Source: an uncultured Lachnospiraceae bacterium
GTDB taxonomy: Bacteria; Bacillota; Clostridia; Lachnospirales; Lachnospiraceae
Reading direction: 5' to 3'
Length of the DNA: 55,844 nt
Assembly: GCA_949502235.1 (NCBI GenBank)
Contig: CATBDC010000022.1
Coordinates: 1 to 55,844 of the forward strand
How positions within the stretch are numbered: position 1 is the stretch's first letter; every line of letters starts with the position of its first letter. The notes beneath the pieces are model-generated. The model had not been told where the DNA came from. It worked only from the letters and a program-made list of their open reading frames with translations, and made no database searches. Below, one piece after another: positions 1-55,844 of the stretch. The translations under genes and the position numbers were made by a program.

Positions 1-1796
1 GACCGAGTGGAAATATGTATACAGGCCAACAGACGATAAATGGTAAGGTATATTATTTTGGAAACGATGGAGTATTGAAAGAAAAAACAGTAGGCTGGCA
101 AAAGGAAGGAGATGTATGGTACTACTATAATGAAGACGGAAGCATGCAGAAAGGCTGGAAATATATAGGTCAGTTTTATTACTACTTTGATGATGAGGGA
201 AAGATGCTGACAGGCTGGCAGACCGTAGGGATATTTAAATATTATTTTGGACCAAGTGGAAACATGTATATAGGGTGGCAGACGATAGACGGTAAAAAGT
301 ATTACTTTGGACCGAGTGGAAATATGTATACAGGCCAACAGACGATAAATGGTAAGGTATATTACTTTGGAAACGATGGAGTATTGAAAGAAAAAACAGT
401 AGGCTGGCAAAAGGAAGGGGATGTATGGTATTACTATAATGAAGACGGAAGCATGCAGAAGGGCTGGAAATATATAGGTCAGTTTTATTATTACTTTGAT
501 GATGAGGGAAAGATGCTGACAGGCTGGCAGACCGTAGGGATATTTAAATATTATTTTGGACCAAGTGGAAACATGTATATAGGGTGGCAGACGATAGACG
601 GTAAAAAGTACTATTTCGGACCGAGTGGAAACATGTATACAGGCCAACAGATAATAGACGGCAAGATATGTAATTTTGGAAATGATGGCGTATTACAGGG
701 AGAAAAGGCAGTAGGCTGGCAAAAGGAAGGAGATATATGGTATTACTATAATGAAGATGGAAGCATGCAGAAGGGCTGGAAATATATAGGCCGGTTTTAT
801 TACTACTTTGATGATGAGGGAAAGATGCTGACAGGCTGGCAGACCGTAGGGATATTTAAATATTATTTTGGACCAAGTGGAAACATGTATATAGGGTGGC
901 AGACGATAGACGGTAAAAAGTACTATTTCGGACCGAGTGGAAACATGTATACAGGCCAACAGATAATAGATGGCAAGATATGTGATTTTGGAAACGATGG
1001 TGTATTTCAGGGAGAAAAGGCAGTAGGCTGGCAAAAGGAAGGGGATGTATGGTATTACTATAATGAAGATGGAAGCATGCAGAAGGGTTGGAAATATATA
1101 GGCCAGTTTTATTACTACTTTGATGATGAGGGAAAGATGCTGACAGGCTGGCAGACCGTAGGAAATTCCCAATATTATTTTGGACCGAGTGGAAACATGT
1201 ATACGGGTTGGAAAGATATTGAGGGTGTGCCATATTATTTTCAGGATAATGGCGTTTTGACAGATTTGAAACCGCATGAAATAATGGGGACGACAATGAC
1301 AACGGTTGATAAAATGGAAAAACTCTTTAACAGTTCTGGAAAATCCTATCCATCTAAGGAATTGACAAAAGGTGGTGCTCCTACACTAGAAGATTTTTGT
1401 AAAATATACATTGAAGAGGCAAAGGCAGAAAATGTTAAGGCAGAGGTGGCTTTTGCGCAGGCGATGTTAGAAACAGGATATCTTCAGTTTGGGGGAGATG
1501 TAGCAATATCACAATATAATTTTGCGGGATTAGGGGCTACGGGGAATGGAGTGCCTGGGAATTCATTTAAGAATGTCCGGATAGGTGTTCGTGCGCAGAT
1601 TCAGCATTTGAAGGCTTATGCATCGAAAGAACCGTTAAATCAGGAATGTGTAGATGTACGATATCAATATGTGGCGACAAAAGGTTGCTCCCCATATGTC
1701 GAATGGTTAGGGCAAAAAGAGAATCCATTTGGTCTAGGTTGGGCAGCCTCTGTCGGATATGGGAATTCAATTTTAAAATTGATGAATCAATTATAG
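1..1796 (+). CDS. cell wall-binding repeat protein with C-terminal glucosaminidase domain (5'-truncated)
   Basis: The reading frame is open to the left window edge, so the N-terminus is missing. Most of the visible part consists of aromatic/glycine-rich repeats of about 20 residues (motifs such as GWQ, YYFGPSGNMYTG, WYYYNEDGSM), typical of the CW_binding_1 (choline-binding-like) family that anchors proteins to the envelope. The last ~140 residues match the glucosaminidase (GH73-like) fold: AQAMLETGYL carries the likely catalytic Glu (codon 1470-1472) and QYNFAGLGATG is the usual second motif. The protein is therefore a probable secreted peptidoglycan beta-N-acetylglucosaminidase. It sits immediately upstream of the polysaccharide operon but is separated by a terminator, so it is its own unit. 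The ligand of the repeats is unknown; choline itself is unlikely to be the only candidate in this group. A signal peptide would lie outside the window. Confidence 0.85.
   Translation, partial: PSGNMYTGQQTINGKVYYFGNDGVLKEKTVGWQKEGDVWYYYNEDGSMQKGWKYIGQFYYYFDDEGKMLTGWQTVGIFKYYFGPSGNMYIGWQTIDGKKYYFGPSGNMYTGQQTINGKVYYFGNDGVLKEKTVGWQKEGDVWYYYNEDGSMQKGWKYIGQFYYYFDDEGKMLTGWQTVGIFKYYFGPSGNMYIGWQTIDGKKYYFGPSGNMYTGQQIIDGKICNFGNDGVLQGEKAVGWQKEGDIWYYYNEDGSMQKGWKYIGRFYYYFDDEGKMLTGWQTVGIFKYYFGPSGNMYIGWQTIDGKKYYFGPSGNMYTGQQIIDGKICDFGNDGVFQGEKAVGWQKEGDVWYYYNEDGSMQKGWKYIGQFYYYFDDEGKMLTGWQTVGNSQYYFGPSGNMYTGWKDIEGVPYYFQDNGVLTDLKPHEIMGTTMTTVDKMEKLFNSSGKSYPSKELTKGGAPTLEDFCKIYIEEAKAENVKAEVAFAQAMLETGYLQFGGDVAISQYNFAGLGATGNGVPGNSFKNVRIGVRAQIQHLKAYASKEPLNQECVDVRYQYVATKGCSPYVEWLGQKENPFGLGWAASVGYGNSILKLMNQL
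15..1253 (+). repeat. tandem 309/312-bp coding repeats
   Basis: Four successive units begin at 15, 324, 633 and 945, giving periods of 309, 309 and 312 bp (103-104 codons). Each unit encodes about five wall-binding repeats. Units 1 and 2 differ by only a few, mostly silent bases; unit 3 gains one codon; the fourth diverges near its end. Such near-identity indicates recent duplication or gene conversion and predicts length variation between strains. Confidence 0.9.
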
Positions 1797-1833
1797 TGAT
1801 AGAATCTGTGCGAAAGAAATAGGAGCGTTATAT

Positions 1834-1878
1834 AAAAATCTTATTCCCTGAATATATTAGGGATTAAGATTTTTATTT
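1834..1878 (+). terminator. intrinsic terminator after the glucosaminidase gene
   Basis: A 16-bp stem with one mismatch (arms 1834-1849 and 1859-1874) encloses a 9-nt loop and ends in a T-rich run. The left arm is A-rich, so it could also work on the minus strand. The rest of the 1797-2091 gap holds the promoter of the next operon. Confidence 0.8.
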
Positions 1879-2023
1879 GGAATTAGTGAAGATAAAATTT
1901 ATATATTAATATATGGGTAGTAATCTTTAAAGAGTTGGGAAAACTATACGGAGAGATATTTTAATTGTTTTTATCGGATATCATAACAATATGTAATAAA
2001 CATGAAATAAAGAATTAATATTA

Positions 2024-2052
2024 TTGTAATAGTTGGACGAGTTTGTTATAAT
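2024..2052 (+). promoter_or_regulatory. sigma-A-type promoter of the polysaccharide operon
   Basis: TTGTAA (2024-2029), 17-bp spacer, TATAAT (2047-2052), about 40 bp before the first operon gene. It is the only good promoter visible ahead of the run 2092-13542. Confidence 0.7.
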
Positions 2053-2091
2053 ACCATTGGATTACATAAGAAAAATTTTGAGGAGTAAAGG

Positions 2092-3456
2092 ATGGAGAAA
2101 AAAAAATTCGAACAATTTAAACGAGCAATACGTGTGAGTGCTGCTTTTGTAGTTGTTGCAATAGTATCGTTAATTTTTTTAAGTACGTGGATAAAGTATT
2201 ATAATACAGGGATTGTATTTCCGTTTTATAATAAAGGACATTGGCTGCTTATGGCAATATATGTTATTATTTTTGTCCTGTTTTTATATATTTATGGCGG
2301 GCTTAAATTTGGATATTTAAAAGATTCAAGTATAATATTATCACAGGTATTATCATTAGTATGTACGAATGTGTTAATATATTTGGTGATTTCGTTGTTG
2401 TCGGCAAAAATAGTTGATCCTACCCCGCTCATCATTATGACAGGTGTGGATGGTATTATAGTTTTTATTTTGGCGAAAATTATTACACAGATATTTCAAA
2501 GACTATTTCCGCCAAGACGTTTATTATTGCTATATGATGAATATGATCCTATAAATATAAACCGCAAGTTAAAACAGAGAAATGACAGATATGTAATTGA
2601 ATTAATGCAAAGTATTAAAGGATTAACAGGTAAGGAATTAGCAGAGTTAATCAAAGGTTATGATGCAGTATTGATTTTTGACTTACATTCTGAAGTTAGA
2701 AATAAAATTTTAAAGTACTGTTATGCGGAGTCAATACGTGTATATACAACGCCAAAAATTTCAGATATTATTATTAAAGGTTCAGAGAATATTCATCTGT
2801 TTGATTCTCCGTTATTATTAATGAGAAATAATGGCTTGACCTTTGAACAAAAAGTGATTAAGCGTATAATGGATATAGTTATCTCACTGCTTGTGTTAAT
2901 TATTACTTCGCCAATTATGCTTATAGTTGCGATTGCAATTAAAGTATATGATGGGGGACCTGTTTTATTTCGTCAAGATCGCTGCACCGTGGACGGAAGA
3001 ATCTTTAGTATTCATAAATTTAGAAGTATGATTGTTGATGCAGAAAAGGATGGAAAGGTTATTCCAACAACAGATGGGGATCCAAGAATTACACCTATTG
3101 GTAGTTTTATACGAAAAATTCGTTTGGATGAATTGCCTCAGATGATAGATATCCTTGCGGGAAATATGAGTGTGGTAGGACCTAGACCAGAAAGGGTAGA
3201 ACATGTAGAGGCATATACAGAGGAAATCCCAGAATTCGAGTATCGGTTAAAGGTAAAGGGAGGATTAACAGGATTTGCGCAGATTTATGGAAAATATAAT
3301 ACAACAGCATATGATAAATTGAAGCTTGATTTAATGTATATTGAAAATTATTCTTTGCTAATGGATATACGGTTGATTTTTATGACTATAAAAATAATGT
3401 TTATGAAAGAAAGTACAGAGGGGTTTGATAATGATTTAAATAATAAAAAAATATAA
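2092..3456 (+). CDS. polyprenyl-phosphate sugar-1-phosphate transferase (initiating enzyme)
   Basis: The 454-residue protein has the architecture of exopolysaccharide initiating transferases of the bacterial sugar transferase family (PF02397). Several N-terminal membrane segments (about residues 15-130) are followed by a soluble region, then a further hydrophobic segment (about 263-285) and the C-terminal catalytic block with KFRSM, RLDELPQ and SVVGPRPER motifs. It is expected to transfer a sugar-1-phosphate from a UDP-sugar to undecaprenyl phosphate, starting the repeat unit at the inner membrane face. The ATG is preceded by GAGGAG at good spacing. First gene of the operon. The identity of the sugar cannot be read from the sequence. 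Confidence 0.93.
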   Translation: MEKKKFEQFKRAIRVSAAFVVVAIVSLIFLSTWIKYYNTGIVFPFYNKGHWLLMAIYVIIFVLFLYIYGGLKFGYLKDSSIILSQVLSLVCTNVLIYLVISLLSAKIVDPTPLIIMTGVDGIIVFILAKIITQIFQRLFPPRRLLLLYDEYDPININRKLKQRNDRYVIELMQSIKGLTGKELAELIKGYDAVLIFDLHSEVRNKILKYCYAESIRVYTTPKISDIIIKGSENIHLFDSPLLLMRNNGLTFEQKVIKRIMDIVISLLVLIITSPIMLIVAIAIKVYDGGPVLFRQDRCTVDGRIFSIHKFRSMIVDAEKDGKVIPTTDGDPRITPIGSFIRKIRLDELPQMIDILAGNMSVVGPRPERVEHVEAYTEEIPEFEYRLKVKGGLTGFAQIYGKYNTTAYDKLKLDLMYIENYSLLMDIRLIFMTIKIMFMKESTEGFDNDLNNKKI

Positions 3457-3509
3457 GAAACATAGCTATTTTTTTGGCCTATGCTGTGAGACTGAAAGGA
3501 AAAGATTTA

Positions 3510-4229
3510 ATGAGAAAATATTTTTCAAAATTATATTTATCTGGTAAGACTGCATTTGAAAAGGAAATCCATAAAGATTTAATAAATGAAAATAAAAAAT
3601 TTATAATTACAGCAAATCCAGAGACTTTTATGATTGGACAAAGAGATTTAGAATTTGACAAAATTTTATCATCCACATATACCACAATTGTGCCAGATGG
3701 AATAGGAATTGTTAAAGCTGCTAAGTTATTAGGATATAATGTAAAAGAAAGAATCACAGGAGTTGAGTTGGCAGATTATTTGTTGAAATCTGCTAACTCT
3801 AACCGGAAAAGCGTATATTTATTTGGTGCGAAAGAACAGGTAGTTCAGTTATTGGTTGAAAAGATAAAAAGAGAATATCCAAGGATAGAAATTTTGGGGT
3901 ATGCAAATGGATATGAAAATGAAAAAGATAAAATAATGGAACATATCATTGATAAAGATCCGGATATAGTTTTGGTTGCCCTTGGGATTCCGCAACAGGA
4001 AAAATTGATTTGGAGATACTATCTAAAAGCAAAAAAAGGCATTTTTATTGGTGTCGGAGGCAGCTTTGATGTTTTAAGCGGAACCAAAAAAAGAGCGCCT
4101 CAAATTTTTATAAAGTTGAATTTAGAATGGTTATATAGGATAATGAGGGAACCTAGTAGAATTAAGCGTTTTATTAAGAATAATGTTCTATTTCTTATGA
4201 GCATAATACAGGATTGGAGAAAAAAATGA
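3510..4229 (+). CDS. WecG/TagA/CpsF-family glycosyltransferase (GT26)
   Basis: Family motifs are clear: TANPETFMIG near the N-terminus, PDGIGIV, the RITGVELADYLL block, YLFGAKE, GYANGY, ALGIPQQEK and GVGGSFDVLSG. Members transfer N-acetylmannosamine or its uronic acid to a lipid-linked GlcNAc. The next gene makes UDP-ManNAc, which supports that substrate here. The ATG at 3510 (239 residues) is preferred over a TTG at 3474 because a GGAAAAG-like ribosome site precedes it and the family N-terminus fits. The stop overlaps the start of the next gene in an ATGA, pointing to translational coupling. Confidence 0.9.
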   Translation: MRKYFSKLYLSGKTAFEKEIHKDLINENKKFIITANPETFMIGQRDLEFDKILSSTYTTIVPDGIGIVKAAKLLGYNVKERITGVELADYLLKSANSNRKSVYLFGAKEQVVQLLVEKIKREYPRIEILGYANGYENEKDKIMEHIIDKDPDIVLVALGIPQQEKLIWRYYLKAKKGIFIGVGGSFDVLSGTKKRAPQIFIKLNLEWLYRIMREPSRIKRFIKNNVLFLMSIIQDWRKK

Positions 4230-5359
4230 TCAAAGTACTAACAATTTTCGGGACAAGACCAGAAACAATAAAGATGGCTCCGCTGGTAAAAGAACTAAAA
4301 AAAAGAAAAGAGATCGAAACAATTGTATGTGTGACGGCACAACATAGACAGATGTTAGATCAAGTATTAGATGCATTCCATATTATTCCAGAATATGATT
4401 TAAATATAATGAAGCAAGGACAAACTTTATCTGATATTACAACGGAAGTATTGAAAGGTGTGGAAAAGATATTATTAAAAGAAAAGCCGAATATTGTCTT
4501 GGTACATGGAGATACAACGACAACTTTCGCTGGAGCATTGGCGGCATTTTATCAGCAGATTCCGGTCGGACATGTTGAAGCGGGATTAAGAACATATAAT
4601 AAATATTCTCCATATCCAGAAGAAATTAATCGTCAATTTGTAAGCTTAATAGCAGATTTGAATTTTACTCCTACAAATAGTAGCAGGGAAAACTTGATTA
4701 AAGAAGGGAAAAAAGAAAATACAATAATTGTTACGGGTAACACGGCAATTGATGCATTGAAAACTACAGTTAGACAAGAGTATAATCATGAAATTATAGA
4801 ATGGGCAAAGGATAGCAGGTTAGTTATGCTTACAGCGCATAGGAGAGAAAATTTGGGGAAACCAATGCGTCAAATGTTTACAGCGATTAAAAGAATAGTA
4901 GATAAATACTCGGATATAAAGGTAGTGTATCCAGTACATTTGAATCCTGTAGTGAGGGATATTGCAGAAGAAATATTTGGTAATTGTGAGAGGATCAGAT
5001 TGATATCTCCTTTAGATGTGTTAGATTTTCATAATATACTTAATAAATCATATTTAATATTGACAGATAGTGGCGGTATTCAGGAGGAGGCTCCTTCATT
5101 AGGGAAACCAGTTGTTGTTTTGCGTAATACAACAGAAAGGCCGGAAGGCATAGAAGCAGGGACTTTGAAACTTGCAGGAATAGATGAGGATAGGATTTTT
5201 TCAATTGTGGATGAATTATTAAATGATGAAATGTTATATAACAAAATGAGTAAAGCATCTAATCCATATGGAGATGGAAAAGCAAGTGAAAGAATTGCGG
5301 ACGAAATCATAAGGAGATTTAACGATGACGCAAGTAAGTTTAATTGTTCCAGTATATAA
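4226..5359 (+). CDS. wecB: UDP-N-acetylglucosamine 2-epimerase (non-hydrolysing)
   Basis: Converts UDP-GlcNAc to UDP-ManNAc in the cytoplasm. Diagnostic blocks are FGTRPE-KMAP at the N-terminus, VHGDTTTT, GHVEAGLRT, PEEINR, TAHRREN, and the C-terminal DSGGIQEEAP followed by RNTTERPEG. The ATG at 4226 overlaps the preceding stop by 4 bases (ATGA) and follows GGAGA; a TTG at 4214 is possible but less likely. Length of 377 residues is normal. Its 3' end overlaps the next gene by 35 bases in another frame, which is long for this operon. The product most likely feeds the GT26 enzyme just upstream. Also called mnaA in Gram-positives. Confidence 0.95.
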   Translation: MIKVLTIFGTRPETIKMAPLVKELKKRKEIETIVCVTAQHRQMLDQVLDAFHIIPEYDLNIMKQGQTLSDITTEVLKGVEKILLKEKPNIVLVHGDTTTTFAGALAAFYQQIPVGHVEAGLRTYNKYSPYPEEINRQFVSLIADLNFTPTNSSRENLIKEGKKENTIIVTGNTAIDALKTTVRQEYNHEIIEWAKDSRLVMLTAHRRENLGKPMRQMFTAIKRIVDKYSDIKVVYPVHLNPVVRDIAEEIFGNCERIRLISPLDVLDFHNILNKSYLILTDSGGIQEEAPSLGKPVVVLRNTTERPEGIEAGTLKLAGIDEDRIFSIVDELLNDEMLYNKMSKASNPYGDGKASERIADEIIRRFNDDASKFNCSSI

Positions 5360-6308
5360 TACAGAAAATTATTTAGGTGAATGCCTTGAGAGTTTGGTAA
5401 ATCAGTCACTGGAGGGTATTGAAATTATTATTATTAATGACGGATCTACAGATGGAAGCAAAGCAATTATAGAGACTTACAAAAGTAAATATTTTGAGAA
5501 GGTTCAGGTAATAGAACAAGAAAATATGGGAATTGGTGCTTCTAGAAACAAAGGGATACGAATGGCAAGAGGAGAATATATTGCATTTGTGGACAGCGAT
5601 GATATATTGCATAAAGATTTTTGTAAAATTATGTACGAATATATTCATTGCAGACAATTAGATGTTGTAGTTTGTGATTTTTATGAATTTATAGATAATA
5701 GTTTAGATAGACGGATAAAGAAGATAGCTCCTTTCAAAAATAGTACAGTTTATCAAAACCCCAGCTTACTATTTAATATTAATACAAGTCCATGGAATAA
5801 GATATATAATTTAAACTTTTTAAAAGAGAATAAGATTGATTTTCCGGAAAGATTAAAATATGAAGACGTTGTTTTTACTCAAAATGTCTTAGCCAAGGGG
5901 GCAAAAATGGGTCAAGTCAAGCAGGCTTTGATATACTATAGAACAAGAAATGGAAGTGAGTCTACAGTAGTAAAGAAAGATGTTTTTGACATATTGTTAG
6001 TGTTAGATATAGTTAATAGAAATTATAGAAATAGTAATCAGTATGAGATTGTACTAGATTACTTGGAATATTTTAATATTAATCGTATAACTGTTTATAA
6101 TTTACAACAAGTGTATCAGAAAGATAAAAAGTATATTAATGACTTTATTGAAAGCGGATACAAATATTTGAATGAGAATTTTAGAAGTTGGAAGAATAAT
6201 TCTTTGTTTGTTAAAAATAACACAAAGTTAGAAATGAGAGTAAAAAGGAATAAACGGTTAACTAAATTGTATGTAAAGATAATGAGAAAGCTGAAAAATA
6301 GGAGATAG
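5325..6308 (+). CDS. GT2-family glycosyltransferase
   Basis: A GT-A fold transferase of 327 residues. The N-terminus MTQVSLIVPVYNTENYL and the block IINDGSTDGS are the nucleotide-binding part; VDSDD is the metal-binding DxD motif. It should add one sugar of the lipid-linked repeat unit on the cytoplasmic face; donor and acceptor cannot be assigned. AAGGAG lies at good spacing before the ATG, which is inside the 3' end of the epimerase gene. The C-terminal third is Lys/Asn-rich and less conserved. Confidence 0.9.
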   Translation: MTQVSLIVPVYNTENYLGECLESLVNQSLEGIEIIIINDGSTDGSKAIIETYKSKYFEKVQVIEQENMGIGASRNKGIRMARGEYIAFVDSDDILHKDFCKIMYEYIHCRQLDVVVCDFYEFIDNSLDRRIKKIAPFKNSTVYQNPSLLFNINTSPWNKIYNLNFLKENKIDFPERLKYEDVVFTQNVLAKGAKMGQVKQALIYYRTRNGSESTVVKKDVFDILLVLDIVNRNYRNSNQYEIVLDYLEYFNINRITVYNLQQVYQKDKKYINDFIESGYKYLNENFRSWKNNSLFVKNNTKLEMRVKRNKRLTKLYVKIMRKLKNRR

Positions 6309-6315
6309 ATTGAAA

Positions 6316-7746
6316 ATGAGAAAATGGATTGGGAAATATTGGTTGCTGTTATTAATAATATTACAGCCATTTTTAGATATAGTAGCATATTTCCAGTATG
6401 ACAGTACAATAGGAACAATGTCCGGATATATTAGGTTGCTATTTATGATAATAATACCATTATATGCATTTCTAACGACAAAAAGGAAAAAAAAGCTTCT
6501 TATTTTAATGGGAATTATTGGATGCTATTGTGTTTTACATGTTGGTAATGGAATTTTGCATGGTGATAACGGGATATTTCAAGATATATCTTATTTATTG
6601 AAAGTAATTCAAATGCCAGTTTTAGGTATCTCGTTTTGTTATTTGTTTAAAAATGAAAAATATAAGAAGCAGATACTTGTAGGTTTTACTGTTAATTTTT
6701 TGATAATCTCTTTAGTTATGCTTATTGCAAGTATTAGTGGCACAGGGTTATACACATATGATGAATATAAAATAGGTTATAGGGGTTGGTTCGCAAATGC
6801 AAATGCCCAAAGTATAATAATTGTCACTTTAATTCCGTTTTTTATATATGAAGTAATACAAAGTAAGAGAAAGGTATTGATACTTTTAGCTTTAATCATT
6901 TCGCAAATTGTTTTACTTGCAAATGGAACTAAAGCGGCTTATTTGTCACTATTTATAATAATGATAGGTATAGCATTATATTTTATAATAATTTGTATAA
7001 TGGAGAGGCAAAGAAATAAAAAGACTTTAGTATTATTTGTTGTAGTTCCTCTTGGTTTAAGTATTATATCTATGGTAGTGTATCCTATTACCCCTAGATA
7101 TAAGATGGATACGTATGCTGAAGGTAAACGAACAGAGGAAAACGTTAAATTAAATGAGAAAAAAAGTAAGCTTGGTGATGGTAATATGAGTTTAGAGGAG
7201 ATATTAGCTGATCCGGAGAAAAAGGCAGCGTTAATCGAGTGTTATAGAGATGAATTAGATAAAAATCTGGTAAAACAATTTGGAGTAGAGGTTGTCCTTG
7301 AAGCATATGGCTGGTGGCCGGATTCTTATATGTTAGCTGATGTACGTATGAAAAAAAGGATTAACGCAAGACTTGTATGGGATGAAAGCGATATAGTTAC
7401 CAAAATAGTAGGAATTAATTTTGAAAAGTTGAGCAAAAACGATTTAGAAAATGACTATGCAGCTATATACTATTATTATGGATATTTAGGATTTTGCTTA
7501 TATATATTGTTTCTCTTGTATTTTCTGCTGCTAGTCTTAAAAACAGCATTTAGACATTTTAAGAAGTCTTTTAGTTTATTTAATTACATTCTGATAATGA
7601 CATATATTTTGCAGATTGGATTAGCTCAATTTTCAGGTGCAATTTTAAGGAGGCCAAATGCATCAATCTATATGTCGATAGTAATTGCACTTATTTATTA
7701 TCAGTGTAAAAATGTTAATTTAAAAAAGGACGAGCAATTGAAATGA
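6316..7746 (+). CDS. Wzy/O-antigen ligase-like polysaccharide polymerase
   Basis: A 476-residue membrane protein with roughly ten hydrophobic segments. A large polar loop of about 130 residues (encoded around 7,090-7,480) sits before the last membrane segments, as in Wzy/O-antigen polymerase-ligase family members. GWFANANAQS followed by a short charged stretch and NGTKAAYLSL resemble conserved family positions. Its place among glycosyltransferases, with a flippase downstream, supports repeat-unit polymerase. ATG 6316 has GGAGAT 9 bp upstream; the in-frame TTG at 6310 is too close to it. Sequence conservation in this family is low, so function rests on topology and context. Confidence 0.8.
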   Translation: MRKWIGKYWLLLLIILQPFLDIVAYFQYDSTIGTMSGYIRLLFMIIIPLYAFLTTKRKKKLLILMGIIGCYCVLHVGNGILHGDNGIFQDISYLLKVIQMPVLGISFCYLFKNEKYKKQILVGFTVNFLIISLVMLIASISGTGLYTYDEYKIGYRGWFANANAQSIIIVTLIPFFIYEVIQSKRKVLILLALIISQIVLLANGTKAAYLSLFIIMIGIALYFIIICIMERQRNKKTLVLFVVVPLGLSIISMVVYPITPRYKMDTYAEGKRTEENVKLNEKKSKLGDGNMSLEEILADPEKKAALIECYRDELDKNLVKQFGVEVVLEAYGWWPDSYMLADVRMKKRINARLVWDESDIVTKIVGINFEKLSKNDLENDYAAIYYYYGYLGFCLYILFLLYFLLLVLKTAFRHFKKSFSLFNYILIMTYILQIGLAQFSGAILRRPNASIYMSIVIALIYYQCKNVNLKKDEQLK

Positions 7747-8870
7747 AAAAAGTGTATATTACAAGTCTCCATTTGAAGCATGGAGGTGTAGAAATGGCCA
7801 TTAGTTTATTGGCAAATGCTCTGATAAAAAGAGGGTACAAAGTTACTATTTTATGCACATATAATTTTGGGACTCCGGCGTATAAACTTGATGAGAGAAT
7901 AACTATAGAGTATTTGACAAATGTGTTGCCAAATCGGGAGTTACTATTAAAAAAGATGCATATGAGAAAATTTGGTTCCGTTCTCAAAGAATTAATGTAT
8001 GCATTCTATGTTTTGTGTGTAAAAAAATATTCTATGATTAACGCATTGCGTAATATTAAAGAGGGCTGTGTTATTTCCACCAGAAATGAGCATTCAGTAT
8101 TGCTTTCAAAGTATGGAAAGGCAAATGTTAAAAAGATAGCACAGCTTCATCATGATCATAGATATGACAAAAAGTTATTATATGATTTTAAGAAAAAATA
8201 TACGAATATTGACTATTTCGTTCTACTTACCGAACAGCTGCGAGAAGAAGTATCAGAGGTTTTGAAAAAAAATAAGAAAACAAAGTGTATAACCATTCCC
8301 AATTTTTTGAATTTAGATTATCAACAGGAGATGCGTATAGAACGTAAAAATCAAGTGATAGCGGTTGGAAGGTTACACCCCGTGAAAAGATTTAATCTGC
8401 TGATTGATATGTGGAAAGATTCCGACTTACAAAAGAGAGCTAAATTATTGATTATAGGAGATGGTGAAGACTACGAAAAACTCCAAAAACAGATTGATTC
8501 ATTGAGTCTGAATAATAGTGTAAAGCTTTTAGGAGAAAAAAATCATGATGAAGTGATGGATATTATGAAAAATTCAATGGTTTACGCAATGACTTCAGAG
8601 ACAGAAGGGTTTCCGTTTGTACTAGTTGAGGCAATGTCAAATGCTCTTCCAATGGTAGCATATGATGTTCGGGTTGGACCTAGAGCAATTATAAAAGAAG
8701 GAGAGACAGGTTATTTAGTAGAAGATGGAAATCAAGCAGAATATAATAAAAAGCTAAAATTACTTTTAGATAATGATGAGATTCGTTCCATGATGTCAAT
8801 AAAGTGTAAAAAAGAGTGTCTAAATTATTCAGAAGAGCTAGTAATGAAGAAATGGTTAGATATACTTTAA
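7743..8870 (+). CDS. GT4-family glycosyltransferase
   Basis: GT-B fold transferase of 375 residues. The N-terminal SLHLKHGGVEMAI is the typical glycine-rich acceptor-side start. The C-terminal half carries AVGRLHPVKRF, LLIIGDGEDYEKL, VKLLGEKNHDEV, and the SETEGFPFVLVEAM donor-binding block with its Glu-x7-Glu spacing. It starts in an ATGA overlap with the polymerase gene, so translation is probably coupled. It is expected to add a sugar with retention of configuration to the lipid-linked intermediate. Confidence 0.92.
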   Translation: MKKVYITSLHLKHGGVEMAISLLANALIKRGYKVTILCTYNFGTPAYKLDERITIEYLTNVLPNRELLLKKMHMRKFGSVLKELMYAFYVLCVKKYSMINALRNIKEGCVISTRNEHSVLLSKYGKANVKKIAQLHHDHRYDKKLLYDFKKKYTNIDYFVLLTEQLREEVSEVLKKNKKTKCITIPNFLNLDYQQEMRIERKNQVIAVGRLHPVKRFNLLIDMWKDSDLQKRAKLLIIGDGEDYEKLQKQIDSLSLNNSVKLLGEKNHDEVMDIMKNSMVYAMTSETEGFPFVLVEAMSNALPMVAYDVRVGPRAIIKEGETGYLVEDGNQAEYNKKLKLLLDNDEIRSMMSIKCKKECLNYSEELVMKKWLDIL

Positions 8871-8934
8871 AAATTCTTAGCAAAAAGAATGGTATTTCTC
8901 TGTCATAAACAAAGGTGAAAGGGAAGAATATTTA

Positions 8935-9897
8935 ATGAAGAAAATAAGTGTTATTATTCCAGTGTTTAATGTAGAAAAATATTTAGAGGAATGTTTAGAA
9001 TCTGTTATCAATCAAACATGGCAGGAGATAGAAATATTAGCTGTGGATGATGGCTCTACAGATAATTCTTTAGAAATACTTGAAAGATACAAGGAGAAGT
9101 ATCCAGATAAAATTAAAGTTTTCACAAAGAAAAATGGTGGGCAGGGCAGTGCTAGAAATGTAGCCTTGAAATATGTATCAGGTGAGTTTGTCGGATTTGT
9201 AGATGCGGATGACTGGATTGACCCCGATATGTATAAAGAGATGATTCAATTGGCAGAAAAGGAACAAACAGATGTTGTTATATGTGATATGGTTGATCAT
9301 TATCCTGATAAAGATGTGTATCACAATTCATCACAGTTTAACAACAGATTTAAGGTGACGCCTTCAGCCTGTAATAAAATTTTTAGAAAGAATATAGTTG
9401 ACGGGAAATTTTTCCCAGAAGGATTGTGGTATGAAGATTTTGAATTTACTACGAAAATACTCATGGAGACAAAACGTATTTCAGTAATTCATAAAGGATT
9501 CTATCATTGCCATTGCAGAGAAATCTCAACTATGAATAATAATAATTCTGTGAAAAATTTGGATATGCTACAGGTGTTCGAGCACTTATATTTATTTCTG
9601 CGCCAAAAAGAGTGGCTTGATAAGTATAATGAGACTATGGAGTATTTGGTGTTATATCATATTTTAATAACGTCAATTAATAGAGTGGCTAGACAAAAGA
9701 ATCTTCAAAAAAATGATGTTATAAAAAGAATGAGGATATATGTGCTGAAAAAATACCCTAGATTTTGGAAAGATAAGGTGTTTAAAGAATTTTCAAACAA
9801 GCAACAAATTATTGCTTGTTTAAATGGATTCGGTTTGCAAAATGTCTCGCAACAGGTTTTTCGATGGAAGGATGTTTTAAAAAATAGGTGGAGATAA
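8935..9897 (+). CDS. GT2-family glycosyltransferase
   Basis: Second GT-A transferase of the cluster, 320 residues. It opens with ISVIIPVFNVEKYLEECLES and has VDDGSTDNS and the VDADDW metal-binding motif, plus GLWYEDFEF, usual for EpsJ/EpsH-like transferases. It is related in layout to the one at 5325 but differs in sequence, so it probably adds another residue of the repeat unit. A 64-bp gap to the GT4 gene without a clear terminator suggests it stays in the same transcript. Confidence 0.9.
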   Translation: MKKISVIIPVFNVEKYLEECLESVINQTWQEIEILAVDDGSTDNSLEILERYKEKYPDKIKVFTKKNGGQGSARNVALKYVSGEFVGFVDADDWIDPDMYKEMIQLAEKEQTDVVICDMVDHYPDKDVYHNSSQFNNRFKVTPSACNKIFRKNIVDGKFFPEGLWYEDFEFTTKILMETKRISVIHKGFYHCHCREISTMNNNNSVKNLDMLQVFEHLYLFLRQKEWLDKYNETMEYLVLYHILITSINRVARQKNLQKNDVIKRMRIYVLKKYPRFWKDKVFKEFSNKQQIIACLNGFGLQNVSQQVFRWKDVLKNRWR

Positions 9898-9902
9898 ATC
9901 AT

Positions 9903-10952
9903 ATGAAAAATAAGATTATTGTTCCAACAGGGTATATGGGGTCGGGTTCATCAGCGATAACAGATTTGTTAGGTGAAATGGAAGGGATCGATGTAAGCAG
10001 AGGAACATTTGAATTTGTTTTTTTGCATTGTCCTAATGGATTATTTGACCTAGAAGATAAATTATTGATAGGAAATAATGCGGTTCGTAGTGATGAGGCC
10101 ATACATTCTTTTTATCATACAATGAAGCAATTGTACGATAAAAAGTATTGGTGGGTAGGACATTATAAGGATAATGTTGGGGAAGATTTTTTAAAAATTA
10201 CAGATGAATTTATAAAAAAAATAACTGATTTCGAAACTCCGTATTATTGGTATTATCAGGAAAACGTGACATATAAAATGCTGCCACGGCTTATTCTGAA
10301 TAAAATATTAGCTAAGATTCCTGGAGGAAAAAAACATATAAAAAAAGCGTTAAGATATTCTCCAATGTTACTTTCATTTATAAATCCGGATGAATTTTAT
10401 AAATGCAGTAAGGAGTATTTATATAAGGTTTTAGAAAGAATGGGAAAGGATAAAAAGCATATTGTTCTAGATCAGCTATTATTACCCTTTAATCTATTCC
10501 GAATCGAAAACTATTTTGAAGATGATCTCGAAGTTTTTGTGGTAGAAAGAGATCCAAGAGATGTATTTATATCGAATAAATATTATTGGAGTAAAAATAA
10601 TGAATTGGTACCATATCCGACAGATGTAAAAAAATATTGTGAATACTATCGTAAATTACGTGATATGGAAACGAAAGTTGAGAATCCGCATGTTCATCGA
10701 ATTAAGTTTGAGGATATGGTGTATAAATATGATGAGACAGTTGCGAAAATTTTAGAAATATTATCGTTAGACGAAGCTATGCATAAGGGCAAAAAAACTT
10801 TGTTTGTACCAGAGATATCAATAAAAAATACTCAGCTCTTTAATATGAATAGTCGATATAAAGACGAAAGTTCATATATTGAAGCGTGTTTAAGGGAGTA
10901 TTTATATGAATTTCCCTACTTATTAGACGAGAAAGATAGACAAGTGTTTTAG
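9903..10952 (+). CDS. sulfotransferase-like P-loop protein
   Basis: The 349-residue protein starts with a P-loop of sulfotransferase type (TGYMGSGSSAITDLL, residues about 9-23), where PAPS phosphates bind in this family. A later VVERDPRDVFIS block matches the region that binds the 3'-phosphate of PAPS, and RIKFEDMV is a common following motif. By family it would transfer sulfate from PAPS to a hydroxyl of the glycan. ATG 9903 with GGTGGAG upstream is preferred to the GTG at 9888. It overlaps no neighbour except by close spacing. No PAPS-making genes are in the window. A kinase-like P-loop role for another donor cannot be excluded. Confidence 0.75.
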   Translation: MKNKIIVPTGYMGSGSSAITDLLGEMEGIDVSRGTFEFVFLHCPNGLFDLEDKLLIGNNAVRSDEAIHSFYHTMKQLYDKKYWWVGHYKDNVGEDFLKITDEFIKKITDFETPYYWYYQENVTYKMLPRLILNKILAKIPGGKKHIKKALRYSPMLLSFINPDEFYKCSKEYLYKVLERMGKDKKHIVLDQLLLPFNLFRIENYFEDDLEVFVVERDPRDVFISNKYYWSKNNELVPYPTDVKKYCEYYRKLRDMETKVENPHVHRIKFEDMVYKYDETVAKILEILSLDEAMHKGKKTLFVPEISIKNTQLFNMNSRYKDESSYIEACLREYLYEFPYLLDEKDRQVF

Positions 10953-10970
10953 AGAGAAAGGGTTATTAAT

Positions 10971-12407
10971 GTGAAATCATCACTTGCGAAAAATGCTGTA
11001 TATAAAGTAATACTAAATATGTTTAATTTGCTTGTTCCCCTTTTTGTTGGCCCATATATTGCAGGTCTACTTTCACCTGAATTGTATGGTATTTATAATC
11101 GAGTCTATGCAGAGTTTCAGGTATTTTTTATTTTAGGCGCTTTTGGAATCTATAATTATGGGGTCCGCGAAATTAGTAAGGTTCAAGATGATAAGGAAAA
11201 ATTTGAAAATATTTTCACAAGTTTATTTGTGATAGGTATATTGTCGAATTTGTTTGTTACAATTTTTTATATTATCTATTTCCTGGTGAGAAGTAATGGA
11301 ATAGATAAATATATATATATGATTATGATTATACAAATGATTTCTAATGTTTTTTACATAGAATTTGTAAATGAAGCAGTAGAAAATTATGGGTTTATAG
11401 CAAAAAAAACAATTATAATCCGTGGTATATATCTAGTTTCAATTTTTTTGTTTGTAAAATCATCTACAGATGTGATCATATATTCTTTTATTGTATGTAT
11501 GACGGTTTTTTTTAACAACTTTGCAAGTTTTTTATATTTGAAACAAAAGTATAAGTTTAATTTTTCAAATTTGAAACTGAAGAAGTTTTTATTTCCGTTG
11601 TTTGTTAATCTGATTTTTGTAAATGCAGAATTATTATATGGACAACTTGATAAGGTAATGTTGAGCCCATTTGTAAATGATATAGCTGTTACGGAGTATA
11701 CTTTACCAACAACTTTAATAGGAATGATTTCTACAATTCCTCTTTCGTTGATTACTGTTGCAATTCCGCGATTATCAAGGTATATTGGAGAAAATAATAA
11801 GCAAAAATATCAGGATACACTTCAAGAAACAACAAGAGTTTATATGGCAATTTTGATACCGATGGCGTTTGGTGTGTTTGTTCTTGCAAAAGAAATTATG
11901 TGGCTGTATTCAAAAGACGTATACACATATGTTTATCCAGTATTAGCCTGCGCTGCAATAACAAGAATAATATATGGTTTTGAATCGATAATAAAATATT
12001 TGGTTATGTATGTAAATGGTATGGAACGTCAATTGACAATTATGTTATTGAGCTGTGGAGGTCTTAATTTTATTTTGAATTTATTTTTTGTATTTATAAA
12101 GAGATTTAGTGCATTTACAGCACTTAGTACAACGATGTTTTGTGTTTGTGTTTTTGTTCTGATTGCAGTGAAGTATTCGGAAAAGAAGCTCGGCATAAAG
12201 TGTAAATTTTTTTCAAAGCAAATATGCGGGTATTTTTTAGCTGCTTTTTCTTTTATCCCCGTTTCCTTTTTTGTGAAGTTACAGAGTAGGGGGTATATTT
12301 GGAATATAGTGTTAGAGATGATAATTTGTATCAGCATTTATAGTATATATTTAATTTATACTAAAGATCCACTCGTTAAGTATATAATAAAAAAGTTTAA
12401 GAAATAG
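10971..12407 (+). CDS. oligosaccharide flippase (Wzx-like, MATE/MVF superfamily)
   Basis: A 478-residue protein with about 12-14 hydrophobic segments. The amphipathic start SSLAKNAVYKVILNMFNLLV and the segment LFVGPYIAGLLSPELYGIYN are characteristic of polysaccharide transporters; LDKVMLSPFVND and ITVAIPRLSRY are conserved internal positions. It should flip the undecaprenyl-linked repeat unit outward for the Wzy-like polymerase. GTG start at 10971 after GAGAAAGGG; no in-frame ATG fits better. Confidence 0.9.
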   Translation: MKSSLAKNAVYKVILNMFNLLVPLFVGPYIAGLLSPELYGIYNRVYAEFQVFFILGAFGIYNYGVREISKVQDDKEKFENIFTSLFVIGILSNLFVTIFYIIYFLVRSNGIDKYIYMIMIIQMISNVFYIEFVNEAVENYGFIAKKTIIIRGIYLVSIFLFVKSSTDVIIYSFIVCMTVFFNNFASFLYLKQKYKFNFSNLKLKKFLFPLFVNLIFVNAELLYGQLDKVMLSPFVNDIAVTEYTLPTTLIGMISTIPLSLITVAIPRLSRYIGENNKQKYQDTLQETTRVYMAILIPMAFGVFVLAKEIMWLYSKDVYTYVYPVLACAAITRIIYGFESIIKYLVMYVNGMERQLTIMLLSCGGLNFILNLFFVFIKRFSAFTALSTTMFCVCVFVLIAVKYSEKKLGIKCKFFSKQICGYFLAAFSFIPVSFFVKLQSRGYIWNIVLEMIICISIYSIYLIYTKDPLVKYIIKKFKK

Positions 12408-12435
12408 AATCGATTTTTGAGACAAAGGAGATAAG

Positions 12436-13542
12436 GTGGAAAAAAAGTGTTCTAGAAATGTTTCATTAGATATTATCAGAGTCATCGCTTTATTTTGTGT
12501 GATTTCTGTACAGTTCTTTAAAAATAACGAATTTTATTCTACAATAATAATGGGCAAAAGAATGTATATTATGACTTTGATGAGGACTTTTTTCATGATA
12601 TGTGTTCCTTTATTTATTGTTTTGACAGGCTATTTGATGAATAAGAAACGGATTTGCAAAAAATATTATCTTGGAATTGTAAAAGTTATCGTAATTTACA
12701 TTTTTGTTAGTATAGTATGCATTATTTATAAAATTTTATCAGGAGGCAACTTCTCATTTACAGTAGCAATTGGTGAAATTTTAAATTTTACAGCAGTGGA
12801 CTATGCATGGTATGTTGAAATGTATATAGGATTATTTCTAATGATTCCCTTTTTAAATGTTTTATGGAACAATTTGGAAACAAAAGGACAAAAAAGGCTG
12901 TTAATAATTACTTTTTTATTGCTGACAGCGATTCCGAACATAATAAATATATATGAGTTCGGTGTTGTGGGATGGTGGAAGACCCCAATTATATCAAATG
13001 ATTATAGTAAACTTGTTCCAGAATGGTGGAAAAATATATATCCCATAACTTATTTTTTTATCGGATGCTATATCAATGAATTTCGTTGTTGCATTAAAAA
13101 GAGTCTATTATTAGTTTTACTTATGGGTTCAATTATTATTTTTGGAACATTCAATTATTATCGCAGTTATGGCGGGATTTTTCTGTGGGGAGACTGGCAA
13201 ACATGGGGAGCATTACCTAATGTGGTAATGACAATGCTTGTATTTCTATTATTATTACATATAGATTTCTCATGGATCTCTGAAAAGGGGAAAAGAGTTC
13301 TCGGGAAAATATCAGGAATATGTTTTGGGGCCTATTTATCATCTTGGATTTTTGATGCAACTTTTTATCCTATTCTGAATACAACAGTAGAATATATGCA
13401 AGATAGAATGGTATATTATTTTATTATAGTACCAGCCGTTTTTTTATGTTCACTGCTGTTATCATATATTTTAGATTGTATATATTCAGGAGGTGTTAAG
13501 CTTTTACATGTAGGATTCCACTTGTTCAATTTAAAAATATAG
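12436..13542 (+). CDS. acyltransferase family 3 membrane protein
   Basis: A 368-residue integral membrane protein beginning with SLDIIRVIALFCVIS, which matches the acyltransferase-3 (OafA/NolL-like) start motif with an Arg next to the first segment. About ten hydrophobic segments follow. Family members O-acetylate or otherwise acylate exported or membrane-linked glycans. GTG start with AAGGAG 7-8 bp upstream. In this operon it probably decorates the repeat unit. The usual catalytic His near the start is not obvious (CVISVQFFKN), so activity is less certain than family membership. Confidence 0.8.
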   Translation: MEKKCSRNVSLDIIRVIALFCVISVQFFKNNEFYSTIIMGKRMYIMTLMRTFFMICVPLFIVLTGYLMNKKRICKKYYLGIVKVIVIYIFVSIVCIIYKILSGGNFSFTVAIGEILNFTAVDYAWYVEMYIGLFLMIPFLNVLWNNLETKGQKRLLIITFLLLTAIPNIINIYEFGVVGWWKTPIISNDYSKLVPEWWKNIYPITYFFIGCYINEFRCCIKKSLLLVLLMGSIIIFGTFNYYRSYGGIFLWGDWQTWGALPNVVMTMLVFLLLLHIDFSWISEKGKRVLGKISGICFGAYLSSWIFDATFYPILNTTVEYMQDRMVYYFIIVPAVFLCSLLLSYILDCIYSGGVKLLHVGFHLFNLKI

Positions 13543-13580
13543 TGTATTATTTTTGTATAATAAAACTAAAGAGGTGCGAT

Positions 13581-14915
13581 ATGGCGAAACGGAGAAGACA
13601 TAGAGGTAGAAGATATAGAAGAAAAAAAGGAAATTGGTTTTCAAGACTGAGCTTGGGCCAAAAGTTTGTAGTATGTTTTGGGGGAGTCTTGATATGTTTT
13701 ATAGTAACAGGAGTTTTGTTTGTTGCTGCAAAACTAGGAAAGATTGAAACAGAGGATATTCCGAAGGAAGATATTATTATTAATGAAGAGGTAGAGGAAA
13801 AACTGGCAGATTTAGGAGAAGGCTATTTGAATGTTGCTTTATTTGGAGTAGACTCTAGAGAAGGAGATTTGGGAGAAGGTACACGTACAGACTGTATTAT
13901 TATTGCAAGTTTGAATAAGGAAACAAAGGAAGTCCGAATGGCGTCAGTATATCGGGATACTATATTGGATTTGTCAGAGGGAACGTTGCAAAAGTGTAAT
14001 GCTGCATACAGCTTTGGAGGACCCAAAATGGCAATTAACATGTTGAATATGAATCTTGATTTGGATATAAAAGATTATGTTACTGTCGATTTTGCAGCAA
14101 TAGCAGAAGTTATTGATTTGCTTGGGGGAGTTGATATTGAGATTCTTATGGAAGAGGTTGAACCAATGAACGAATATATTGGTGAAACGGCAGATGTAGC
14201 CGGAAAATCTTCATCCTTAATTGAAGCACCAGGATTACAACACTTAGATGGAGTGCAGGCGACAACATATGCCAGGATTCGTTCGACTGCGGGAGGAGAT
14301 TTTACTCGTACAGAAAGGCAGCGGTTAGTAATTCAAAAAATAGTAGAAAAAGTGCAGCAGACAGATTTAATGACAATTAATCAGATTATAGATACAGTAT
14401 TTCCCAAAATATCTACGAGTTTTAGTGTTGCGGATATTCTATATTATGCACAGTATTTTGCTGAATATAAACTGGGTGAAAATACGGGGTTTCCGATTGA
14501 CAAAACGACAGACACGATATCTGGATTGGGAAGTATTGTAATCCCTGTAGATTTATCTGATAATGTAAGACAGTTGCATGAATTCCTGTTCGGAGTTACT
14601 AGTTATACTCCATCTTCTACTGTAAACATTGTCAGCGGAAATATTATTGCAAGAATCGGTCAGAGAGACATAATGAGTGATGATGAGTTAAATACACAAA
14701 TATACGAAGTGGATCCAATAGAGGGACCAGACTATAATGGAATAGATAATATAGATAATATTGGAGATAATTTATGGAACGAAGATGGAACCGGAGGGGA
14801 TGGAACTGATGGTGGTATAGGAAATGGAACTGGAGAAGATGGAACTGGAAACGATAGTGGGATAGGAGATGGAACTGGAGATAACACTGGAATGACTGGA
14901 ACGACATCTCAATGA
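13581..14915 (+). CDS. LytR-CpsA-Psr (LCP) family glycopolymer transferase
   Basis: Short Arg/Lys-rich cytoplasmic N-terminus, one membrane anchor (about residues 28-51), then an extracellular LCP domain: VALFGVDSREG, RTDCIIIASLN, MASVYRDT, YVTVDFAAI, DLLGGVDIE and the TRTERQRLVIQK block with its phosphate-binding arginines. LCP enzymes move lipid-linked glycopolymers onto peptidoglycan. The last ~60 residues are a Gly/Asp/Thr/Asn low-complexity tail, likely extracellular. ATG 13581 has GAGGTG upstream; an in-frame GTG at 13542 is disfavoured. It is the obvious wall-attachment step for the polymer made by the preceding genes. Confidence 0.93.
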   Translation: MAKRRRHRGRRYRRKKGNWFSRLSLGQKFVVCFGGVLICFIVTGVLFVAAKLGKIETEDIPKEDIIINEEVEEKLADLGEGYLNVALFGVDSREGDLGEGTRTDCIIIASLNKETKEVRMASVYRDTILDLSEGTLQKCNAAYSFGGPKMAINMLNMNLDLDIKDYVTVDFAAIAEVIDLLGGVDIEILMEEVEPMNEYIGETADVAGKSSSLIEAPGLQHLDGVQATTYARIRSTAGGDFTRTERQRLVIQKIVEKVQQTDLMTINQIIDTVFPKISTSFSVADILYYAQYFAEYKLGENTGFPIDKTTDTISGLGSIVIPVDLSDNVRQLHEFLFGVTSYTPSSTVNIVSGNIIARIGQRDIMSDDELNTQIYEVDPIEGPDYNGIDNIDNIGDNLWNEDGTGGDGTDGGIGNGTGEDGTGNDSGIGDGTGDNTGMTGTTSQ

Positions 14916-14953
14916 GAGAAGATATAATGAAAAGCTAGAATAATATTATTATG

Positions 14954-14997
14954 CCGGTTGATAATTGATTTTTTGTAACTGTATAATTATCAACCGG
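14954..14997. terminator. perfect 13-bp inverted repeat after the LCP gene
   Basis: Arms 14954-14966 and 14985-14997 are fully complementary around an 18-nt loop. No strong T-run follows on either strand, so it may be a weak terminator, an mRNA 3' end stabiliser or a binding site. The rest of 14916-15088 shows only AT-rich sequence. Confidence 0.55.
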
Positions 14998-15088
14998 TTC
15001 AATCATATCAAATTTTTATGGAGTGTAGCGAAGATATTCGTGCTTAAGGAAAGGATTATGATATCTATTTTATAAATATTATACTAAA

Positions 15089-16240
15089 ATGATTATGGAT
15101 GAAAGAGAACAATTGTATCGTAAAAAATTACAGAAAAAGAGATCTAGAGATCGAATCAAAAGAAAGCGCAGACGCATACAACATTTCATTTGTGGGTGTG
15201 TAATATTATCTGTAACTATTGTTTTTGTGGCAGTTTTATTGAAAAGTTTTAATTTTGACAATGAAGATATAAAGGAGGATCAAGCTGATAAAGAAGAAAC
15301 TTTATCTGTAACAAAGGAAGACGAAAAGAGTAGCGCAGTTATCACTTTGGAAGAAAATATAACGAATACATTGCTTTTGGGAGAGGCTTTTGTAGAGCCA
15401 GGATATAAGGCGGCAGATAAAGATGGAACAGACTTGACAGGGCAGGTAGAAGTAGATACAACTGGTGTTAACCATGCAGGAATACAGCAGATTGTTTATA
15501 CTGTAAAAGATAGTAAAGGAAGGGAGACAAAAACAGTAAGAGAAATTGAAATTTTGCCTAATACGCAGTATGATACGACTGGTCTGCCTATTTGTATGTT
15601 TCATTACATATATGATAAAAACAATCCTCCTGAAGATTTGAATTCAAACTTTATATCTACGGATGTTTTAGAAGAAGAGTTGAAATATTTAAAGGAGAAC
15701 AATTATTATTTTCCAACATGGCAGGAAGTACGCGACTATATAGACGGGAGGATGTTGTTGCCATCAAATAGCATTGTATTGTGTTTTGACGATAATCCAT
15801 TACTAATAGAACTAGGTTTTCCTATTTTTAAGAAATATGAGGTGCCAGTTACGTGTTTTGTTATTACTGGTTATTGGGAGAGTAAAGAAGCACTTATGCA
15901 GTATAAAAGTGAATATGTAAACTTTGAGACCCATTCTCATTATATGCATGAGGCGGGTGGTACAGTAGGACATGGGGGAATTTATACAGCTATGTCAAAC
16001 GAAGAGATTATAAGTGATTTACGACAATCGATAGAAATGTGCGGAAATGGAAATGCATTTGCCTACCCTTTTGGTGATTATACGGAGGATAGAATTAGTG
16101 CACTGCAGGAGGTTGGGCTTTTATGTGCGGTAACAACGGAATATGGAAAAAGCTATCCGGGATATAATCCTTATACATTACCGCGAATCCGTATGTCAGA
16201 TGGACAGACTTTAGAGGAATTTATAGCTAAAATACAGTGA
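15089..16240 (+). CDS. membrane-anchored polysaccharide deacetylase (CE4) with Ig-like domain
   Basis: Basic cytoplasmic N-terminus, one membrane segment (about residues 30-52), a linker, a DUF5011/Ig-like domain (about 90-155, LLLGEAFVEPGYKAADKDG, then TVKDSKGRETK), and a C-terminal CE4 domain. The CE4 motifs visible are LPICMFHYI, CFDDN (metal-binding Asp pair, with Asn where Gly is usual), THSHYMH (metal His pair) and AFAYPFGDY. It probably removes N-acetyl groups from the exported polymer or peptidoglycan outside the cell. No convincing ribosome site precedes ATG 15089 or the in-frame ATG 15095, so the start is uncertain. Last gene of the AT-rich block. Confidence 0.88.
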   Translation: MIMDEREQLYRKKLQKKRSRDRIKRKRRRIQHFICGCVILSVTIVFVAVLLKSFNFDNEDIKEDQADKEETLSVTKEDEKSSAVITLEENITNTLLLGEAFVEPGYKAADKDGTDLTGQVEVDTTGVNHAGIQQIVYTVKDSKGRETKTVREIEILPNTQYDTTGLPICMFHYIYDKNNPPEDLNSNFISTDVLEEELKYLKENNYYFPTWQEVRDYIDGRMLLPSNSIVLCFDDNPLLIELGFPIFKKYEVPVTCFVITGYWESKEALMQYKSEYVNFETHSHYMHEAGGTVGHGGIYTAMSNEEIISDLRQSIEMCGNGNAFAYPFGDYTEDRISALQEVGLLCAVTTEYGKSYPGYNPYTLPRIRMSDGQTLEEFIAKIQ

Positions 16241-16247
16241 TACATGT

Positions 16248-16326
16248 AAGTGCTTCAAAAGATGGCGTCTGGTGAATCTAGCAAGGAGCTGCTATACGGA
16301 CACTATCATTAATTGAAGCACTTTTT
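16248..16326 (+). terminator. three-tier structured terminator before glmS
   Basis: Outer 11-bp stem (16248-16258 with 16313-16323) is perfect and runs into a T-run. Inside it lie a 9-bp helix with one mismatch and one wobble (16261-16269 with 16299-16307) and a 5-bp hairpin (16279-16283 with 16290-16294). This is far more structured than a usual terminator. A downstream segment at 16353-16362 can pair with 16316-16325 instead, giving an alternative fold. Confidence 0.65.
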
Positions 16327-16406
16327 ATGCTTATGTTTTAACAGGCGGGCGGAAAAGTGCTTATGAGACTAAAATCTATTATAAAGGTTTACAAGATGTT
16401 AAGAAT

Positions 16407-16436
16407 TTGTTACAATTAATTCTATTAATGTAATAT
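16407..16436 (+). promoter_or_regulatory. probable glmS promoter
   Basis: TTGTTA (16407-16412), 18-bp spacer, TAATAT (16431-16436), 21 bp before the glmS start codon. This is compatible with independent transcription of glmS after the terminator. Confidence 0.55.
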
Positions 16437-16457
16437 TTACATTTATGGAGGTATTAT

Positions 16458-18284
16458 ATGTGTGGAATTGTTGGTTACATTGGAAATAAGCAGGCAGCGC
16501 CAATCCTGTTAGACGGTTTATCCAAACTGGAATACAGAGGATATGACTCTGCCGGAATTGCTGTATATAATGGTGAAAAGATTGACATGGTAAAATCAAA
16601 AGGCCGTCTGAAGGTTTTGGACGAGCTGACACACGGCGGAGAAACCTTGCCGGGTACTGTAGGCATCGGACATACAAGATGGGCAACCCACGGTTCGCCG
16701 TCAGACAAGAATGCACATCCTCATTTTAACAAGGACAACAGCATTGTTGTAGTGCACAACGGTATTATTGAAAACTATTTAAAACTAAAAAAGAAATTAG
16801 AGAAAAAGGGCTATAAGTTTGTATCAGAGACAGACACAGAGGTTGTAGCGCATTTGTTAGATTACTATTATAATGGAAATCCATTACAGGCAGTGACCAA
16901 AATTATGCACCGTATGGAGGGTTCTTATGCGCTGGGAATTATTTTTCAGGATCATCCGGACGAGCTTTATGCGGTCAGGAAAGACAGCCCTCTTATTGTA
17001 GGACACACAGATGGCGGCAATATTATAGCCTCCGATGTGCCGGCAGTGTTGAAATATACCCGTAATGTTTTTTTTATCGAGAATGAAGAAATTGTCCGTA
17101 TGACAAGGGACACCATGGAGTTCTTTACAGTAGATGAGGAACCTATCGAAAAGGAGTCTGTTAAGATTGACTGGGATATTAATGCCGCAGAAAAGGGCGG
17201 TTATGAGCACTTTATGCTCAAGGAAATGTATGAGCAGCCCAAAGCTATTACAGACACGTTTTCCCCCAGGTTAAAGGACGGAAATATTGTGATAGAAGAG
17301 CTGAATATGTCAGACGAGGATATAAAAGCCATTAAAAAGATTATGATTGTTGCCTGCGGGTCAGCTTACCATACCGGTATTACCAGCAAATATGTATTTG
17401 AAGATATGGCAAGGCTTCCGGTAGAGGTAGACCTTGCTTCAGAGTTCAGGTACCGCAGGCCTATTTTAGAGGAAGGGACGCTGGTTATTGTTATTAGTCA
17501 GTCAGGTGAGACGGCAGATACTCTGGCAGCACTTAGAGAATCACAGGAATTAGGAGCTAAGGTTTTGGGTATTGTAAATGTAGTGGGAAGCTCCATTGCC
17601 AGAGAGGCTGATAATGTCATGTATACCTGGGCAGGGCCGGAGATTGCCGTTGCTACTACGAAGGCTTATTCTGCACAGTTAATTGCATTATATCTTCTGG
17701 CAATGAAGTTTGCATATGTGCGGGGGATGGTAGATGCTTCAGAGATGGAGGAGCTGATCAGAGACATGAAAGCTCTTCCGGCCCAGGTTGAAATGCTGCT
17801 GAATAATAAGGGTAAGATACAGAGGTTTGCTAACCGTTATCTTGCAGCAAAGGATGTATTTTTCATCGGCCGGGGAATTGATTATGCAATTTCGCTGGAA
17901 GGCTCTCTTAAGCTGAAGGAGATATCTTACATTCATTCAGAGGCATATGCGGCGGGAGAACTGAAGCATGGAACTATATCGCTGATTGAGGAAGGAACCC
18001 TTGTTGCGGCAGTTCTGACTCAGAGAGACCTGTATAAAAAAATGATTAGTAATATGGTAGAGGTAGGTACAAGAGGGGCATTTGTGCTGGCTGTTACAAA
18101 TGAAGGAAATGTAGAGGTGGAACGGGCGGCAGATTATGTGATTTACATTCCGGAAACAAACAAGTATTTCACAAATTCTCTGGCTATTATACCACTTCAG
18201 CTGTTTGGATATTATATTGCGATTGGACGAGGCTGTGACGTTGACAAGCCGAGAAATCTTGCAAAATCTGTTACGGTGGAATAG
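16458..18284 (+). CDS. glmS: glutamine--fructose-6-phosphate aminotransferase
   Basis: Makes glucosamine-6-phosphate from fructose-6-phosphate and glutamine, the entry to UDP-GlcNAc. The N-terminal glutaminase domain starts MCGIVGYIG with the nucleophilic Cys2; GHTRWATHG and HPHFN follow. Two SIS domains come next (ACGSAYHTG, ISQSGETADT, GRGIDYAIS), and the protein ends in the conserved KPRNLAKSVTVE. Length 608 is standard. GGAGG precedes the ATG. Base composition returns here to that of the housekeeping genes. Its product supplies both peptidoglycan and the UDP-GlcNAc/UDP-ManNAc used by the upstream operon. No glmS ribozyme core is visible upstream. Confidence 0.98.
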   Translation: MCGIVGYIGNKQAAPILLDGLSKLEYRGYDSAGIAVYNGEKIDMVKSKGRLKVLDELTHGGETLPGTVGIGHTRWATHGSPSDKNAHPHFNKDNSIVVVHNGIIENYLKLKKKLEKKGYKFVSETDTEVVAHLLDYYYNGNPLQAVTKIMHRMEGSYALGIIFQDHPDELYAVRKDSPLIVGHTDGGNIIASDVPAVLKYTRNVFFIENEEIVRMTRDTMEFFTVDEEPIEKESVKIDWDINAAEKGGYEHFMLKEMYEQPKAITDTFSPRLKDGNIVIEELNMSDEDIKAIKKIMIVACGSAYHTGITSKYVFEDMARLPVEVDLASEFRYRRPILEEGTLVIVISQSGETADTLAALRESQELGAKVLGIVNVVGSSIAREADNVMYTWAGPEIAVATTKAYSAQLIALYLLAMKFAYVRGMVDASEMEELIRDMKALPAQVEMLLNNKGKIQRFANRYLAAKDVFFIGRGIDYAISLEGSLKLKEISYIHSEAYAAGELKHGTISLIEEGTLVAAVLTQRDLYKKMISNMVEVGTRGAFVLAVTNEGNVEVERAADYVIYIPETNKYFTNSLAIIPLQLFGYYIAIGRGCDVDKPRNLAKSVTVE

Positions 18285-18313
18285 TTTATGTGCAGATATC
18301 AGGAGAAAGAAGT

Positions 18314-19408
18314 ATGTATGATTATTTGATTGTAGGGGCAGGGCTGTTTGGCTCGATTGTTGCATGTGAGGCACGGAAACAGGGAAAGCATTGTCTTGTT
18401 GTGGAAAAAAGGAATCATATTGGCGGAAATGTTTATACAGAGGAAATAGAAGGAATTCAGGTACACCGATATGGAGCCCATATCTTTCACACCAGTAATA
18501 AAACAGTGTGGGATTATATCAGTCAGTTTGCAGAATTTAACAGATATACCAACAGTCCGGTTGCATATTATAAGGGCAGGATATATAATCTTCCCTTTAA
18601 TATGAATACATTTAACCGGATGTGGGGAGCTGTTACACCTGAGGATGCAAAAAAAATCATAGAAAAGCAGCGCAGGGAATGTGCAGTTGACGTGCCCCGT
18701 AATCTGGAGGAGCAGGCTCTTAACCTTGTAGGCAGGGATATATATGAAAAACTTGTAAAGGGTTACACGGAAAAGCAGTGGGGATGTAAGGCTGTGGAGC
18801 TGCCGCCGGAGATTATCAGGCGTCTTCCAGTTCGGTTTACATATGATAATAATTATTTTAATGATTCTTATCAGGGAATTCCCATTGGAGGATATACGCA
18901 GATCATAGAGAAGATGCTGGAAGGAACAGAAGTTCGGTTAAATACTGATTATCTGGAACAAAGAGAGACACTTCGGAAACTGGCAGGTACAGTTATATTC
19001 ACCGGTCCTGTAGATGAATATTTTGAATACTGCCATGGGGAATTAGAGTATCGTTCTGTACGCTTTGAGACAGAGGTTTTGGATATGCAGAATTACCAGG
19101 GAAATGCAGTCGTGAACTATACAGAGTATGAAATTCCATACACGCGCATTATAGAGCATAAGCATTTTGAATATGGGAATCAGCCGAAGACAGTGATTTC
19201 CAGGGAATATCCGGTTACCTGGGAGCGTGGTTATGAGCCATATTACCCGGTAAATAATGAGAAAAATAATAAGCTTTATCAAAAATATGCACAGAGGGCA
19301 GAAAAGGAAAAGGGAGTACTATTTGAAGGCAGGCTTGGAAAATATCGTTATTATGATATGCATCATATCGTTGCAGAAGCATTAAAGTGTTCGAAAAAGA
19401 TGAAGTGA
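18314..19408 (+). CDS. glf: UDP-galactopyranose mutase
   Basis: FAD enzyme that converts UDP-galactopyranose to UDP-galactofuranose. The start MYDYLIVGAGLFGSI is the FAD-binding Rossmann motif. HRYGAHIFHTSN, FNMNTF, GYTEKQWG, RLPVRFTYDNNYF and VISREYP are mutase signatures. ATG 18314 follows AGGAG; the in-frame GTG at 18290 is unlikely. At 364 residues it is full length. Galf is absent from mammals and is used in surface glycans, so this gene suggests that a polymer of this strain contains galactofuranose. The glycosyltransferase using it is not identifiable. Confidence 0.97.
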   Translation: MYDYLIVGAGLFGSIVACEARKQGKHCLVVEKRNHIGGNVYTEEIEGIQVHRYGAHIFHTSNKTVWDYISQFAEFNRYTNSPVAYYKGRIYNLPFNMNTFNRMWGAVTPEDAKKIIEKQRRECAVDVPRNLEEQALNLVGRDIYEKLVKGYTEKQWGCKAVELPPEIIRRLPVRFTYDNNYFNDSYQGIPIGGYTQIIEKMLEGTEVRLNTDYLEQRETLRKLAGTVIFTGPVDEYFEYCHGELEYRSVRFETEVLDMQNYQGNAVVNYTEYEIPYTRIIEHKHFEYGNQPKTVISREYPVTWERGYEPYYPVNNEKNNKLYQKYAQRAEKEKGVLFEGRLGKYRYYDMHHIVAEALKCSKKMK

Positions 19409-19416
19409 GGCTGATT

Positions 19417-20724
19417 ATGGCGAAAAAAAAGCAAAAGCAGTTGAAAGCAGCACAGGCGGCGAAGGCCAGAAAAATTAAAAGGCGCAGAAGAAAGAAAAGA
19501 GTGGCAGTTTTAGTGCTGGAGGTACTTATCCTTACTATACTCGCAGGAACAGCATATGTTATGGCCAAATACGACAAATTTCAAAGGGTAGCTATTGATA
19601 AGGATGATCTTGAATTTAATGATGGAATTGCGCAGGAGGGCTATACAACAGTTGCATTATTTGGCGGTGATTCCAGAGACGGGCAGCTAGATGCTGGTAC
19701 ACATGCAGATACGATTATTATTGTGGCAATTGATAATGAATCCAAAGAGATACGGATGGCGTCAGTTTATAGAGATACTTATTTACAGCAGGCAGACGGG
19801 ACATACGATAAAGCCAACAGTGCATACTTTAACGGTGGTCCTAAGGAAGCGATTAACTTGCTGAACAAAAATCTGGATTTGGACATCGAGGATTATGTGA
19901 CAGTCGATTTCAAGGCGTTATCGGACACCATTGATCTGCTGGGAGGACTGGAGATAGAGGTGTCTGATGAAGAAGCGGCTATGCTGAATGAATATGTGGC
20001 CGAAACAGCAGCTGTAGCAGGGAAGGAAGCTCATTATTTAGAGGGAGCAGGAACATACAATATGGACGGCCCTCAGGCAGTTACCTATGCGCGTCTTCGA
20101 AAACTGGAGGGGGGAGACTATAAGCGGACGGAGAGACAGCGCCTTGTGATTCAGAAAATGTTTGAGAAGGGAGTAAAAACAGATCTTTCAACCATTAATA
20201 AGATTATAGACCAAGTCTTTCCGCAGGTTTCTACAAGCTTTACATTACCAGAGATTATAGGACTTGCGTCAGGGCTGACAAAGTATAATCTGGGAGAAAA
20301 TACAGGATTTCCTATTGAAAAAACAGATGATACACGTGCAGATGTCGGGAGCGTTGTAATTCCTGTCGGGCTAAGGGAAAATGTGCAGGAGCTTCATGAG
20401 TTTTTATATCCCAAGGAAACAGGGTATGTGGTATCAGATACTGTTGGGCATATAGCTGATGAAATTTCGTATTTTACCGGAGTCATAAGATATGATGACG
20501 GAACCGGCAGTGACAATACGGACTATAACAGCTATTCTGGCGGAGACAGCTACAGCAATGATGACTACAGTGGTTATGACTACAGCGATGATTATAGCAG
20601 TTATGACTACAGCGGATATGATTATAGCGATGATTACAGTAATGATGATTACAGCGGATATGATTATAGTGATGATTATAATAACTATGACTATGGATAT
20701 GATAATAATAACGGATACCAGTAG
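19417..20724 (+). CDS. second LytR-CpsA-Psr family protein with Tyr/Asp/Ser-rich tail
   Basis: Same order as the LCP protein at 13581: basic N-terminus, one membrane anchor (about residues 27-48), LCP domain with VALFGGDSRDG, HADTIIIVAI, MASVYRDTYL, YVTVDFKAL and KRTERQRLVIQK. The two are clearly homologous across the domain but this copy has host-like base composition. Its last ~65 residues are a repeat-rich tail of YDYSDDY / SGYDYSDDYS units, expected outside the cell. ATG 19417 follows GTGAGG. Two LCP enzymes around glf suggest separate acceptors or polymers, or a resident copy beside an acquired one. Confidence 0.92.
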   Translation: MAKKKQKQLKAAQAAKARKIKRRRRKKRVAVLVLEVLILTILAGTAYVMAKYDKFQRVAIDKDDLEFNDGIAQEGYTTVALFGGDSRDGQLDAGTHADTIIIVAIDNESKEIRMASVYRDTYLQQADGTYDKANSAYFNGGPKEAINLLNKNLDLDIEDYVTVDFKALSDTIDLLGGLEIEVSDEEAAMLNEYVAETAAVAGKEAHYLEGAGTYNMDGPQAVTYARLRKLEGGDYKRTERQRLVIQKMFEKGVKTDLSTINKIIDQVFPQVSTSFTLPEIIGLASGLTKYNLGENTGFPIEKTDDTRADVGSVVIPVGLRENVQELHEFLYPKETGYVVSDTVGHIADEISYFTGVIRYDDGTGSDNTDYNSYSGGDSYSNDDYSGYDYSDDYSSYDYSGYDYSDDYSNDDYSGYDYSDDYNNYDYGYDNNNGYQ

Positions 20725-20794
20725 AAAATCTGTCGGGTATATGGTAAAATAGGCTGGTATAAGATAATTCCAAAGAGGAAAGAGGATATAAGAC

Positions 20795-22480
20795 ATGAAA
20801 GCAGTGAAAAAGATTAATGCCGTTTTACTGGCATTAGTATTTTATGTACTATGCGTTCCGATGACAGCTTATGCGGCGGACGGCAGTATCACCTTTACAG
20901 ACCCGGAAACAGAAGTAGGGGAGATGGTAGACGTAAAGTGTGTTGTACGCTCAGATACAGGTGAGCTTGGAGATGTTGAGATAAGCCTAAGCTATGACAG
21001 TTCATCTCTTAGATTTGAGTCAGGCGAAGGAGTCAGTGAGAACGGAAGCGGCTCACTTATATATTCAGGGACAGGAGGAGCTTCAGAAGTATCCTTCACA
21101 ATGCAGTTTCAGGCTTTGGCGGAAGGAAGTACAAAGGTGTCTTTGACGGATGTGTCAGTTACGTCAGGCTATGGAGCAACCCTGTCATTTGAAGAAGGTG
21201 ATTCTACAGTATCAATCGGGCCGGGAGATCCGTCCAAGATTAAAACAGGTACTGCGGCGCCGGCGGCATCAGCAGGAGACATGCAGGTGGAAGTGAATGG
21301 TATGTCCTATACGCTGACTGATAATTTTGCAGACACAGATATTCCGTCAGGATATACAAGAACCTCTGTTACACTGGACGGTCAGGAGAGGCAGCTGGTA
21401 ACTAATGAATCCGGGACAATTTATCTTGGCTATTTGCTGGATGCGCAGAATTCCGGGGAATTTTACATCTATAATAATGAGAATGCAACCTTTTCTCCGT
21501 ATGAAGAGATTGCAATCTCAGATACTACATCCATTGTTGTATTAAGTGATACCTCCAAGGTAAAGCTTCCGGACAGCTATCAGGAAGCAAAGCTGACACT
21601 CAATGATAAGGAGTTTCCTGTGTGGCAGGATAATGAGCATGACGGGTATTATATTCTGTATGCTATGAATACCAGCGGAAAGACAGGATACTATCAGTAT
21701 GATGTGGGAGAAGGGACTTATCAGCGGGTTGAGATTTCAGCAAAAGAGGAAAAAAAGGAGGAGGATGGTTCCTTAACAGGAAAAATCCGCGGCCTTTTAG
21801 ACAAGCATCTTCAGTTGATGGTCGTTATTATGGGCTTAGGCAGCCTTGCTGTCTTTGTTCTTATTATTGTTCTTGCGGTGAAGCTGCGCAACCGGAATCT
21901 GGAGCTTGATGATCTTTATGATGAGTATGGTATTGATATGGATGATGAAGAGCCGGAAGGATCTGCGGCAAAGGATAAAAAAAGCAAATCAGCCGGGACA
22001 GCTAAGGCGGGACGCCATAAGTATCAGGATAATTTTTTTGAAGATGAGGAAGAGTTTGACGAAGACGATTTTGACGAGGACGGCTTTGATGAGGAAGATT
22101 TTGACGAAGACGATTTTGACGAAGACGGCTTTGATGAGGAAGATTTTGACGAGGACGACTTCGATGAGGATGACTTTGATGAGGATGACTTCGAGGAAGA
22201 GAAGCTTCAAAAGAAGCCATCTGTGAGAAAGCGGCCCGGCAAATCAGCTTCTGGTGGGAATGATTTTGGTGCAGATACCTCAGGCGGGTACGAGGATGAT
22301 ATCTTCTCGGACAAGAATATAAAGAAATATGATACAAAGGCAGTCCGCCGGAGCATGCGCATCAGCGAGCTGGACGATACGGACGGGCTGGGAGAGCTGA
22401 TGGAGGATCTGGCGATGGAAAGACCGGGGCATCAGGAGAAGGATGATGCGTTTAAGGTGGATATTGTTGATTTGGATTAA
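20795..22480 (+). CDS. cohesin-domain membrane protein with acidic cytoplasmic repeat tail
   Basis: A signal peptide (residues 1-28, ending MTAYAADG) is followed by a beta-rich cohesin-like domain (about 30-148: SITFTDPETEVGEMVDVKC, LSYDSSSLRFESG, SFTMQFQAL). A second beta-rich region (about 165-320) and one membrane segment (about 345-367, MVVIMGLGSLAVFVLIIVLA) come next. The C-terminal tail holds tandem acidic repeats of the type DEDDFDEDGFDEEDF encoded by 45-bp units around 22,057-22,200, and then a basic stretch. By topology the cohesin domain is outside and the acidic repeats inside. Cohesin folds bind dockerins; no dockerin is visible in the window. Function unknown. Confidence 0.8.
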   Translation: MKAVKKINAVLLALVFYVLCVPMTAYAADGSITFTDPETEVGEMVDVKCVVRSDTGELGDVEISLSYDSSSLRFESGEGVSENGSGSLIYSGTGGASEVSFTMQFQALAEGSTKVSLTDVSVTSGYGATLSFEEGDSTVSIGPGDPSKIKTGTAAPAASAGDMQVEVNGMSYTLTDNFADTDIPSGYTRTSVTLDGQERQLVTNESGTIYLGYLLDAQNSGEFYIYNNENATFSPYEEIAISDTTSIVVLSDTSKVKLPDSYQEAKLTLNDKEFPVWQDNEHDGYYILYAMNTSGKTGYYQYDVGEGTYQRVEISAKEEKKEEDGSLTGKIRGLLDKHLQLMVVIMGLGSLAVFVLIIVLAVKLRNRNLELDDLYDEYGIDMDDEEPEGSAAKDKKSKSAGTAKAGRHKYQDNFFEDEEEFDEDDFDEDGFDEEDFDEDDFDEDGFDEEDFDEDDFDEDDFDEDDFEEEKLQKKPSVRKRPGKSASGGNDFGADTSGGYEDDIFSDKNIKKYDTKAVRRSMRISELDDTDGLGELMEDLAMERPGHQEKDDAFKVDIVDLD

Positions 22481-22487
22481 TGACACG

Positions 22488-22526
22488 AGTCCGAAAAACT
22501 ATATTTATAGCTTTTCGGACTTATTT
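22488..22526 (+). terminator. intrinsic terminator after the cohesin-domain gene
   Basis: A 10-bp perfect stem (22488-22497 with 22512-22521) extends by two inner pairs past a mismatch and is followed by a T-rich run. Confidence 0.75.
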
Positions 22527-22567
22527 CAAAATTATCGGGGGCAGCCCCTGGCAGGGAGAATCATAAT

Positions 22568-23527
22568 ATGAAGTGGAATAAATTTCGATTAAAGACAACA
22601 ACCGTGGCCACGGACATTGTAAGCAGCATGCTTTATGACCTTGGCGTAGAGGGCGTGGAGATTGAGGACAGGGTGCCTCTTACAAAGGAGGACAAGGCGC
22701 AGATGTTTGTGGACATCCTGCCGGATATTCCGGAGGATGATGGATGTGCGTATCTGTCCTTTTACCTTGAGGAGGGGGAGGATTCAGAAGCCTTACTTAT
22801 AAAAGCAGAGAAAGAGCTTGAGGAAATGCGGGCATATCTGGATGTGGGCGAGTGCACCATTGAAAGATCCCAGACTGAGGATGTGGACTGGGTGAATAAC
22901 TGGAAGAAGTATTTCCATCAGTTTTATATTGATGATATTCTTGTGATTCCGTCCTGGGAAAAGGTGAAGGCAGAGGACGAGGGAAAGCTTATCATCCACA
23001 TAGACCCGGGTACGGCCTTTGGGACAGGGATGCACGAGACGACCCAGCTTTGTATCCGGGCTCTTAAGAAGTATGTGAAAAAGGGGGCCCGTGTGCTTGA
23101 TGTAGGCTGCGGAAGCGGCATCCTGGGGATGCTTGCCCTTAAGTTCGGGGCCGGGTATTCGGTGGGGACAGACCTTGACCCTTGTGCCATCGCTGCAGCT
23201 CACGAGAACATGGAGGAGAATGGAATCCCGGAGGACAGCTATGAGGTGATGATTGGCAATATTATTGATGATAAGTCCGTCCAGGACAGGGTGGGCTATG
23301 AGAAATATGATATTGTGGCGGCAAATATTCTTGCGGATGTGCTTGTACCCCTGACGCCGGTTATCATGCATCAGCTAAAGCCGGGCGGAGTGTATATAAC
23401 AAGCGGAATTATAGATGATAAGGAGGAGACCGTTGTAGAGGCCGTAAAAGCGGCGGGGCTTGAGATATTGGAGGTGAACCATCAGGGAGAATGGGTTTCT
23501 GTTACAGCGGCAAAGAGGGATGCATAG
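22568..23527 (+). CDS. prmA: ribosomal protein L11 methyltransferase
   Basis: SAM-dependent methyltransferase that methylates ribosomal protein L11. The N-terminal substrate-binding domain (about residues 1-130) precedes the Rossmann catalytic part with DPGTAFGTGMHETTQL, DVGCGSGILGMLALKFGA and AANILADVL, the PrmA-specific signature. Full length at 319 residues. The gene overlaps rsmE by 8 bases, a common Clostridia/Bacilli pair, so both are probably co-translated. Confidence 0.96.
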   Translation: MKWNKFRLKTTTVATDIVSSMLYDLGVEGVEIEDRVPLTKEDKAQMFVDILPDIPEDDGCAYLSFYLEEGEDSEALLIKAEKELEEMRAYLDVGECTIERSQTEDVDWVNNWKKYFHQFYIDDILVIPSWEKVKAEDEGKLIIHIDPGTAFGTGMHETTQLCIRALKKYVKKGARVLDVGCGSGILGMLALKFGAGYSVGTDLDPCAIAAAHENMEENGIPEDSYEVMIGNIIDDKSVQDRVGYEKYDIVAANILADVLVPLTPVIMHQLKPGGVYITSGIIDDKEETVVEAVKAAGLEILEVNHQGEWVSVTAAKRDA

Positions 23528-24263
23528 TTTTTTTGTGACTTCTTCCCAGGTGGAAGGAGATCGGATTTATATTGAGGGGACGGATGTGAATCACATGAAA
23601 AATGTTCTCCGGATGCATCCGGGAGAGCGTCTGATGGTAAGCGATGGAAACAACTGCCGTTATCTGTGTGAGATATGTGCCTATGAGACAGGTGCCAGGG
23701 CTGTGCTATCCATTCTTTCTGCAAAGGAGGATGACAGGGAGCTTCCTTCCCGGATTTATCTGTTTCAGGGGCTTCCGAAGCAGGATAAGATGGAGCTTAT
23801 TGTTCAGAAATGTGTAGAGCTGGGGGTCTATGAGATTATTCCCACAGCCATGAAGCGCTGTGTTGTAAAGCTTGACGAGAAAAAGGCACCAGCGAAGTGT
23901 AAGCGATGGCAGCAGATTGCAGAAAGCGCCGCAAAGCAGGCGGGAAGAGGGATAATTCCAAAGGTTACGGAGATCCTTTCCTATGAGGAGGCTCTTAAAA
24001 AAGCGGGAGAGCTTGATGTAGTATTGTTTCCCTATGAGCTTGCAGAGGGGATGGAAGAGACGAAAAAGGTCATTCAGGGGATAAAGCCCGGGCAGACGGT
24101 CGGGATTTTTATCGGCCCGGAGGGCGGCTTTGAAAAGGAGGAGGCCCTGCTTGCAAGAGAGGCAGGGGCCAGGGAAATTACTCTTGGGAAACGGATTCTC
24201 AGGACAGAGACAGCGGGGCTTTCAATTGTTTCTGTTCTTATGTTCCATTTAGAAGGGCAGTAA
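23520..24263 (+). CDS. rsmE: 16S rRNA m3U1498 methyltransferase
   Basis: SPOUT-class methyltransferase acting on U1498 of 16S rRNA. Visible signatures are the PUA-like N-terminus with HMKNVLRMHPGE, then GLPKQDKMELIVQKCVELG, and the knot region IGPEGGFEKEEA with LGKRILRTETAG. Normal length (247). The ATG lies inside the end of prmA. Confidence 0.96.
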   Translation: MHSFFVTSSQVEGDRIYIEGTDVNHMKNVLRMHPGERLMVSDGNNCRYLCEICAYETGARAVLSILSAKEDDRELPSRIYLFQGLPKQDKMELIVQKCVELGVYEIIPTAMKRCVVKLDEKKAPAKCKRWQQIAESAAKQAGRGIIPKVTEILSYEEALKKAGELDVVLFPYELAEGMEETKKVIQGIKPGQTVGIFIGPEGGFEKEEALLAREAGAREITLGKRILRTETAGLSIVSVLMFHLEGQ

Positions 24264-24303
24264 CATACTCTGATAATAAGAAAACGAAACAGGAAGTGAG
24301 TAT

Positions 24304-25461
24304 ATGAAGGAAGTATATCTGGATAATTCTGCCACCACCAGGGCTTACGGCTGTGTCGGTGAGCTTGTAAAAAAGGTCATGTGCGAGGATTACGGAAATC
24401 CGTCCTCCATGCACCGGAAGGGCGTAGAGGCAGAGAAGTATATAAAAGAAGCAAAAGAAACTCTGGCCAGGCTTTGGAAAGTAAAGGAAAAGGAGATTTT
24501 CTTTACATCCGGCGGAACAGAAAGTGATAATCTTGCCCTGATCGGGGCCGCGAGAGCAAATAACCGCTCCGGAAAGCATCTGATCACATCTGCCATTGAG
24601 CACCCGGCTATTATCAACACGATGCGCTATCTGGAGGAGGAAGGATACCGTGTTACATTCCTTCCCGTGGACCGTTACGGAAGGATCCGTCTGGAGGCGC
24701 TTAAGGAGGCGCTCTGTGAGGATACGATTTTAGTATCTGTCATGTATGTAAATAACGAGGTGGGTTCTGTCCAGCCGATTCAGGAGGCAGCCGGAATCGT
24801 AAAGGCTTATAATAAAAATATTCTTTTCCATGTGGATGCCGTCCAGGGCTTTGGGAAATATCGGATTTATCCTAAAAAGCTCAAGGTTGATATGTGCTCC
24901 ATCAGCGGACATAAAATCCACGGGCCTAAAGGAATCGGCGCTTTGTACATTGATGAAAGGGTGAAAATAAAACCTATCGTTTTCGGCGGAGAACAGCAGA
25001 AAAATATACGCTCCGGGACAGAAAATGTGGCGGGGATCGCAGGGCTTTCTCTTGCGGCGCGGACTATTTATGAAAATCTTGATGAAAAGGTAGAAAAAAT
25101 GCGGGGGCTTAAGCAGCATTTTATCGAGGGAGTTACAAAGATTAAAAATACCACTGTCCACGGGCTTTATGATGAAACCTCTGCTCCCCACATTATCAGC
25201 GTGGGGTTTGCGGGAATCCGAAGTGAGGTGCTTCTTCACGCCCTGGAGGAGAAAGGAATCTATGTATCATCAGGCTCTGCCTGCTCTTCAAACCATCCCC
25301 AGGTGAGCGGAGTACTCCGGGGAATCGGCGCAGGACAGGAATTCCTGGATGCAACGTTAAGGTTCAGTATGTCAGAATTTACAACGCTGGAGGAGATTGA
25401 CTATACCCTTGATACTTTATATAATATAGTACCAATGCTTCGCAAATATACCAGACGTTGA
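24304..25461 (+). CDS. cysteine desulfurase (NifS/IscS class)
   Basis: PLP enzyme that takes sulfur from cysteine as a persulfide. LDNSATTRAY at the start, TSGGTESDN, VDAVQGFGK and SISGHKIHGPKG with the PLP lysine are present. The active cysteine is in SSGSACSSNHP, and RFSMSEFTTLEEID closes the family pattern. It lies 27 bp before thiI, the usual arrangement of the desulfurase that supplies sulfur for s4U in tRNA in Firmicutes, so that partner role is inferred from context. Confidence 0.94.
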   Translation: MKEVYLDNSATTRAYGCVGELVKKVMCEDYGNPSSMHRKGVEAEKYIKEAKETLARLWKVKEKEIFFTSGGTESDNLALIGAARANNRSGKHLITSAIEHPAIINTMRYLEEEGYRVTFLPVDRYGRIRLEALKEALCEDTILVSVMYVNNEVGSVQPIQEAAGIVKAYNKNILFHVDAVQGFGKYRIYPKKLKVDMCSISGHKIHGPKGIGALYIDERVKIKPIVFGGEQQKNIRSGTENVAGIAGLSLAARTIYENLDEKVEKMRGLKQHFIEGVTKIKNTTVHGLYDETSAPHIISVGFAGIRSEVLLHALEEKGIYVSSGSACSSNHPQVSGVLRGIGAGQEFLDATLRFSMSEFTTLEEIDYTLDTLYNIVPMLRKYTRR

Positions 25462-25488
25462 TGTAAAGAAAGAAGAGGAGAAAATAAT

Positions 25489-26673
25489 ATGCGTTTTTCT
25501 ACGTTTTTATTAAAATACGGGGAAATAGGAATCAAGGGAAAGAACCGGTATTTGTTTGAGGATGCTCTCGTCCGTCAGGTGAGGAGGGCTCTTTCGGATG
25601 TGGACGGGGAATTTAAGGTGTACAAATCCCAGGCAAGAATTTATGTGGACTGCGTAGGTGAGTATGACTTTGAGGATGCAGCAGCGCATCTTAAGAGGGT
25701 GTTCGGCCTGGTGGGCATCTGCCCTGTGGTAAGGCTTACAGATACAGGCTTTGAGGGGCTAAAAAAGGATGTGGTGGCCTATATGGATGAGACATATCCC
25801 GATAAAAACCTGACCTTCAAGGTGGAGACAAGGAGGGCGAAAAAGTCTTATCCCAAAAATTCCATGGAAATAAGCCGGGATCTGGGTGAAGCGGTTCTTT
25901 ACGCGTTTCCGGAGATCCGGGTAGACGTGCACCATCCGGATGTGATGCTGAATGTGGAGGTGCGGACAGATGGAATCTACGTTTATTCCCAGGTAATTCC
26001 AGGAGCAGGCGGCATGCCCGTGGGAACAAACGGGAAGGCAATGCTTCTTTTGTCCGGAGGCATTGACAGCCCTGTGGCAGGCTATATGATCGCGAAGCGG
26101 GGCGTGGAGATTGAGGCGGTTTATTTCCATGCGCCGCCTTATACAAGCGAGCGGGCAAAGCAGAAGGTCATAGATCTGGCAAAAATCGTTTCCAGGTATG
26201 CAGGCCCCATAAAGCTTCATGTAGTGAATTTTACAGATATACAGCTCTATATTTATGACCAGTGCCCCCATGAGGAGCTGACCATTATCATGCGGCGCTA
26301 TATGATGCGTATCGCGGAGCATTTTTCACAAAAGGACGGATGCCTGGGACTGGTTACAGGTGAGAGTATCGGACAGGTGGCAAGCCAGACCATGCAGAGC
26401 CTGGCAGCGACAAATGATGTGTGCAAGGAACCGGTTTACCGGCCGCTTATCGGCTTTGACAAACGTGATATTGTAGAGCTTGCGGAGAAAATCGGTACGT
26501 TTGAGACATCTATCCAGCCCTTTGAGGACTGCTGTACTATCTTTGTGGCAAAGCATCCTGTGACGAAGCCGAATGTAGAGGTGATACGGCGTTCAGAGGA
26601 AAAGCTTTGTGAAAAAATAGAAGAGCTTGTAAAAACAGCTGTCGAAACGGCAGAGATTATAAAGGTAGGGTAA
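25489..26673 (+). CDS. thiI: tRNA 4-thiouridine synthase
   Basis: Contains a ferredoxin-like start (LLKYGEIGIKGKNR), a THUMP domain (about residues 60-165) and a PP-loop ATPase with LLLSGGIDSPVAGYM near residue 187. GLVTGESIGQVASQT and PFEDCCTIF follow, the latter in the region that handles the persulfide. At 394 residues it is the short form without the C-terminal rhodanese domain, so the persulfide must come directly from the adjacent desulfurase. AGAGGAG precedes the ATG. Confidence 0.97.
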   Translation: MRFSTFLLKYGEIGIKGKNRYLFEDALVRQVRRALSDVDGEFKVYKSQARIYVDCVGEYDFEDAAAHLKRVFGLVGICPVVRLTDTGFEGLKKDVVAYMDETYPDKNLTFKVETRRAKKSYPKNSMEISRDLGEAVLYAFPEIRVDVHHPDVMLNVEVRTDGIYVYSQVIPGAGGMPVGTNGKAMLLLSGGIDSPVAGYMIAKRGVEIEAVYFHAPPYTSERAKQKVIDLAKIVSRYAGPIKLHVVNFTDIQLYIYDQCPHEELTIIMRRYMMRIAEHFSQKDGCLGLVTGESIGQVASQTMQSLAATNDVCKEPVYRPLIGFDKRDIVELAEKIGTFETSIQPFEDCCTIFVAKHPVTKPNVEVIRRSEEKLCEKIEELVKTAVETAEIIKVG

Positions 26674-26700
26674 AATACTGCTGCGAATGGAGCAGTAATA

Positions 26701-26730
26701 AAAACGGACCCTTGTGCAGGGTCCGTTTTT
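26701..26730. terminator. bidirectional terminator between thiI and the HPr-like gene
   Basis: Perfect 12-bp stem (26701-26712 with 26718-26729) with a 5-nt loop, an A-run on the left and a T-run on the right, so it can end transcription of both convergent genes. Confidence 0.9.
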
Positions 26731-26752
26731 CACCGGATATTACTGGTTATGA

Positions 26753-26989
26753 TTAGTCAACAAGGTAATCTTTCAATGATGTAAGTACTTTATCCATATC
26801 AGCTTCGCCGGCGTGAATATTAAGTTCAATTGGTTTGGATAAATCCAGGCTGAAAATACCCATAATAGACTTTGCATCAATCACATATCTGCCGGATACA
26901 AGATCAAAATCATAATCGAATTTCGTAATTGAATTTACAAAGGATTTTACCTTATCAATTGAATTTAAAGAAATCAATACTGTTTTCAT
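26753..26989 (-). CDS. HPr-like protein lacking the catalytic histidine
   Basis: A 78-residue protein that aligns with HPr over its whole length: the central AKSIMGIFSLDL corresponds to the HPr block around Ser46 and the C-terminal GEADMDKVLTSLKDYL to the last helix. At the position of the phosphorylated His15 (GIHARPA in HPr) it reads SIDKVKS, so it cannot be phosphorylated there by Enzyme I. The equivalent of Ser46 (Ser41) is kept. This is the pattern of Crh, a regulatory HPr relative in Bacillus, but similarity to Crh specifically was not tested. AGGAGG lies before the ATG. Single gene with its own promoter. Confidence 0.8.
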   Translation of the reverse strand: MKTVLISLNSIDKVKSFVNSITKFDYDFDLVSGRYVIDAKSIMGIFSLDLSKPIELNIHAGEADMDKVLTSLKDYLVD

Positions 26990-27027
26990 AAAAACCTCCT
27001 CTTTGTTCCATTTTTTGTTATATACTT

Positions 27028-27056
27028 ATCTTAAGAGTATCCCATGGAAAAGTCAA
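27028..27056 (-). promoter_or_regulatory. promoter of the HPr-like gene
   Basis: Read on the minus strand: TTGACT (27056-27051), 17-bp spacer, TAAGAT (27033-27028), about 38 bp upstream of the start codon. It overlaps the longer open frame ahead of mtaB, which argues against that longer start. Confidence 0.65.
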
Positions 27057-27199
27057 GGAACAATTTGCCAAAGATACAAGAGGAAGTTGTACAAAATGTT
27101 GTTACTGTTTACAGGTTAATCCCTTTGCTGAAGGCAATTTTAAATGGATTTGCGAAGGATACTGTGAACGGAGTGAACAGTAAGTTGGGAGAAATGAAT

Positions 27200-28498
27200 A
27201 TGAAGAAAGCGGCATTACACAATCTGGGCTGCAAAGTAAATGCATATGAGACCCAGGCCATGCAGGAGCTTTTGGAGGGGCATGGATATGAGATTGTGCC
27301 TTTTGGAGAAAAGGCAGATGTCTATATTATTAATACATGTACGGTGACGAATATGGCGGACCGTAAATCCAGGCAGATGCTTCACAAGGCAAGGAAACGA
27401 AACCCGGAGGCTGTTGTGGTGGCAGCAGGCTGCTATGTGCAGGCACAGGAGGAAAATCTGGACGCGGATATAGATATTGCGTTGGGGAATAACAGGAAGA
27501 AGGATGTTGTCGCCGTTCTTGAGGAATATGAGAAAGAAAGGCATGAGGGCAGGAGGGGCATCCCCCATGGAGATATATTGGATATCAGCCGTACGAAGGA
27601 GTATGAGGATTTTTTTCTGACGCGCACGGCAGAGCACACCAGGGCCTATATTAAGGTTCAGGACGGATGCAATCAGTTTTGCAGCTATTGTATTATTCCT
27701 TATACGAGAGGACGTGTAAGGAGCCGTCCGTGGGAAGATGTGGTAAAAGAGGCGCAGGCTCTTGCCAGGGAGGGATGCAAAGAGGCGGTGCTTACGGGGA
27801 TTCATTTAAGCTCCTATGGATATGACACAGGGGAGAATCTGTTGTCTTTAATCCGGAAGGTTCATGAGATCCCCGGAATAAAGAGGATCCGTCTGGGCTC
27901 CTTAGAGCCCCGGATTATTACGGAGGATTTTGCGGCAGAGCTAAGCAGCCTTAGGAAGGTATGCCCTCATTTTCACCTGTCTCTTCAGAGCGGGTGCGAT
28001 GAGACTCTAAAGAGGATGAACCGGCATTACACTGCCCGGGAATATATGGAGAAATGTCTGATTCTGCGCAGGTATTTTGAGAATCCGGCCCTTACCACAG
28101 ATGTGATTGTAGGATTTCCTGGGGAGACAGAGGAAGAGTTTGCATGCACGGAGGCGTTTATTGATGAGGCGTGCTTTTATGAGACCCATATATTTAAATA
28201 TTCTAAGCGGGCAGGCACAAAGGCAGCGGCCATGGATGGACAGGTTCCTGAGCCGCTAAAGACAGAAAGAAGCAGAAGGCTTATAGAGCTCGGCAGAAGG
28301 AAGCAGGCGGCCTATGAGGAGCTCTTCATCGGCACCACAAGGGAGGTGCTTATGGAGGAGTGTGTCACAAGGCCAGACGGCATTTATCAGGTGGGGCATA
28401 CAAGGGAATATGTAAAAATTGGACAGAAAACGAGGGAGAATCTGGTGAATCACCTCGTAAATGTAGAAATTAAAAATCATTTACAAATAATTCATTGA
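27200..28498 (+). CDS. mtaB: tRNA t6A37 methylthiotransferase
   Basis: Radical-SAM methylthiotransferase that converts t6A to ms2t6A at position 37 of tRNA. The N-terminal UPF0004 domain has NLGCKVNAYETQAM, NTCTVTNMADRKSRQ and AAGCYVQ (three Cys for one cluster). The radical-SAM motif is CNQFCSYCIIPYTRGR, and a TRAM-like C-terminus follows. ATG 27200 after GGGAG gives 432 residues and the canonical N-terminus; the in-frame ATG at 27044 would add 52 residues without family similarity. Assignment to MtaB rather than MiaB rests on the LGCKVN motif. Confidence 0.93.
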   Translation: MKKAALHNLGCKVNAYETQAMQELLEGHGYEIVPFGEKADVYIINTCTVTNMADRKSRQMLHKARKRNPEAVVVAAGCYVQAQEENLDADIDIALGNNRKKDVVAVLEEYEKERHEGRRGIPHGDILDISRTKEYEDFFLTRTAEHTRAYIKVQDGCNQFCSYCIIPYTRGRVRSRPWEDVVKEAQALAREGCKEAVLTGIHLSSYGYDTGENLLSLIRKVHEIPGIKRIRLGSLEPRIITEDFAAELSSLRKVCPHFHLSLQSGCDETLKRMNRHYTAREYMEKCLILRRYFENPALTTDVIVGFPGETEEEFACTEAFIDEACFYETHIFKYSKRAGTKAAAMDGQVPEPLKTERSRRLIELGRRKQAAYEELFIGTTREVLMEECVTRPDGIYQVGHTREYVKIGQKTRENLVNHLVNVEIKNHLQIIH

Positions 28499-28523
28499 AT
28501 TTTTAGAAGCAATAAGGTAGAAT
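28495..28523 (+). promoter_or_regulatory. promoter of the ireB-ruvX operon
   Basis: TTGAAT (28495-28500), 17-bp spacer, TAGAAT (28518-28523). The -35 element overlaps the mtaB stop codon. About 65 bp of leader follow before ireB. Confidence 0.65.
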
Positions 28524-28589
28524 GATAAAGAAGTATTTTCGTTACTGATTACGGAGTGTAAAAAGTAACCTGGCGGAGGACGTGAGTAT

Positions 28590-28853
28590 ATGAAAGAGTT
28601 AAGTAACACCCAGTTTTTCCAAGTAGAAAGCGCTCCACAAATTCAAGCAAAAGATATACTTGAGATTGTGTACAAGGCACTGAGCGAGAAAGGCTATAAC
28701 CCGGTGAATCAGGTGGTTGGGTATATTATGTCAGGAGATCCGACTTATATCACAAGCTATAACGGGGCGAGAAGCCTTATTATGAAGATGGAGCGGGATG
28801 AATTAGTAGAAGAGATGCTTAAGACGTATATCAGGCATAACGGCTGGGTATAA
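28590..28853 (+). CDS. ireB: IreB family regulatory phosphoprotein (UPF0297)
   Basis: An 87-residue protein matching the IreB/YrzL family, with GYNPVNQVVGYIMSGDPTYI and YNGARSLI as hallmarks. In Enterococcus IreB is a substrate of the Ser/Thr kinase IreK and influences cephalosporin tolerance; that role is known for the homologue and only inferred here. The conserved threonine-rich N-terminus is present in part (SNTQFF). It is followed 4 bp later by ruvX, the usual Firmicutes order. Confidence 0.93.
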   Translation: MKELSNTQFFQVESAPQIQAKDILEIVYKALSEKGYNPVNQVVGYIMSGDPTYITSYNGARSLIMKMERDELVEEMLKTYIRHNGWV

Positions 28854-28856
28854 TAT

Positions 28857-29297
28857 ATGAGAATCTTAGGTCTGGATTACGGTTCAAAGACCGTAGGGGT
28901 GGCAGTGAGCGACCCACTGGGGATTACTGCCCAGGGGGTGGAGACGATATGCCGGAAGGAAGAGAATAAGCTTAGAAAGACATGCGCCCGCATTGAAGAG
29001 CTGGTGTATGAATATCATGCAGAAAAACTTGTCCTCGGACTTCCGAAGCATATGAACGGTGATATTGGGGAACGGGCAAAGCAGGCAATCAAATTTGGCG
29101 AGATGATAAAAAGAAGGACAGGGCTTCCGGTAGAGATGTGGGACGAACGCCTGACGAGTGTTTCAGCTGAAAGAGTTTTAATTGAAAATAAGGTGAGAAG
29201 AGAGGACCGCAAAAAGTACATTGATAAGATTGCGGCAGTTTTTATATTACAGTCATATCTGGATTCCCTTCAAACAGGCCGTAATCAGGCGGACTAA
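28857..29297 (+). CDS. ruvX: RuvX/YqgF family pre-16S rRNA nuclease
   Basis: RNase H-like fold of 146 residues with the family signatures LGLDYGSKTVGVAVSDP, LVLGLPKHMNGD and WDERLTSVSA, which supply the acidic catalytic residues. Members process the 5' end of 16S rRNA and were earlier called putative Holliday junction resolvases. Starts 4 bp after ireB, so the two are co-transcribed. Confidence 0.95.
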   Translation: MRILGLDYGSKTVGVAVSDPLGITAQGVETICRKEENKLRKTCARIEELVYEYHAEKLVLGLPKHMNGDIGERAKQAIKFGEMIKRRTGLPVEMWDERLTSVSAERVLIENKVRREDRKKYIDKIAAVFILQSYLDSLQTGRNQAD

Positions 29298-29336
29298 CCG
29301 GGGCAGGGGGTAAGCTGGCCAAAACAAGGAGCATGT

Positions 29337-29597
29337 ATGGAAAAGATTACATTTACGTCTGACGAAATACACAAAAAAGAAGAATTTTATGTACTTGAAC
29401 AGACAAGGATCAATGGGATATCATATATTCTTGTAGCGGATTCTGATGAAGACGATGCAGAATGTTTGATTTTAAAAGACACATCAGATGAAAAGGAAGA
29501 AGAAAGCATCTATGACGTTGTGGAGGATGAAGGAGAGCTTGCCGCAATCGCGAAGGTGTTTGAGGAGCTTTTAGAGGATGTGGAGATTGAAAGGTAA
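29337..29597 (+). CDS. DUF1292 family protein
   Basis: Small acidic protein (86 residues) with the DUF1292/YrzB pattern: a short beta-strand start, then YILVADSDEDDAECLILKD and an acidic end. In Bacillus and Clostridia it sits next to ruvX, as here. No biochemical function is established. GGAGCATGT precedes the ATG. Confidence 0.9.
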   Translation: MEKITFTSDEIHKKEEFYVLEQTRINGISYILVADSDEDDAECLILKDTSDEKEEESIYDVVEDEGELAAIAKVFEELLEDVEIER

Positions 29598-29603
29598 GTA
29601 AGA

Positions 29604-30089
29604 ATGTCAGTCAGTCAGGAAGAATTTAAAGAAATGCTGAAGAAAAAGGGGCTTAAGGTTACGAATCAGCGGCTGCTTGTGCTGGAGGTACTGGCGGAAA
29701 ACCGGGACAGGCATATGACTGCAGAGGATATCTATGAGCTTGTAAAGGAGGATTACCCGGAGATTGGGCTGGCAACCATTTACCGGACCGTGCAGCTGTT
29801 GTTAGAAATGCAATTAGTGGATCGCATTAATCTGGATGATGGATGTGTGAGATATGAGATTGGGGAAAATACGTGCGGAGATACGGGCGGAAAGCACCAT
29901 CATCATCATTTAATATGCAGGGACTGTGGAAGAGTACTGTCTTTTAGGGACGATCTTTTAGAGGGATTAGAGCGTCATATTGAGGAGGAGACAGGGTTCC
30001 ATGTGCAAAACCACGAATTAAAGTTCTTTGGACAGTGCAAAAAGTGCCGGGAAAAGCAAAATCAGAACGGAAAGCACGTGGAGGTGTAA
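29604..30089 (+). CDS. Fur-family metalloregulator
   Basis: A 161-residue Fur/PerR/Zur relative. The N-terminal winged helix (KKKGLKVTNQRLLVLEVL, IGLATIYRTVQLL) is followed by a metal-binding C-terminal half with a HHHHH run, CRDCGRV and CKKC, the two structural zinc CxxC pairs. Which metal it senses cannot be told from sequence alone. Placement between DUF1292 and RNase J genes is common in this family of bacteria. Starts 6 bp after the preceding stop and probably shares its transcript. Confidence 0.93.
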   Translation: MSVSQEEFKEMLKKKGLKVTNQRLLVLEVLAENRDRHMTAEDIYELVKEDYPEIGLATIYRTVQLLLEMQLVDRINLDDGCVRYEIGENTCGDTGGKHHHHHLICRDCGRVLSFRDDLLEGLERHIEEETGFHVQNHELKFFGQCKKCREKQNQNGKHVEV

Positions 30090-30091
30090 AT

Positions 30092-31759
30092 TTGAAAAAA
30101 GAGAATAATGGAAGTATGAAGATCATTCCGCTCGGAGGACTCGAGAAGATTGGAATGAATATAACTGCCTTCGAATACGGAGACAGTATTATTGTTGTGG
30201 ACTGCGGTCTGGCATTTCCGGAGGATGACATGCTGGGAATCGACCTTGTAATCCCGGATGTTACGTATTTGAAGGATAATATCCAGAAGGTAAAAGGGTT
30301 TGTGATTACCCACGGCCATGAGGATCATATCGGAGCGCTGTGCTATACCCTAAGGGAGATGAACCTGCCTATCTATGCCACAAAGCTTACGATGGGTATT
30401 ATTGAGAGGAAGTTAGGGGAACATAATCTTTTAAGAAGCACGAGAAGAAAGGTTGTAAAGCATGGACAGTCTATTAATCTGGGGCAGTTCAGAATTGAAT
30501 TTATAAAGACAAATCACAGTATTCAGGATGCGGCGGCTCTTGCTATTTATTCACCGGCAGGAATTGTTGTGCATACCGGAGACTTTAAAGTAGATTATAC
30601 GCCGGTGTTCGGGGATGCCATTGATCTGCAGCGCTTTGCGGAGATTGGGAAAAAGGGTGTGCTGGCGCTTATGTCAGACAGCACAAATGCGGAGCGTGCG
30701 GGCTTTACCCAGTCAGAGCGCACAGTAGGCGCCACCTTTGATCATTTATTTGCGGAGCATTATAATACAAGGATTATTATTGCTACCTTTGCATCCAATG
30801 TAGACCGTGTGCAGCAGATTATCAATTCCGCCTGCAAGTATGGCCGCAAGGTTGTGGTAGAAGGACGGAGCATGGTAAACATCATTCAGGTTGCCCAGGA
30901 GCTGGGATATCTGAATGTACCTGAGAATACACTGGTGGAGATTGACCAGCTGAAAAATTATCCGCCTGAGAAGACTGTGTTAATTACAACAGGAAGCCAG
31001 GGAGAATCCATGGCGGCGCTGTCCCGCATGGCGGCAGATGTGCATAAAAAGGTAACCATCATGCCCGGGGATACGGTTATTTTCAGTTCAAACCCCATAC
31101 CGGGCAATGAAAAGTCCGTATCAAAGGTCATTAATGAGCTGTCGGCAAAGGGGGCAAATGTAATCTTTTCCGATGCCCATGTGTCAGGCCACGCCTGCCA
31201 GGAGGAGCTAAAGCTTATATACTCTCTTGTAAAGCCCAGATACGCCATCCCTATTCACGGTGAATACCGCCACAGAAAAGCCAATGCAGGCATTGCCAGA
31301 GCCCTTGGTATCCCGAAGGAGAACATATTCATGCTGCAGTCGGGAGACGTGCTGGAGGTAAGCAGCGAGTCCGCAAAGGTAGTGGACAAGGTACACACAG
31401 GTGAGATTCTGGTAGACGGCCTGGGCGTAGGAGATGTGGGGAACATTGTCCTTAGGGACAGGCAGCATCTGGCCGAGGACGGAATTATGATAGTAGTCCT
31501 GACATTAGAGCGGGGGAGCAACCAGCTCCTTGCAGGACCGGATATTGTATCCCGCGGGTTTGTCTATGTAAGAGAGTCAGAAGGACTGATGGAAGAAGCA
31601 AGGCGCGTGCTCACTGACGCAGTAGAAGACTGCCTTAACCATCAGAGAAACGCGGACTGGAGTAAGATAAAGCTTGTCATCCGTGATACCATGAACGAGT
31701 TTATCTGGAAAAAGACGAAGAGAAGACCAATGATACTGCCCATTATCATGGACGTATAA
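30092..31759 (+). CDS. rnj: ribonuclease J
   Basis: Metallo-beta-lactamase/beta-CASP nuclease of mRNA decay and rRNA maturation, with 5'-3' exo- and endonuclease activity in the family. Motifs visible are the LGGLEKIGMN start, the metal site THGHEDHIG, LMSDSTNAERAG, a beta-CASP part with TTGSQGES and SGHACQEE, and PIHGEYRH. The start is a TTG at 30092 preceded by GGAGGTG at correct spacing; the in-frame open region upstream lies inside the fur gene. 555 residues, normal. Confidence 0.95.
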   Translation: MKKENNGSMKIIPLGGLEKIGMNITAFEYGDSIIVVDCGLAFPEDDMLGIDLVIPDVTYLKDNIQKVKGFVITHGHEDHIGALCYTLREMNLPIYATKLTMGIIERKLGEHNLLRSTRRKVVKHGQSINLGQFRIEFIKTNHSIQDAAALAIYSPAGIVVHTGDFKVDYTPVFGDAIDLQRFAEIGKKGVLALMSDSTNAERAGFTQSERTVGATFDHLFAEHYNTRIIIATFASNVDRVQQIINSACKYGRKVVVEGRSMVNIIQVAQELGYLNVPENTLVEIDQLKNYPPEKTVLITTGSQGESMAALSRMAADVHKKVTIMPGDTVIFSSNPIPGNEKSVSKVINELSAKGANVIFSDAHVSGHACQEELKLIYSLVKPRYAIPIHGEYRHRKANAGIARALGIPKENIFMLQSGDVLEVSSESAKVVDKVHTGEILVDGLGVGDVGNIVLRDRQHLAEDGIMIVVLTLERGSNQLLAGPDIVSRGFVYVRESEGLMEEARRVLTDAVEDCLNHQRNADWSKIKLVIRDTMNEFIWKKTKRRPMILPIIMDV

Positions 31760-31763
31760 AGAT

Positions 31764-31840
31764 GGGGACAGGGTATTTTTAATTGGGGACGGAGTATTTT
31801 TAAAAATACTCCGTCCCAGATTGGTTTTTACCCTGTCCCC
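31764..31840. repeat. nested palindromic intergenic element
   Basis: Outer inverted repeat of 12 bp (31764-31775 with 31829-31840, GGGGACAGGGTA type) encloses a perfect 32-bp palindrome with 16-nt arms (31786-31801 with 31802-31817). It fills nearly the whole gap between rnj and trmR. The GGGGAC...GTCCCC ends resemble REP/IS200-type palindromes, but the family was not checked. It could act as a terminator or stabiliser. Confidence 0.8.
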
Positions 31841-31852
31841 AAGGGAGGCAAT

Positions 31853-32563
31853 ATGATAGCTGATGACAGATTAATTACATATATTCGTTCTCTGGAGAGC
31901 CCGGAATGTCCGTTCCTTGAGCAGGTGGAGCAGGAGGCGCTTGAAGCGCATGTCCCGATTATCCGCAAGGAAACCGGGAGCTTTTTAAAGGTTCTTCTTA
32001 TGATTAAGAAGCCGCTTCGGATTTTGGAGGTGGGAACGGCAGTGGGTTTTTCTGCGCTTTTGATGAGTGAGTATATGCCGGAGGGCGCTGGGATTACGAC
32101 TATCGAAAATTATGAAAAGAGGATTCCCATTGCCCGTGAGAATTTCAGGCGCGCAGGAAGGGAAGAACAGATTACTTTAATAGAAGGGGATGCGCTTGAG
32201 GTGATGAAATCTTTAGAGGGTCCCTATGATTTGATTTTTATGGATGCCGCGAAGGGACAGTATATTCATTATCTTCCGGAGGCAGTGCGCCTCCTTGGGG
32301 AGGACGGCGTGCTGGTGTCGGATAATGTACTGCAGGGCGGTGAGGTGATGGAATCCCGGTTTGCGGTAGAACGGCGCAATCGTACGATTCACAGCCGTAT
32401 GAGGGAATATCTTTATGAGCTTAAGCATCATGATATGCTTGAGACAGCTATCCTGCCGCTGGGAGACGGTATTGCCCTTAGCGTCAGGCGCGGAAAGAAG
32501 CAGACAGGAAATGCTTTCCAGGAGGCTGCCCCAGATGGCGCGGACAGCAGGATCATAGAATGA
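31853..32563 (+). CDS. trmR: tRNA 5-hydroxyuridine methyltransferase-like O-methyltransferase
   Basis: Class I SAM methyltransferase of the YrrM type, 236 residues. LRILEVGTAVGFSALLMSE is the SAM motif, followed by TTIENYEKR, LIFMDAAKGQY and VLVSDNVLQGG. The B. subtilis relative TrmR makes mo5U from ho5U at wobble position 34 of tRNA. The next gene is a U32 protein like TrhP, which makes ho5U; that linkage supports the assignment. The two genes overlap by 4 bases (ATGA). Confidence 0.85.
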   Translation: MIADDRLITYIRSLESPECPFLEQVEQEALEAHVPIIRKETGSFLKVLLMIKKPLRILEVGTAVGFSALLMSEYMPEGAGITTIENYEKRIPIARENFRRAGREEQITLIEGDALEVMKSLEGPYDLIFMDAAKGQYIHYLPEAVRLLGEDGVLVSDNVLQGGEVMESRFAVERRNRTIHSRMREYLYELKHHDMLETAILPLGDGIALSVRRGKKQTGNAFQEAAPDGADSRIIE

Positions 32564-33810
32564 GGAGCATGGAAGAGATGGATAAAAGACGACCGGAATT
32601 ACTGATACCGGCCAGCAGCCTTGAGGTTCTTAAGACTGCGGTTATATTCGGCGCGGATGCTGTATATATAGGAGGAGAGGCCTTCGGCCTTAGGGCCAAG
32701 GCAAAAAACTTTACACCGGAGGACATGAGGGCAGGCATTGCGTTCGCCCATGCCCGGGGAGTGAAGGTTTATGTGACGGTGAATATCCTGGCGCACAATG
32801 CTGACCTGCCGGGAGTGGAGGACTATTTATGGGAGCTTAAGGGAATGGAACCGGATGCCCTGATTATTGCAGATCCGGCTATTTTTCAGATGGCAAAGGA
32901 AATCTGCCCTGAAATAGACCGTCATATCAGCACTCAGGCCAATAATACGAATTACGGAACCTACCGTTTCTGGTGGGAGCTTGGGGCAAAGCGTGTCGTC
33001 TCTGCGAGGGAGCTGTCCTTAAAGGAAATTAAGGAGATCCGGGAGAACATTCCGGAGGAGATGGAGATTGAAAGCTTTATTCATGGGGCTATGTGTATTT
33101 CCTACTCGGGAAGATGCCTCCTAAGTAATTTTTTTACAGGCAGAGACGCTAACCAGGGAGCCTGCACTCATCCCTGCCGGTGGAAATATTTTTTGATGGA
33201 GGAAACAAGGCCGGGAGAGTATATGCCGGTTTATGAAAATGAGAGGGGAACCTTTCTTTTTAATTCTAAAGATTTATGTATGATTGAACATATTCCGGAA
33301 ATGATTGACGCAGGAATTGACAGCTTTAAGATAGAAGGGCGTATGAAGACGGCCCTTTATGTGGCAACGGTGGCAAGGACTTACCGCAAGGCAATCGATG
33401 ATTATCTTGAGGATCCCGGAGTTTATAAAAAAAATATGCCGTGGTATCTGAACCAGATTTCTAATTGTACCTACAGGCAGTTTACAAAAGGGTTTTATTT
33501 CGGAAAGCCGGGGGATGAGAGCCAGATCTATGATAACAGTACGTATGTAAAGGAGTATACTTATCTGGGCATTGTGGAAGAGGAGAAGGATGGCCTTTCT
33601 TGTATCCGGCAGAAGAATAAGTTTTCGGTCGGAGAGAGGATAGAGATTATGAAGCCTGACGGAAGGAATGTGGAGGTGACAGTAGAGAGGATTGTGAACG
33701 AGGAAGGGACAGAGCAGAAGGATGCGCCCCATTCGAAGCAGGTGCTGTATGTAGGATTAGACGGCGGAAAAGCGGAGAAATATGATATATTAAGGCGTGA
33801 GGAGATGTGA
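32560..33810 (+). CDS. trhP: U32 family protein, probable tRNA U34 hydroxylase component
   Basis: Peptidase U32-family protein of 416 residues. The family signature SFIHGAMCISYSGRCLLSNF with FTGRDANQGACTHPCRWKY holds the conserved cysteines that bind an iron-sulfur cluster in studied members. ELLIPASSLEVLKTA at the start and FKIEGRMKTALYVA are further landmarks. TrhP proteins use prephenate to form 5-hydroxyuridine at tRNA position 34. Bacillus has two adjacent copies after trmR; only one is present here. The old protease annotation is not supported by context. Confidence 0.87.
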   Translation: MRSMEEMDKRRPELLIPASSLEVLKTAVIFGADAVYIGGEAFGLRAKAKNFTPEDMRAGIAFAHARGVKVYVTVNILAHNADLPGVEDYLWELKGMEPDALIIADPAIFQMAKEICPEIDRHISTQANNTNYGTYRFWWELGAKRVVSARELSLKEIKEIRENIPEEMEIESFIHGAMCISYSGRCLLSNFFTGRDANQGACTHPCRWKYFLMEETRPGEYMPVYENERGTFLFNSKDLCMIEHIPEMIDAGIDSFKIEGRMKTALYVATVARTYRKAIDDYLEDPGVYKKNMPWYLNQISNCTYRQFTKGFYFGKPGDESQIYDNSTYVKEYTYLGIVEEEKDGLSCIRQKNKFSVGERIEIMKPDGRNVEVTVERIVNEEGTEQKDAPHSKQVLYVGLDGGKAEKYDILRREEM

Positions 33811-33829
33811 CTGGCATCAGCGAAATAAG

Positions 33830-33864
33830 GCTGCACGGGTATCAGAAATACTCGCGCAGCTTTT
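33830..33864 (+). terminator. terminator of the trmR-trhP operon
   Basis: Stem of 13 bp with two mismatches (33830-33842 with 33848-33860) followed by four T. It overlaps the last codons of the convergent sigK gene, so the sigma factor C-terminus is also the terminator stem. Confidence 0.6.
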
Positions 33865-34525
33865 CTATCGCGCTTTTTTCAATTCTTGAAACATAAGAAC
33901 GAGAGATGCCAAGAAGGGCTGCAATCTCTCGCTGCGTATATTCTTCTTCATTGTAGAGGCCGTAGCGCATTTTGAGAACTAGCCGTTCCCTAGAGGAAAG
34001 CTCAGCCTCCACCTTATTGTAAAGTGTCTGGATATCGTCACTTAGCTCTACCTTGCGGTGTGCGTCATCTTCTTCTGTTTCGATGATATCAAAGAGCTGG
34101 ATTTCATTTCCTTCCCGGTCTGTACCGATAGGCTCATATAAGGAGACCTCCCGGGAGGTTTTCTTCCTTGCCCGAAGATGCATAAGGACTTCATTTTCAA
34201 TACATCTGGCGGCATAGGTTCCAAGCCGTACGCTTTTGTCAGGGTCAAAGGTGACGACAGCCTTTATGAGGCCTATGGTTCCGATGGAGAGGAGGTCCTC
34301 GGTGTCATCAGCGGAGGTCTGGTATTTTTTTACAATATGTGCGACGAGGCGCAGATTGCGTTCAATAAGAATATGCTTTGCTTCAAGATCTCCCTCCGTG
34401 TATTTCTGCATATAATATCGTTCTTCGGCGGCTGTGAGGGGTTGGGGAAATGATTTCAAGAAAAAGCACCTCTGGGCATATTTGATATAATCTATGATGA
34501 AAAAGTATTGTTTGTGCTTTTCCAC
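33842..34525 (-). CDS. sigK: sigma-K-like sporulation sigma factor
   Basis: Sigma-70 family protein with region 2 (NLRLVAHIVKKY, DLLSIGTIGLIKAV, YAARCIENEVLMHLRA) and region 4 with its helix-turn-helix (TQREIAALLGISRSYVSRI). SFPQPLTAAEE before region 2 is typical of sigma-K, whose regulon is the late mother-cell sporulation programme. The GTG at 34525 gives 227 residues and a hydrophobic leader like a pro-sequence but lacks a ribosome site. A TTG at 34459, seven bases after AGAGGTG, would give a 205-residue protein without leader. The gene is uninterrupted (no skin-like element). Confidence 0.85.
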   Translation of the reverse strand: MEKHKQYFFIIDYIKYAQRCFFLKSFPQPLTAAEERYYMQKYTEGDLEAKHILIERNLRLVAHIVKKYQTSADDTEDLLSIGTIGLIKAVVTFDPDKSVRLGTYAARCIENEVLMHLRARKKTSREVSLYEPIGTDREGNEIQLFDIIETEEDDAHRKVELSDDIQTLYNKVEAELSSRERLVLKMRYGLYNEEEYTQREIAALLGISRSYVSRIEKSAIEKLREYF

Positions 34526-34550
34526 CCGAAAATTTGTGCAAAAATACCTG

Positions 34551-34579
34551 TTGAGTATGGTGCAAAACCATGGTATACT
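34551..34579 (+). promoter_or_regulatory. promoter of the comM-dprA-topA operon
   Basis: TTGAGT (34551-34556), 17-bp spacer, TATACT (34574-34579) on the plus strand, some 145 bp before comM. The intervening leader (34580-34723) is AT-rich with repeated CATAATTCA-type words but no clear stem; no gene is seen in it. Confidence 0.6.
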
Positions 34580-34723
34580 AGCTGTAATCTGTCAGATATT
34601 CATAATTCAGACAGTCATAATTCAAATTTCTATATATAATCAGGCCGTGTCGGTCATTATATCAGAAAATGCAGAAGCTTAGAATTTTTTAATCAATAAT
34701 CCACTTAGAAAAGGGGTGTGTAA

Positions 34724-36262
34724 ATGGCATTTAGTTCAGTGGCGTCTGCTTCCCTTGAAGGGCTTCATGTGGAGCTGATCCGTGTAGAGGCAGATGTAAG
34801 CAGCGGACTTCCCATGTTTCATATGGTTGGATACCTTTCATCAGAGGTAAAAGAGGCATCCGAGCGCGTCCGTACGGCGATTCATAATTCAGGGCTTATA
34901 CTTCCGCCCAGGAAAACAATTATTAACCTGTCACCGGCAACAGTGAAAAAAAGGGGTCCCTCCTTTGATCTTCCTATTGCCCTGGCCGTGCTTTTGTCTG
35001 CGGGGCTTATCCCGATGGATTCATTGAAAGATACGCTTGTTATAGGGGAGCTAAGCCTTAACGGAAAGATACGCAGAGTGAAGGGGATACTTCCGATTGT
35101 TATGGAGGCGAAGCGCATGGGCTATAAGACATGTATCCTTCCGGCGGAAAATGCGCCTGAGGGCGTCCTGGCAGACGGAATCAGAATCATCGGGGGAGAG
35201 AGTCTTGAGGAAATCTGCGGGTATCTTACGGGTGAAAGAGTGATAAGTCCATTTCCAGACGTCCGGGGAAAAGGATTTGAAAATCCTCTTGGGGGTAGCC
35301 TTTTAGATTATAGTGACATGAAAGGCCAGGAGGCGGTGAAGCGGGCTGCCGAGGTGGCGGTGGCGGGAGGCCACAACCTTCTCCTTATCGGACCTCCGGG
35401 GAGCGGGAAATCTATGATTGCGAAGCGGATTCCTACTATCCTTCCGCCCCTTACAAAAGAAGAGAGCATGGAGATAACAAAGATATACAGTGTTATGGGA
35501 CTTCTGGATAAGGACAGGCCTCTTATTACAGGAAGGCCCTTCAGGAATGTTCACCATACGGCGACAAAGGCGGCGCTGATTGGGGGCGGCCAAGTGCCGT
35601 CTCCGGGAGAAATCAGCCTGGCTCACGGAGGGGTTCTGTTTTTAGATGAACTGGCAGAATTTCAGAAATCAGTGCTGGAGGTGTTAAGACAGCCCCTAGA
35701 GGAGCGGAAAATCCGGCTGGCCAGAAGCCATGGAAATTATGTATTTCCGGCAAATTTTATTCTGGTTGCCGCTATGAATCCCTGTCCCTGCGGGAACTAT
35801 CCGGATATGGACAAATGTAGCTGTACAGAAGGCCAGATCCGCCAGTATTTAGGAAGGGTGAGTCAGCCGTTTTTGGACCGGATTGATATCTGTATTGAGT
35901 CACCCAGGATACGGTATGAGGAATTGAATACAAAGGAAAGGGCGGAGGGTTCAGGAGAGATAAGAGAGCGTGTAAAAAAGGCGAGGAAAATTCAGAGACT
36001 GCGCTATGAAGGAACAGGAATTTTGTGGAATTCCATGCTGGGAGTAAAAGAACTTCCAAGGTACTGCGTCCTGGGAGAAGAGGAGGAGCTTTTGATGAAG
36101 CAGGCCTTTACGTCTCTGGGACTTACGGCCCGTACATATCATAAGATCCTTAAGGTGGCAAGGACGATTGCGGATTTGGACGGAGAGGAAAGGATATCGG
36201 CCCGGCATTTAAAAGAAGCGGCAGGCTACAGGACAATTGACAAAAAATACTGGGGGAGGTAG
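34724..36262 (+). CDS. comM: YifB/ComM family Mg-chelatase-like AAA+ ATPase
   Basis: A 512-residue protein with an N-terminal Lon-like substrate domain (SVASASLEGLHVELIRVEAD, FDLPIALAVL) and an AAA+ module with Walker A GPPGSGKS and Walker B VLFLDELAEF. A C-terminal Mg-chelatase-type domain includes MNPCPCGNYPD. ComM in Gram-negatives is a helicase promoting branch migration during natural transformation. Here it precedes dprA, which supports a link to DNA uptake or recombination, but in Clostridia the role is not shown. GGGGTG precedes the ATG. Confidence 0.93.
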   Translation: MAFSSVASASLEGLHVELIRVEADVSSGLPMFHMVGYLSSEVKEASERVRTAIHNSGLILPPRKTIINLSPATVKKRGPSFDLPIALAVLLSAGLIPMDSLKDTLVIGELSLNGKIRRVKGILPIVMEAKRMGYKTCILPAENAPEGVLADGIRIIGGESLEEICGYLTGERVISPFPDVRGKGFENPLGGSLLDYSDMKGQEAVKRAAEVAVAGGHNLLLIGPPGSGKSMIAKRIPTILPPLTKEESMEITKIYSVMGLLDKDRPLITGRPFRNVHHTATKAALIGGGQVPSPGEISLAHGGVLFLDELAEFQKSVLEVLRQPLEERKIRLARSHGNYVFPANFILVAAMNPCPCGNYPDMDKCSCTEGQIRQYLGRVSQPFLDRIDICIESPRIRYEELNTKERAEGSGEIRERVKKARKIQRLRYEGTGILWNSMLGVKELPRYCVLGEEEELLMKQAFTSLGLTARTYHKILKVARTIADLDGEERISARHLKEAAGYRTIDKKYWGR

Positions 36263-36267
36263 AGACT

Positions 36268-37350
36268 TTGATATACGAATACTGGTTTGCATCGGTAAGG
36301 CCTCTTGCCGATAAGAAGAAAATAAGGCTTCGGGAAATATTTGAAACAGGAGAACATATATATTATGCAGAGGAGGGCCGGCTTCAGGAACAGAAATTTT
36401 TGACAGAAAAGGATATAGGGATCATAAAAAAGGCCCGGAAGGAGGGAAAGCCCGGGGAAGAATTTGAAAAGCTTCAAAGCTCTTATATCCGCTTTATTCC
36501 TTTTTTTGATAAAGACTATCCCCAGAGGCTTCGGGAGATACCGGATTACCCTTATGCACTTTACGTTAAGGGGGAGCTGCCCGGTGAAACAAGGAGGTCT
36601 GCAGCCATTGTAGGCGCCAGAAGATGCAGTCCTTATGGGGAAGAAATGGCGCTGGAATACGGAGAGGCGCTGGCAAAAGTAGGTATACAGATTATAAGCG
36701 GCATGGCAAGAGGTATCGATGGCGCGGGGCACAGGGGAGCCTTAAACGGAGGCGGGAAAACCTTTGCCGTACTCGGGTGCGGAGCGGATATCTGTTACCC
36801 AAGGGAACATGCGGGACTTTATGCGGATATCTTAAAAAACGGTGGTATTCTGTCGGAACAATGTCCGGGGGAGCCGCCTCTTCCTGCTTATTTCCCTTTA
36901 AGGAACCGGATTATCAGCGCACTTTCTGATATAATTCTTGTTATGGAGGCAAAGGAAAGGAGCGGCTCCCTTATCACGGCGGATCAGGGACTTGAGCAGG
37001 GAAAGGATATCTATGCCCTTCCGGGGCCGGTGACAAGCCCTCTAAGCCAGGGATGCCACCACCTTATCAGACAGGGGGCAGGCATACTGATTTCTCCGGA
37101 GGAGCTTCTTAGCGAACTGAATATTCAGGCAGGTAAATCCCCGGAAAATAAAAATAAAAATGAAAAAGAACTTGAAACTCCCGAAAATATGGTGTATAGT
37201 TGCCTTGATTTATTTCCGAAAAGCATAAGTGAGCTTATAAGAAGTACAAAAATTCCGTCCGGCAAGCTTTTGCAGATACTGACAGATTTGGAAATTAGAG
37301 GACTAATAAAGGAAATCTCTAAAAATTATTATATAAAAGTGAGGAACTAG
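36268..37350 (+). CDS. dprA: DNA-processing protein DprA
   Basis: Binds incoming single-stranded DNA and loads RecA in transformation. The Rossmann-like core is clear: AIVGARRCSPYGEEMA, IISGMARGIDGAGHRGAL, VLGCGADICYPREH, FPLRNRIISALSD and AKERSGSLITADQGLEQG. The C-terminal ~70 residues form a winged-helix-like part after a Lys/Asn/Glu linker. A TTG start at 36268, eight bases after GGAGG, is used. It starts 5 bp after comM and is followed by topA after 4 bp, so all three are one operon. Confidence 0.95.
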   Translation: MIYEYWFASVRPLADKKKIRLREIFETGEHIYYAEEGRLQEQKFLTEKDIGIIKKARKEGKPGEEFEKLQSSYIRFIPFFDKDYPQRLREIPDYPYALYVKGELPGETRRSAAIVGARRCSPYGEEMALEYGEALAKVGIQIISGMARGIDGAGHRGALNGGGKTFAVLGCGADICYPREHAGLYADILKNGGILSEQCPGEPPLPAYFPLRNRIISALSDIILVMEAKERSGSLITADQGLEQGKDIYALPGPVTSPLSQGCHHLIRQGAGILISPEELLSELNIQAGKSPENKNKNEKELETPENMVYSCLDLFPKSISELIRSTKIPSGKLLQILTDLEIRGLIKEISKNYYIKVRN

Positions 37351-37354
37351 TGAT

Positions 37355-39421
37355 ATGGCACGCTATCTTGTAATTGTGGAGTCACCGGCAAAGGTGAAGA
37401 CAATTAAAAAATTTCTGGGAAGTAATTATGTGGTTACTGCATCCAACGGACATGTAAGAGACCTGCCCAAAAGCCAGATTGGTATTGATGTGGAGCATGA
37501 TTATGAGCCGAAGTATATTACCATCAGAGGAAAAGGAGAGATACTGGCGAATCTTAGAAAGGAAGTAAAGCGTGCGGATAAAGTATATCTTGCAACTGAC
37601 CCGGATCGGGAAGGAGAGGCAATTTCATGGCATTTAAGCCAGGCCCTTAAGCTTGAAAATAAAAAGGTATACCGGATAAGCTTTAACGAAATTACAAAAA
37701 ATGCGGTTAAGGCATCCTTAAAAAATGCAAGAGAGATTGACATGGATCTTGTGGACGCCCAGCAGGCCAGACGTATCCTCGACCGTATTGTGGGCTACCG
37801 CATAAGCCCTCTTCTCTGGGCAAAGGTAAAAAGGGGCTTAAGCGCGGGACGTGTCCAGTCCGTTGCCCTTCGGATTATTGCAGACCGGGAAGAAGAGATT
37901 AATGCATTTACCCCGGAGGAATACTGGAGCTTGGATGTGAATCTAAAGGCAGCAGGTGAGAAAAAGCTTTTAAATGCAAAGTTTTATGGGACAGAGGAAG
38001 GAAAAATTACAATCGGTTCTGAAGAAGAGCTTAAGAAAATCATGAAGGAGCTTGAAGGAGAGAGCTTTTCTGTCACTGATATAAAAAAAGGAGAGAGGCT
38101 AAAAAAGTCTCCGGTAGTATTTACCACAAGCACCCTGCAGCAGGAGGCCTCCAAGGCACTTAATTTTGCCACGTCAAAGACCATGCGGATTGCGCAGCAG
38201 CTTTATGAGGGCATTGATATTAAGGGAAACGGGACAGTAGGCGTGATTACTTACCTGCGTACGGATTCCACACGGGTGTCTGAGGAAGCAGAAGGCAGTG
38301 TAAGACAGTTTGTGGAGAAACAGTACGGGGAAGAGTATGTGGCGGCCGGGACGAGTAAAAAAAGCGGAACCGGCAAAATACAGGATGCCCACGAGGCCAT
38401 CCGGCCAACGGATGTAAGCCGTACGCCAGCTATGCTTAAGGACTCCCTGACAAGAGATCAGTTCCGTTTGTACCAGCTTATCTGGAAACGGTTTGTGGCA
38501 AGCAGGATGCAGCCTGCCAGATATGAGACAACGTCTGTAAGGATTAGCGCGGGCAGATACCGTTTTACCGCAGCAGCGTCCAGGATCGCATTTGACGGCT
38601 TCCGCCTTATTTATACGGAGGCGGGGGAAGAAAAGGAAGAGGGAGGCGTTCTGTTAAAAAGCCTTGCAGAGGGCGCGGTCCTTACGCCAGAGGAGTTTGA
38701 TACAAAACAGCATTTTACGCAGCCGCCCGCACATTATACGGAGGCTGCTCTGGTAAGAACCTTAGAGGAGCTGGGAATCGGACGCCCAAGTACCTATGCG
38801 CCTACTATATCTACAATTATCGCAAGACGGTACGTGGCAAAGGAGAACAAGAATCTCTATATGACGGAGCTGGGGGAGGTTGTAAACCACATTATGAAGC
38901 AGTCCTTCCCAAGTATTGTGGATGTGAATTTTACTGCAAATATGGAAAGTCTCCTTGATGGCGTTGAGGAAGGAAAGGTAAAGTGGAAGACGATTATTGA
39001 GAACTTTTATCCAGATCTGGATAAGGCAGTGGAGACAGCCCAGAAGGAGCTGAAAAATGTAAAGATTGAGGACGAGGTAAGCGATGAAATCTGTGAGGAG
39101 TGCGGGAGAAATATGGTGATTAAGTACGGCCCCCACGGAAGGTTTCTCGCATGCCCCGGATTTCCGGACTGCCGTAATACGAAGCCGTATCTGGAGAAAA
39201 TAGGAGTAAAATGTCCTCTGTGCGGTAAGGAGGTTGTGGTAAGAAAAACGAAAAAGGGCAGACGCTATTTTGGATGTGAGGATAACCCGGAGTGTGAATT
39301 TATGTCATGGCAGAAGCCCTCTGAAAAGAAATGTCCGAAGTGTAAAAGCTATATGATTGAGAAGGGAAACCGGCTGTTATGCAGTAATGAGCAGTGCGGA
39401 TACAGTGAAAATAAAAATTAA
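37355..39421 (+). CDS. topA: DNA topoisomerase I
   Basis: Type IA topoisomerase relaxing negative supercoils. The TOPRIM domain carries VESPAKVKTIKKFLG and LATDPDREGEAISWH. The active tyrosine is in GVITYLRTDSTRVS, and GRPSTYAPTISTI lies in the gate domain. Three C-terminal zinc-ribbon units with paired cysteines (CEECGRN, CPLCGKEV, CPKCKSY) bind single-stranded DNA. 688 residues, normal. The dprA-topA-codY order is common in Firmicutes. Confidence 0.97.
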   Translation: MARYLVIVESPAKVKTIKKFLGSNYVVTASNGHVRDLPKSQIGIDVEHDYEPKYITIRGKGEILANLRKEVKRADKVYLATDPDREGEAISWHLSQALKLENKKVYRISFNEITKNAVKASLKNAREIDMDLVDAQQARRILDRIVGYRISPLLWAKVKRGLSAGRVQSVALRIIADREEEINAFTPEEYWSLDVNLKAAGEKKLLNAKFYGTEEGKITIGSEEELKKIMKELEGESFSVTDIKKGERLKKSPVVFTTSTLQQEASKALNFATSKTMRIAQQLYEGIDIKGNGTVGVITYLRTDSTRVSEEAEGSVRQFVEKQYGEEYVAAGTSKKSGTGKIQDAHEAIRPTDVSRTPAMLKDSLTRDQFRLYQLIWKRFVASRMQPARYETTSVRISAGRYRFTAAASRIAFDGFRLIYTEAGEEKEEGGVLLKSLAEGAVLTPEEFDTKQHFTQPPAHYTEAALVRTLEELGIGRPSTYAPTISTIIARRYVAKENKNLYMTELGEVVNHIMKQSFPSIVDVNFTANMESLLDGVEEGKVKWKTIIENFYPDLDKAVETAQKELKNVKIEDEVSDEICEECGRNMVIKYGPHGRFLACPGFPDCRNTKPYLEKIGVKCPLCGKEVVVRKTKKGRRYFGCEDNPECEFMSWQKPSEKKCPKCKSYMIEKGNRLLCSNEQCGYSENKN

Positions 39422-39425
39422 ATAA

Positions 39426-39440
39426 AATTTTTAGGAAATT
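39426..39440. promoter_or_regulatory. candidate CodY box at the codY promoter
   Basis: AATTTTTAGGAAATT matches the 15-bp CodY consensus AATTTTCWGAAAATT at 13 positions. It ends three bases before the -35 element of the codY promoter and would suit autoregulation by CodY. Two mismatches in an AT-rich region leave room for chance. Confidence 0.5.
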
Positions 39441-39442
39441 CA

Positions 39443-39471
39443 TTGAATGTTTTGGAATTGTATGATAATAT
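39443..39471 (+). promoter_or_regulatory. codY promoter
   Basis: TTGAAT (39443-39448), 17-bp spacer, TAATAT (39466-39471) with a TG one base before the -10, an extended form. It sits 26 bp before the codY start. Confidence 0.65.
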
Positions 39472-39496
39472 ACTATTAAAAAATGGAGGATTGCTG

Positions 39497-40282
39497 ATGA
39501 GCGTACAATTGTTAGACAAAACAAGGAAGATTAACAAGTTACTGCACAACAACAATTCGAGTAAGGTAGTGTTCAATGATATATGTGAAGTTCTGACAGA
39601 AATTTTGGACTCGAATGTGCTGGTGGTAAGCAGGAAAGGAAAAGTGCTCGGAAAGAGCAAATGTGAAGGGGTGCCGTATATTCAGGAATTAGTAGTAAAT
39701 GAAGTCGGAAAGCATATTGACGTGATGCTGAATGAAAGACTTCTTAGCATCCTTTCCACAAAGGAAAACGTAAATCTTCAGACATTAGGCTTCTCAGAAG
39801 GAGAGGTAAAGGGTTATCAGGCCATTATTACTCCCATTGATATCGCAGGGGAGAGGCTTGGGACTCTGTTCATCTACAAGAAGGATGAGATGTATGAGAT
39901 TGACGACATTATTTTAAGTGAATATGGAACAACAGTGGTGGGACTTGAAATGCTAAGGTCCGTAAGTGAGGAAAGCGCGGAGGAGAGCCGGAAGGAACAT
40001 ATTGTCCGGTCTGCCATCGGCACGCTGTCGTATTCGGAGCTGGAGGCGATTATTCATATTTTTGAAGAGCTTAACGGCACAGAAGGAATTCTGGTTGCCA
40101 GCAAGATTGCCGACAGAGTCGGAATCACCCGCTCCGTAATCGTAAATGCACTTAGGAAGTTTGAAAGTGCCGGTGTGATAGAATCACGCTCTTCCGGGAT
40201 GAAGGGAACATATATCAAGGTTGTAAATGATTATGTATTTACAGAGCTTGAGCGTATTAAATCAGAGCGGGGACATAACTGA
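39497..40282 (+). CDS. codY: GTP- and branched-chain-amino-acid-sensing repressor CodY
   Basis: Global nutritional regulator. The N-terminal GAF-type ligand domain (about residues 1-155) is followed by a winged helix containing ASKIADRVGITRSVIVNALR and SAGVIESRSSGMKGTYIKV, nearly invariant in CodY. ATG 39497 after GGAGG gives 261 residues, the standard length; the in-frame upstream start at 39443 lies inside the promoter. It shares no obvious operon with topA because a promoter lies between them. Its effectors are GTP and Ile/Leu/Val in studied species. Confidence 0.97.
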   Translation: MSVQLLDKTRKINKLLHNNNSSKVVFNDICEVLTEILDSNVLVVSRKGKVLGKSKCEGVPYIQELVVNEVGKHIDVMLNERLLSILSTKENVNLQTLGFSEGEVKGYQAIITPIDIAGERLGTLFIYKKDEMYEIDDIILSEYGTTVVGLEMLRSVSEESAEESRKEHIVRSAIGTLSYSELEAIIHIFEELNGTEGILVASKIADRVGITRSVIVNALRKFESAGVIESRSSGMKGTYIKVVNDYVFTELERIKSERGHN

Positions 40283-40309
40283 TGCCGTGTACTTATAAGG
40301 AGGGAAATT

Positions 40310-40615
40310 ATGTTTGAAGAGTGCCCGGCAAGCCTTCGGATGATAAGGACCATACGAAGGGACGGGGTATTTGACGATCTTTCCTATAATTGTAAAATAA
40401 TCAGGTATATTCCTGAGGAAGAAAACATATACTTACTGACAGGGAAGGTAGATCTTCCTACCTTTTCACTTGACGCGGTATATGAATGTACGATTTCTTT
40501 ACCAGAGGATCCTTTGGTATGTTCCGGGACAATCCGTGAACGGTACTGGAGCAAGGCGGGAAGAGTTATGGTATTCCGGGTGGAAAATGGATTTTATAAA
40601 AATAATCTAAACTGA
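40310..40615 (+). CDS. small protein of unknown function downstream of codY
   Basis: A 101-residue protein that I do not recognise. It lacks a signal peptide and membrane segments, is probably beta-rich (alternating strands such as IYLLTGKVDLPTF, LVCSGTIRERYW, RVMVFRVENGFY), and has two Cys. An AAGGAGGG ribosome site precedes the ATG. It follows codY by 27 bp without a terminator, so it is probably co-transcribed, and transcription from it would end at the hairpin at 40640-40684. The strand layout loosely recalls PilZ-like barrels but the c-di-GMP-binding motifs are absent. Confidence 0.7.
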   Translation: MFEECPASLRMIRTIRRDGVFDDLSYNCKIIRYIPEEENIYLLTGKVDLPTFSLDAVYECTISLPEDPLVCSGTIRERYWSKAGRVMVFRVENGFYKNNLN

Positions 40616-40625
40616 AAAAAGTGTG

Positions 40626-40654
40626 TTGACAAAACATGAAGAGAGTGCTATTTT
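40626..40654 (+). promoter_or_regulatory. groESL promoter
   Basis: Consensus TTGACA (40626-40631), 17-bp spacer, TATTTT (40649-40654). The spacer contains a GAGTGCTA half-site of the heat-shock operator type. Confidence 0.75.
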
Positions 40655-40684
40655 ATATCTAGAAGTTTTTAGCACTCTCTTTTT
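40640..40684 (+). terminator. hairpin formed by upstream half-site and CIRCE left arm
   Basis: Arms 40640-40650 and 40670-40680 are perfectly complementary over 11 bp and are followed by a T-run (40680-40684). In transcripts coming from codY this would be an intrinsic terminator. Transcripts started at the groESL promoter lack the left arm and would not form it. Confidence 0.55.
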
Positions 40685-40695
40685 GTGAGTGCTAA
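40669..40695. promoter_or_regulatory. CIRCE operator (HrcA binding site)
   Basis: Perfect consensus TTAGCACTC (40669-40677), 9-bp spacer, GAGTGCTAA (40687-40695), just downstream of the groESL promoter. It predicts HrcA repression relieved by heat. Confidence 0.95.
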
Positions 40696-40731
40696 CAAAA
40701 TAAATTCAGAGTAGTTAAAGGAGGAAGCATA

Positions 40732-41016
40732 ATGAAATTAGTACCATTAGGAGACAGAGTTGTATTGAAGCAGTTAGTAGCAGAAGAGACTACTAAATCC
40801 GGGATTGTAATTCCGGGGCAGTCAAAGGAAAAACCGCAGCAGGCAGAGGTTCTTGCAGTAGGCCCGGGCGGATGTGTTGACGGAAAAGAGGTTAAGATGA
40901 ATATTTCCGTGGGACAGACAGTTATCTATTCCAAATATTCAGGAACTACGGTTGAGATTGACGAAGAAGAATATATCATTGTAAAGCAGGACGATATCCT
41001 TGCAGTTGTAGAATAA
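40732..41016 (+). CDS. groES: co-chaperonin GroES
   Basis: 10-kDa heptameric lid of the GroEL chamber. MKLVPLGDRVVLKQL, the mobile loop around ETTKSGIVIPGQSKEKPQ, and VIYSKYSGTTVEIDEEEYIIV are standard. 94 residues. AAGGAGG precedes the ATG. First gene of the CIRCE-controlled operon; groEL follows 65 bp later. Confidence 0.99.
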   Translation: MKLVPLGDRVVLKQLVAEETTKSGIVIPGQSKEKPQQAEVLAVGPGGCVDGKEVKMNISVGQTVIYSKYSGTTVEIDEEEYIIVKQDDILAVVE

Positions 41017-41078
41017 TGGCAGTTACACGCCAGACATGCAGTAACTAAAAAATTATAAAAATAGCAGGAGGCATATGA

Positions 41079-42704
<1,626 letters not shown>

Positions 42705-42737
42705 TCCGTCCGGCTGTAGTGGGCAGATAGGGGGACG

Positions 42738-42996
42738 CAGGTCCGGGGAAAGACAGAGGCTGGGCTGCGGCCTGACACAGAATTCATAAAAAGTATATCT
42801 CACGCAAACGGGACAACACTGCGGTGAACTAACTGTTAACTGCGACTAATACGCTCGGGAGGGCCCTCGCGCATAAGTCTTCGTAAACAGTGGATTTCAC
42901 CTCCGTTAAAAACGTCCCTTAACTGTTTGCTTAGAGATATACTTTTTTGAATTCTGCGCCAGGCCGCAGCCCAGCCCCTGCCTTCCCCCGGACCTG
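42738..42996 (-). repeat. 259-bp near-complete palindrome, candidate structured RNA or MITE
   Basis: Outer arms of 64 and 63 bp (42738-42801 and 42934-42996) pair with five substitutions and one extra base. The interior continues with nested helices: 42804-42809/42925-42930, 42810-42814/42914-42918, 42823-42828/42896-42901, 42832-42837/42886-42891, 42844-42854/42869-42879, around a GAGGGCCCTC tip (42859-42868). All five outer-arm substitutions and one inner one are A-C on the plus strand but G-U on the minus strand, pointing to a minus-strand RNA. No ORF fits it. No target-site duplication is seen at the ends. Confidence 0.8.
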
Positions 42997-43005
42997 CTGT
43001 TCATC

Positions 43006-43078
43006 GCAGCCGCGCAGTCGGAGCAGATTAAGACGAGGGAGTGCAGCCGAAGCCGGAGCAGATTAAGACGAGAGAGTG
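43006..43078. repeat. two direct repeats of about 36 bp
   Basis: Two adjacent copies starting GCAGCCG at 43006 and 43043, each containing a 25-bp core (43019-43043 and 43054-43078) that differs at one base. They lie directly after the palindromic element. The remaining gap up to the next gene (43079-43215) shows a C-rich stretch and a promoter-like sequence, but no gene. Confidence 0.8.
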
Positions 43079-43164
43079 TTATCCCGTCTGCCGCAGGCCC
43101 CCATTTCCTCCAAATCTGCGTCCGCTGCCAAAATCCAAATTATCAGGTGATTTTTACTCACACA

Positions 43165-43175
43165 TGTGATACAAT
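43165..43175 (+). promoter_or_regulatory. possible extended -10 promoter of the DUF6106 gene
   Basis: TGATACAAT (43167-43175) fits an extended -10 element, 40 bp before the start codon. No good -35 hexamer is seen at the expected distance. Confidence 0.4.
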
Positions 43176-43215
43176 GTTTAATAAATAGGAAATTGGATAC
43201 CAGGAGGATAAGAAG

Positions 43216-43704
43216 ATGAGTGATTTTTATACAGAGCAGCTTGTGAAAAAGCAGACAACCATGAAGGATGTGTTTATTAAGGCGCTTCTTGTGGCGGTTG
43301 CGATTGTGTCGGTGTTTGTGGTGCTGATGTTTCCGGTTGCCATTATTGTTCCGGTTGTGGTGATTGCGGCGGTGGTGTTTTTAATCCGGCGGCTGGATGT
43401 GGAGTATGAGTACCTGTATGTGAATGGGGATCTGGATATTGATAAGATTATGCATAAGGCGAAAAGAAAAAGAGTTTTTTCCATGAATATCAGCAGTATG
43501 GAGCTTCTTGCGCCGGAGGGGGCAGACGAGCTTAACCAGTTCCGTAACGCAAGGGTCTTAGACTATAGCTCCGGCATGGCAGACGCAAAGCGTTATGTGC
43601 TTGTGACGGCGGAGAACGGACAGGTTACGAAGCTTGTGTTTGAGCCCAATGAGACGATTATTGAAGGTATGTTTTTAATGGCTCCCAGAAAGGTGAAAAA
43701 ATAA
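43216..43704 (+). CDS. DUF6106 family membrane protein
   Basis: A 162-residue protein with two closely spaced hydrophobic segments (about residues 22-60) and a soluble C-terminal part. The stretch DVEYEYLYVNGDLDIDKIM with KAKRKRVFSMNI matches a protein family common in Lachnospiraceae that I believe is DUF6106. The soluble domain is cytoplasmic by the positive-inside rule and resembles PH-like or regulatory modules only in its strand content. Function unknown. AGGAGGA precedes the ATG. It is followed by the guaB promoter. Confidence 0.75.
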   Translation: MSDFYTEQLVKKQTTMKDVFIKALLVAVAIVSVFVVLMFPVAIIVPVVVIAAVVFLIRRLDVEYEYLYVNGDLDIDKIMHKAKRKRVFSMNISSMELLAPEGADELNQFRNARVLDYSSGMADAKRYVLVTAENGQVTKLVFEPNETIIEGMFLMAPRKVKK

Positions 43705-43717
43705 ATTAAAAAAGTTG

Positions 43718-43747
43718 TTGACAAGCAGGGATAAAATTTTGTATTAT
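43718..43747 (+). promoter_or_regulatory. guaB promoter
   Basis: Consensus TTGACA (43718-43723), 18-bp spacer, TATTAT (43742-43747), 35 bp before the guaB start. Confidence 0.7.
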
Positions 43748-43749
43748 AG

Positions 43750-45237
<1,488 letters not shown>

Positions 45238-45344
45238 AAGGATTCTCTTCTACACAAAATCTTCATAAATTTCTAAGTATCTTTTCATAGTTTTATTTTA
45301 AAAATGTGCTAAAATGGAACAAGATAAGACGGTGGAGAGTACAT

Positions 45345-46040
45345 ATGAAGAAAAAAAGAAGAAAAAGTAAAAAAAGATTAAGTGAAATACAGCGTAAAAG
45401 ACAGGTCCGGCGAAATATCCGCCTGGGCCTGATTTTATTAGCAGTACTTGCCGCGGCGCTTGGGATTGTAAGATTCATAAAGCCGGGATGGTTTACGAAT
45501 AAGTATTTTGAAATAGACAGTGAAAAGATTGATGCTACAAAGCCGGAGATTGACGTGCAGCTTTTGACGGTAAATGAGTATTCCAGGCCGGGTACGCCTA
45601 CAGAGAAGATAACCGGGATTGTGGTTCACTATACGGCTAATCCGGGGGCTACGGCAATGGATAACCGCAATTATTTCGAGGGCCTTAAGGACTCTCACAT
45701 TACATCTGCAAGCAGTAATTTTATTGTAGGAATTGAAGGCGAGATTGTGCAGTGCGTGCCTACGTGGGAGATGGCATATGCCTCCAACTCCAGGAATATA
45801 GACACGGTTTCCATTGAATGCTGCCATCCGGATGAAACCGGCGTGTTCACGGATGAAACGTACCACTCTATGGTACAGCTTTGTGCGTGGCTGTGCATGA
45901 AGTTTGATTTGGATGAGAATGATGTGATCCGCCATTATGATGTTACTGAAAAAAATTGTCCGAAGTATTTTGTGGAAAATGAGGAGGCCTGGGTAAAGTT
46001 CCGTAAGGATATAAAGGCCGCAATAAAAAGGACAAAATAA
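45345..46040 (+). CDS. membrane-anchored N-acetylmuramoyl-L-alanine amidase
   Basis: Highly basic N-terminus, one membrane segment (about residues 26-44), then an amidase_2/PGRP-type zinc amidase domain. The zinc ligands are plausibly His in GIVVHYTANP and His/Cys around RHYDVTEKNCPKYF; NFIVGIEGEIVQCVP and VSIECCHPD are domain landmarks. It would cut the bond between muramic acid and stem peptide outside the membrane. ATG 45345 after GGTGGAG is chosen over the GTG at 45306, which lies in a promoter-like TGCTAAAAT. Confidence 0.88.
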   Translation: MKKKRRKSKKRLSEIQRKRQVRRNIRLGLILLAVLAAALGIVRFIKPGWFTNKYFEIDSEKIDATKPEIDVQLLTVNEYSRPGTPTEKITGIVVHYTANPGATAMDNRNYFEGLKDSHITSASSNFIVGIEGEIVQCVPTWEMAYASNSRNIDTVSIECCHPDETGVFTDETYHSMVQLCAWLCMKFDLDENDVIRHYDVTEKNCPKYFVENEEAWVKFRKDIKAAIKRTK

Positions 46041-46057
46041 AAAAGGAGCCGGAAAAT

Positions 46058-46600
46058 ATGTTTCAGATATTTTATCCTGATGAATATAAAGCGTCTGCCT
46101 ATGTAGTCGATTTTGAAAAGCTATATGAGAGAGGCTTTCGGGGAATTATTTTTGATATCGATAATACGCTGGTCCCTCATGGCGCCCCTTCTGACAACAG
46201 GGCGCTCCGCCTTTTTGAAAGACTTCGGAGCGCAGGATTTGACACATGTCTGATATCTAATAATCAGGAGCCCAGGGTAAAGCCCTTTGCAGAGGATGTA
46301 AAGAGTAAATATATCTATAATGCCCATAAGCCTTCTATAAAAAATTACAGAAAGGCCATGGAGCTAATGGGGACAAACGAGGATACAACGGTGTTCATTG
46401 GGGATCAGCTGTTTACGGATATATGGGGAGCAAAACGGACCGGGATTAGGAGTATTCTTGTAAAGCCTATTTACCCGAAGGAAGAGATTCAGATTGTTTT
46501 GAAGCGGTATCTGGAGAAAATCGTACTATATTTCTATAAGAGAAGTGTTAAGAGAGAGGTTACTGTGAACGGGAATGAACAGGAACAAAAAAAAGGTTGA
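46058..46600 (+). CDS. yqeG: YqeG family HAD-IIIA phosphatase
   Basis: HAD-superfamily protein with the nucleophile motif IIFDIDNTLVPHG, motif II LISNNQEPR, a lysine in YNAHKPS and the acidic motif VFIGDQLFTDIWGAKRTG. This combination is the YqeG family (IIIA), related to phosphatidylglycerophosphate phosphatases. The natural substrate is not established here. Starts 17 bp after the amidase gene with AAGGAG, so it is probably co-transcribed. The Lys-rich C-terminus may associate with membrane. Confidence 0.9.
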   Translation: MFQIFYPDEYKASAYVVDFEKLYERGFRGIIFDIDNTLVPHGAPSDNRALRLFERLRSAGFDTCLISNNQEPRVKPFAEDVKSKYIYNAHKPSIKNYRKAMELMGTNEDTTVFIGDQLFTDIWGAKRTGIRSILVKPIYPKEEIQIVLKRYLEKIVLYFYKRSVKREVTVNGNEQEQKKG

Positions 46601-46625
46601 AAAAAGGTGTAATTTATTATAGAAT
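46597..46625 (+). promoter_or_regulatory. efp promoter
   Basis: TTGAAA (46597-46602), 17-bp spacer, TAGAAT (46620-46625). The -35 overlaps the stop codon of yqeG. About 55 bp of leader follow. Confidence 0.6.
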
Positions 46626-46685
46626 GGAAACGGTGAAAGAACGTATTATGCGCTGTCCGGGCGCGGTTAAGGAGGATTTATAGAA

Positions 46686-47243
46686 ATGGCAGATGCTTAT
46701 ATTGAGAAGGGTACAACATATGAGATTGACGGAAAGGTTTACGAGTGCCTGGAGTTTTTACATGTAAAGCCGGGAAAGGGTTCGGCATTTGTACGTACCA
46801 AGCTGAAGGATGTAATTAACGGCGGCGTGGTTGAGCGGACTTTTAACCCGTCTAAGGATGTCTTAAAGAAAGCATTTATTGAAAGAAAAGAAGTACAGTA
46901 TCTTTATAATGACGGAGACTTATACTATTTTATGGATATGGAGTCCTTTGAGCAGACTCCGGTAGGAAAAGACGATGTGGGAGATTCTCTAAAGTTCGTA
47001 AGGGAAAACGAGATGGTTACAATGAAATCATACCAGGGCAAGGTGTTCTCCATCGAGCCGCCGTTTACCGTAGAGCTCGAGATTACGGAGTCAGAGCCAG
47101 GAGTAAAGGGAAATACGGCTACAGGTGCCACGAAACCGGCAATCGTAGAGACAGGCGCCCAGGTTATGGTTCCGCTGTTTGTAGAACAGGGAGAGCGCAT
47201 TAAGATTGACACCCGTACAGGGGAATATCTCTCCAGAGCATAA
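46686..47243 (+). CDS. efp: translation elongation factor P
   Basis: Relieves ribosome stalling at proline stretches. The three beta-barrel domains are recognisable. The tip loop [16 protein letters not shown] has Lys31 at the position modified in other bacteria; the modifying enzyme in this group is not evident from the window. [11 protein letters not shown] and the C-terminal [20 protein letters not shown] are standard. 185 residues. AAGGAGG-like site precedes the ATG. Confidence 0.98.
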
Positions 47244-47275
47244 GGTTAAGAAAATAATAAGAAAATAATAAGAGA

Positions 47276-47306
47276 AAAAGCCTTGTATTTTGTACAGGGC
47301 TTTTTT
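47276..47306 (+). terminator. efp terminator
   Basis: Stem of about 13 bp with one wobble and a short T/G loop, A-run on the left arm and six T at the end; a clear intrinsic terminator and possibly bidirectional. Confidence 0.85.
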
Positions 47307-47365
47307 AGTATATAGATACCATAATATTCATATAAAAAATACTGCTGTCTGTAGAAGGGAGAGCT

Positions 47366-48241
47366 ATGACATATTATCAGTTTGTGCAGACAGTGGAAGA
47401 AAAGATCAGGGAGGGATTGGAGAAAAGTGTATGCGTAAGTGTCCATACAGCCCAGAAGTATAATGGAACCTTGCGCAAAGGCATTCTTTTTGCAGAACAG
47501 GGAAATAATGTTTCACCAACAATCTATCTTGAAGAATATTTCAGACAGTTCGAAAGAGGGGATACAATTGACGCTATTGTTAAGGAGATCCTGCTTTTGT
47601 ATAGAAGAATACGATTTAAGGAGCCGTGGAAGGAAGAGATCATCCGCAATTATGAAGGGATTAAGGGAAGAATTGTTTATCGTCTGATAAACAGGAAGGA
47701 CAATGAGGCGCTGCTAGGCGAGATGCCTTATGTACCTTATCTTGATCTTGCAATTGTATTTTATGTACTTTTAGAGGCCGGTACATACGGAACAGCGGCA
47801 ATGCCGGTAAAGAAGGAGCATCTTAAGATGTGGAAGATATCCAAAGAGCAGGTTTATGAGCAGGCATGTAAAAATACGCAGAGGCTTCTCCCGTATGATT
47901 TTCGCTCTATGCATTCTGTCATTGAAGAGTTGATGGATATAGAAGAGCTTAAGGGGGAAGAAGTCCTTTATGTGTTAAGTAATCATCTTAGAAGCTTTGG
48001 TGCGGCTGCGGTTCTTTATCCGGGACGTTTAGAAGAGGTGGGAAGCTATCTGGGAGAGGACTTCTATGTCCTTCCGAGCAGTGTCCATGAGATGATTGTT
48101 GTCAGAAAAAGCGCGGCCTCAGGGAAAGATTTTTTGAGTGCGATGGTAACTGAGATTAATATGACGCAGGTTGACAGGGAAGAGGTTCTTTCCAATCAGG
48201 CATACTACTATGACTGTGCCCACAAAAAGTTAAGCCTGTAG
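47366..48241 (+). CDS. DUF5688 family protein
   Basis: A 291-residue soluble protein of a family widespread in Lachnospiraceae. The N-terminal NGTLRKGILF and NVSPTIYLEEYFRQFERG are the family landmarks; the middle and C-terminal parts (PYDFRSMHSVIEELM, LYVLSNHLRSFGAAAVLYP, VLPSSVHEMIVV) are also typical. No catalytic motif or membrane segment is visible. Function unknown. GGGAG precedes the ATG; transcription is probably independent because a terminator lies upstream. Confidence 0.8.
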   Translation: MTYYQFVQTVEEKIREGLEKSVCVSVHTAQKYNGTLRKGILFAEQGNNVSPTIYLEEYFRQFERGDTIDAIVKEILLLYRRIRFKEPWKEEIIRNYEGIKGRIVYRLINRKDNEALLGEMPYVPYLDLAIVFYVLLEAGTYGTAAMPVKKEHLKMWKISKEQVYEQACKNTQRLLPYDFRSMHSVIEELMDIEELKGEEVLYVLSNHLRSFGAAAVLYPGRLEEVGSYLGEDFYVLPSSVHEMIVVRKSAASGKDFLSAMVTEINMTQVDREEVLSNQAYYYDCAHKKLSL

Positions 48242-48309
48242 ACAAAATTTCCTTTACTTTATTTTGAAAATGTGTTACTATAACTAAGGCAATTTTATAT
48301 AGTATCTAT

Positions 48310-48381
48310 GCACCCGTAGCTCAGGGGATAGAGCACCGCCCTCCGGAGGCGGGAGCGGCGGTTCGAATCCGCCCGGGTGTG
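48310..48381 (+). tRNA. tRNA-Arg (anticodon CCG)
   Basis: Cloverleaf of 72 nt: acceptor stem 48310-48316 with 48374-48380 (one G-U), D-stem GCTC/GAGC, anticodon stem CCGCC/GGCGG with loop CTCCGGA giving anticodon CCG, and T-stem GGCGG/CCGCC around TTCGAAT. Reads CGG codons. CCA is not encoded. The following gap to 48488 has a TGCGCA hairpin without T-run and nothing else recognisable. Confidence 0.95.
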
Positions 48382-48488
48382 TACCTGAAGAAGTGTCTGC
48401 TGTTACTGTTCACAGGATTGCGCATTTACTGCGCAGACCGTAAGAAAATGATTCAGGTGTGACATACTGTTTGTGCGGAGGTTATTCT

Positions 48489-49073
48489 ATGAAGAAAGGC
48501 TGGATTGCCCTTCTGTTACTGGCAGCAGTGACAGGTATTGCGGGCTTTGGTTTTACCGGCGGAAAAGCACAGAAGGCACAGAAGATAAATTGGGATACTG
48601 TAGAAACCATAAACCCGGGGAGCCAGGCAGAGATACTGAATCCTCTGCGTGAGAATACCGATGTTAAGCTTACGGAGACTGTGAGGGAGTATTATGGACA
48701 CCTTGGTGATTCTAAGAGCTTTATAGAAGATTACGGCGATATCCGGGTATATACGAAGCTGGGGAAATACACGGGTTCGTATATTGCATTTGTAAGATAC
48801 GAGATGAAGATAAAGGATATATACACGAAGGTTCCCGGGCTTGGGACGCTGTATATTGAAAAAGACAGGACAAGCGGCGAGTATGAGGTGAAAACCGATC
48901 CGGATGAGGAGCTTAAGGAATTCCTGCCGTTTATCAGCACACATGAAGATGTGCAGAAGCTCCTTGAAGCAACGGACAAGGAGTATGAAAGCGCTGTACA
49001 GTCAGATGCGCTTCTAAGAGAGTCACTTCTTGATCTTAAGAGTGCGTATGAAGAGCAGACAGGCAGCAGATAA
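48489..49073 (+). CDS. secreted or membrane-anchored protein of unknown function
   Basis: A 194-residue protein that starts with a hydrophobic segment (WIALLLLAAVTGIAGFGF, residues 4-21), a likely signal peptide or anchor. The rest is soluble and charged, with strands such as DIRVYTKLGKYTGSYIAFVRYEMK and GLGTLYIEKDRTSGEYEV followed by helices; this layout recalls small extracellular alpha+beta (cystatin/NTF2-like) modules, but no family is assigned. No lipobox cysteine is seen. ATG 48489 after GGAGG is preferred over the upstream in-frame ATG at 48459. Terminator follows. Confidence 0.7.
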   Translation: MKKGWIALLLLAAVTGIAGFGFTGGKAQKAQKINWDTVETINPGSQAEILNPLRENTDVKLTETVREYYGHLGDSKSFIEDYGDIRVYTKLGKYTGSYIAFVRYEMKIKDIYTKVPGLGTLYIEKDRTSGEYEVKTDPDEELKEFLPFISTHEDVQKLLEATDKEYESAVQSDALLRESLLDLKSAYEEQTGSR

Positions 49074-49083
49074 GCGAAAGAAT

Positions 49084-49124
49084 AAAAGGGAGCAGACCTT
49101 GTAAGAGTGTCTTCTCCTTTTTTT
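49084..49124 (+). terminator. intrinsic terminator
   Basis: Two stacked stems, GGAG/CTCC and AGAC/GTCT, separated by a C-T mismatch (49089-49097 with 49109-49117), an A-run before and seven T after. Confidence 0.75.
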
Positions 49125-49249
49125 ATGCTATAGGAATCTTTTTTTGATTTTCCAGCGGATTTTAAAATTTCGACAAGATTTTATCACAGATTAAACACAA
49201 TTTAGAAGTAGACTACTGATTATAGAAAGAAAGAAGGGAGATATCAGTT

Positions 49250-50506
49250 ATGGAAAACCAATACACTTATTATAACTATACACCTGGACCGGAAGCAGGG
49301 GAGCCGGAGAGAAAGCCGAAGAAACAAAGAAAGGTTCCGAAATTGGTAAAGATTATCTGTTCAGCGCTGGTATTTGGGCTTGTGGCCGGGATAACATTTG
49401 AAGGAGCAAGCTTTGCGGCCGGGCGGCTCTTGGGAGCGTCAGATGAAAAGGCTTCCGGAAGCAATGTACAGACAAAGCCAGTGGAGAATGCAAAGCTTAC
49501 CACCTCCACAGGAGAAAGCGTATCCACAGATATTACGGAAATTGCGAAAAATGCTATGCCGTCTGTTGTTTCGATTACAAATATCAGCATCCAGCAGGTA
49601 CAGAGCTTTTTCGGGGGGATTCAGGAGCAGGAGATACCAAGTGCAGGCTCTGGGATTATTATAAGCCAGAATGATACGGAGCTTTTGATTCTTACGAATA
49701 ACCATGTGGTGGAAGGAAGCGATACTCTGACGGTTTCCTTTATTGATGAGGAAAGCGCGGCGGCAAATATAAAGGGTACAGATGCGGCAAAGGATCTGGC
49801 TGTTATTGCAGTAAACTTAGATGATATTAAGGAATCAACTATGGGAGAAATTAAAGTGGCAACTTTAGGTGATTCGACAAAGCTTCAGGTTGGTGAGCCG
49901 GCAATTGCAATCGGAAACGCCTTAGGCTACGGACAGTCAGTGACCACAGGTATTATCTCTGCAATGAAGAGAACTCTGGATGACTTTGACGGTGAGCTGA
50001 TTCAGACAGATGCTGCAATCAATCCGGGAAACAGCGGCGGCGCGCTCTTAAATGCAAAAGGCGAGGTTATCGGCATTAATACTGCAAAGATTGCAGTAAA
50101 TGAGGTAGAGGGCATAGGCTATGCGATCCCGATTTCTGATGCCAGCAGCGTGATTACGGAGCTTATGAACCGGGAGACAAGGACAAAGGTGCCTGACGGC
50201 GAACAGGGCTATCTTGGTATACAGGGCTATGATGTGGAAAGCGATGTTGCGAATATGTACCAGATGCCCCAGGGCGTGTATATTTATGAGGCAGTAAAGG
50301 GCGGCGCGGCAGCAAAGGCCGGCATATCCAAAGGCTCTATTATCACGGCCGTTAACGGTGCAGGCGTCAACGGTATGGAGGCTCTTAAGGAGCAGCTTCA
50401 GTATTACAGGCCGGGTGAGACTGTAGAGGTAACTGTGCAGATTCCGAAAGAAAATGGAGAATATAAGGAAGAAATCATAGAAGTTACTCTTGGAACAAAC
50501 TCATAA
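49250..50506 (+). CDS. HtrA/DegP-like serine protease with PDZ domain
   Basis: Type II membrane protein with a short cytoplasmic Lys-rich N-terminus, one membrane segment (about residues 34-56), a Ser/Thr linker and a trypsin-like domain. The triad is visible as His152 in NNHVVEG, Asp182 in AAKDLAVIAV and Ser262 in NPGNSGGALL. A PDZ domain (about 325-415: GYLGIQGYDV, GGAAAKAGISKGSIITAVNG) follows. It degrades or refolds misfolded exported proteins. GGGAG precedes the ATG. Symbol htrA or degP would both fit. Confidence 0.95.
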   Translation: MENQYTYYNYTPGPEAGEPERKPKKQRKVPKLVKIICSALVFGLVAGITFEGASFAAGRLLGASDEKASGSNVQTKPVENAKLTTSTGESVSTDITEIAKNAMPSVVSITNISIQQVQSFFGGIQEQEIPSAGSGIIISQNDTELLILTNNHVVEGSDTLTVSFIDEESAAANIKGTDAAKDLAVIAVNLDDIKESTMGEIKVATLGDSTKLQVGEPAIAIGNALGYGQSVTTGIISAMKRTLDDFDGELIQTDAAINPGNSGGALLNAKGEVIGINTAKIAVNEVEGIGYAIPISDASSVITELMNRETRTKVPDGEQGYLGIQGYDVESDVANMYQMPQGVYIYEAVKGGAAAKAGISKGSIITAVNGAGVNGMEALKEQLQYYRPGETVEVTVQIPKENGEYKEEIIEVTLGTNS

Positions 50507-50518
50507 TAGTGTTATAAT
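50490..50518 (+). promoter_or_regulatory. glyA promoter
   Basis: TTGGAA (50490-50495), 17-bp spacer, perfect TATAAT (50513-50518). The -35 element is inside the last codons of the protease gene. Confidence 0.65.
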
Positions 50519-50541
50519 AGTGCCCGTAGGAGGGTGCATGT

Positions 50542-51777
50542 ATGTATACATTTGATGAGATTAAGAGAGAAGATAAGGAAATCGCGGATGCTATTACTGC
50601 AGAGCTTGAAAGACAGAATTCTCATATTGAGTTAATAGCATCGGAAAACTGGGTCAGCAGGGCAGTTATGGCCGCTATGGGAAGCCCGCTTACGAACAAG
50701 TATGCGGAAGGATACCCTGGAAGAAGATATTACGGGGGCTGCCGGTGTGTAGACGAGATAGAAAATCTGGCCATAGAAAGGGCAAAGGAATTATTTGGAT
50801 GTGACTATGCAAATGTACAGCCACATTCCGGAGCGCAGGCAAATATGGCTGCGTTCTTTGCCATGTTAAAGCCGGGCGATAAGATTTTGGGAATGAATCT
50901 TGATCATGGCGGTCATCTGACACATGGTTCCCCGGTGAATTTATCAGGTAATTATTTTGAAACTTCCTTTTATGGTGTTGAAGATGACGGATTTATTGAT
51001 TATAATAAGGTACGGGAAACAGCGCTTAGGGAGAGACCCAGGCTTATTATAGCCGGAGCCAGCGCCTATGCAAGGACCATTGATTTCAGGCGCTTCCGCG
51101 AAATTGCCGATGAAGCAGGGGCATACCTTATGGTTGATATGGCCCATATTGCAGGACTTGTGGCTGCGGGGGTTCATCCAAGCCCTCTTCCATATGCGGA
51201 TGTTGTTACCACTACAACCCACAAGACCCTTAGGGGGCCAAGAGGCGGCATGATTCTTTGCAATCAGGAGGCTGCGGACAGGTTTAATTTTAATAAGGCC
51301 GTATTTCCGGGCATACAGGGAGGACCTTTAGAGCATGTGATTGCCGCAAAGGCTGTCTGCTTTAAGGAAGCACTTTCACCTGAATTTAAGGAATATCAGA
51401 AGCAGACAGTAAGAAATGCAAAAGCCTTGTGCGGCGGACTTCTTGCACGGGGCGCCAGCATTGTATCAGGAGGAACGGATAATCATCTGATGCTTCTTGA
51501 CCTGCGCAGTGAGGAGCTTACCGGAAAAGAATTAGAAAGACGCCTGGATGAGGCTCATATTACGTGTAATAAAAATACGGTTCCAAACGATCCAAGATCC
51601 TCCTTCGTAACAAGCGGCGTGCGTCTCGGCACCCCTGCGGTTACCACAAGAGGGATGAAGGAAGAGGATATGGAGACGATTGCGGAAGGTATTGTTCTTG
51701 TTATGAAGAGCGAAGAAAATATCGGCAGGGTAAAAGAGATGGTAAAGGCACTTACAGACCGTTATCCATTACTATAA
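50542..51777 (+). CDS. glyA: serine hydroxymethyltransferase
   Basis: PLP enzyme interconverting serine and glycine with tetrahydrofolate, the main one-carbon source. Landmarks are [44 protein letters not shown] and the PLP lysine in [34 protein letters not shown] is near the end. 411 residues. AGGAGG precedes the ATG. Confidence 0.98.
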
Positions 51778-51815
51778 TAAAAATATAACACATTACGAGG
51801 AGGGTGAAGGTACAA

Positions 51816-52205
51816 ATGAAATGTCCTATATGCGGCGAGACACTGCGCCCCGGGAAAAAGGATCCAAATTATCTTCTTTGCTACAGCTGCAAGAAGAAGT
51901 TTAAGGCACCGCAGAAAAAGAAGGCGGCAGGAGGAGAGGAACAGAAGTATTCTAACATTCCGCCCAAGGCTGTCCGGGAAAAGCGGGAGCGGGAGATGAA
52001 GCAGGCGTACGATGAACTGCTTTCCGTGGAGAATGAGAAGACAAAAAGAAAAAAGAAAAAAGAAAAGAAATATGAGGAGCCGGAGGATGATTACGATGAT
52101 GATTTTGAGTATGATGAGGACGGCGGCTCAAAGCTTCCCATTATTATACTCGGGATTGCTATCGTGATTGTAGCATGTGTGATTGGGTATATGCTGCTGA
52201 AATAA
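51816..52205 (+). CDS. zinc-ribbon protein with C-terminal membrane anchor
   Basis: A 129-residue protein: an N-terminal zinc ribbon (CPICGE and CYSCKKKF, two CxxC pairs), a Lys-rich then Asp/Glu-rich low-complexity middle (about residues 35-105), and one C-terminal membrane segment (IIILGIAIVIVACVIGYMLL). It is therefore probably tail-anchored with the ribbon in the cytoplasm. Function unknown. ATG 51816 is taken; a GTG at 51804 is in frame but too close to the GAGGAGGG site. Follows glyA by 38 bp and may be co-transcribed. Confidence 0.75.
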   Translation: MKCPICGETLRPGKKDPNYLLCYSCKKKFKAPQKKKAAGGEEQKYSNIPPKAVREKREREMKQAYDELLSVENEKTKRKKKKEKKYEEPEDDYDDDFEYDEDGGSKLPIIILGIAIVIVACVIGYMLLK

Positions 52206-52217
52206 GGAAATTGGTGG

Positions 52218-52264
52218 ATATGGCCGGAAACTTGAAAAAGTATTCTGGCCATATTTATTTTAAA
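52218..52264 (+). terminator. intrinsic terminator
   Basis: An 8-bp perfect outer stem (52218-52225 with 52247-52254) continues inward with further pairs and ends in a T-rich run. Confidence 0.75.
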
Positions 52265-52275
52265 TTCTTAATTTT

Positions 52276-52305
52276 TTGAGTTTAGAGAAGAATCTGTGAT
52301 ATAAT
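52276..52305 (+). promoter_or_regulatory. promoter of the ABC exporter operon
   Basis: TTGAGT (52276-52281), 18-bp spacer, TATAAT (52300-52305) with TG one base upstream (extended -10). A strong promoter by sequence, 40 bp before the start codon. Confidence 0.7.
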
Positions 52306-52344
52306 AAAATCTGTATTTAAAACTACAGCATGGAGGTGACTAAG

Positions 52345-53253
52345 GTGATATTAGAACTAAAGAATATCGAAAAATCATTTGGCAGCAAGCAGGTTCTTAC
52401 AGGTGTGTCCTTTAAAGCCGAAGGAGGAAAGGCCTTCGGGCTTCTTGGCAGAAACGGTGCGGGGAAGACGACCTCCATCCGTATTCTGATGAATGTATTT
52501 CCAGCGGATGGCGGGGAGGTTCTTATTGACGGGAAACCTGTGGATTACAGCCGGGTGCAGATCGGCTATCTTCCGGAGGAGAGAGGACTTTATCCTAAAA
52601 AGGTGATTGTGGATCAGCTTGCTTATTTTGCGGAGCTTAAGGGTATGAGCCATAAAGCGGCGGTTAAATCAGTAGACGCTTGGCTTGAGCGGCTCGGTAT
52701 GGCAGAATACCGGAATAAGAGGCTTGACACTCTTTCCAAGGGGAACCAGCAGAAGATTCAGCTTATAACAGCCCTTGCCCACAATCCAGATATTATTATA
52801 CTGGATGAGCCTTTTTCCGGTCTGGATCCGGTAAATGCAATGCTTCTTAAGGATGTGGTCAAGGAGCAGATTGCACAGAATAAGGTAGTACTATTTTCCA
52901 GCCATCAGATGAGCTACATCGAGGAATTCTGCGACAGCATCGCGATTCTCAATTCTGGGAAAGCAGCCCTTAGCGGAGAACTCCACGACATTAAAAGAAG
53001 CTATGTGCGTGACCGCCTGATTGTCCGTACCGAAAGTCCGGACAGGATAAAAAGTGATTTCGGCGGAGTATGTACAGAGCTTGAGGACGGAAGCCTGCTC
53101 ATCCGTCTTGCTGCCCCAGAGGAAAAGCAGGGGATGATGAAGCGGCTTGTGGAAAACTATGATATTGACGAGGTGAAGGTGTTTGAGCCTTCTCTTAATG
53201 ATATATTTGTAGAATACGCCGGCAGCGGGACAGAGAAGGAGGACAGGCAATGA
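52345..53253 (+). CDS. ABC transporter ATP-binding protein (NatA-like)
   Basis: Nucleotide-binding subunit with Walker A GLLGRNGAGKTTS, Q-loop region IGYLPEERGLY, signature LSKGNQQK, Walker B IIILDEPFSGLD and the switch His in SSHQMS. A C-terminal regulatory part of ~80 residues resembles DUF4162. The PEERGLY motif is typical of NatA-type subunits. GTG 52345 with GGAGGTG nine bases upstream is preferred over ATG 52330, which would overlap that site. It overlaps the permease gene by 4 bases (ATGA). Confidence 0.93.
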   Translation: MILELKNIEKSFGSKQVLTGVSFKAEGGKAFGLLGRNGAGKTTSIRILMNVFPADGGEVLIDGKPVDYSRVQIGYLPEERGLYPKKVIVDQLAYFAELKGMSHKAAVKSVDAWLERLGMAEYRNKRLDTLSKGNQQKIQLITALAHNPDIIILDEPFSGLDPVNAMLLKDVVKEQIAQNKVVLFSSHQMSYIEEFCDSIAILNSGKAALSGELHDIKRSYVRDRLIVRTESPDRIKSDFGGVCTELEDGSLLIRLAAPEEKQGMMKRLVENYDIDEVKVFEPSLNDIFVEYAGSGTEKEDRQ

Positions 53254-54524
53254 AGCAGTTTGGTAAGATATTGAAATTTGAGCTAAAATATTATTTTAAA
53301 AATAAGGTTTTTGTAGGAGTTACGATCTTTCTTGTACTCCTGATTGCAGTTCTTATGTTTTTTCCCCGGATCGTGGATGCATTTTCAGGAAATGGCAGCG
53401 GGGAAACGGCTCTTGAGGAAGACGGGGAAGGTAAAAAGGCAGACGCAAAAGATCTGGTAATGCTTATAAAGGCAGGGTCCCCAGAGGAAGCAGAGGCAGT
53501 CAGGGAAGCCTTTGAAGCAGCATTTCCAGACTATGATGTGCGGATTACAGAGGACGGTGACAGGGATATTCAGGAGGAAATTCTTTCGGAAAACGCGGAA
53601 TGTGCCTTTGTTTTAGAAAATATGACTTCCTATACCTATTATGTAGACAATCTTTCCATGTATGACAGTAATACGGAAATTGCCGACAATGTGCTTCAGA
53701 ATCTTTACCGTATGGGGAAAATGTTAGAGAGCGGTATGTCCAAAGAGCAGGCCGGGGAAATTATAGCTGTACAGATTGAAAATAGCTCTGTGAGCCTTGG
53801 AAAAGACCAGATGAAAAATTACTGGTACACATATATTATGATTTTTGCCCTGTATATGGTGATTCTGCTTTACGGCCAGATGATAGCTACCAATGTTGCT
53901 ACTGAGAAGAGCTCCAGGGCTATGGAGCTTCTGATTACCAGTGCAAAGCCAGTGTCTATGATGTTCGGTAAGGTGATTGCCTCCTGCCTTGCGGGGCTTG
54001 CCCAGCTGATTGCGGTATTTGGCTGTGCAGTTTTATTTTACAGTATAAATAGGGAGCAGTGGGAGGATAATATGATTATCCGGTCCATTTTTGACATGCC
54101 TGTGAGCCTGGTGGTATATATGCTTGTATTTTTTGTGCTTGGATTTTTTATCTACGCATTTCTTTATGGAGCCATTGGCTCCACAGCGTCTAAGCTTGAG
54201 GATATTAATACATCGGTTATGCCTATTACCATGCTGTTTATTATTGCGTTTATGGTAGTTATGTTTTCCCTGGCATCTGGAAATGTGGATAATACCCTGA
54301 TGAAGGTATGCTCCTTTGTTCCCTTTACCTCGTCAATGGCAATGTTTACCAGGATTGCCATGAGCACGGTGCCATGGTATGAGATTCTTATTTCTGTTCT
54401 GATACTCATTGGTTCTGTGGCTGGAATTGGTGTAATTTCCGCAAAAATCTACCGGGTAGGCGTACTCCTTTATGGTACAACGCCTAAAATTGGTTCTATT
54501 TTAAAGACTGTGTGGAAAGCCTAA
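53250..54524 (+). CDS. ABC transporter permease (NatB-like)
   Basis: A 424-residue permease of the ABC-2/NatB type: one N-terminal membrane segment (about residues 20-40), a large extracytoplasmic domain to about residue 185, then five or six membrane segments near the C-terminus. ATNVATEKSSRAMELLITSAKP is split around the conserved EKSSRAMELL motif. It pairs with the preceding ATPase. In Bacillus the NatAB exporter moves sodium, but other substrates such as peptides are equally possible here. Confidence 0.9.
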   Translation: MKQFGKILKFELKYYFKNKVFVGVTIFLVLLIAVLMFFPRIVDAFSGNGSGETALEEDGEGKKADAKDLVMLIKAGSPEEAEAVREAFEAAFPDYDVRITEDGDRDIQEEILSENAECAFVLENMTSYTYYVDNLSMYDSNTEIADNVLQNLYRMGKMLESGMSKEQAGEIIAVQIENSSVSLGKDQMKNYWYTYIMIFALYMVILLYGQMIATNVATEKSSRAMELLITSAKPVSMMFGKVIASCLAGLAQLIAVFGCAVLFYSINREQWEDNMIIRSIFDMPVSLVVYMLVFFVLGFFIYAFLYGAIGSTASKLEDINTSVMPITMLFIIAFMVVMFSLASGNVDNTLMKVCSFVPFTSSMAMFTRIAMSTVPWYEILISVLILIGSVAGIGVISAKIYRVGVLLYGTTPKIGSILKTVWKA

Positions 54525-54548
54525 ATATAACAGTCTGAATTTAATTGT

Positions 54549-54598
54549 AAAAAGATCCTTCATGCGTGGAGTTTTCAGTACATGAAGGATCTTTTTTT
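54549..54598. terminator. bidirectional terminator between permease and PilZ genes
   Basis: A stem of about 16 bp (54549-54564 with 54581-54596) has an A-run on the left and a T-run on the right. It serves both convergent genes and touches the stop codon of the PilZ gene. Confidence 0.85.
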
Positions 54599-55236
54599 CA
54601 GGCATTTTCCCTTTCGCGTTTTGCCTTTGCCTGGAGCGCCTCTGTCTGGAAGACAAAGTTACGGATAAGCATCTCAAGCTTAGGCGGAAGATCTACAAAC
54701 TGGCAGCCATAGCTGTATACTCCCTTTTCCCGTACAGGACGCTGTTTCTGTATGCGGGCCGTGATACATTCCGGAGCCTTGATACTTCTAAAAATAGATG
54801 TAAAAATCGTATCTGTTTCAAACTTTTGCTTTGAAACAAACTGGAAACCGCCGGTGCCGATGTCCTTGATTGTGACAAAGGTTTCTTTTTTCTCCCCCTT
54901 GGGCAGGATGGCGGCCTGGAAGGTTACGTAGACACGGCAGTTTTTCCGCTGTTCAGGAATATCATTTGTAACGGCACGGGCAGTATAGCATGGCCCGGAT
55001 TCAGAGGAGAGGCTGCTGGTATGTATTTCCTCTGTCAGGGCGAAGATAAAGGCCCTGTAGTCGTATGTTCTGCCTTCCGGCATAAAGAAAAATCTTTCAG
55101 GGAAATCTTCCGAAGGCTTCCCGAAAAAAATAATGGTAATGGTCTCTAAGCTCTCCCTTTTAAAACGGACATCTTCCAGATAGGTACAGTCCAGATTGTA
55201 GAGTGATGCGCTGCCTGAAGCTGGTATGGAATTCAT
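54598..55236 (-). CDS. PilZ domain protein
   Basis: A 212-residue protein with a beta-rich N-terminal half (YcgR-N-like position) and a C-terminal PilZ domain: RKNCRVYV resembles the RxxxR c-di-GMP-binding motif and DIGTGGFQFVS the D/NxSxxG motif with Gly instead of Ser. It ends in an Ala/Lys/Glu helix. It is probably a cyclic-di-GMP effector, with altered second motif reducing certainty. The ATG at 55236 lies 12 bases after AGGAGG, and a three-codon frame occupies that space. Own promoter. Confidence 0.8.
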   Translation of the reverse strand: MNSIPASGSASLYNLDCTYLEDVRFKRESLETITIIFFGKPSEDFPERFFFMPEGRTYDYRAFIFALTEEIHTSSLSSESGPCYTARAVTNDIPEQRKNCRVYVTFQAAILPKGEKKETFVTIKDIGTGGFQFVSKQKFETDTIFTSIFRSIKAPECITARIQKQRPVREKGVYSYGCQFVDLPPKLEMLIRNFVFQTEALQAKAKRERENA

Positions 55237-55285
55237 GGAATCATCGTACCTCCTTTATAAGACTTGGGTTTGTTGTTATGAAATT

Positions 55286-55314
55286 ATTTTAACAGAGAAG
55301 GGGAGGAGAATCAA
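55286..55314 (-). promoter_or_regulatory. promoter of the PilZ gene
   Basis: Read on the minus strand: TTGATT (55314-55309), 17-bp spacer, TAAAAT (55291-55286). Confidence 0.6.
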
Positions 55315-55337
55315 GAGTGCATAAGAATTCACAGTAA

Positions 55338-55369
55338 CCGGCACCTGCCGTATAACTGGCAGATGCCGG
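55338..55369. repeat. 12-bp GC-rich inverted repeat
   Basis: Arms 55338-55349 and 55358-55369 pair with one internal mismatch around an 8-nt loop. No T-run follows on either strand, so it is not a typical terminator. It lies between the PilZ promoter and the recombinase region and might relate to an element end; nothing else is visible in 55315-55391. Confidence 0.5.
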
Positions 55370-55391
55370 AGGCGTGTTTGTGCAGTACATA

Positions 55392-55577
55392 TTATTTACA
55401 GCAGGAGCGGATGTCAAATTCTGGATTAATAGCATAGAAATTCTTGCTGTCTAAATGATCCTGTACAATCCGCAGGGCTTCACCGAAACGGGAGGATTGA
55501 AGTAAAAATATCTCATAAAATATTTCCCTCAAAATGCCGTACTTCAATCTTTCATGGCTAATGGTTATATGTTCCAA
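55392..55577 (-). pseudogene. short open frame, possible 3' remnant of an interrupted gene
   Basis: The frame encodes about 61 residues ending in FYAINPEFDIRSCCK and opens directly after a stop codon inside the recombinase 3' end. It has no good start: only a TTG without ribosome site. The sequence SSRFGEALRIVQDHLDSKNF reads like ordinary coding sequence. It may be the tail of a host gene cut by integration of the element carrying the recombinase, or a small gene of the element. I do not recognise the family. Confidence 0.35.
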
Positions 55578-55844
55578 GTGATTTCAATGTTTCCGTCTGC
55601 AATGCGGATAACTTTGATAAGCGTATCGACTACCGCCTGTCTGTCCTCGAAAGAGAGCGTTTCCCATGTTTTTACATGATTGGTTATCTGCTTCAATCTG
55701 TCCTCTGTGTCTGTGACATTTGCCGTAACGATTTCTTCCTGCAAGGCTTTCCGCTCTGCGTCCAGTTCTGATACTTTTTCATCTATGTATTTCATCAGAA
55801 CGCCGCTTGCCCCGGACACTTTGGAGAGAAGTTCTTCGATTTCT
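55565..55844 (-). CDS. large serine recombinase, C-terminal end (truncated by window)
   Basis: The frame is open to the right window edge, so only about the last 92 residues are seen. They form a coiled coil (YIDEKVSELDAERKALQEE) followed by the block ETLSFEDRQAVVDTLIKVI and a terminal IEITWNI, the standard C-terminus of large serine site-specific recombinases in Clostridial integrative elements and phages. Catalytic domain lies outside. The gene ends facing the PilZ gene, so the element boundary may be just downstream, around 55,240-55,565. Confidence 0.8.
   Translation of the reverse strand, partial: EIEELLSKVSGASGVLMKYIDEKVSELDAERKALQEEIVTANVTDTEDRLKQITNHVKTWETLSFEDRQAVVDTLIKVIRIADGNIEITWNI

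Follow-up and report, generated by a model that had tools for sequence, protein, structure and literature searches.

The window analysed here is a 55,844-nucleotide stretch of DNA from an uncultured Lachnospiraceae bacterium. An open reading frame on its plus strand (41082–42704), which we take to be groEL, is followed by a large hairpin element that lies antisense to it and whose parts are named here on the minus strand. The 3′ foot GTCC (42733–42736; GGAC on the plus strand) starts 28 bases past the groEL stop codon. It is followed by a 3′ outer arm of about 63 bp (42737–42799), a conserved core hairpin (42800–42936) with about 39 consensus pairs, invariant internal-loop bases and the tip GAGGGCCCTC, a 5′ outer arm of about 61 bp (42937–42997), and the 5′ foot GCTGCGATGAACA (42998–43010), all on the minus strand. 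The arms were delimited by a repeat search and arm analysis, the core by BLAST, profile and alignments, and the feet from the sequence, the 5′ foot with the aid of the foot composition in 44 non-composite copies, which gives the family consensus GCNGCCAANAMACA. Between the element and the next gene are two copies of a 31-bp direct repeat (43013–43078), 90% alike and spaced by 35.

A preliminary description of this locus reported that the 259 bp at 42738–42996 fold end to end. The hairpin is present, with a stem flush at 42737–42997, one base wider per side, and folding holds for both strands: the minus strand of the 259 bp gave a predicted RNA fold of −178.4 kcal/mol (z −18.9) and the plus strand −145.4 kcal/mol (z −14.7), values equalled by 0/200 shuffled sequences in each case. 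The repeat search paired 42737–42791 with 42943–42997 (89% complementary) and 42788–42801 with 42934–42947 (100% complementary). On the minus strand, the outer arms contain 58 Watson-Crick pairs, 5 G-U, 0 A-C and 1 gap, and the consensus core pairs contain 37 Watson-Crick and 2 G-U. The one-sided wobbles noted earlier in this copy (five in the outer arms, one in the core, none reversed) are thus as described, and there is a second core G-U, the same pair that is G-U in 43/47 copies of the family. The six of six wobbles in one direction correspond to p = 0.03 (two-sided), without correction for the element having been selected from a 55.8-kb window. The inner ~22 bp of the arms (3′ half 42778–42799, 5′ half 42937–42958, minus strand), delimited from the sequence and the arm length usual in the family, bear foot-like remnants of their own, including what appears to be one, GAATTCTGTGTC, at the outer end of the 3′ half. 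The arms of 61/63 bp give the impression of an inner arm of ~22 bp enclosed by an outer hairpin of the same family, which for this reason may be the older of the two.

The whole 259 bp had no other end-to-end match in its own genome (G000). The inner ~137 nt (42800–42936, minus strand), by contrast, recur about 50 times there: BLAST returned 52 matches, including the self-match of the query on each strand, and a profile found 48 near-full copies, several at or near contig ends. Throughout the analysis, nhmmer copies below the script cut-offs (70 to 110 positions) or too near a locus end were dropped. Thirty of these 48 copies form 15 inverted pairs, mostly with related arms. Outside this genome the distribution is patchy. 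In comparisons with relatives, DNA matches were obtained in 6/61 genomes, and a covariance model built from 47 copies detected the element in 17/250 Lachnospiraceae genomes, the own genome included in both counts. Some carry at least 14 copies; since scoring was limited to 14 candidates per genome, these copy numbers are lower bounds. A degenerate core pattern matched at least 107 stretches in genome_contigs, where the 80 titles listed were Lachnospiraceae, Dorea, Acetatifactor, Eubacterium or Clostridia/Clostridiales. A viral origin was considered and set aside, as one core pattern had no exact match in viral_contigs. Matches in G129 (L273) and G217 are ~180-nt variants, and the core tip of L273 is extended by a further hairpin. 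The earlier comparison with a MITE is apt as regards copy number, and the inability to assign the element to an RNA class also stands: Rfam 15 covariance models matched only tRNA in the whole window at gathering, nothing in 42700–43050 up to E 10, and nothing at gathering in 16 further element loci or in the window element. A literature search found no description of this element family. The copies constitute a family of large, apparently mobile palindromes in some Lachnospiraceae that keep their shape while their sequence changes.

Conservation of the shape was measured in two alignments. Among 47 diverse cores (alignment A2), 33/39 pairs changed on both sides and 95.5% of cells were paired, figures that are flattered by the omission of nine of the 56 cores, mostly irregular in length or tip. 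Core covariation in A2 was 0.493, versus 0.216 in shuffled alignments and at most 0.132 with slid partners. Among the 57 distinct copies aligned with their arms (A1; 57 of 60, with the degenerate L004 and L078 and one L019 copy left out), both-side changes were found in 57/63 predicted pairs. Here and in the counts that follow, related and orthologous copies are each taken as independent. The invariant or nearly invariant bases include unpaired ATCC and TAG and the facing Ts of two T-T mismatches. Paired bases also change more slowly in orthologous copies, which have kept their place since the relatives G002 and G003 diverged: over nine such pairs of copies, 11/1408 paired and 16/537 unpaired bases had changed (p 0.0007). 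The events are few, and of the 10 that affect paired bases a single one is a double change. The structured fold proposed earlier is hence conserved, with very strong covariation, and the copies do not behave as the plain MITE without covariation that the preliminary description had allowed for.

Could the palindrome nevertheless be that of an ordinary decaying MITE, its arms kept alike by template-switch correction and its fold free of selection? Growth of arms by copying is suggested by arms longer than 100 bp and by one palindrome (L083) that extends beyond the feet into the flank, and the near balance of G-U and A-C in the core (see below) would suit such an origin. Correction between arms would, however, erase mismatched internal loops, yet the invariant positions are kept across genera, and the single double change among the paired events in orthologues also speaks against it. 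We regard this explanation as quite improbable.

In most copies the core is clamped by a stem of 19–24 bp whose sequence is nearly free and which stands between fixed feet (CA...GTCC). The left stem was 21 or 22 bp long in 94/110 copies. The 88 distinct arm pairs comprised 1820 Watson-Crick positions, 59 mismatches and 106 gap positions, and 38 distinct non-composite left arms had a median identity of 0.32. GTCC lies directly past the stem in 110/146 copies and CA precedes it in 106/110 of those, frequencies that are biased upward because the foot scan looked for these very letters. Foot positions outside the scanned letters are conserved as well, with C at −9 in 91%, A at −5 in 82% and A at −3 in 80% of the 44 copies that define the 5′ consensus. 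Longer arms like those in the window (61/63) occur at L003 (104/105), L043 (143/145), L025 (56/57), L057 (40/41) and L066 (54/57). Full copies are in several cases adjoined by tandem arm-plus-foot remnants (L062, L064, L072, L075, L076, L077, L078, L079, L002), mostly on the GTCC side; those at L076 and L079 are 5′-foot repeats.

Outside the feet, the flanks look unrelated between single copies. For single copies neither a target-site duplication nor a clean empty site was established, which counts against a mobile folded-DNA element. MITEs of DD(E/D) transposons have terminal inverted repeats and target-site duplications. In the inverted-pair composites, inverted A/T-rich ends lie beside CTGTACGG and no target duplication was established; what looked like a duplication of AAATTTTC seems to belong to those ends themselves. 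In one copy (L281, G003:C6) the element is broken by a small palindrome of another kind (GGAGCCTTAAAG...CTTTAAGGCTCC), with TAA apparently duplicated.

Whether the conserved fold is that of RNA or DNA can be approached through its wobbles. In RNA stems G-U pairs are tolerated and A-C mismatches are not, and the preliminary description had read the one-sided wobbles of the window copy as the mark of a minus-strand RNA. Across the family, the variable core pairs contain 32 G-U and 25 A-C (p 0.43), whereas Lachnospiraceae RNase P RNA, treated alike in the 30 of 60 genomes with loci, contains 85 and 7 (core versus RNase P, p 3e-7). The core was similar under other structures (31 G-U and 20 A-C with another consensus; 35:27 with the 39-pair A2 structure). 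With stricter column cut-offs the core gave 19:25, 18:12 and 9:4 and RNase P 66:7, 36:5 and 6:3, so that the contrast is lost at the strictest. When the constitutive G-U pair was set aside, 16 of the 47 cores had more G-U, 10 more A-C and 21 equal numbers. The ~22-bp arms, counted copy by copy, are less balanced, with 28 G-U and 12 A-C (polarity p 0.017; versus RNase P p 0.002), and core plus arms in A1 gave 92:45. The minus-type strand was the better-folding one in 107/110 copies with RNA energies and in 106/110 with DNA energies. The one-sided wobbles of the window copy do not, then, generalise to the family. The homologous cores come close to the equal numbers of wobbles that would contradict a strand preference, the arms only partly so, and the minus-strand-RNA claim is weakened, although the favoured strand itself is borne out. 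We read these data as one favoured strand with stems that behave more like DNA.

The constitutive G-U pair, the arms and the combined alignment favour the minus strand and so leave room for a structured RNA. In such a scheme the minus-strand fold would act as RNA and copies would spread by reverse transcription and insert behind terminators, as group IIC introns are said to. The invariant unpaired bases, the G-U pair in 43/47 copies, the covariation and the greater stability of the minus-type strand would all fit, as would the G-U excess in the arms and the combined alignment; and the tandem remnants, when they consist of a 3′ arm plus GTCC (L062, L064, L072, L075–L078), resemble 5′-truncated copies. 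Replication slippage would equally yield such remnants, however. Covariation is expected of structured RNA in general, but the strong G-U excess seen in RNase P is lacking, with ratios far lower in the element, and so is an Rfam match. The apparently unrelated flanks speak against it too, and a simple scan of 42500–43300 gave no promoter-like site near the window copy, so that of the earlier idea of an RNA made toward groEL only the orientation, antisense to groEL, has held. A group II maturase was not found in G002, G031, G083, G135, G217 and G230, all draft assemblies. Taken together, we consider an RNA element of this kind unlikely.

Many copies lie close behind open frames. Of 110 copies, 54 have the end of a frame of at least 70 codons no more than 60 bp from their GGAC foot and 77 have one within 200 bp, leaving 33/110 with no such frame ending within 200 bp; these are open frames rather than confirmed genes, and some of 70 codons are expected by chance. 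The 36 of 146 copies that failed the foot scan are absent from these position counts. Among copies whose nearest GTCC-side gene ends toward the element, the end of that gene is at most 60 bp away in 13/22 single and 29/37 other copies, as against 4/28 single and 3/37 other copies for the gene on the opposite side, a control that is biased for inverted pairs by the partner occupying that side. Roughly half of the copies studied lie right behind a stop codon, antisense to the gene and with the GTCC foot facing it. Placement behind a stop codon is a strong tendency and not a rule, since the nearest GTCC-side gene starts there instead in 20/42 single and 27/64 other copies with such a gene. In the own genome, inverted-pair composites (L018, L022, L027, L030 and others) often begin only a few bases from a stop codon, in many cases with the GGAC foot 34–39 bases from the stop. 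A replication-strand bias in G122 (11/14 copies, p 0.057; counted by eye with the origin assumed at base 1) could not be separated from gene orientation.

Two gene ends have different occupants in related genomes. At the first, compared in six genomes, G002 contains a full element, in G003 this element lacks the middle of its core through a deletion, and in G000 an inverted pair begins right at the stop codon; the hairpins of G001, G004 and G005 are of other kinds and by eye resemble ordinary terminators. At the second, G002 contains a full element, G003 the element interrupted by a small palindrome, and G004 an ordinary-looking hairpin. The groEL end varies in a similar manner. It is followed by a full, long-armed element in G002 and in G003, and by a short hairpin lacking the core in G004, where the feet are those of the element, and in G005, where each side carries GGAC/GTCC; in G001 small hairpins form a tandem array there. 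Hairpins that have these feet and no core could represent a separate class, but none was found in 400 kb of the own genome plus the window (perfect stems of at least 14 bp). Deletion of the core, observed directly in G003 at another gene end, is therefore the more likely origin of the groEL hairpins of G004 and G005.

These positions raise the possibility that the element is in essence a giant cis-acting terminator or mRNA 3′-end element, its copies being retained because the hairpin stops transcription or shields the mRNA of the upstream gene, with the core a mere passenger, a role that is compatible with the other explanations discussed here. Its location behind stop codons, the finding that these gene ends hold other structures in relatives, some of them terminator-like hairpins, and the slower change at paired bases in orthologous copies are all in keeping with it. 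So is the T-rich stretch that the 5′ foot forms past the stem on the gene-sense (plus) strand, TGTKTNTTGGC in the family. This stretch is weak in the window copy, however, which has no good T-tract (TGTTCATCGC), making a terminator role doubtful for that copy. Moreover, the better-folding strand is the antisense one, 33/110 copies have no frame of sufficient length ending nearby, and a terminator needs the stem only, the core-less copies in G003 and in G004/G005 suggesting that the core is dispensable. As a full account of the element this explanation appears improbable to us.

An enzyme that would move the element was looked for and not found, which counts against a mobile DNA element. All-against-all clustering of 761 ORFs from element loci (L001–L092, L157–L236), with the 25 largest clusters read by eye, revealed no evident transposase, recombinase or other mobile gene, and thus no evident autonomous partner adjoining the copies. 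A RAYT/IS200-type transposase was rejected as the mover, Y1 being present in 9/15 element-positive and 11/15 element-negative genomes; G083 and G135, with 8–9 copies each, have no PF01797 (Y1) match, both being draft assemblies, and the positive genomes G000 and G031 do have PF01797 matches. At nine RAYT-like loci the adjoining hairpins were of other kinds or absent, and the RAYT-like genes of the genus are adjoined by hairpins of the type GGGACGG...CCGTCCC. The RAYT-like copy of the own genome (L107, G000:C15:40063-40386), downstream of an ORF that we assume encodes a proline-tRNA ligase, is truncated to a 134-aa ORF and has no hairpin, and the frames in G002–G005 are 263–312 aa long. A perfect 16-bp palindrome in the window (GGGACGGAGTATTTTT/AAAAATACTCCGTCCC; 31786–31817), 26 bases past the stop of the ORF at 30035–31759, is of the same type as palindromes adjoining RAYT-like genes of sister genomes (L099, L100, L101, L105, L110). 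At one locus in G031 (L094) a core lies ~1.25 kb downstream of a Y1/TnpB-like pair and ~360 bp beyond the TnpB-like frame, an arrangement unseen at the other loci read. A group II intron maturase was likewise dismissed as the mover, on the six draft genomes named above.

The element can be compared with several known systems. In integron attC sites the sequence varies and the fold of one DNA strand is conserved together with certain unpaired bases, as here, whereas copies of the present element are dispersed and often in inverted pairs. Group IIC introns share a preference for terminators; unlike them, the element has no Rfam match, and their maturase was not found in several multi-copy genomes, all drafts. 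GTAG- and CGTC-REPs, as described in the main text of Di Nocera (2013; PMC3733652), from which the word Firmicutes is absent, are tagged palindromes present in many copies, mostly downstream of genes and often as inverted pairs, and CGTC-REPs are said there to have no known transposase. The present element is similarly a palindrome with a short unpaired motif, in many copies, often behind genes and in inverted pairs, and its conserved unpaired tag at the hairpin foot (GTCC, 110/146 in a scan that searched for these letters) is REP-like. It differs in size, at ~180 nt and more against the 5–13-bp stems given in that text (8–9 bp for CGTC-REPs), and it lacks the hallmarks of the REP/RAYT system, as neither the same hairpins flank the RAYT-like genes at the nine loci nor is Y1 found in the many-copy genomes G083 and G135 (drafts). 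CGTC-REPs carry the CGTC tag at the head of the stem and a CCA tail (PMC3733652); in the present family CGTC falls within the 3′ foot GCGTCC, stems are usually 19–24 bp, and the head tag on an 8–9-bp stem with a CCA tail was not found. ERIC, YPAL and NEMIS, non-coding repeats of about 100–170 bp in different taxa (PMC2267715), are alike by description alone, and a set-length stem of free sequence between fixed feet distinguishes the present element from them as they are described there. In its apparent working, the element seems to resemble REP, ERIC and attC, and the tested features of REP/RAYT (transposase, flanking hairpins) and of CGTC-REPs fail.

We therefore favour, with a probability of roughly 0.55, the interpretation that the element is a non-coding mobile palindrome of the REP/ERIC kind, recognised as a folded DNA strand by a putative trans-acting enzyme. 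The structured strand consists of the 5′ foot, a free stem of 19–24 bp, the rod-like core of ~137 nt, the returning stem and GTCC. It would spread as a folded DNA strand, a hairpin formed on single-stranded or extruded DNA, and an enzyme supplied in trans would recognise the core and feet, by analogy with the mechanism proposed for REPs and attC sites. After insertion, the hairpin base may act as the terminator of the gene, which would keep copies in place; at the two gene ends compared, relatives have a terminator-like hairpin in its stead. A more specific form of this model, which we put forward tentatively, is a class of mobile elements moving as long folded DNA, in which the trans-acting enzyme would read the internal loops of the core, measure about two helical turns of stem and target gene ends, with the element taking over as terminator.

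Short mobile palindromes are common in bacteria. We know of no large palindromes with a strict internal architecture, a free stem of set length and frequent settlement behind stop codons. Comparing the balance of G-U and A-C with that in an RNA from the same family of bacteria offers a simple way that could help to separate DNA from RNA folds in other repeats. If recognition of folded DNA is the correct interpretation, the Lachnospiraceae, common gut bacteria, would possess an enzyme that reads shape rather than sequence.
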